DNA of 32,138 nucleotides from Minisyncoccota bacterium (GTDB lineage Bacteria > Patescibacteriota > Minisyncoccia > Phycocordibacterales > GCA-2747955), in assembly GCA_020628915.1 (NCBI GenBank), contig JAHDEI010000001.1, forward strand, positions 83,985-116,122, given 5' to 3'. The notes beneath the pieces are model-generated. The model worked only from the letters and a program-made list of their open reading frames with translations, ran no database searches and was not told the origin of the DNA. Position numbers and translations under genes: made by a program. Shown one piece after another: positions 1 to 32,138 of this stretch; position 1 is the first letter of the stretch, and each line of letters begins with the position of its first letter.

Positions 1-670
1 TAACCTCTGGGTGATTATCTTCAATTTGCATTCTGATTTTACATCCGCTTGGAGACGAACATTCGGAATCCCCCGTTTCATAAATCCTGTCAGACCAACT
101 ACCATATGCGGTAGATGAATTTGACCATGGTGTCCAATATGCACCCCCAGAAATCCCCTCAAATTGCATTTCATACTGTACTCGTATTGCATAATCACCT
201 CCTGCCTGACACTGTACCCCAGATCTGATACCACACCCTGGACTAGAGTTACAATGGTCATCTTTACCTGTTTTGTATACAGAATATGGTCCTGTCTGAT
301 AAGTAGTAGTATTGTTTGTATATGGTGTATATTTCTCTGCGGCTGATCCTTTGTCAATTTTGTATTGATATTTAACACGACATTGTGATGCCGGCAAAGA
401 GCAGTTATAGACCTTTAGGTCTGTACCATTTGGCTCATGAACGCTCCTAAAAGAAGACCATTCTGAAGATGTTTTTGTTGGCACAAAATACGTATTTGAG
501 TTTTCACTAATCACAACCCGGCAAGCGCTCCATGCGTCAATTTCATAAGGAGTAATTCCATCAACCCTAAACCCTGTAGCAACGGTGTCAATTGCAAATG
601 CACCTGTTGGAATACTAAACAAAACCAACACAAATACTTTAATAAAGAGTTTATACAAATTCATATTCAT
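1..670 (-). CDS. Secreted Cys-rich protein, partial (continues past the left edge of the window)
   Basis: Open minus-strand frame from ATG at 670 to the window edge without a stop (so absent from the ORF track): MNMNLYKLFIKVFVLVLFSIPTGAFAIDTVATGFRVDG...; N-terminal signal peptide; several Cys pairs. Confidence 0.75.
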   Translation of the reverse strand, partial: MNMNLYKLFIKVFVLVLFSIPTGAFAIDTVATGFRVDGITPYEIDAWSACRVVISENSNTYFVPTKTSSEWSSFRSVHEPNGTDLKVYNCSLPASQCRVKYQYKIDKGSAAEKYTPYTNNTTTYQTGPYSVYKTGKDDHCNSSPGCGIRSGVQCQAGGDYAIRVQYEMQFEGISGGAYWTPWSNSSTAYGSWSDRIYETGDSECSSPSGCKIRMQIEDNHPEV

Positions 671-735
671 AGCCAAAGCAGATAACTATTAATTATTAAA
701 CTGATTGTACCATCTGGATATTAATTGATCTAGAC

Positions 736-760
736 AAAAACGGACATCTCGTCCGTTTTT
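736..760 (-). terminator. Rho-independent terminator (bidirectional)
   Basis: AAAAACGGAC-ATCTC-GTCCGTTTTT just after the stop of the 1654-aa gene. Confidence 0.8.
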
Positions 761-764
761 TACT

Positions 765-3700
765 TTATTGCAAATCTTCAATCATCTTCCGTAACTCATC
801 AATTTCTGCTTGTTGTTGTTTGGTGACTTCAAGAAGTGGTACGACCAACTGGGCATAATCGACTGCTTTATATCCAACGCTGTCTTCGAGCACCAGCTCT
901 GGGAATAACTCTTCAACCTCTTGCGCTATTACACCAAAATCTTGTCCATCTTTTTCATTCCACTCGTATGTATACGTATTTAATTTCAAAATGTCACGAG
1001 CTTTGTCTTTAAATGAGCCTAGGTTTTTCTTAAGCCGCTCGTCTGATGAATAAACAAATGCATTAGCCGTTACGGTTCCAGTAAATTGACCATCCCCAGA
1101 GACATCTAAAGCATCATTTGGTGCTGACACACCAATACCAACCTGTCCTCCTGAAATGTACAGATCTGAAGCAGCATCTAGAACCAGATCTACTCGCGAG
1201 CTTCCGTTACCATATCCTAAGTAGTACCCTCGTGTTCCAGCGTTATTTCTCCCCTCAAAATATCCATACCGAGTATTGCTTGGGTATTGCGCCGAGTGCA
1301 CTGAACCATTATTAGAAATCACACTCTTGGCATCAACTTGAAAGCCTCCATCCGCGCGAATAAGACCAGTCCCAGAATAAAGGTTTTTATTTTGGTATGT
1401 TCTCACCCACGTAGAATCAATCATATACATACCCCCTCCGTGCGTACCATTATACCAACCGGTATTTCCGTACATTCGCACCCACCCACCATTACCATCT
1501 CTGATAGTTCCTGCAGCAGAGTTAATTCCATGTGTGCCCATTGTCAGCGCTTGGGTTGCGGTGTGGTTTCCGAGATTGTCTGAAACACCCGAAGCAATTG
1601 TTGCTGGAGTTATACAGTTTGTTCCGTTTGCTGAACAAAGATTGCGAACCATAATATCTCCCGTTGACACTGAGATACCTCCCGTTCGGTTACCGTTATC
1701 CACAAAACTGATTTGATGCAATTGGCCAGATACTGACCCTCCGTTTCCTTGATATGAATATACTAGACCGTACTGATTACCAAATGTATCAGCAGCAGGG
1801 TCAATGTCATAGGCGTCTCCAATTGACCAAATACCCTGGACTTGTGAGGAACTGTAAGTTCCTGCGATACCGTAACGGTCTGTGATTGTTTGTGTAGGAC
1901 CTACTGTCAAACGAAGTCCGTTGTTTGTTCTAAATTCTGTCCGAGAATCTTTAACGTGTTGGATCGCCCACTGCCCATCACCGTCAAGAAAACCAATATT
2001 ATCTCCCTGCGATGCATATACACGACCATATGTGTCATCTTCTAGGTCACGAAATATTAATTGTGAAATGCCTGAGCTGTTTGAATCAAAATAAATAGCA
2101 GAACCCGCATCTCCATAGATTCTTTGTTGTGAAACACCAAAGAAAATATTTCTACCTCCTTGAATCCGAATACCGTTTCCTCCGAGAATATCAAATAGTT
2201 TTCCGGATGCGAGCGTGTGTACACGTAAATTTCCTTGGTAATTATCAAGCTGAATATTTCCATATGAACCTGAACCCAGCAGACGTACCTCCCCTCCTTC
2301 GTTTGTTCCGTCTTGAGGGTCAATTGAAACGTAACCCGCATTTACACTACCATTGAATGTTGCATCTCCTGTTGCTCCGTACACTCGTGCAGATACACCC
2401 GTAGCTCCATTACCAAAAAGGACATCTTTTCCTGAATAATAGTTAAGATAAATATGGTCGTTATTTCCTCCCGTTCCAAGAGATGAATCAATATGTAGAT
2501 TTCCATTTGTTGTTCGCAATCGCGAATATGCGCCCGCTGTTGTCCCCCACAGATTAAGATCTCGTCCTGTTGTTTGGTTACCTATAGCAACATTTCCTCC
2601 GTTGTAAATTGCTGTCGTTCCGCTTAGCGTCCACAGCCCACCTAGCCCGCCTGCTGCTACACAGTTTGCTCCGTTTTGGTCACAATATTGCGATGCCCCG
2701 ACAGCCCCTTCAACATCCAAAGTTAGTGAGGCATCTGGTGTTGTGTCGTTAATACCAACCGATCCATCACGCTCAATAGTAAAGGCTGGTGACCCCCCGT
2801 CTGATGAAGCTGCTGGACGAATCTTGAAAGGATGTCCCGTTTGAGATCCGTCTACACCCGATGCCCAGTAAGTCAGCACCCCACCTGTCTGGTTTGTTCT
2901 ATAGTACGTATAGGCATCTAAATTGTCCCCAGCACTAGTACTGATTTGTAAACGTGAGTTTTTCCCATTACCCCAGATCGTTGCTGAGTTTGAGCCCGTA
3001 CCCTTTTCAACCCTCAAGAGCTCCTCGTTATTCGCATAAATCCTTGTTAATGGTGTCGTCGCGCCAGGACTAGTTCTAAATGCCCAGTGTCCGTTACCAT
3101 CAAGAAGTCCAAAGTTAGGTGAGCCTGTACCGTTTTTATCACCCCATACTGTTCCAAGCTCCGTATTATCTGATCGACGAAGCACGATACCAGAATACCG
3201 AGCATGGTTTGAATCAAAGTAAAGTTCATCAGAACCGTCTCCGTAAAGATTCTGGCCTGTTTCTGACGTATTAAAATAAATATGCCGAGAACCAGTAACG
3301 ATAGATCCACCAGATCTAATATATCCAGAGGCATATACTGGACCATTACCATATAGTGTCCATCCATTACCATGGCCTAAAATACCGTAAACTGCAGCAT
3401 TATGATTGTACCCCAATACACCTCCATGCGGAGCAGAAAACGTTCGACCAACAATTCCATAGTTTTGAGACGCGTGCCCATATACTCCATAAGACGTACC
3501 TGTTGTTCCTGCATCAATTACCGCAGAAGGTCCCGTATGCCTTGCTACCGTTGTTCCAGTTGGATAAGTTATTTGATAATTACCATCCGTGTCACAGCCC
3601 CCTTCGCAACCTGCCCCAATCCAACCCTCAACTGCAACATTACCTGCGTGTCTAATATATGAACTATGGTCTGTCCATAATCCAGCATTATTAATATTTG

Positions 3701-5648
3701 TTGCGTCTAGACAGTTTGCTCCGGCCTCGTCACAGTACTCAATCGCTGCGATCTTACCGTTAACATCCAAAAGCGATCCGCCATCAAGCGTAGAGTCTCC
3801 AATACCAATACCTCCACCTGAGACGTAAAACAGATCATTTCCGTCTTCTAGAGCCATGTTAATGTAGTTTCCGGGTGACCCATATCCTAAATAAAATCCT
3901 CGAGTACCATCCCCTTTACGTCCTTGGAAATACCCGTAACGAGTGTTGTCATTCCATTCTGCCGTATGAGTTCGTCCTCCAAAAGCATCTAATACTTGCT
4001 TCCCGTCAATCGTAAGACCTCCATTCGCCTGTATTGCCTGATCCACAGTAAGATCTCCCCGTACTGTTACCTCTGGGTTGGTCCCAGAGCCTCCAGTATT
4101 ACCAAGATACACTCGTCCAGCTGAATAGTCATACCATATAACGTTTGAAACCGTCCCTTTGTCAGAATCACGGACATTAAAATCAGCATCGGTCACGTCT
4201 GTGTAAATATACAATCCTTGATTAAAGTTTGCATAATTTACACGTTGATCAAGTTTGGTTACGTTGTTGATTTTAAAGTAGTTTGCCACGTCTTTTGTGT
4301 GTTGGAAGGCCCATTGAGCATCTCCATCCAAGAACCCAATATTATCTCCTGTTGATCCATATACTCGACCGTATTCATCCCCAGCGTTATTAAAAAGTCG
4401 CAAACCTGAAACCGTAGCGTTATTTGAATCAAATCTCGTATATGCAGCAGATCCCCAATTAATTCTTTGTCCTGCTCCAGCAAATAGATCTCCTCCTCCA
4501 ATTCGAATATCGCCCACTGTATCAAGAGACGCTGATGGATTTGAGATTCCAATACCAACCTCGCCTGCTGGTCTATATACGTCTGCACCATTTACCGTCC
4601 ATAACTGGCTACCTAAAGAGCCTGCTGCTATACAATTTGCACCGTCGCCGTCACAATACTCTGTTGCACCTACTTTTCCACCCACATCAAGCCTCAAATC
4701 AGAATTAGGTGCAGTCTCGCCTATCCCCACCCTTCCATTACCCCGAACAATAGAAATTGCAGGCGTACCCCATGAGCCCCAGTATCTGTCGAGATGAAGC
4801 GTTGTATTGTCATTACTTAGTCTGAAACCAAAGAGCCCAGTATTTCCGCTCGAGAATTGAAGTTTTTGATTAGTTCCTGGTGTGTCAGATCGCACGGTTG
4901 TTGCAGAAAGATCCAATTGAGCTTTTGGAATTGCAGCTGATCCAATACCTACACTTCCTGTCTCTCGATATACATTCCCTGCATTTTCTAGCCAGAATCC
5001 AACGTTTGCTGGAGGAGTCGTACTAGATGTAACCACATCTGCAGGATCAAAACAGTTCGCTGCTGTTTCGTCACAATATAGTTGTGCTCCTACATTACCT
5101 TCAACATCCAACATCAATCCTGCGGTTGGATTTGTGCCACCAATAATCAAATTCCCCGCTGAGTTTAAAACGGCACGCGCCGTGTCCGAAGTCCAAAATT
5201 GTATACCTGCCGCTTCCCTGTTTCTTAAATAAAGAGTATTTTGTCCCAATTGTAGCCAAGAGCCATCTTGAGCAGTATATCCAGTAGCTGTATTGGCTAG
5301 CCTCACGACAGCAATGTTATCCTGTGCCTCAATATCAATATCGTATGCTGGTGTTCCACCCCCAATTGACAGAAATCCATCTAAAATAGTACCCCCATTG
5401 ACCACCAGTGAACCCAAAGAAAGACCCCCTGCCTTTACCTGAGAGGTTGCCGAGTCGTTGATTGGGGGCGCAACGTTGTTAGTTGGAGGAGCCCCAGTTG
5501 GGTTTGACCATTGTGCAGAAACAATAGAAAATCCTGAAAATAGTGCAAAAGAAACAATAGCTAGAGAGCCCAAGAGAGCCTTAATGGTTCGTTGTAACAA
5601 AGTAATCATAATAAACAAAGCATTACGTGTGTAATTTGTCTTCATCAT
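765..5648 (-). CDS. Giant modular tail-fibre-like surface protein with C-terminal peptidase S74 (intramolecular chaperone) domain
   Basis: C-terminus SSDERLKKNLGSFKDKARDILKLNTYTYEWNEKDGQDFGVIAQEVEELFPELV... is a typical S74 chaperone domain; N-terminal hydrophobic signal after MMKTNYTRNALFIM; repeated YCDxxxANC and GDNIGFLDGDxQWA modules. Start placed at the internal Met preceding the signal; the ORF track start is 5729. Confidence 0.88.
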   Translation of the reverse strand: MMKTNYTRNALFIMITLLQRTIKALLGSLAIVSFALFSGFSIVSAQWSNPTGAPPTNNVAPPINDSATSQVKAGGLSLGSLVVNGGTILDGFLSIGGGTPAYDIDIEAQDNIAVVRLANTATGYTAQDGSWLQLGQNTLYLRNREAAGIQFWTSDTARAVLNSAGNLIIGGTNPTAGLMLDVEGNVGAQLYCDETAANCFDPADVVTSSTTPPANVGFWLENAGNVYRETGSVGIGSAAIPKAQLDLSATTVRSDTPGTNQKLQFSSGNTGLFGFRLSNDNTTLHLDRYWGSWGTPAISIVRGNGRVGIGETAPNSDLRLDVGGKVGATEYCDGDGANCIAAGSLGSQLWTVNGADVYRPAGEVGIGISNPSASLDTVGDIRIGGGDLFAGAGQRINWGSAAYTRFDSNNATVSGLRLFNNAGDEYGRVYGSTGDNIGFLDGDAQWAFQHTKDVANYFKINNVTKLDQRVNYANFNQGLYIYTDVTDADFNVRDSDKGTVSNVIWYDYSAGRVYLGNTGGSGTNPEVTVRGDLTVDQAIQANGGLTIDGKQVLDAFGGRTHTAEWNDNTRYGYFQGRKGDGTRGFYLGYGSPGNYINMALEDGNDLFYVSGGGIGIGDSTLDGGSLLDVNGKIAAIEYCDEAGANCLDATNINNAGLWTDHSSYIRHAGNVAVEGWIGAGCEGGCDTDGNYQITYPTGTTVARHTGPSAVIDAGTTGTSYGVYGHASQNYGIVGRTFSAPHGGVLGYNHNAAVYGILGHGNGWTLYGNGPVYASGYIRSGGSIVTGSRHIYFNTSETGQNLYGDGSDELYFDSNHARYSGIVLRRSDNTELGTVWGDKNGTGSPNFGLLDGNGHWAFRTSPGATTPLTRIYANNEELLRVEKGTGSNSATIWGNGKNSRLQISTSAGDNLDAYTYYRTNQTGGVLTYWASGVDGSQTGHPFKIRPAASSDGGSPAFTIERDGSVGINDTTPDASLTLDVEGAVGASQYCDQNGANCVAAGGLGGLWTLSGTTAIYNGGNVAIGNQTTGRDLNLWGTTAGAYSRLRTTNGNLHIDSSLGTGGNNDHIYLNYYSGKDVLFGNGATGVSARVYGATGDATFNGSVNAGYVSIDPQDGTNEGGEVRLLGSGSYGNIQLDNYQGNLRVHTLASGKLFDILGGNGIRIQGGRNIFFGVSQQRIYGDAGSAIYFDSNSSGISQLIFRDLEDDTYGRVYASQGDNIGFLDGDGQWAIQHVKDSRTEFRTNNGLRLTVGPTQTITDRYGIAGTYSSSQVQGIWSIGDAYDIDPAADTFGNQYGLVYSYQGNGGSVSGQLHQISFVDNGNRTGGISVSTGDIMVRNLCSANGTNCITPATIASGVSDNLGNHTATQALTMGTHGINSAAGTIRDGNGGWVRMYGNTGWYNGTHGGGMYMIDSTWVRTYQNKNLYSGTGLIRADGGFQVDAKSVISNNGSVHSAQYPSNTRYGYFEGRNNAGTRGYYLGYGNGSSRVDLVLDAASDLYISGGQVGIGVSAPNDALDVSGDGQFTGTVTANAFVYSSDERLKKNLGSFKDKARDILKLNTYTYEWNEKDGQDFGVIAQEVEELFPELVLEDSVGYKAVDYAQLVVPLLEVTKQQQAEIDELRKMIEDLQ

Positions 5649-5697
5649 ACGACGTTTCGGAGCCTTTTGCAATTTAATATGTAGATTGTTTTTGGGT

Positions 5698-5720
5698 AGG
5701 GTGCGCCGTAGGCGCACCCT
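5698..5720. repeat. GC-rich perfect hairpin (REP-like)
   Basis: AGGGTGCGCC-GTA-GGCGCACCCT, 10-bp arms. Confidence 0.6.
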
Positions 5721-5842
5721 TGAATTCAATTATGGATTTGATATACTCCTCTTGATGATACGTTCGCCATATGGCGGGCGTTTCTCTTTATCAAAACGTC
5801 TCGTTCTCTTGGGAACCTGACTACATAACAATTAAATATAGT

Positions 5843-7201
5843 ATGTTTGATTTAAAACAAATAAACCTAGTTCTTGCTCAACTAGAAGAAGAAAAAGGGG
5901 TTAAAAAAGAGCAAATTATCGAAGCAATTGAGTTCGCGCTTGCTTCTGCGTACAAAAAAGAGTTTGGAAAGAAAGGACAGATGATCACATCAAGGTTCAG
6001 TCTGGATTCTGGGGCAACAGAATTCTTTCAAATTAAGACTGTGGTAGACCCAGAAATGGTCCTTATGCTCGAAGAAGACGAGCCTATGCCAAATCAAGAT
6101 GATATCGCAGAAGAAGAACGAAAAGTACGACACAACCCGGAACAACACATGTTCCCTGAGCAAGCACGCCTGATTAAAGCAGACGCACAAGTCGGAGACG
6201 AACTTGTCTTCCCTCTTGAAAACAAGACCGATTTTGGGCGAATTGCAGCAATGACAGCAAAACAAGTAATCATTCAAAAAATTCGTGAAGCAGAAAAAGG
6301 GTTCCTTTCAGAAAAATTTGGAGGACGCCAAGGAGAAATTGTCCAAGGAACTGTCCAGCGCGTTGAGCGAGGAAATATTTTTGTTGACCTAGGAAAAGCA
6401 GAAGGAACAATTCCTTTTGGAGAACAAATTCGTTCAGAAAGATACAAGACTGGAGACCGAATCTCAGGATACCTCTATTCTGTAGATGATGGAGGGCGTG
6501 GTGTATTTCTGCGGCTGTCTCGGACTCATCCAGAATTTTTGCGTCGTCTATTCGAACGAGAGGTTCCGGAACTAACTGACGGAGCTATTGAAATCAAAGG
6601 AATCGCGCGTGAACCAGGATTCAGATCTAAAGTTGCCGTTGTGTCTCACAACGAAGAAGTAGACCCGATTGGAGCCTTGGTAGGACAAAATGGATCCCGC
6701 GTACAGACTGTAACCTCAGAATTGTCAGGAGAACGAATTGATATTATCGAATGGTCAGAAGACACAGATGACTTTATCAGGCAAGCACTTTCCCCTGCTG
6801 AGATTTTGAATGTGGAAATTACAGAAACTGACGAAGAGCGAATCGCAAAAGTACAAGTTGCTGAAGACCAATTCTCTCTTGCAATTGGACGTGGTGGACA
6901 AAATGTTCGTCTCGCAGCAAGACTTACTGGATTCAAGATCGACATTGAACAACTAGACGCTGAAGGTAACGTTATTGATCCAGAAGAGCGGAAGAAGAGA
7001 CTAGAAGAAGAACGTGCCGCTGCAGCAGAATCCAAAGAGGCAGAAGCAGTAGGAACGAACGAAGAACAAACGCCTGAGGAAAATACAGAAGAGACTCCGG
7101 AAGAAGCTACAGAAACAACTAACGCACCAGAGGATGTATCGGAAGAAACCGACGAAGAAGCACCCAAGGCGGATGAAGAATCTCCAGAAGAAAAAGAATA
7201 G
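5843..7201 (+). CDS. nusA: Transcription termination/antitermination factor NusA
   Basis: MFDLKQINLVLAQLEEEKGVKKEQIIEAIEFALASAYKKEFGKKG N-domain, S1 domain (GEIVQGTVQRVERGNIFVDLGKAEGTIP), KH domains (DPIGALVGQNGSRVQTVTSELSGERIDIIEW; SLAIGRGGQNVRLAARLTGFKIDI); acidic C-terminal tail. Start corrected from the ORF track start 5771. Confidence 0.96.
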   Translation: MFDLKQINLVLAQLEEEKGVKKEQIIEAIEFALASAYKKEFGKKGQMITSRFSLDSGATEFFQIKTVVDPEMVLMLEEDEPMPNQDDIAEEERKVRHNPEQHMFPEQARLIKADAQVGDELVFPLENKTDFGRIAAMTAKQVIIQKIREAEKGFLSEKFGGRQGEIVQGTVQRVERGNIFVDLGKAEGTIPFGEQIRSERYKTGDRISGYLYSVDDGGRGVFLRLSRTHPEFLRRLFEREVPELTDGAIEIKGIAREPGFRSKVAVVSHNEEVDPIGALVGQNGSRVQTVTSELSGERIDIIEWSEDTDDFIRQALSPAEILNVEITETDEERIAKVQVAEDQFSLAIGRGGQNVRLAARLTGFKIDIEQLDAEGNVIDPEERKKRLEEERAAAAESKEAEAVGTNEEQTPEENTEETPEEATETTNAPEDVSEETDEEAPKADEESPEEKE

Positions 7202-7211
7202 AAACCAAATA

Positions 7212-7245
7212 CAACACAAAAAGCGCCAAGGCGCTTTTTGTGTTG
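7212..7245 (+). terminator. nusA terminator
   Basis: CAACACAAAAAGCGCC-AA-GGCGCTTTTTGTGTTG, 16-bp perfect stem. Confidence 0.85.
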
Positions 7246-7246
7246 A

Positions 7247-7274
7247 TTGACAAATATATACATGTCTGTAAAAT
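7247..7274 (+). promoter_or_regulatory. Sigma70-type promoter for candidate ncRNA 1
   Basis: TTGACA (7247-7252), 16-nt spacer, TAAAAT (7269-7274). Confidence 0.65.
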
Positions 7275-7280
7275 ACTCGA

Positions 7281-7498
7281 TTAGGTCACACAGGAGAGAC
7301 GCCTATGATTGTAGTGTAATGGAGTAAGCACCATAAACGCTATAACCAAAAGATTCGGGGAAAACGGCTTATGAAATGGATCTAACCCTTCGGGGTATGT
7401 ACGTTATTCAAGAGTTGCAGGACTCAATGACTAAAACCTGTAGAACAAAATTCAACCACGGCTCACCTGCCCATTTGCGGACGGTGAGCCTTTTTCTT
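7281..7498 (+). ncRNA. Candidate structured ncRNA 1
   Basis: No convincing ORF; promoter upstream; UUCG hairpin ACCC-TTCG-GGGT (7385-7396); ends in terminator GGCTCACC...GGTGAGCC + T-tract. Confidence 0.6.
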
Positions 7499-7500
7499 TT
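7460..7500 (+). terminator. Terminator of ncRNA 1
   Basis: GGCTCACC(7460-7467)...GGTGAGCC(7483-7490) followed by TTTTTCTTTT. Confidence 0.8.
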
Positions 7501-7509
7501 TTATAAGAC

Positions 7510-7537
7510 TTGACATTATATATATAATGTGTATAAT
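7510..7537 (+). promoter_or_regulatory. Consensus promoter for candidate ncRNA 2
   Basis: TTGACA-N16-TATAAT, both hexamers perfect. Confidence 0.8.
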
Positions 7538-7544
7538 GATATTA

Positions 7545-8012
7545 TCACTTTTAGGTGCGCGGATACATTTCGCTCGAACATGCGAGCTTGCACCCAAATT
7601 TGAAGTATCGCCGGAAGGTATGATACGACATTGATCTTTCATAGGTTAGTGTGAGGAATCCAATAAAAAAGGATACAAAATTCTCGCACAACGATGTTAC
7701 AAGTGTGAGAATCAACCCAGCCAGGCCGTCAAGAGGAGGACGTATGATCTGGACTTAGCCCTTCGGGGCATATGATTCAACCCAAAAGTCGACCAACATA
7801 TAGTCGCAACCTTATCTAGCAACATCTAGCCGAAAATAGGGGCCCAATATTTTGCCCCATTATATTGTCGCAACAATTTTCGTTGACCTGCCAGAGAGCC
7901 GCTTGCCGCTCGATCTTCGATAGACCTACCGGGGCAGCCAACTAAAAAATTTGTGATACATGAAAAAAAGGGACCCAGCCAGTACGCATTGCCGAGGCGG
8001 GTCCATTTTCAT
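7545..8012 (+). ncRNA. Candidate large structured ncRNA 2 (~470 nt)
   Basis: Consensus promoter, no ORF, many hairpins: GCTCG-AACATG-CGAGC; GTATCgCC-GGAA-GGtatGATAC; ATTCTCGCAC...GTGTGAGAAT; GCCC-TTCG-GGGC; GGGGC...GCCCC; ends in a GGACCC...GGGTCC hairpin. Confidence 0.65.
7971..8010 (+). terminator. Terminator of ncRNA 2
   Basis: GGACCCaGCC...GGCGGGTCC then ATTTTCATTT (weak T-tract). Confidence 0.6.
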
Positions 8013-8040
8013 TTACAAGATTTTTTCGTATAAACCTTTT

Positions 8041-8049
8041 TGTTATAAT
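8041..8049 (+). promoter_or_regulatory. Extended -10 promoter of ppa
   Basis: TGt-TATAAT 25 nt upstream of the ATG. Confidence 0.55.
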
Positions 8050-8074
8050 CTTTGAACCTAATACTTATTAATAT

Positions 8075-8593
8075 ATGAACTTATTACACGATATCCCTGC
8101 CGGGTCTGCAGACGAAATGAACGTGATCATTGAGATCCCTCGAAATTCGAAAAACAAATACGAAATTGACAAAGAAACGGGCATGATTGCGCTGGACCGA
8201 GTTATGCATACTGCACAAGACTACCCTTTTGATTATGGTTTTGTACCACAAACATTATTTGATGATGGGGATGCACTTGATGTAGTAGTCATGACCACAT
8301 ACCCTCTGGCCCCTGGGATTTTGGTGCGATGTAGACCTGTTGCAATTATGGGAATGCTGGACTCAGGAGAACAAGATGACAAGGTAATTGCTGTCCCAAC
8401 AGATGATCCACGATTTAATAACATCAAAGATCTCGAGGACATCAACCCTCACTTTCTCAAAGAGATGGAGCACTTTTTCTCAACGTACAAAAAAATCCAA
8501 GAAAAAGAAGTTGCGGTCACCGGGTTCAATGGTGTAGCCGAGGCAAAACAAGCATTCGAAGATTCGGTAAAAATGTACCAAAATGGAAAATAG
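8075..8593 (+). CDS. ppa: Inorganic pyrophosphatase
   Basis: IIEIPRNSKNKYEIDKETGMIALDRVMHTAQDYPFDYGFVPQTLFDDGDALDVVVMTTYPLAPG: family I soluble PPase signature. Confidence 0.96.
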   Translation: MNLLHDIPAGSADEMNVIIEIPRNSKNKYEIDKETGMIALDRVMHTAQDYPFDYGFVPQTLFDDGDALDVVVMTTYPLAPGILVRCRPVAIMGMLDSGEQDDKVIAVPTDDPRFNNIKDLEDINPHFLKEMEHFFSTYKKIQEKEVAVTGFNGVAEAKQAFEDSVKMYQNGK

Positions 8594-8604
8594 TTAATTA
8601 ATAA

Positions 8605-8631
8605 AAAGAGCGCGCCTTCGGTGCGCTCTTT
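8605..8631 (+). terminator. ppa terminator
   Basis: AAAGAGCGC-GCCTTCGGT-GCGCTCTTT. Confidence 0.75.
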
Positions 8632-8651
8632 AGATTAATCTACAATTCATG

Positions 8652-8679
8652 TTGTCTGATAATATCAATCAGCTATACT
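8652..8679 (+). promoter_or_regulatory. Promoter of the Mur-ligase leader RNA
   Basis: TTGTCT-N16-TATACT. Confidence 0.6.
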
Positions 8680-8685
8680 GGAATT

Positions 8686-8847
8686 AACAGTCCGGTTCGT
8701 AGGTTTGGCGCGGCCTCCCAAATAACACGCGACGAGCTGATAGATGTTCCGGGCAAGGCGGACCCTGACAAGGGCCCCTCGCGTTGGGGTCCGCCGCCAC
8801 ATGGGAGGCATTGGGGAGCAGCATTCGTGCGCCTCCCCTTTCTTTTC
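8686..8847 (+). promoter_or_regulatory. Candidate riboswitch/attenuator leader upstream of the MurE-like ligase
   Basis: GCCTCCC (8713-8719) and GCCTCCC (8831-8837) both complementary to GGGAGGC (8803-8809); inner 9-bp stem GGCGGACCC(8757-8765)/GGGTCCGCC(8787-8795); terminator GGGGAG...CTCCCC + TTTCTTTT ending about 10 nt before the ATG. Confidence 0.65.
8813..8846 (+). terminator. Terminator hairpin in the leader
   Basis: GGGGAG-ca-GCA-TTCG-TGC-gc-CTCCCC-TTTCTTTT. Confidence 0.75.
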
Positions 8848-8856
8848 AAAAATATC

Positions 8857-10119
8857 ATGAAAAAAATAATCAAATCAGTCATCCCAGAGTCTCTCTTTGG
8901 AAAGTTGGTATTGCCGTATCATTTTGCTCTCGCATGGCTTGGAGCGGTGAATAATGGGCATCCATCAAAGCAACTCAAAATTGTTGCAGTAACTGGAACA
9001 AAAGGTAAATCATCTGTCGTCGAAATCACAAATGCAATGTTAGAAGGCGCTGGCTTTACAACAGGAGTCTCAGGGACTGTTCAATTCAAAATCGGCGATT
9101 GGTCAGAGGCAAACAAATTTAAACAGACAATGCCAGGGCGGTTCTTCTTGCAAAACTTTTTTAAAAAAGCATTAGATAAAAAGGTTGACTGGATGGTTAT
9201 TGAGGCGACTTCTGAGGGAGCAAAGCAGTACCGTAATCGCTTTATTCATTTTGATGCTCTCATCTACACCAACCTTGCGCCGGAACACATTGAATCACAC
9301 GGTGGATATGAAAATTACAAACAAGCAAAACTTGGTATTATCAAGCACTCTCTCGAAAAGTCAGTGAAAAAAAATCGCTCTCTTGTGGTGAACATGGATG
9401 ATAAAGAAGGCGCTGACTTTATTAATTTTGATATTGAAAATAAAATTCCGTATTCTCTTGATGATCTGAAGGATATTGCTGTCAAAGAACAAGGCTTAGA
9501 GTTCACCTATAAAGATGTTCGTTTCGTATCCCCTCTTTCTGGAGAATTTAATATCTACAATCTTCTGGCGGTTATTAAGTTTGGAGAGTCAATTGGTGTG
9601 GAATTAGAAAATATGCAAAAGTCCCTCTCCCAATTTGGAAATATTCCTGGTCGTGTGCAACGTATTGACGAGGGACAAGATTTCGAAGTAGTAGTTGACT
9701 ACGCACATACTCCTGACTCTTTAGAAAATATTTATAAAGCTTTTTCACACGCAAACAATCGTATTTGTATTCTTGGGAACACCGGAGGAGGTCGCGACCA
9801 ATGGAAGCGTCCTGTGATGGCAAAGATTGCTGACAACTACTGTGACCAAATCATTCTTACCAATGAAGACCCTTATGACGAAGATCCTCTTGCAATTTTA
9901 GAACAGATGAGAGAAGCAATTACTGATACAGAATATGAGGTTATCTTTGACAGACGTAATGCTATTCACGCAGCGGTGAAACGTGCAGATACAGGTGATG
10001 TGGTGCTGGTAACAGGGAAAGGAACTGATGCATTTATCATGGGGCCAAATGGAACAAAAATTCCTTGGTCAGACACAGAAATTTGTCACGATGCTCTCAA
10101 AGAACGAATGTCTTCTTAG
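8857..10119 (+). CDS. MurE-like Mur ligase (lacks the usual N-terminal UDP-MurNAc-binding domain)
   Basis: VAVTGTKGKSSVVEITNAMLEGAGF P-loop, NLAPEHIESHGGYENYKQAK, VVDYAHTPDSLENIYKAF, GNTGGGRDQWKRPVMAKIA: Mur ligase central and C-terminal domains. Start at 8857 rather than 8827. Confidence 0.9.
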   Translation: MKKIIKSVIPESLFGKLVLPYHFALAWLGAVNNGHPSKQLKIVAVTGTKGKSSVVEITNAMLEGAGFTTGVSGTVQFKIGDWSEANKFKQTMPGRFFLQNFFKKALDKKVDWMVIEATSEGAKQYRNRFIHFDALIYTNLAPEHIESHGGYENYKQAKLGIIKHSLEKSVKKNRSLVVNMDDKEGADFINFDIENKIPYSLDDLKDIAVKEQGLEFTYKDVRFVSPLSGEFNIYNLLAVIKFGESIGVELENMQKSLSQFGNIPGRVQRIDEGQDFEVVVDYAHTPDSLENIYKAFSHANNRICILGNTGGGRDQWKRPVMAKIADNYCDQIILTNEDPYDEDPLAILEQMREAITDTEYEVIFDRRNAIHAAVKRADTGDVVLVTGKGTDAFIMGPNGTKIPWSDTEICHDALKERMSS

Positions 10120-10143
10120 TACAAATATCGTATACTACAGATA

Positions 10144-11148
10144 ATGTACACGTTCAAAGAAATTACTGAAGCAGAACACTGGGAGCGCATAACAAAAGAT
10201 GCGCCCTACCCCCAAACCACTTTTTTTGGTGAACTCCAACTGGGTAGAAATTTTTTAGTAAAAAAATTTGAAATAACAAAAAACAAAAAATGTACTGGCT
10301 ATTTTCAAGCGATTATCTATCCCCTTTTCAAAGGCAAAACTAGCATCTATTTACCATACGGACCAATGTTGCACGACACCTCTGCGGAATTACTCAAGGA
10401 ACTAGGTAGTTTTCTGAGAGATATCGGAGAATCACATGATGCTGTTTTTGTGCGATCCGATTTCACTCCGCCGCAAAGTATCTTGCCTGAACCTTTTGTG
10501 CCAATTCCTCAATTCTCATATCATACGGCTTATCATCAACCGCGAGGTGAATGGATCCTTGATATCACACCCGCGCCAGACGTGCTTCTCTCTGAGATGC
10601 ATAAAAAAACTCGATACAACCTCAGAAAAGCGCTCAAAACAGATCTTCAGACAAAAATCTACTCAGGCAGTGACATTCTGCCGTGGACACCTGCGTTTAT
10701 TGAAATAAACAAGATAAATACCCAATCTCACCAGACAACAACACACCCTAATTCATACTTTAATTCACTCTTTGAATTGCTTTCCAAGAACACGAATAAT
10801 TTTATCGCCGTAACTGCGCAGGAGGGCAGCATTCTGGCAATTAACCTTTTTGTGCACTCAGAACGCGAAGTCTTCTGTCCATTCGGTGCCTCGACAACAA
10901 AAGGGAAAAAGCTTGGTGCGTACTACCACATCAAGTGGCATGCTATTTTGCACATGAAAGAAATGGGTGTAAAACAATTTAATTGGGGAGGTATTTCTGT
11001 AGGAATGCATGACGAATATCTGGCGGGAGTGACAACATTTAAAAAAGGTTTTGGTGGATCAGAGCTAAAACATGGTTCGCTCTATGATGTCGTGCTCCAG
11101 CCCTTCTGGTACAAACTCTACATGCTAAGAAAACGACTAAAAAAATAG
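10144..11148 (+). CDS. FemAB-family peptidoglycan bridge-forming aminoacyltransferase-like protein (GNAT fold)
   Basis: EMHKKTRYNLRKALK, LGAYYHIKWHAILHMKEMGVKQFNWGGI, AGVTTFKKGFGG: FemAB/FemX-like motifs. Confidence 0.85.
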   Translation: MYTFKEITEAEHWERITKDAPYPQTTFFGELQLGRNFLVKKFEITKNKKCTGYFQAIIYPLFKGKTSIYLPYGPMLHDTSAELLKELGSFLRDIGESHDAVFVRSDFTPPQSILPEPFVPIPQFSYHTAYHQPRGEWILDITPAPDVLLSEMHKKTRYNLRKALKTDLQTKIYSGSDILPWTPAFIEINKINTQSHQTTTHPNSYFNSLFELLSKNTNNFIAVTAQEGSILAINLFVHSEREVFCPFGASTTKGKKLGAYYHIKWHAILHMKEMGVKQFNWGGISVGMHDEYLAGVTTFKKGFGGSELKHGSLYDVVLQPFWYKLYMLRKRLKK

Positions 11149-11178
11149 TACTCAAGGTTGAGTACTATTTTTTTAGTC
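11135..11178. terminator. Shared bidirectional terminator overlapping both convergent stop codons
   Basis: Perfect 21-bp inverted repeat GACTAAAAAAATAGTACTCAA-GG-TTGAGTACTATTTTTTTAGTC. Confidence 0.9.
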
Positions 11179-12740
11179 TACTTGAATAATAAGTTGTAAC
11201 GAGAGACCGATTTAGAGCCAAAGCTTTTGCCATCTGTATTCCCTAAACCGTATTTCTTTTGCCACTCTTTAACCGCCTTTGCTGTGATGTCCCCATAATA
11301 TCCATTTGCAGAAACTTCAATTGGGAAAATTCTCTCGTGCTTCATCATCATCTGCAGACTTCGAACATGTGATCCTGACTGTCCGTAAGATGCCGTTTTC
11401 ACGCTAAATTTTGGACGTGGAAGATAATCATATGGATCCAAGTATGCGTTTAATGAAATAATTGGGATGACAGAATCTCGACAGTAGAAACTTCTTGATG
11501 AAACATCACCAAGTCGTTTTACCTGCACTCCTTGTGTTGCATATGTTGAAAAATGCAGGTGTGGCCCTGTTGAATATCCAGTTGACCCAGAATAAGCAAT
11601 AATTTGACCTCTCTTGACTCGTTGCCCATTTGAAACTTTGAGGAGTGAGTTGTGTGCGTATAACGTTGAGAGTCCATTGTCATGTTTGATCAGTACGTAT
11701 TTACCGTATGAAACACATTGTCTGTATACACCATCCGCACCTCTACCCCCCACGCCATCTGTATTAAACGCAGACCAAACCGTTCCATCCATAACTGCAC
11801 GAACCGGTGTTCCCGTTGGGACCGCAAAGTCTGTTCCCGAGTGTCCGCGCCCATTGTATGCTCCTGATTTTGCAAAACTAGTATTTCCAAAAAATTGGGT
11901 GATTCGGAAATTTGAAACCGGCCATGAGAATAATCCTTGTGATCGTCCAGCGAACAGCGACTTATCAATCGCGATTTGTAATCGTGATTCTAGTTCAAGC
12001 AATGTTTGTTCAAATTGTTTTTTCAATTCTAATTTCTCCGAAAGCGTTTGCTGGTACCTTTGCTCGGTATTTTTTGTTTGAGCTAAAACTTTTTGTTTTT
12101 CTTGCTTGGTGTATTCGACTACTTTCTTCTTGTCAGACAATTGTTCAGTTAGATCAACTAGCTGTTCTTTCTTCTCTTCTTTTTCTTCGTTTTTGTTTTC
12201 TAAAATACTTTTAGTTTTACCAAGTGAGACAACCTTTTGCTGCAAGATCTTTCCTGTTGATTCAAAATGTGCAATTCGATCAAGATATTTCGAAAACGTG
12301 TCGTAAAATAAAATTACTTCCCAAAATGTTTTTTCTTGTTCACGAGAAAGTTCCTGAATCGTTTCAGAAATGAATTTCTTGTTTGTCTCAATGTTTTCTT
12401 GAAGATCAATAATCTGCTCAGAAATAGATGTGATCTCCTTGTCTGTTCTGTCGATCTGGTCAGAAGTCGAATATATATCTCGCTCAAGAGTACGACGCGA
12501 ATAATCAAGATTTGTAATTGTCTTACTTAATGAATTTTTCTGACCCTCTAGTTGCTGCAGCTTTCTTTTGTCTGCTGCGATTTGAGCGTCGAGGCTTTTA
12601 ATATCTTTTTCTTGGTTGTCGATCTGAGATGACAAACCTTCAACGGTATCTTCGGCAAATACCACACCACTAGAAAATACTACTCCTACACACAGGATTA
12701 ACAAAAAAACATATTTCAATTTCGAAATAATTGTTTCCAT
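11178..12740 (-). CDS. Secreted M23 (LytM/EnvC-like) peptidase with N-terminal coiled coil and C-terminal peptidoglycan-binding domain
   Basis: Signal peptide; coiled coil; GRGHSGTDFAVPTGTPVRAVMDGTVW...TGPHLHFS M23 motifs; C-terminal GQSGSHVRSLQMMMKHERIF...NGYYGDITAKAVKEWQKKYGL PG_binding_1. Confidence 0.93.
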   Translation of the reverse strand: METIISKLKYVFLLILCVGVVFSSGVVFAEDTVEGLSSQIDNQEKDIKSLDAQIAADKRKLQQLEGQKNSLSKTITNLDYSRRTLERDIYSTSDQIDRTDKEITSISEQIIDLQENIETNKKFISETIQELSREQEKTFWEVILFYDTFSKYLDRIAHFESTGKILQQKVVSLGKTKSILENKNEEKEEKKEQLVDLTEQLSDKKKVVEYTKQEKQKVLAQTKNTEQRYQQTLSEKLELKKQFEQTLLELESRLQIAIDKSLFAGRSQGLFSWPVSNFRITQFFGNTSFAKSGAYNGRGHSGTDFAVPTGTPVRAVMDGTVWSAFNTDGVGGRGADGVYRQCVSYGKYVLIKHDNGLSTLYAHNSLLKVSNGQRVKRGQIIAYSGSTGYSTGPHLHFSTYATQGVQVKRLGDVSSRSFYCRDSVIPIISLNAYLDPYDYLPRPKFSVKTASYGQSGSHVRSLQMMMKHERIFPIEVSANGYYGDITAKAVKEWQKKYGLGNTDGKSFGSKSVSRYNLLFK

Positions 12741-12769
12741 ATATGAATATTATATAAATATTCGCCTCT

Positions 12770-14668
12770 CTATCCAAGCCCCTTAAGCAGATCCTCTAGA
12801 GTTTCTCCTTTGCTCTGTTTTTTGTTTTGGGGTGGTTTTTTTGATGCAGGCTTGTCTAACTTTTTTTCATCTAATTTAAAGGCAAATTTATTGTCAGGAT
12901 CGTCATTCGCAGCTTTTGCAAATGCGTCTTTAAAACTGTTTTCTCCCGGAAGATCATCGGTTGCTGCAGCCTGTTTAGGTTGAATGTTGTTTTTTTTGTA
13001 TGGCAACTTCATCGCCGTTTTTTGTTGTCGATTATTTTGTTTCGTATTTTGCTTAATTTGAGTATTTTCTTTTTTGGGTTCTGAGATTTCGATCGGCTCA
13101 GTAGTTGCTTTTCCAATAACGGTTGCTAGCGCATCTTTAAAATTGTTTTCGCCAGGCAAATCTTGTTTCATCTCATCTGTTACAACAGGCCCCCTGCTGG
13201 AATTTCGAGTATTGTTTTGGCTTGAATTCCTGTTTTGGCTCCCATGGTCTCGCCTGCTGTTGGATGTTTTTCCTGTCCTCTCTTCCCATTCACGCTGTTT
13301 TTTGTTTGCTTTTTTACGTCTATTTTTTTCACGTTTCTTTTGTGTTTCTTCAGAAGAATCAAACATCCATGCAACAATATCTGCTTCGATTTTTTGCCGA
13401 TTACCCGCGTACAAGCGACGAGATGATTCGATAACTCGCTCCCTGTTAGAAATATCAGGTAGCGGTATCGGCGGCAGTGTACGTGCAGAAAACGGTTGTG
13501 AGCCAACTCCGTCGATCATTAAAATAAGATAAATTTGAAAACGAGATAACGCTACGATATCGCTGGCTAAAAATTTTTCTCCAAACCCTTTCTCTAAAAA
13601 TTCTGCATCTGTTGCTCCTACTCGAAAATTAATTCGGGTTCCTACGTTTCCAAAAACGGCAGCACGCACGATCTCAGGCATTTGTTCGATGTATTGGTGG
13701 GCAATAATAAGAGACAATCTATACTTACGTGCCTCAGATAAAATAGATTCAAAAGAATCATTAACCACCGTCTGGAATTCATCAACATATAAATAAAAAT
13801 ACGGTAGTGTTTTCATCACCGACTTTGGCACGTCAGCCCGTGACATGGCTGCAAGATAAATTTTAGTTGTAATCATCGCTCCCAACAGTTTCGAGTTCTC
13901 TTCCCCTACCTGCCCTTTTGAGAGGTTCACAAGAACGATCTTCTTTTCGTCCATTGCTTTTCTAAAATCAAAAGAGGATTTTGGTTGTCCTACGATATTT
14001 CTAATCAAAGGATTGGAAACAAACTGAGATACCTTGTTTAACACACCTGCCGCAGCTTCTTTTTGATATCTCTCGTCCCATGCGCCAAATTCATTAATCC
14101 AAAATGCTTTTACTGACGGCTCTTTAATATTTTCTACCACCTTGTCTCGATACGCACGTTCGGTGAGCATTCGTGTCATAGAAAGAATGGTTGTGTCTGG
14201 ATATTCTAAAAGAGCAAGAAGGGTGTTGTTAACAATATGCTCCATACGTGCGGAGAATGTTTCTTCTCCCCAGATTTTTTTGAATGCTGAAAGTAACCCT
14301 TGTGCCACCAAATGTCGTTTGTCTGGACCAACGTCTTCCATCACGTTAAAGGAAATTGGGTGTTCTAGGTCAAATGGAGCAAAATAGATTACGTCTTCTA
14401 CTCGATCTTCAGGGATATAGTCTAATAGTGTATCAATTGCTGACCCATGAGGATCAACAAAACACATACCATTTCCATTTTGAATATCCTGAACAGCCAT
14501 GTTCTCAAGCAGTACCGATTTCCCCATACCTGTTTGTCCGATCACATAGATGTGCCTTGTCCTATCTTCATCGCGAATCCCAAAACGAACTCGCTTTCCA
14601 CGAGCATCAGTTTCACCAAAATAGGTAATCTTATTTGAAATAGGTTTTTCTGCTTCAAATAACGCCAT
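12770..14668 (-). CDS. T4SS/conjugation coupling-protein-like ATPase (TraG/VirD4/TraD-like)
   Basis: HIYVIGQTGMGKSVLLENMAVQDIQNGNGMCFVDPHGSAIDTLL (Walker A), YFYLYVDEFQTVVNDSFESILSEARKYRLSLIIAHQYIEQM (Walker B and downstream motif); C-terminal low-complexity tail. Confidence 0.9.
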   Translation of the reverse strand: MALFEAEKPISNKITYFGETDARGKRVRFGIRDEDRTRHIYVIGQTGMGKSVLLENMAVQDIQNGNGMCFVDPHGSAIDTLLDYIPEDRVEDVIYFAPFDLEHPISFNVMEDVGPDKRHLVAQGLLSAFKKIWGEETFSARMEHIVNNTLLALLEYPDTTILSMTRMLTERAYRDKVVENIKEPSVKAFWINEFGAWDERYQKEAAAGVLNKVSQFVSNPLIRNIVGQPKSSFDFRKAMDEKKIVLVNLSKGQVGEENSKLLGAMITTKIYLAAMSRADVPKSVMKTLPYFYLYVDEFQTVVNDSFESILSEARKYRLSLIIAHQYIEQMPEIVRAAVFGNVGTRINFRVGATDAEFLEKGFGEKFLASDIVALSRFQIYLILMIDGVGSQPFSARTLPPIPLPDISNRERVIESSRRLYAGNRQKIEADIVAWMFDSSEETQKKREKNRRKKANKKQREWEERTGKTSNSRRDHGSQNRNSSQNNTRNSSRGPVVTDEMKQDLPGENNFKDALATVIGKATTEPIEISEPKKENTQIKQNTKQNNRQQKTAMKLPYKKNNIQPKQAAATDDLPGENSFKDAFAKAANDDPDNKFAFKLDEKKLDKPASKKPPQNKKQSKGETLEDLLKGLG

Positions 14669-14693
14669 GTGCTGATTATAGCAGGTTAAAAAT

Positions 14694-14722
14694 AGAAAAA
14701 AGGCCCTTCGGGCCGCTTTTTT
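14694..14722 (-). terminator. Terminator after prgI-like gene
   Basis: AAAAAAGGCCC-TTCG-GGCCGCTTTTTT. Confidence 0.75.
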
Positions 14723-15142
14723 CTACAACACCTCGCCACTCCTTCTTCGTTCTTCAACGTCGAGCGACCATGACAAATCCTTTAATTTTGAATCAGACAT
14801 CTTTGGCACATAGGTAGGTATCTGAGGCGCAGCTAACTCTTGTGCTTCTTGTTCAACCGGCTTCTCGCGCTTTTTCCAGATATATAATTTCCCTTTTATA
14901 TAGTAATTAAACGCTGATTCAAGAAGTACAACAAATGGTCTATTATTGTGTTTGTAAAATGCAAGAGCAACACCCAATACCGCAATTGGAGCGATCAGGA
15001 TGTACGCCAAAATCTTTGGTAGTGCAGTAAATATCATGAAACAAATCCCAGCAGTACCTGTTAGGTAAATAAATTGTTTCAAGGTAAAAGGACCAAAAAT
15101 TTTGTCTTCAATATCAATAAATTGTGGAACCTCAAATCTCAT
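14723..15142 (-). CDS. PrgI family protein (T4SS inner-membrane component)
   Basis: MRFEVPQFIDIEDKIFGPFTLKQFIYLTGTAGI...; two TM helices then SAFNYYIKGKLYIWKK, typical of PrgI. Confidence 0.85.
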   Translation of the reverse strand: MRFEVPQFIDIEDKIFGPFTLKQFIYLTGTAGICFMIFTALPKILAYILIAPIAVLGVALAFYKHNNRPFVVLLESAFNYYIKGKLYIWKKREKPVEQEAQELAAPQIPTYVPKMSDSKLKDLSWSLDVEERRRSGEVL

Positions 15143-15156
15143 GGTTTTATTATATA

Positions 15157-16110
15157 TTAAATTGCTTCGCGATATGGATCAGAATTTACCACTGGCCTAT
15201 TTTCATCAACCTTGTTTTGTAGATGATCTTGGAAAGATTTTGATGGATCAATTCGGTCTTCCATGCCAACTAGAACCCCACTAGCTGCTGGTGCTGGCTC
15301 TTGGTATGTTGGGACAGCCGACTCGACTGTTGGTTTTATAGTTGGCGCTACTGTGGGTTTTACTGTATCGGTCACAACCTTTTGTCGAGGCATTTGTATA
15401 GTTTGCTCTGAAGCAAAACTAATCTCAGGTTCTGTCGGTCGAACTGTAGACTCTGGTTGGTCAGAGATATCTAAAACAGGTTCTCTGTATGTATCTTGAA
15501 CTACAGGCTGCGTGCTTTGTGCAGTTGCTTGATTAAACGCATCAGCAGAATAATCAGCGGTCGCAGCAAAACTAGGAGCTTGCTTGATTGCTTGTGCACT
15601 TTCTGCTGCGGCTACGGGCTCTTTGTACGGGTCGACAGATGGTGCTGGTGTTGCAGAACGTCGTTCGTATGGAGTTGGTTCTAAAACTTCGTTATTTCCA
15701 TGTCGTTCAATATCTTGAATTAATGAGTCCCTTGTTGGTGAATGCCCGTAATCTGGGTCTTCATGCGCCTCTGGAGTATCTGGGTGCCCCGAACCGAACT
15801 GAACTGTCCGTAATGATTCACGAATTTTTTTAAAGACTTCGTTATCAATATCAACCGCCATTGATTCTGCCGTTTCTCGATCAATCTCAAGTCTTCGAGA
15901 CAGGTTACCTATAAAATCCGAAGACTTTTTAAACCCAAGCATAACCATTCCTACTTCATCAATCAGATCCCCCACCTTATCAACTCGTAATTTATATTTT
16001 TGCCCGAGCACCTCTAAATTGTTTGAGACTAAATCAGAAGTAATCACGCGTTGGATGTCTGCGGGTAATTCAGCATATCTCTGATTAATCATGTCCTGAG
16101 TAATTTGCAT
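15157..16110 (-). CDS. Hypothetical cytosolic protein of the T4SS cluster
   Basis: MQITQDMINQRYAELPADIQRVITSDLVSNNLEVLGQKYKLRVDKVGDLIDEVGMVMLGFKKSSDF; Pro/Thr-rich C-terminal half; start corrected to the ATG at 16110. Confidence 0.75.
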   Translation of the reverse strand: MQITQDMINQRYAELPADIQRVITSDLVSNNLEVLGQKYKLRVDKVGDLIDEVGMVMLGFKKSSDFIGNLSRRLEIDRETAESMAVDIDNEVFKKIRESLRTVQFGSGHPDTPEAHEDPDYGHSPTRDSLIQDIERHGNNEVLEPTPYERRSATPAPSVDPYKEPVAAAESAQAIKQAPSFAATADYSADAFNQATAQSTQPVVQDTYREPVLDISDQPESTVRPTEPEISFASEQTIQMPRQKVVTDTVKPTVAPTIKPTVESAVPTYQEPAPAASGVLVGMEDRIDPSKSFQDHLQNKVDENRPVVNSDPYREAI

Positions 16111-16139
16111 ATACAAATATTATATACCAGCCGAACAAT

Positions 16140-16172
16140 AAAAAAAGACGGACCTCGACAGTCCGTCTTTAT
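16140..16172 (-). terminator. Terminator after VirB6-like gene
   Basis: AAAGACGGAC-CTCGACA-GTCCGTCTTT. Confidence 0.8.
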
Positions 16173-16182
16173 AGAAAGGATA

Positions 16183-18915
16183 CTATGATCCTTTACCGAT
16201 GTCAGTAACACGAGCATCTTGTTCAAATGACTCGATATCACCTGCTTGTTTTTGGAATTCAAGTGTCGCACCTTCTGCACGAGCCATCCTTGAAATGTCG
16301 ATAGAGTTCTGAGCATCTGCCCGAGCCGCCAATCGATCTTTAGCTGTCTTGGTCACATAGCTATATACATCGTCAACCTTTTTAGCTGTATCCTCTTGGA
16401 TCGCTGCCAAGTTTTCTCTGTCTTGTGCAATAGTCGATTCAAGCGACTCAACGCTTGAAACTGCGTTCTCAACTGATGTTGTTTTCTCTCGAACGATATC
16501 TTTGAGCGCGACAGCTTGAGATGGATCTGTAAATGCTTGGTCTACAGGAACATCAATTCCTGCTGCTGCAAGCGCTTCTCTCCTTGCAGGGCTCAACTCA
16601 GCCTGATCGTTGTTGTTTTCCATATCACGAAGAATGTCCTGAAGAAGGCCGAGCTGCTCTCCTTCTGTCTTAATAATCTCATTTTGATCCTCTAGGGATT
16701 TGAGATTATCTCGAAGAGATTCTTGAGCAACTTTTTGTTGACCAGCAGCATCTTCTGCAATAGCTTTCAACTCATCATTGGCTTGTTCAACAACTTTGTT
16801 AAATCGTTCTTGGGTCTGAGCATCCATTGGGTATTTCTTTTCTCCATTCTCACCAACGGTTTCTTTACCATAGCTCGCAGTTAATTTTTCAAGCATAGTG
16901 TCTGAAAGTTCAACATCTTGAACTGAATTATTTGATATAGCATCCTTGTTTTCTTGGGCTGACGCTGCTGCTGCTCGCTTATTGTCTCGATCAAGGCGAT
17001 TATTATCGTATGCGCGCTCTTCACGTTCGTCTTTAATACGTCGCTGCTCAGCTCTTTTTTCTTCATCTTTCTTTTCTGAAGATTCACGTCGACGGTATGC
17101 CTCTGCAGTTGCATCGGTAAGCCCAGCACTACCGGACTCATACATACGTCCTAAAATTCCAGTTCTGTCGTCAGGACGACCATCTGTTGGTCTAATACCT
17201 GCACGCTGACGCAACGTATCAGTTGATGCTTTTCTTGATTCACGAGCTCCATACTCTTTTGCGGCTGCGTCAAATTCAGCTTGATTTTTAAATCGTTTTC
17301 CTTCTCCAATTTGTCCTGCATTGTTCGTTCTAAACTGATCTTCAAATCGCTTCTTGTTTAGGTTTTCCAATTCATTCGCTTCCTTAAATCTTTTGTCAGC
17401 GTCACGGTCTCGTCTTTCTTTGTATCCCGCAGATGTACCAAATTTTTGATCTGATACTAATTGCAGTGCACGTCTTGCTACTACTCCGCCCACTTTACCC
17501 TCCTGTGCTTTCTGGTTAATATACCGGCCTAATCTATTTTGACCACTCACTGCGCTAAATGCACCTCTCCCAACTGTACCACGGAGTACCATTCCTGGAC
17601 CACCCACCATCGCGCCAAAGGCGGCTCCTTTTGCTGTATTTGCCATATCCAACACTTTGCTTCCAATACCCATCCCTCCTTCACACATTTTTTGTGATTG
17701 TTTCCGGGCTAACTTCATAACCATATACATAACAAGGAATTGCAGCCCGACAAATATGTATATGTCTAGGTTATCTTGATTTTTAATTGCCTGTGCAGCG
17801 TCAGATTTTGTAGCCCCAGAAATCATTAAAATGAACCAGATAGCAAAAATATATGGAACTATACAAAACGCACGATCTACTATTAGGGTAAACCATTGTT
17901 TCGTGTACTTTTCCGTATCTGGCAAGAACCACGCAACAAAAGCTAGCGGTGACAACACCATTAATAGCATTAACCAAACGGTCCTACCTATGAAGAAGAA
18001 CCCCCCTACTAATAACTCAAAAGACATCAAGATTGAGATAACTGCGAAAGAGATCATTGTGAAAGCGACCTGGAAATCAATCCAACCATCTCCATCCAAA
18101 CGTTGGATAAAGTTATCGAATACATCTTGACCCAACAGGCGTGCTGGATTGACTGCAGCTACTATTGCACCCGAAATAGTACTCCTCTTTGCATTGTCTC
18201 TAAAGTTCTCGGCAGCTTTAGGGACAAGAGCGTCAACTAAATATTCCTTTTTTTCAAGCTGAGGTGCATCTATTTGGTTATAAAAAGAGAGGGCAGTGAG
18301 ATTACCTGCATCAATAATTACTCTTGAGGCAAAAAGGGAGAAATTTAATAACAAAGCAATAATGATGAGGCGCACGAAAAGTCTCTGACTCCCGGGTCTA
18401 TTAAAATTAAGAATGAGTGAAAATGAAATGTAGATAAGCCCCAAAATAAATGCCAAATTAGCAAAATCTTTCACGGTTGACCAGACATTTTCAATTACAT
18501 CCAGCTTTAAAAATTTTGACTCTAACGTAAATACCAAAAGGATGTCGAAGACGTATCCGCTAATAATCAAAAGCCACCCGGAAACAAACAACCAGAGTTC
18601 TGAATAACAAATAATTGCGGCTCTAACCGGGTTCAGGTTTGCCCAAGACAGGTTACAACCTACTCCAGTTCGTTGGAATGCCTCATAGGCAGTACCAGCG
18701 AAAGCACTCCCCTCGTTTGTGGCAGAACTCTCACCCGAGGGCACCCCAGGTCGGAATTCTTCGTCTCCTACTTCTTCTTGCGCATTAACAATATTTGAAT
18801 GAAGAGATATATGTACATCATTAAGCACTACCGATGGAGCCAATGTAGAAAAAACCACAAAAAACAGCACGAAAAAAAGAATGGACTTTGCTCTCAAGAC
18901 TTTTAACATGGTCAT
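16183..18915 (-). CDS. VirB6/TrbL-like polytopic T4SS membrane protein with long charged C-terminal extension
   Basis: Signal/TM N-terminus, GWLLIISGYVFDILLVFTLESKF, several TM segments, MLLMVLSPLAFVAWFLPDTEKYTKQWF (TrbL/VirB6 signature), then ~500 aa of coiled-coil/charged sequence. Start ambiguous (18933/18915/18909). Confidence 0.85.
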   Translation of the reverse strand: MTMLKVLRAKSILFFVLFFVVFSTLAPSVVLNDVHISLHSNIVNAQEEVGDEEFRPGVPSGESSATNEGSAFAGTAYEAFQRTGVGCNLSWANLNPVRAAIICYSELWLFVSGWLLIISGYVFDILLVFTLESKFLKLDVIENVWSTVKDFANLAFILGLIYISFSLILNFNRPGSQRLFVRLIIIALLLNFSLFASRVIIDAGNLTALSFYNQIDAPQLEKKEYLVDALVPKAAENFRDNAKRSTISGAIVAAVNPARLLGQDVFDNFIQRLDGDGWIDFQVAFTMISFAVISILMSFELLVGGFFFIGRTVWLMLLMVLSPLAFVAWFLPDTEKYTKQWFTLIVDRAFCIVPYIFAIWFILMISGATKSDAAQAIKNQDNLDIYIFVGLQFLVMYMVMKLARKQSQKMCEGGMGIGSKVLDMANTAKGAAFGAMVGGPGMVLRGTVGRGAFSAVSGQNRLGRYINQKAQEGKVGGVVARRALQLVSDQKFGTSAGYKERRDRDADKRFKEANELENLNKKRFEDQFRTNNAGQIGEGKRFKNQAEFDAAAKEYGARESRKASTDTLRQRAGIRPTDGRPDDRTGILGRMYESGSAGLTDATAEAYRRRESSEKKDEEKRAEQRRIKDEREERAYDNNRLDRDNKRAAAASAQENKDAISNNSVQDVELSDTMLEKLTASYGKETVGENGEKKYPMDAQTQERFNKVVEQANDELKAIAEDAAGQQKVAQESLRDNLKSLEDQNEIIKTEGEQLGLLQDILRDMENNNDQAELSPARREALAAAGIDVPVDQAFTDPSQAVALKDIVREKTTSVENAVSSVESLESTIAQDRENLAAIQEDTAKKVDDVYSYVTKTAKDRLAARADAQNSIDISRMARAEGATLEFQKQAGDIESFEQDARVTDIGKGS

Positions 18916-19057
18916 GTTAGACACATAATACATGAATTATGCTCAAAATTCTATATAAATAAGTTATCAACATAATATTAACAATGGAGAGGTAATCTCA
19001 TCTTTTTTTTGATAAAATTGACTATAGAAATTAACTCATTAAAAAGGAGAATGTCAA

Positions 19058-19636
19058 ATGAGTCAACTTAAAATGATCTTTTGTTTGCTGGTGACTTTTT
19101 TGTTCTCCACGCAAGCACATGCAGATATTTATCAAGCAATTGACAAATATATGGAGAATTCCGAGAACGGGCCAGTAGAGTATTCTGCTGCATTAGGTGG
19201 TTGCAAAGATGCTGTTGTAAGATGGAAAAATCAAGATAATCTTACATATTTATTCAAAAAAGCCCCCGAACGTATTCGTAATGAATGTCTTGGATTCTTT
19301 ATACGCGGAGTAAACGAAGGCGACATTTCAAGCTCTCGAATTTTGGTTATAATGCCGGCACTCGAGGCAAACGACCAAGCTTCTGTTTACCACAATATCG
19401 AAGAAAAACTTGATCAGGCCTCCTGCCTTGATCTTCGCAGGAGTGCCCAACGTGGTCTTGTTGATGGTGCGGCCGCCCTTGGATATACACCGCGCATGAG
19501 TTTTGAAGAAAGTAAGCCAATTATGGTGAACTACTGGCAAGCACAATTTAATAAATTGAGCAGAAACGGTTGTGCTACTGAAGTTGAGAAAATCTCGTCT
19601 TCGTTGCATCCAGCTATTGCCAAAGAGCTTCTATAG
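19058..19636 (+). CDS. Hypothetical secreted/periplasmic protein
   Basis: Strong SD AAAAAGGAG; signal peptide MSQLKMIFCLLVTFLFSTQAHA; no family recognised. Confidence 0.8.
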   Translation: MSQLKMIFCLLVTFLFSTQAHADIYQAIDKYMENSENGPVEYSAALGGCKDAVVRWKNQDNLTYLFKKAPERIRNECLGFFIRGVNEGDISSSRILVIMPALEANDQASVYHNIEEKLDQASCLDLRRSAQRGLVDGAAALGYTPRMSFEESKPIMVNYWQAQFNKLSRNGCATEVEKISSSLHPAIAKELL

Positions 19637-19649
19637 ATAAAATTAATAA

Positions 19650-19682
19650 TCGCGCAATGAATTTTGTGCGATTTTTTCTTTC
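19650..19682 (+). terminator. Terminator
   Basis: AATCGCGCAATGAATTTTGTGCGATTTTTTC. Confidence 0.7.
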
Positions 19683-19693
19683 TCTTTGCTTTA

Positions 19694-20614
19694 TTATTGA
19701 GGATTTTTTTCGTGACATGGAAGATCTACCTCAACCACGTCAATTTCTTCTTTTTCAATATATCCAGACATCGCGGTTTGCAGAGCTGCTTCACAGTCAC
19801 TTAAGTCACGATGAGGGCCGTGGCTAGAATACTGCCAGCCGGCTTCAGCGATATATGTTTTTTTATCATTATATTTAATTGCGAGTCCATAAAACCATCC
19901 AGACTTTGAAATGGCTAGCTCAGGATCTGGACGGTATCTTTTATCTTTCCCGCAACAATGCCCACTCCCCTCCAAGCCAATATACCTACACATCTCATAA
20001 TGCGTAGTCGTCCATCCTGCACCAAGTACATCACCACAATTTTGACCGTTTGGGATATCCATTACCCTAAAGCCCTCAAATGAAGGTAACGAAGTTGCAA
20101 TTATATTTTCTTCATACTCCTTCATGTCTGGATAATTTTCCCGCAACCAATCACGAAAGTTTGAAAGGTTCGCAAGCCTCTCATTTGTGTGCACGTTTTG
20201 CACAGTCACATTCAAATCAACCAGTTCCGGATTAATTGTCCTTAGAACCAGAAAAGAAATAAGTAAAAGTCCTAACCCCATAAGAGCATAAGTAATACGC
20301 TCTCGACCCTGCGACTTACCTGAAAAAGCATCTGTAGACATATACTGTGCGCCACCAATCACAATCATTAATACTGCCAATACCGACCCTAGCCCTATTG
20401 AGAGACGAAAAATAATGTTGATAAATTCTCCAATGCTTTGCGGAGAATCTTCTCCTCCAAGCCCAGGTAAGTCAGAGAGTGGCGCATACCCCTCTCCAAA
20501 TGCCACTCCGGCACTACCCAATAACGTATAAACGACAAACAAAATTACCACTACAATCACAATTACTAGTTCATATCGAATTGCTTTAAGAAACTTTTTT
20601 AAGAATTCTTTCAT
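19694..20614 (-). CDS. VirB2/TrbC-like T4SS pilin domain fused to a C-terminal Cys-containing domain
   Basis: SIGEFINIIFRLSIGLGSVLAVLMIVIGGAQYMSTDAFSGKSQGRERITYALMGLGLLLISFLVLRTINPELVDL is a typical CPR VirB2/pilin segment; ~170 further residues. Start corrected to 20614. Confidence 0.82.
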   Translation of the reverse strand: MKEFLKKFLKAIRYELVIVIVVVILFVVYTLLGSAGVAFGEGYAPLSDLPGLGGEDSPQSIGEFINIIFRLSIGLGSVLAVLMIVIGGAQYMSTDAFSGKSQGRERITYALMGLGLLLISFLVLRTINPELVDLNVTVQNVHTNERLANLSNFRDWLRENYPDMKEYEENIIATSLPSFEGFRVMDIPNGQNCGDVLGAGWTTTHYEMCRYIGLEGSGHCCGKDKRYRPDPELAISKSGWFYGLAIKYNDKKTYIAEAGWQYSSHGPHRDLSDCEAALQTAMSGYIEKEEIDVVEVDLPCHEKNPQ

Positions 20615-20627
20615 TAAAAAAATTTTA

Positions 20628-20663
20628 ACACAAAGGTCAGCGCTCTGCGCTGACCTTTGTTCA
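20628..20663 (-). terminator. Terminator after 341-aa gene
   Basis: ACAAAGGTCAGCGC-TCT-GCGCTGACCTTTGT. Confidence 0.75.
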
Positions 20664-21689
20664 TTACTTTCCTTTTTTCTTGTCACCTCCTCCACCACTT
20701 TTCTTTTTGTTTCCCCATTTTCTAATATCAGTTTTATAGTGGCTTGCAATTTTATCCATAGTCATATTCATCGCTTTATCAAGTAACCAAGAAAATGCAA
20801 ATAACCCAACAAGTGCAACCGCTGGTAAAATTGCCCCCAATCCGCTTATTCCCTTAATTCCTCTTTTTGCAAGTACTCTCCCTACCTTTCCTCCTGGGAA
20901 TTTTTCTGCTGCATCAACCTTGTATAATAGTGTCTTATCATAATATTTATCAAAAGCTACTCTTGCATTACGTCCGTCACCTAGCAGAAATTCAAATGCC
21001 TGTTTTGGAAATCCTTTGATTTTTCCCCAGCCGCTCTTCGATTTGTATTCTTCTTTTGTCTTATTCCAAACACCCTGCGCTGCTTCAGCTTCCCCAAGAG
21101 CGTCATACACCCCTTCTAATTGTCCTGAGTCTAAATCAAAATCTCGTAGCTTTAATATTTGCTCTTCTAACGCATTTCTCTGTTGTGGGAATGTCACTCG
21201 TTCGCCGTGCTCGTCTCGACCGTTGAGCACAGGGCGCAGCGTTTCATTGACTTCGGCCTGCGCGTTCTCTTGCATCTCTGCCCTAACTACTGGGTCAGCA
21301 AAAATCTCATCTTCGATTTGTTTTACCCTATCTGCTGCTTCTTGTGCACGTGCAGCCATTCTTTGATCAACTGATCTGTCTAATTGATTAATTTTTCTTT
21401 CTTTTGCCTCTTCCATTCTCTGCCGTTTCTCTGGATCGGAGACTCCTGCTGCAAGTGTCTGATCAATGTCATCGATTGTGTCCATCAGTGCAGCCTCTTT
21501 ATTGCTGGCAAATTCTTCTGAATCTTCTAATTTGCGCGTGTAATCTATCCCACCAGGCCGATAGTCGTTATTAGTCAAAGCACTTCCACCCTCAAGAGTA
21601 CGCCTCAGCGGAGTCTCTTCTTCAGGTTCTGGGTTCGCAAAAGGAGGCTGCAACTCTTGTGGATTTGGTTTTGGAGGTTTGTCTATCAT
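20664..21689 (-). CDS. Hypothetical charged protein of the T4SS cluster, one predicted TM near the C-terminus, Lys/Gly tail
   Basis: Full ORF with -10 box upstream; ISGLGAILPAVALVGLFAFSWLL TM; NKKKSGGGGDKKKGK end. Confidence 0.75.
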   Translation of the reverse strand: MIDKPPKPNPQELQPPFANPEPEEETPLRRTLEGGSALTNNDYRPGGIDYTRKLEDSEEFASNKEAALMDTIDDIDQTLAAGVSDPEKRQRMEEAKERKINQLDRSVDQRMAARAQEAADRVKQIEDEIFADPVVRAEMQENAQAEVNETLRPVLNGRDEHGERVTFPQQRNALEEQILKLRDFDLDSGQLEGVYDALGEAEAAQGVWNKTKEEYKSKSGWGKIKGFPKQAFEFLLGDGRNARVAFDKYYDKTLLYKVDAAEKFPGGKVGRVLAKRGIKGISGLGAILPAVALVGLFAFSWLLDKAMNMTMDKIASHYKTDIRKWGNKKKSGGGGDKKKGK

Positions 21690-21902
21690 AGATATATTAT
21701 ATATAAAATATTAATATTAGTCAATATATACTCTTCCTTCCATGAAATACTACCATTTAGATATATACAAAGAAAAGAGGCGCCTTAGCGCCTTTAACTT
21801 CAATTAATCTTCCCCAAACCTTAGTTCAGATACTTATTGATAATACCGTGAACATCTTGTGGAAACAAAAGGACAAAATGTGGATAGATGTGTGGGAAAG
21901 GT

Positions 21903-21925
21903 GGCGGCAGCCTACGGCTGCCGCC
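21903..21925. repeat. GC-rich perfect hairpin (REP-like)
   Basis: GGCGGCAGCC-TAC-GGCTGCCGCC; same GCCTACGGC apex as the 5698 hairpin read on the minus strand. Confidence 0.6.
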
Positions 21926-21937
21926 GTGGTACTATCA

Positions 21938-23662
21938 ATGAATATGAAACAGGGAGTCGCATTAGGCATAATGCAGTCGGGAAAGAATGTTTTTTTAACC
22001 GGACAAGCGGGATCTGGTAAAACGTATATCTTAAATAGGTATATTGATTTTTTGCGTGCACACGAAATTGATCCCGTTGTGTGTGCCTCTACTGGAATTG
22101 CTGCAACTCATCTGGGGGGATCAACGATTCATTCATGGTCAGGAGTTGGTATCAAAGAAAATATTACTGACTACGATATTGAAATTCTCCAAGAAAAACA
22201 ATATTTATGGAAACGATTTGAACACGCAAAGGTACTTATTTTAGATGAGATTTCAATGATCTCGCCTGACTTGCTCGACTCAATTGATCGTATTTTGCGT
22301 GCTTTCAAATTTTCTGCGGAACCATTTGGGGGTATGCAAGTTATTTTTTCTGGAGACTTTTTTCAACTACCCCCCGTTAACGCACGCAACAAAAACCCTG
22401 AACGAATGTACGCATGGCAGTCAGGTGTATGGGAACATTTAAATCTAAAAATTTGTTACCTCGAAGAACAGCACCGCCAAAGCGGGAAATCAAGATTGAA
22501 TCGAATCCTTAATGACATCCGTGACGGGGCTGTTTCTGAAGACTCTATGAATCTCTTGCGAGGTCGATATATGAAAGAGCCTCAAGGATTTCCTGATGCA
22601 ACAAAATTGTATACGCACAACGTAGATGTTGATCGTATTAATCAAGAGGCATTGGATGCCTTGCCTGCCCTCCCCCGTTTTTTTGACATGTCGTCCAAGG
22701 GAAATAAAAGGCTGGTTGAGACTTTGAAAAAAGGAACCCTTGCTCCCGAACGGCTCGGAGTAAAAGTTGAAGCAAAAGTTTTATTCGTAAAAAATAACTA
22801 CGAAAAAGGCTATATGAACGGATCGGTTGGTGTTGTCACCGACTTTTCTGAGGCAGGATACCCAGTTGTCGAGCTAGTCTCAGGTGCTGAGATCATTGCA
22901 GAGCCTGAAACTTGGTCTCTCGAAGAAGGAGGAAAAGTCCTCGCATCAGTCATGCAAGTCCCATTGCGTTTGGCATGGGCGATCACTATTCATAAATCAC
23001 AAGGTATGTCACTCGATTCGGCTGAGATTGATTTGTCAAAAGCATTTGAATCAGGTCAGGGATATGTTGCCCTCTCTCGACTGCGCTCACTCGAAGGTCT
23101 CAAATTAATGGGTTGCAACAAACAGGCACTTGAGGTGAGCAATGTTGTCTTAGAACAAGATTCGACCCTATTAGAGCTCGCTGCCGAACACCAAGAGATC
23201 TACGAAGAATTTTCAGAAGACGAAAAACTAAACCGGGTCGAATCATTTCTCTCGTCAATTGGAGCAACGTTTAATGAAGCAGTGGTCATTGAAAACACCA
23301 AAAAATTAAAACGGAAGAGACGAAAAAAACAAACTGGGATTCAAACCACACATGAAAAAACAAAAGAGCTCGTCAAACAAGAGTACTCGATTGAAGAAAT
23401 GGCTCATGTACGAGAATTGACTGAATCAACAATCCTGAAACACCTTGAAGTATTACGGTTATATGAAAAAAATCTTGATATGGGCTATCTCCTACCTGAT
23501 GAAGAAACAATTAAACAAGTACAAAACGCACGTGATCATATCGAAAGAAAAAATGATAAAGAAGATTTTTTAGAAAGCGGCGAAGTAAAATTGCGTGCAC
23601 TATTTGATTATCTGGATGGAGATGTTTCGTACGAAAATATTAGGTTGTCGCTCATCGCTTGA
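21938..23662 (+). CDS. PIF1-like superfamily 1 DNA helicase with C-terminal helix-turn-helix domain
   Basis: NVFLTGQAGSGKTYILNRYIDFL, ASTGIAATHLGGSTIHSWSGVG, LILDEISMISPDLLDSIDRILR, GGMQVIFSGDFFQLPPV, AWAITIHKSQGMSLDSAEIDL, GQGYVALSRLRSLEGL. Start at 21938 or the GTG at 21848. Confidence 0.93.
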   Translation: MNMKQGVALGIMQSGKNVFLTGQAGSGKTYILNRYIDFLRAHEIDPVVCASTGIAATHLGGSTIHSWSGVGIKENITDYDIEILQEKQYLWKRFEHAKVLILDEISMISPDLLDSIDRILRAFKFSAEPFGGMQVIFSGDFFQLPPVNARNKNPERMYAWQSGVWEHLNLKICYLEEQHRQSGKSRLNRILNDIRDGAVSEDSMNLLRGRYMKEPQGFPDATKLYTHNVDVDRINQEALDALPALPRFFDMSSKGNKRLVETLKKGTLAPERLGVKVEAKVLFVKNNYEKGYMNGSVGVVTDFSEAGYPVVELVSGAEIIAEPETWSLEEGGKVLASVMQVPLRLAWAITIHKSQGMSLDSAEIDLSKAFESGQGYVALSRLRSLEGLKLMGCNKQALEVSNVVLEQDSTLLELAAEHQEIYEEFSEDEKLNRVESFLSSIGATFNEAVVIENTKKLKRKRRKKQTGIQTTHEKTKELVKQEYSIEEMAHVRELTESTILKHLEVLRLYEKNLDMGYLLPDEETIKQVQNARDHIERKNDKEDFLESGEVKLRALFDYLDGDVSYENIRLSLIA

Positions 23663-23686
23663 CAATCAGTTTTTGATAAGTATAAT
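23659..23686 (+). promoter_or_regulatory. Consensus promoter of ncRNA A
   Basis: TTGACA-N16-TATAAT, both perfect. Confidence 0.8.
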
Positions 23687-23691
23687 ATGTA

Positions 23692-23848
23692 GACGAGTTT
23701 TGGTCTTAATAAATAAAAAACTCGAGACGACGCTGAGCGAACGCTCCAGGAAGACTTGGTGAGGGCATAGATTTATAAATCCTCTCTCGGTCTGTGTACT
23801 GACCAGTCTTCCTGTTTGATGTCCTACACTAGATGTGGGGCTTTTTTA
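23692..23848 (+). ncRNA. Candidate ncRNA A
   Basis: CGAGTTTT...AAAACTCG hairpin; AGGAAGACT(23748-23756)/AGTCTTCCT(23805-23813) stem enclosing GGTC-TGTGTACT-GACC; terminator GTCCTACA-CTAGA-TGTGGGGC-TTTTTT. Confidence 0.65.
23821..23847 (+). terminator. Terminator of ncRNA A
   Basis: GTCCTACA-CTAGA-TGTGGGGC then TTTTTT. Confidence 0.8.
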
Positions 23849-23849
23849 T

Positions 23850-23877
23850 TTGACAAAGTCTGTCAAATCACTATAAT
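23850..23877 (+). promoter_or_regulatory. Consensus promoter of ncRNA B
   Basis: TTGACA-N16-TATAAT; inverted repeat ATTTGACA-AAGTC-TGTCAAAT covers the -35. Confidence 0.8.
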
Positions 23878-23883
23878 AATACA

Positions 23884-24101
23884 AGTACTGAACTTTCTGT
23901 TATTCCTGCCTGGGGAAATGGGTTTCCCAGGATGCTCCCGAAAGGTAGAAGCACACAGGTACGTAGATATGTTTCAATACGAAACTGGATGTTTCGAGAG
24001 TGAGGGCTCTCTCTATTCCTCGCTTTCGAGACATCCGATAATCAATATTATTAACAAACTTTGTTCTTTGCTTTGTACGGATCCCACACGGGGTCTTTTT
24101 T
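23884..24101 (+). ncRNA. Candidate ncRNA B
   Basis: CCTGGGGAAA-TGGG-TTTCCCAGG hairpin; 19-bp stem GGATGTTTCGAGAGTGAGG/CCTCGCTTTCGAGACATCC with three G-U pairs; terminator GATCCC-ACAC-GGGGTC-TTTTTT. Confidence 0.68.
24080..24101 (+). terminator. Terminator of ncRNA B
   Basis: GATCCC-ACAC-GGGGTC then TTTTTT. Confidence 0.8.
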
Positions 24102-24129
24102 ATTTCCAAAAATCAGCTATACTAAAAAT

Positions 24130-24236
24130 GTTGTACTTTTATCGGACACTCGAGCGCGTCCCCCTTCCTCCCCCCCTCCCGGAAGCAAGCTTGAGTGTCC
24201 GACCAGCCTTTCGCCTTCATTGTGAGGGCTTTTTCT
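24130..24236 (+). ncRNA. Candidate ncRNA C with C-rich loop
   Basis: TATACT at 24118-24123; 14-bp stem TCGGACACTCGAGC(24142-24155)/GCTTGAGTGTCCGA(24189-24202) presenting a 33-nt loop with CCCCCTTCCTCCCCCCCTCCC; terminator AGCCTTT...GGGCT-TTTTCT. Confidence 0.55.
24205..24235 (+). terminator. Terminator of ncRNA C
   Basis: AGCCTTTCGCCTTCATTGTGAGGGCTTTTTCT. Confidence 0.7.
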
Positions 24237-24287
24237 ATTAACAAATCTAGTGGGCGCGAAAATATATAGGTTTGTTACAATAGATTC

Positions 24288-24923
24288 ATGGCTAAATCTA
24301 ACACTCAAGATTTTGTACCTATTAAAGAAATACGAGGAGGAACCATCATTCTAGAAGATGGGTCTTTAAATTCAATTTTGCTTGTTGCATCTTTAAACTT
24401 TGCTCTAAAATCATATGAAGAGCAGATGGCTACTATTGCTCAATTTCAGAATTTTCTTAACTCATTGGAATTTTCTATTCAAATTTGTGCGCAATCAAGA
24501 AAGCTGGATGTCAGACCGTACATGGCGACCCTAGAAGAAAAAAGGCGAGACCAAGATAACGACCTGATTAAAATGCAGATCAATGAATATATGCAATTTA
24601 TTCAGAACTTTTCTGATTCAGTAAACATTATGGACAAAAAGTTCTTTATCGTTATCTCATACACACCTCCCACACTTGGGTCTGGGACTGGATCATCAAA
24701 TCCACTTGGAAAATTATTTAACAGAGGTGATGATGCTGATACCACTGATGACCAGTTGTTCGAGGAAGCAAAATCTCAATTGGAACAACGCGTTGACCTT
24801 GTAACCGCAGGTATTTCTCGGGCTGGTCTGCGGTTGGTACCTCTTGGAACAGAAGAATCGATCGAGGTTCTTTATAGAATTTTTAACCCAGGTGAATCAG
24901 AGAAACCAATTCAACTAACATAA
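24288..24923 (+). CDS. TraC-like / T4SS-associated protein (N-terminal VirB4-like partner)
   Basis: FVPIKEIRGGTIILEDGSLNSILLVASLNFALKSYEEQMATIAQFQNFLNSLEFSIQICAQSRKLDV; immediately upstream of virB4. Confidence 0.8.
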   Translation: MAKSNTQDFVPIKEIRGGTIILEDGSLNSILLVASLNFALKSYEEQMATIAQFQNFLNSLEFSIQICAQSRKLDVRPYMATLEEKRRDQDNDLIKMQINEYMQFIQNFSDSVNIMDKKFFIVISYTPPTLGSGTGSSNPLGKLFNRGDDADTTDDQLFEEAKSQLEQRVDLVTAGISRAGLRLVPLGTEESIEVLYRIFNPGESEKPIQLT

Positions 24924-24928
24924 TTATC

Positions 24929-26179
24929 ATGGCATTAGGATTTGGAAAAAAGAAAAAAAATACTGAAATCGACATTGCGCCGATTCTACCAAAGGAAATG
25001 TACCAAGCGGCTGTTTTGGATCTCAAAGACGTGATTGCACCCTCTGCCCTTGAGATTATGCCCAAAGAACTTCACCTAGGTGAAAAAATTGTGCGAACGT
25101 TTTTTATCATTTCGTATCCAAAGTTCCTCTCAGACAATTGGTTCTCGCCTATTATCAACTTGGACAAAGAATTTGATGTTTCTATCTTTATCCATCCGGT
25201 TGATACTCAGCAGGTTTTACGTAAATTCCAAAAGAAAGTAGCTGAAGTCCAATCACAAATTTACGAACGAGAGAACAAAGGAATGGTGCGTGATCCCGCT
25301 CTTGATTCGGCGTACCTCAACCTCGAGGGATTGCGAGACAAACTACAGCAAGCAACCGAAAAACTATTTGATGTGGGTATTTATATTTCTGTGTACGGAG
25401 ATTCTGAAAAAGAACTAGACAAGATTGAAACAGAAATCAGATCTATTCTCGAATCTAAATTAGTATACGTACGTCCTGCTCTGTTCCAACAAGAACAAGG
25501 ATTCAAATCAAACTTGCCTCTCAACAAAGACTTGCTCCAGGTGCATTCAAAATTAAATTCGGAGCCATTGGCATCTGTGTTCCCATTTGTGTCATTTAAC
25601 CTAACGTCTAACCAAGGAATCTTGCATGGAATCAACCGTCACAATTCCTCTCTTATTTTGTTTGATCGATTCTCATTGCCGAACTATAACTCGGTGACGT
25701 TTGCAGCATCTGGTTCTGGTAAATCATATGCTATTAAATTGGAAGTGTTGCGAACGCTGATGTTCGATACAGAAGTAATCATTATTGACCCGGAACGAGA
25801 ATACGAATACCTTGCTGAGGCTACTGGTGGTCGGTACTTTAACATTGCTCTTTCGTCAGAGCACCACATCAACCCGTTTGACCTCCCTGCTCCACGTCCT
25901 GATGAATCACGTGCAAACGTGTTGCGATCACACGTCGTATCACTTGTTGGCCTGATTCGAATTATGCTTGGTGGTCTCACACCAGAAGAAGACGCGATTA
26001 TTGATAAAGCAATTACAGAAACCTACGCACTAAAAGACATTACCCCTGAATCTAATTTTGAAAATATTGAACCGCCGCTACTATCTGACTTTGAATTGGT
26101 ACTGGCTGGCCTCGAAGGGTCAGAGTCGCTTGTTTCGCGTCTCTCAAAAAACAGGTACAAGGTCAGGATTTTTGAATAA
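24929..26179 (+). CDS. VirB4-like T4SS ATPase, N-terminal part (Walker A), frameshifted
   Basis: NSVTFAASGSGKSYAIKLEVLRTLMFDTEVIIIDPEREYEYLAEATGG; reading frame breaks after SLVSRLSK at an A6 run (26146-26151). Confidence 0.9.
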   Translation: MALGFGKKKKNTEIDIAPILPKEMYQAAVLDLKDVIAPSALEIMPKELHLGEKIVRTFFIISYPKFLSDNWFSPIINLDKEFDVSIFIHPVDTQQVLRKFQKKVAEVQSQIYERENKGMVRDPALDSAYLNLEGLRDKLQQATEKLFDVGIYISVYGDSEKELDKIETEIRSILESKLVYVRPALFQQEQGFKSNLPLNKDLLQVHSKLNSEPLASVFPFVSFNLTSNQGILHGINRHNSSLILFDRFSLPNYNSVTFAASGSGKSYAIKLEVLRTLMFDTEVIIIDPEREYEYLAEATGGRYFNIALSSEHHINPFDLPAPRPDESRANVLRSHVVSLVGLIRIMLGGLTPEEDAIIDKAITETYALKDITPESNFENIEPPLLSDFELVLAGLEGSESLVSRLSKNRYKVRIFE

Positions 26180-26735
26180 ACCATCAAACGTTGATATCAA
26201 CCGAAAGGTTGTTGTATTCTCAATTCGAGACATGGAGGATGAGTTGCGTTCAGTTGCAATGTATTTGATTACTCAATACATCTGGAACGGCGTGAGGAGG
26301 AATTTGAAAAAACGGCTACTTGTAATTGACGAGGCGTGGACAATGATGAAATCAGAGGATGCAGCGTCGTTCTTGTTTGGTATGGCAAAACGAGGTCGAA
26401 AATATTACCTAGGTCTAGCAACAATTACCCAAGACGTGAACGACTTTTTGAAATCACCGTATGGAGTCCCCATTATTACTAACTCGTCGATGCAATTACT
26501 ACTGAAACAGTCTCCCACCACCATTGATTTGGTACAAGACACCTTTAACCTCACTGACGAGGAAAAATATCTACTGATGGAGGCCCAAGTCGGAGAAGGA
26601 ATCTTCTTTGCGGGAACCAAACACGTGGCAGTAAAAATTATTGCTTCGTACACAGAGGACCAGATCATCACCTCGGATCCATCACAAATCTTAGCGATCA
26701 AACAAGCAAAAGAGAAAATGGATCTACAATTCTAA
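26147..26735 (+). CDS. VirB4-like T4SS ATPase, C-terminal part (Walker B) in the shifted frame
   Basis: ...TGTRSGFLNKPSNVDINRKVVVFSIRDMEDELRSVAMYLITQYIWNGVRRNLKKRLLVIDEAWTMMKSEDAASFLFGMAKRGRKYYLGLATITQDVNDFL. Confidence 0.9.
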
Positions 26736-26736
26736 T

Positions 26737-26765
26737 TTGACATTATTATACTTAAAATGTATAAT
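26737..26765 (+). promoter_or_regulatory. Consensus promoter
   Basis: TTGACA-N17-TATAAT. Confidence 0.8.
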
Positions 26766-26814
26766 ATATATTAGTAGATCTTAAGATTTACGTGAGTTAT
26801 TGAGAGGAGAAAAC

Positions 26815-27282
26815 ATGACTTACAAAAAAATTGATCGCAAATCACCTGCTATCATGTCCGCTCTTGCTGCAGCGCCTCTTTTTAAAAAACAAGGAACTGT
26901 GCGTGCACGAGCAGCCAAAGATGGTGAGGTAATCGAAACTATCCTTGGTAGTGGTGATTTTGAAACAGAAAACGTGGCCGTCCTTGGAGACTGGATTGTT
27001 ACCAATCCAACGGGCGAACAATATATCATCTCTGGTTCAAAATTTTTTGACAGATACGAAGATACTGACGAAAATGGTGTCTTTGCCGCTCGCGGCTATT
27101 GTCGGGCAATTCCAAATCCTGAGGGTGTACCGATTGAAATCATGGCCTCATGGGGAACACCACAAATGGGCGATGAAAACTGTCTCGTGGCAGATACCTG
27201 CGATGAAAACGGTGAAAATATGGGCGGAGAGCCCTATCTCATCGAAGGTGATGCCTTTGCGGTAACATACGCACCTGTGTAA
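26815..27282 (+). CDS. Hypothetical small acidic protein, possibly PGDYG-like
   Basis: SD GAGAGGAG 5' of the ATG at 26815; GDWIVTNPTGEQYIISGSKFFDRYE resembles PGDYG-type proteins (from memory, uncertain). Confidence 0.75.
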   Translation: MTYKKIDRKSPAIMSALAAAPLFKKQGTVRARAAKDGEVIETILGSGDFETENVAVLGDWIVTNPTGEQYIISGSKFFDRYEDTDENGVFAARGYCRAIPNPEGVPIEIMASWGTPQMGDENCLVADTCDENGENMGGEPYLIEGDAFAVTYAPV

Positions 27283-27294
27283 CCAATAGGACTG

Positions 27295-27322
27295 GGCCAG
27301 AAGCAACGCTTCTGGCCTTTTA
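27295..27322 (+). terminator. Terminator
   Basis: GGCCAGAAGC-AAC-GCTTCTGGCC-TTTT. Confidence 0.8.
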
Positions 27323-28453
27323 TATACTCTCAAGTCCGAGGAATTCTCGTTTGGTATCTGACTTGTGAGCAGTTCGTTCGTGACGGCGCATTCCCATAAC
27401 AATTCCAAGTGCGATAAATTCAGCCAGTAGGTGTGACCCACCATACGACATGAACGGTAATGTGGTTCCCGTAACAGGTAGATATCCCACATTAATGCCC
27501 ACGTGCACAAAAAAGTGCGCGAAAAAATATATAGCTACTCCCCCCGTAAATAACATTTCAAAATTTGACTCCCCCCTAGTTGCACCACTGACTAACCTAA
27601 AGATAATCACCCCGAAAAGCAAAAATACAATCAACAGACCAACAAACCCCCACTCTTCTCCGAACGACGAGAAGATAAAGTCTGTTTCATGTTCGGGCAA
27701 GAACTGCAGGCGAGATTGTGATCCATATCCTACTCCTTTTCCAATAAACTGCCCTGAACCAAGAGCGATCCGAGCCTGGTTTGCGTTATATCCAGTCCCC
27801 TGCAGATCAGCCGTTGGGTTCAAAAACGTCAAAACTCGCTGTTTTTGGTACTCTGCAAATCCAAAGTTCCAAAGTAGCGCAAACGAGATTGCCCCTAAAA
27901 CAAACAACCCAAGTAAATGTTTCCAGTTGAGGCCCGCAATCATGACCATTCCAAACCAAATGAAGAATATAATCATTGCTGATCCAAAGTCTGGTTGCAG
28001 CAACACAAGGCCAAAAATAATTGCCGCATAAATTCCAGAAATTATGATATGAGAAAAATCAGCAATCTGCATATGCCTCTTGGTAAAGTACTTGGCCAAA
28101 ACCAATAGAATAATAATTTTTGCAAAATCTACTGGCTGAAATGCCAGGGCTCCAAAAGAAAACCATGACCGCGCACCCCCAAACACCGAACCAAATACAA
28201 ACAAAAGCCCCAGCACAACAGCTATGGCAGCATACAAAATGGTCAACACCTTTGAATTTTTCAAAAAACGAAAATTAAAAGCTGATGCAACAAAAAATGC
28301 AATCAAAGAAACTCCTAATGAAAAAAGTTGTTTATAAAAAAGTCCATTGTTGTCTCCGTATGAGTTAATTGAAACCAACCCAAAAAAGACAAGCAGTAGT
28401 GCGCTCCCCAAGATCATCCAATCTATGTTTTTATAAAACGATAATATTCTCAT
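27320..28453 (-). CDS. rodA: RodA/FtsW/SpoVE (SEDS) family cell-shape protein
   Basis: MRILSFYKNIDWMILGSALLLVFFGLVSINSYG, ARSWFSFGALAFQPVDFAKIIILLVLAKYF, LQPDFGSAMI, ALGSGQFIGKGVGYGSQSRLQFLPEHETDFIFSSFGEEWGF. Confidence 0.94.
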   Translation of the reverse strand: MRILSFYKNIDWMILGSALLLVFFGLVSINSYGDNNGLFYKQLFSLGVSLIAFFVASAFNFRFLKNSKVLTILYAAIAVVLGLLFVFGSVFGGARSWFSFGALAFQPVDFAKIIILLVLAKYFTKRHMQIADFSHIIISGIYAAIIFGLVLLQPDFGSAMIIFFIWFGMVMIAGLNWKHLLGLFVLGAISFALLWNFGFAEYQKQRVLTFLNPTADLQGTGYNANQARIALGSGQFIGKGVGYGSQSRLQFLPEHETDFIFSSFGEEWGFVGLLIVFLLFGVIIFRLVSGATRGESNFEMLFTGGVAIYFFAHFFVHVGINVGYLPVTGTTLPFMSYGGSHLLAEFIALGIVMGMRRHERTAHKSDTKREFLGLESI

Positions 28454-28460
28454 GATTTGT

Positions 28461-29222
28461 TTAGAACAACGAAACCTCTTCGATAAAGACGTCAATTTTT
28501 GTCACCTCTTGGTCAAATGGCTCGGGCCAAGTGAAGAAGATTGTCGCCTGACTGTCTCGATCCATATATTCCAAAAATGTTTTTGATGATTGATAAACAT
28601 TTCCATCTTTGTTGTACAAAATTGCGGTAATTGCCAAATCTCGTACTGGCGTAATGGCCTTGTTCGAAAGAACTAGTTCAAGCTTTGGATCTGTCTCGGT
28701 GTCTTGGAGTTTCCTGCTGGAGACAAATACTTCTTGTTTTGGTGGCTCTGATTTAGTCCAAACGGATTCCCCCACTAATTTTAGAAATACTTTACTGACT
28801 GACTGGAAACCAGTGTTCACAATGGGTTCAAAGACTGGTTTGGTTTCAGTTGGTAGAATTGTGACTTCACCAAAAATTTCATCGATTAAAATATTGTCTT
28901 GATTAAATAGCTCGAACTTGTAAGTAGCGTCTACTTTGACGTCAAAATTCGGATTCTCGATAAGTCCTGCAAGGTTGTATACTCCATTAGAGATTTGAAA
29001 TGCCCGACCCCACTGTACGTTTGGTTCAGTTGCAGAAAACGGACAGACCAATTCACAGACTCCGCCACAGTCAATTCCTTCTTCGAGTCCGTTGAGTTCT
29101 CCATCAAAACAAGTTGGGGCTTGATAGATAAATAGTGAATACACGCCAAAAAGAATAAGGCCTACAATTGTAAGAAAACCCAAAATAATTACCGTTCGCC
29201 TATTTCTTGCCCACGCTGACAT
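28461..29222 (-). CDS. Membrane-anchored extracytoplasmic hypothetical protein
   Basis: N-terminal TM (TVIILGFLTIVGLILFGVYSLFIY), then CFDGELNGLEEGIDCGGVCELVC motif; start corrected to 29222. Confidence 0.8.
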   Translation of the reverse strand: MSAWARNRRTVIILGFLTIVGLILFGVYSLFIYQAPTCFDGELNGLEEGIDCGGVCELVCPFSATEPNVQWGRAFQISNGVYNLAGLIENPNFDVKVDATYKFELFNQDNILIDEIFGEVTILPTETKPVFEPIVNTGFQSVSKVFLKLVGESVWTKSEPPKQEVFVSSRKLQDTETDPKLELVLSNKAITPVRDLAITAILYNKDGNVYQSSKTFLEYMDRDSQATIFFTWPEPFDQEVTKIDVFIEEVSLF

Positions 29223-29282
29223 GTCTCTCATTATAAAACAGAGATTGTAAAATCAAAATGAATGATTTAGACTGATAAGTAT

Positions 29283-29642
29283 ATGAATACAGATGAGATT
29301 AAACAAAAGTTGACAGAAGAAAAAGCTCTGCTGGAACGTGAGCTATCTGATGTTGCTGTAGCTGATTCGGAAAATCCAGGAGGATACGTTGGTAAAGAGC
29401 CAGATATGAACGATGAAAACCCTGCTGATGTCCTAGAAGAAGGACACGAGCAAGAAGTGTTTTCAAGAAACCAAGCAATCACCAATGATTTAGAAATGCG
29501 TCTCGTGAACATCAATAAGGCATTGGATGCATTAGAAAACCATCGTTACGGTGTATGTAACAAAGGAGGAGAAGACCACCCCATCGAAGAAGATCGTCTC
29601 GAGGCAAACCCCGCAGCAACAACCTGCAAAGACCACATGTAA
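29283..29642 (+). CDS. DksA/TraR-family protein with degenerate zinc-finger
   Basis: N-terminal helical hairpin; ALDALENHRYGVCNKGGEDHPIEEDRLEANPAATTCKDHM. Confidence 0.85.
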   Translation: MNTDEIKQKLTEEKALLERELSDVAVADSENPGGYVGKEPDMNDENPADVLEEGHEQEVFSRNQAITNDLEMRLVNINKALDALENHRYGVCNKGGEDHPIEEDRLEANPAATTCKDHM

Positions 29643-29675
29643 TTAAAAATCGAGCATTACTGCTCGATTTTTTTA
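29643..29675 (+). terminator. Terminator
   Basis: AAAAATCGAGCATTACTGCTCGATTTTTTT. Confidence 0.8.
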
Positions 29676-29703
29676 TAAAAAAAGCCCGCCTGGTTGGCGG
29701 GCT
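29676..29703 (-). terminator. Terminator of the Lys-rich gene
   Basis: Minus strand: GAGCCCGCC-AACCA-GGCGGGCTTTTTTT. Confidence 0.8.
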
Positions 29704-29709
29704 CGATAT

Positions 29710-30522
29710 TTATTTTTTTGCCTTTACGACAGGTTTGACCACAGGGTTTTTCTTAGCCTTTGGTTTCACCTGGACAAGCTTTGGCCTGGCGGCCTCAGCT
29801 TTTACTGGAGACAGATCTGAAGGGCTCTTGGTCGATTTTTTCTTTTTCGACTTTTGAGGCTTTTTTTTGATCTTGCGCACAGCAATGCACCCGGTGTACC
29901 CGTCTGTGCAATCAACTCGAATCAAGCAATTTTCACGCGGATGGTGGTCTACCATTCCGGTGACAACCATCCTGTATTGTGTACGGCGCCCATCTTTTAC
30001 TGGATAGACATCCAGAAAAATATGTCGGATGCCGTCAGGCATCACCTTTTGACAAATGTTAACCGAGACGAACATCTCACCTTCGGCTTTTTTAAATTCT
30101 TTGCCATACATGCAAAGATTTACGACGCCGCCCTTAACAGGGACTTTTGCAGAATAATACCGCTTGGTGCCTCCGCCAGCAACAGGAATTTCGATTAATT
30201 CTCGCTCTTTTTTACCCTTTTTGTTGCGTTGAACCACAGGTAGGTTCATCTTCACCACCAAACCACTAAACAAGGCAACCCGAGTTGCATTTGATCCACG
30301 GAAAGGCTTGATCCCCGCATATTTGCGGCCATCATCAACTGCTTGAGATAGCTGTTTTGCGAGCTTTGCAGATGCCCCGTTTAAACCCGAATTCTTTTTT
30401 TTCTCTCTCTTTTTGGGTTTTTTTGTGGGTCGTTTTTTACTCGCCTTTTTAAGGGCGTCTCCCATTGCCGTTCCTGTTGATACAGCCTGGGCTACCTGGT
30501 TTCTTGCATTCATAGCTGACAT
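29710..30522 (-). CDS. Hypothetical highly basic protein with Lys-rich tails at both ends
   Basis: SD AAAGGAG 5' of the ATG; consensus promoter at 30591-30618 (minus); KKASKKRPTKKPKKREKKK... and ...KKKPQKSKKKKSTKS...KAKKNPVVKPVVKAKK. Confidence 0.8.
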   Translation of the reverse strand: MSAMNARNQVAQAVSTGTAMGDALKKASKKRPTKKPKKREKKKNSGLNGASAKLAKQLSQAVDDGRKYAGIKPFRGSNATRVALFSGLVVKMNLPVVQRNKKGKKERELIEIPVAGGGTKRYYSAKVPVKGGVVNLCMYGKEFKKAEGEMFVSVNICQKVMPDGIRHIFLDVYPVKDGRRTQYRMVVTGMVDHHPRENCLIRVDCTDGYTGCIAVRKIKKKPQKSKKKKSTKSPSDLSPVKAEAARPKLVQVKPKAKKNPVVKPVVKAKK

Positions 30523-30590
30523 AATATTTCTCCTTTATGTCGTTTTTAAAAGATCATACGATCACCGAAAAACATTTTTCGGCATAATAA

Positions 30591-30618
30591 AGTATATCAA
30601 ATATTTATTATTTGTCAA
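30591..30618 (-). promoter_or_regulatory. Promoter of the Lys-rich gene
   Basis: Minus strand TTGACA-N16-TATACT, followed by 5' UTR hairpin CCGAAAAA-TG-TTTTTCGG. Confidence 0.7.
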
Positions 30619-30621
30619 TAA

Positions 30622-30645
30622 AAAAGGCCCACTAATGGGCCTGAA
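30622..30645 (-). terminator. Terminator of the XRE gene
   Basis: Minus strand GGCCCATTAGTGGGCCTTTTTT. Confidence 0.75.
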
Positions 30646-30663
30646 GTTGCTAATATGGACGCC

Positions 30664-30906
30664 CTACTCGAACGTCTCATAAAAGTAAGTGATTGGAACT
30701 TTGAGTATTTTTGAAATTTGCCAGAGGCGACTTGCCGCAACGCGGTTTGTGCCTCTCTCGTATTTCTGGACCTGCTGGAAAGTAATTCCCAGTCGCTGGC
30801 CCAGCTTTTCTTGAGACATTTTGAGCTCTTTCCGGCGTGTCCTTATCTGGAATCCGATAAGTTCATCCGCAGCGGATGCCGCTCTTGGTTTGTGGTCTTT
30901 TCTCAT
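30664..30906 (-). CDS. XRE-family (Cro/CI type) helix-turn-helix regulator
   Basis: IGFQIRTRRKELKMSQEKLGQRLGITFQQVQKYERGTNRVAASRLWQISKILKVPITYFYE; SD GAGGAG. Confidence 0.92.
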   Translation of the reverse strand: MRKDHKPRAASAADELIGFQIRTRRKELKMSQEKLGQRLGITFQQVQKYERGTNRVAASRLWQISKILKVPITYFYETFE

Positions 30907-30932
30907 AATACTTACTCCTCTCTTATGAGTTA

Positions 30933-30951
30933 GCGAATTGAAACAATTCGC
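30933..30951. promoter_or_regulatory. Putative operator of the XRE regulator
   Basis: Perfect inverted repeat GCGAATTG-AAA-CAATTCGC between the minus-strand promoter (TTGACT-N17-TATAAT) and the SD. Confidence 0.65.
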
Positions 30952-31011
30952 AATAATATTATACTAAATATATACTGTAAAGTCAATTTATTACTGTGTT
31001 ATAGTGCGTCT

Positions 31012-32138
31012 ATGAACTTGGGAAAGTTATTTACTGCACAGGCCGATTTTTCGGCTCCTCAAATTATTGAAATTGAAGTCGATATTACCAAGCGAGGTAT
31101 ACCGGCTTTTTCTATTGTTGGTCTTGGTGATAAAGCGGTTGATGAATCCCGTGAACGCGTGAACGCTGCGCTGAGAAACTCTGGATTTCGTGAACCTAAA
31201 CAATACAAAACTGTTGTGTCTCTTTCCCCTGCAAGTCTAAGAAAAGAAGGTTCATACTTTGATCTCCCAATCGCCCTAGGAGTTCTACTGGCAGACGACG
31301 AAGTTGAGCTAGAATTTTCTACTGAAAACAAGTTGTTTGTTGGGGAACTTTCTTTAGACGGAATCCTGAAACCAATTAGCGGCGCTCTCTCTATTGCGTT
31401 ATGTGCGAAACAGACGGGAATCACCTCTTTGTACGTGCCTGCAGAAAACGCTGATGAAGCAGCGCTCGTTGAAGGTCTGCGTGTCTTTCCAGTTAAAACA
31501 TTGCAACAGCTCATTGAACATCTGGCCCAAGAACACGCAGAAGAAAAAAATTCATCAAAAATTATTAGACCTCATAAACAAGTAGCACCCCCAGGACAAA
31601 CAGAGCCTACTGTCGATTTCTCACATATTGTTGGCCAAGAACACGTTAAGCGTGCCTTAACCATTGCAGCTGCTGGTCGACATAACATAGCAATGTACGG
31701 ACCGGCAGGGACCGGAAAGACCATGCTTGCGAAGGCATTTTGCGGGATCCTGCCTAATCTAAATCCTGATAAACAAATTGAGAGCACCGTAATTCATTCG
31801 TGCCATGGCTCAGACATCAACGGACTAATAACTGAACCACCGATGCGTGCGCCGCATCACACATCATCTTATGTAGCTGTTATTGGAGGTGGTGCGTATC
31901 CGAAACCCGGTGAAATAACTCTTGCTCATAACGGAGTTTTGTTTCTGGATGAATTTCCTGAATTTGATAAGCGAGTTTTAGAATCTTTGCGTGAGCCGCT
32001 CGAAGACAAGCAGGTTCGAATTTCTCGCTCAAAGGCATCAAAAACATTTCCTGCAGATTTTATTTTAATCGCTGCGATGAACCCTCCGAGTGCTGTTTAC
32101 CGATCAGGTAGTTTAATCACTCCCGCAGACGAACGTCG
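31012..32138 (+). CDS. ComM/YifB-like Mg-chelatase-family AAA+ ATPase, partial (runs off the right edge)
   Basis: [59 protein letters not shown]...[41 protein letters not shown]...[32 protein letters not shown]; no stop in the window, so not in the ORF track. Confidence 0.95.

Follow-up and report, generated by a model that had tools for sequence, protein, structure and literature searches.

An interval of about 470 nt between nusA and ppa carries a consensus promoter and hairpins, and was originally predicted to encode a highly structured non-coding RNA. Is this a new large RNA of a conserved class, or a transcript of more local origin? The window in which the question was addressed is the whole 32,138-nt stretch analysed (C20:83985–116122 of genome G000, which comprises 730 kb in 31 contigs). 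By ppa, the closest named relatives are Paceibacteria MAGs (Patescibacteria/CPR). The predicted transcript is termed RNA2 here. A second unit, RNA1, overlooked in the original prediction, lies in tandem just upstream at 7247–7502 (Table 1).

Table 1. Features of the nusA–ppa slot, in window coordinates.
Feature	Position	Strand	Description
nusA	5771–7201	+	left neighbour; name from original prediction and sequence similarity
nusA terminator	7212–7245	+	perfect inverted repeat; bounds the slot on the left
RNA1 promoter	7247–7274	+	TTGACA-16-TAAAAT; congener G001 has a similar one in the corresponding position
RNA1	~7281–7497	+	tandem unit upstream of RNA2, no convincing ORF
29-nt motif, RNA1 copy	7370–7398	+	around CCC-UUCG-GGG
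RNA1 terminator	7460–7502	+	strong; GGCTCACC...GGTGAGCC, T-rich tail
RNA2 promoter	7510–7537	+	TTGACA-16-TATAAT, sigma-70-type, 12/12 consensus
RNA2	7545–8012	+	predicted ORF-less transcript of ~465 nt; start inferred from −10 box, end from terminal hairpin
29-nt motif, RNA2 copy	7743–7771	+	79% identical to RNA1 copy
RNA2 terminal hairpin	7971–8014	+	GGACCC...GGGTCC (stem-loop 7971–8004), weak tail ATTTTCATTT
ppa promoter region	8020–8055	+	TATAAT at ~8044–8049; similar in congeners; right border of the slot
ppa	8075–8593	+	right neighbour; name from original prediction and sequence similarity

Promoter, ends and coding potential of RNA2

The perfect TTGACA-N16-TATAAT promoter of the original prediction is exact at 7510–7537. 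Genome-wide, 72 of the 75 sites matching at least 11 of 12 consensus positions are intergenic even though predicted genes make up 86% of the sequence, which renders the RNA2 promoter call credible. Genes were called across the genome by a simple script that missed some short ORFs. Transcription of RNA2 as a separate unit is suggested by its own sigma-70-type promoter and terminal hairpin, together with the separate nusA terminator and ppa promoter region.

The interval had been described as free of ORFs, and plus-strand ORFs lying wholly inside 7545–8012 indeed reach 35 codons at most. No sustained coding signal was seen in any frame of RNA2, and no Pfam match in six frames with stops masked. 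The GGAA and UUCG tetraloop hairpins reported originally (GCC-GGAA-GGU and CCC-UUCG-GGG) are present, as is the terminal hairpin at 7971–8004. RNA2 has a GC content of 46%, compared with a mean of 36% for intergenic DNA of the genome. At the sequence level it has the attributes of a stand-alone bacterial sRNA gene, namely an exact promoter, no ORF and a terminator, here weak. No long antisense match able to name a target of RNA2 was found in the genome.

Comparison with known RNAs

A covariance-model check had been proposed with the original prediction. Rfam 15 (4227 families, including RNase P, tmRNA, 6S, SRP, raiA, ROOL, GOLLD and OLE) gave no match in the window at gathering score and, at a permissive threshold, nothing within 7552–8012 up to E=10; no Rfam riboswitch matched RNA2. 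The reported absence of RNase P and tmRNA signatures was also correct, with a tmRNA gene and an RNase P candidate located elsewhere in the genome. tmRNA is recognised by tRNA-like ends, a tag ORF and its occurrence as one gene per genome. ARAGORN detected none in the window, and the Rfam-confirmed tmRNA gene of the genome is at C29:63832–64240, so RNA2 was rejected as a tmRNA. It was likewise rejected as RNase P RNA, whose P4 core ACAGAANNNGGCUUA is absent from RNA2 and present in the candidate at C23:94–290 (L162). This candidate scored 37.9 bits against RF00010, below the gathering cut-off of 100, and its core ACAGAATCCGGCTTA follows shortly after the start region that was matched. Curated thresholds can thus miss housekeeping RNAs in this lineage. 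Two further ideas for RNA2 were rejected: a tandem-repeat or guide array, since no arrays were found, and an origin from a phage or plasmid, for which no match was meaningful.

tmRNA and bacterial RNase P RNA are similar in length to RNA2, and the genome's tmRNA also has an 11/12 promoter; RNA2, however, has the core of neither and is not conserved. With OLE, ROOL, GOLLD and raiA it shares a stand-alone, structured-looking, intergenic form of a few hundred nucleotides, but those RNAs are conserved between species, while RNA2 is not, has no Rfam match and folds at background level. Lineage-restricted bacterial intergenic small RNAs resemble it in having their own promoter and terminator, lacking an ORF and occurring in one or few species, although most are shorter and the RNA2 transcript is only predicted. 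Also comparable are the orphan small-gene units found in this genome and in the congeners, which combine a strong promoter, a short transcript and a lack of relatives; unlike RNA2, which has none beyond four codons, they contain a Shine-Dalgarno-led ORF. RNA2 is unlikely to be RNase P RNA, tmRNA, a ppa leader or a member of a conserved class of large RNAs.

Folding of RNA2

The minimum free energy of RNA2 is −127 kcal/mol (z −1.84), and 3 of 100 shuffles fold equally well. Reruns with other shuffles gave z of −1.6 and about −1.8 (−1.79), and removal of the terminator reduced the signal to −1.14. Thirty intergenic segments of the same genome had z between −7.1 and +1.2 (middle value about −1.8), 24 coding segments were centred near −0.3, and tmRNA gave −3.1 and −2.2 in two runs. 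The folding of RNA2 is therefore ordinary for intergenic DNA of this genome, since its z with the terminator included is at the middle value of those segments, and the description of the interval as dense in hairpins and highly structured is not supported. As folding is only at the intergenic background, there is no sign of selection on RNA2 structure. Alternative hairpins can be drawn at 7649–7712, where one strand can pair with either of two flanking repeats. A bistable switch was rejected here, as comparable arrangements occurred in 133 of 300 shuffles.

Conservation and the nusA–ppa slot

Conservation was assessed in a family sample of nine genomes, made up of two congeners (G001 and G002) and seven other members, in 97 relatives and in 387 genomes of the class. 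The searches scored few candidates per genome, so very diverged homologues would escape them. As a yardstick, tmRNA gave full-length matches in the two congeners (79% and 77% identical). RNA2 gave only chance matches in the nine family genomes (best E 0.04 over 20 nt), no homologue in the 97 relatives, where the sole match covered 28 nt outside RNA2, and nothing except itself in the 387 class genomes. With the tmRNA control positive and folding at background, the large, ornate RNA of a conserved class implied by the original prediction was not borne out. Because homologues were not found, there is no sign of selection on the RNA2 sequence either.

Among 64 other Paceibacteria loci with both genes, 59 have an interval of no more than 100 bp between nusA and ppa. 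Within the genus, whose three genomes are this one, G002 and G001, it measures 873, 741 and 2015 bp, respectively. When these slots were compared, the ppa promoter region was recovered, and the window and G001 also had the RNA1-type promoter in common; of the cargo between nusA and ppa nothing could be aligned among the three genomes, only the border promoters. G001 carries two secreted-protein-like ORFs and an ORF-less unit of ~471 nt (L076:3467–3937, z −4.1) directly before ppa, and G002 a unit with a 52-aa ORF. The G001 ORF-less unit is itself an orphan, with no homologue except itself in 60 relatives.

RNA1 and the shared motif

RNA1 and RNA2 share a 29-nt motif, of which no third copy was found in the genome or the compared loci. 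Read as RNA, it forms a CCC-UUCG-GGG hairpin with one compensatory pair (A-U to G-C); read as peptide, it gives YEMDLTLRGM and YDLDLALRGI, which differ by conservative changes. Neither reading is significant by itself. One frame of RNA1 scores as coding-like over 7346–7441. Each unit also contains one Shine-Dalgarno-led ORF of four codons, MIVV in RNA1 and MIWT in RNA2, with putative initiation sites at 7305 and 7744, respectively.

Strong promoters in the genome

A genome-wide list was made of strong promoters for which the next predicted gene is over 150 nt away. Most lie ahead of short orphan ORFs, often for membrane-like proteins, that have good Shine-Dalgarno sites; examples of such orphan small-protein units are C29:39798, C17:7603, C30:1086 and C28:8818. 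ORF-less sites include those of tmRNA, rRNA, RNA1, RNA2 and two further units of the window (A and B, see below). In strength the promoters of tmRNA and rRNA equal that of RNA2, and they are likewise ORF-less. No Rfam match was found at two other sites, C10:9130 and C16:19102. As the set holds both kinds, RNA2 could be grouped with the stable RNAs or with orphan genes whose frame has been lost.

Interpretation

With a probability of about 0.5, we interpret RNA2 and the tandem RNA1 as a non-coding, species-restricted unit, presumably transcribed independently, in the variable cargo slot that separates nusA from ppa. The main rival, to which we give appreciably less weight and which we regard as doubtful, is that both are remnants of short-lived orphan coding genes whose promoters and terminators still stand. 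In the congeners' slots strong promoters precede orphan ORFs, orphan small proteins are encoded by most of the genome's other strong-promoter units, and the raised GC content of RNA2, the conservative changes in the peptide reading of the motif and the coding-like RNA1 frame all point the same way. The units are, however, dissimilar to the congeners' proteins, have no Pfam match in any frame and retain no remnant beyond a few codons, and the peptide reading is rivalled by the hairpin with its compensatory pair. We consider it improbable that RNA2 and the G001 ORF-less unit are a single fast-evolving structured RNA gene of the genus, its place and size kept and its sequence changed beyond recognition. 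The two agree in position, length (468 and 471 nt), strong promoter and lack of an ORF, and the G001 unit folds well, but they share no alignable sequence, RNA2 does not fold above background and G002 carries an ORF at the corresponding place. That they form one extremely fast-evolving ~470-nt structured RNA gene upstream of ppa, a new class evading sequence-based detection, is less probable still.

Translation of MIVV and MIWT from RNA1 and RNA2 would account for the presence of one four-codon ORF after a Shine-Dalgarno-like site in each unit. Such ORFs of up to six codons appear in 11–20% of shuffles (exactly four codons in 2–4%), conservation is lacking and the bulk of each transcript would be left untranslated, making a short-peptide mRNA a very unlikely explanation. 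Slightly less probable again is a cis-acting leader, with RNA2 reading through its weak terminator to control ppa. RNA2 is on the ppa strand, 63 nt upstream of the gene, with a weak U-tract and alternative hairpins that can be drawn within it; against this, the separate ppa promoter region is common to the genus, other ppa genes have no such leader, the hairpin arrangement is matched by many shuffles and no riboswitch was matched.

The absence of a known family, the absence from sister species and the ordinary fold make RNA2, read as a species-restricted non-coding unit, look like a young transcript peculiar to the species and not like a new, conserved RNA machine. Showing no sign of selection on structure or sequence, it may have no function. 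If functional, it would be a small RNA specific to the lineage that would use the unpaired stretches separating its small hairpins to pair in trans, and would not act as a conserved ribozyme or RNP core. Most likely, the RNA2 sequence is a filler specific to this species, placed in a variable slot of a small CPR genome. A strong promoter, a missing ORF and hairpins in one genome can thus overstate RNA machinery. Variable slots of this kind, in which strong promoters accompany small orphan ORFs or non-coding units, are possible birthplaces of new transcripts in Paceibacteria. Among open-licence papers, no survey of CPR small RNAs was found by title or abstract.

Other units in the window

Units A (~23694–23852) and B (~23886–24112) are ORF-less and stand in tandem at 23660–24112. 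Each has its own terminator and a perfect TTGACA-16-TATAAT promoter. No Rfam family matched them and no homologue was found in 97 relatives. With z of −5.0 and −4.9, respectively (the pair lying at about −4 to −5), they fold much better than RNA2 and are RNA candidates. A third, short hairpin unit follows at 24139–24230 (GGACACTCGAGC...GCTTGAGTGTCC); its loop is rich in C and its end resembles a terminator. A GC-rich leader at 8650–8860, with strong inverted repeats GGCGGACCC...GGGGTCCGCC and CCTCCC...GGGAGG, has a 9/12 promoter on one side and a Mur-ligase-like gene (8827–10119) on the other. On the minus strand, 765–5729 holds a very long, repetitive ORF (up to 1654 aa) whose start resembles a signal peptide and which probably encodes a secreted or surface protein.
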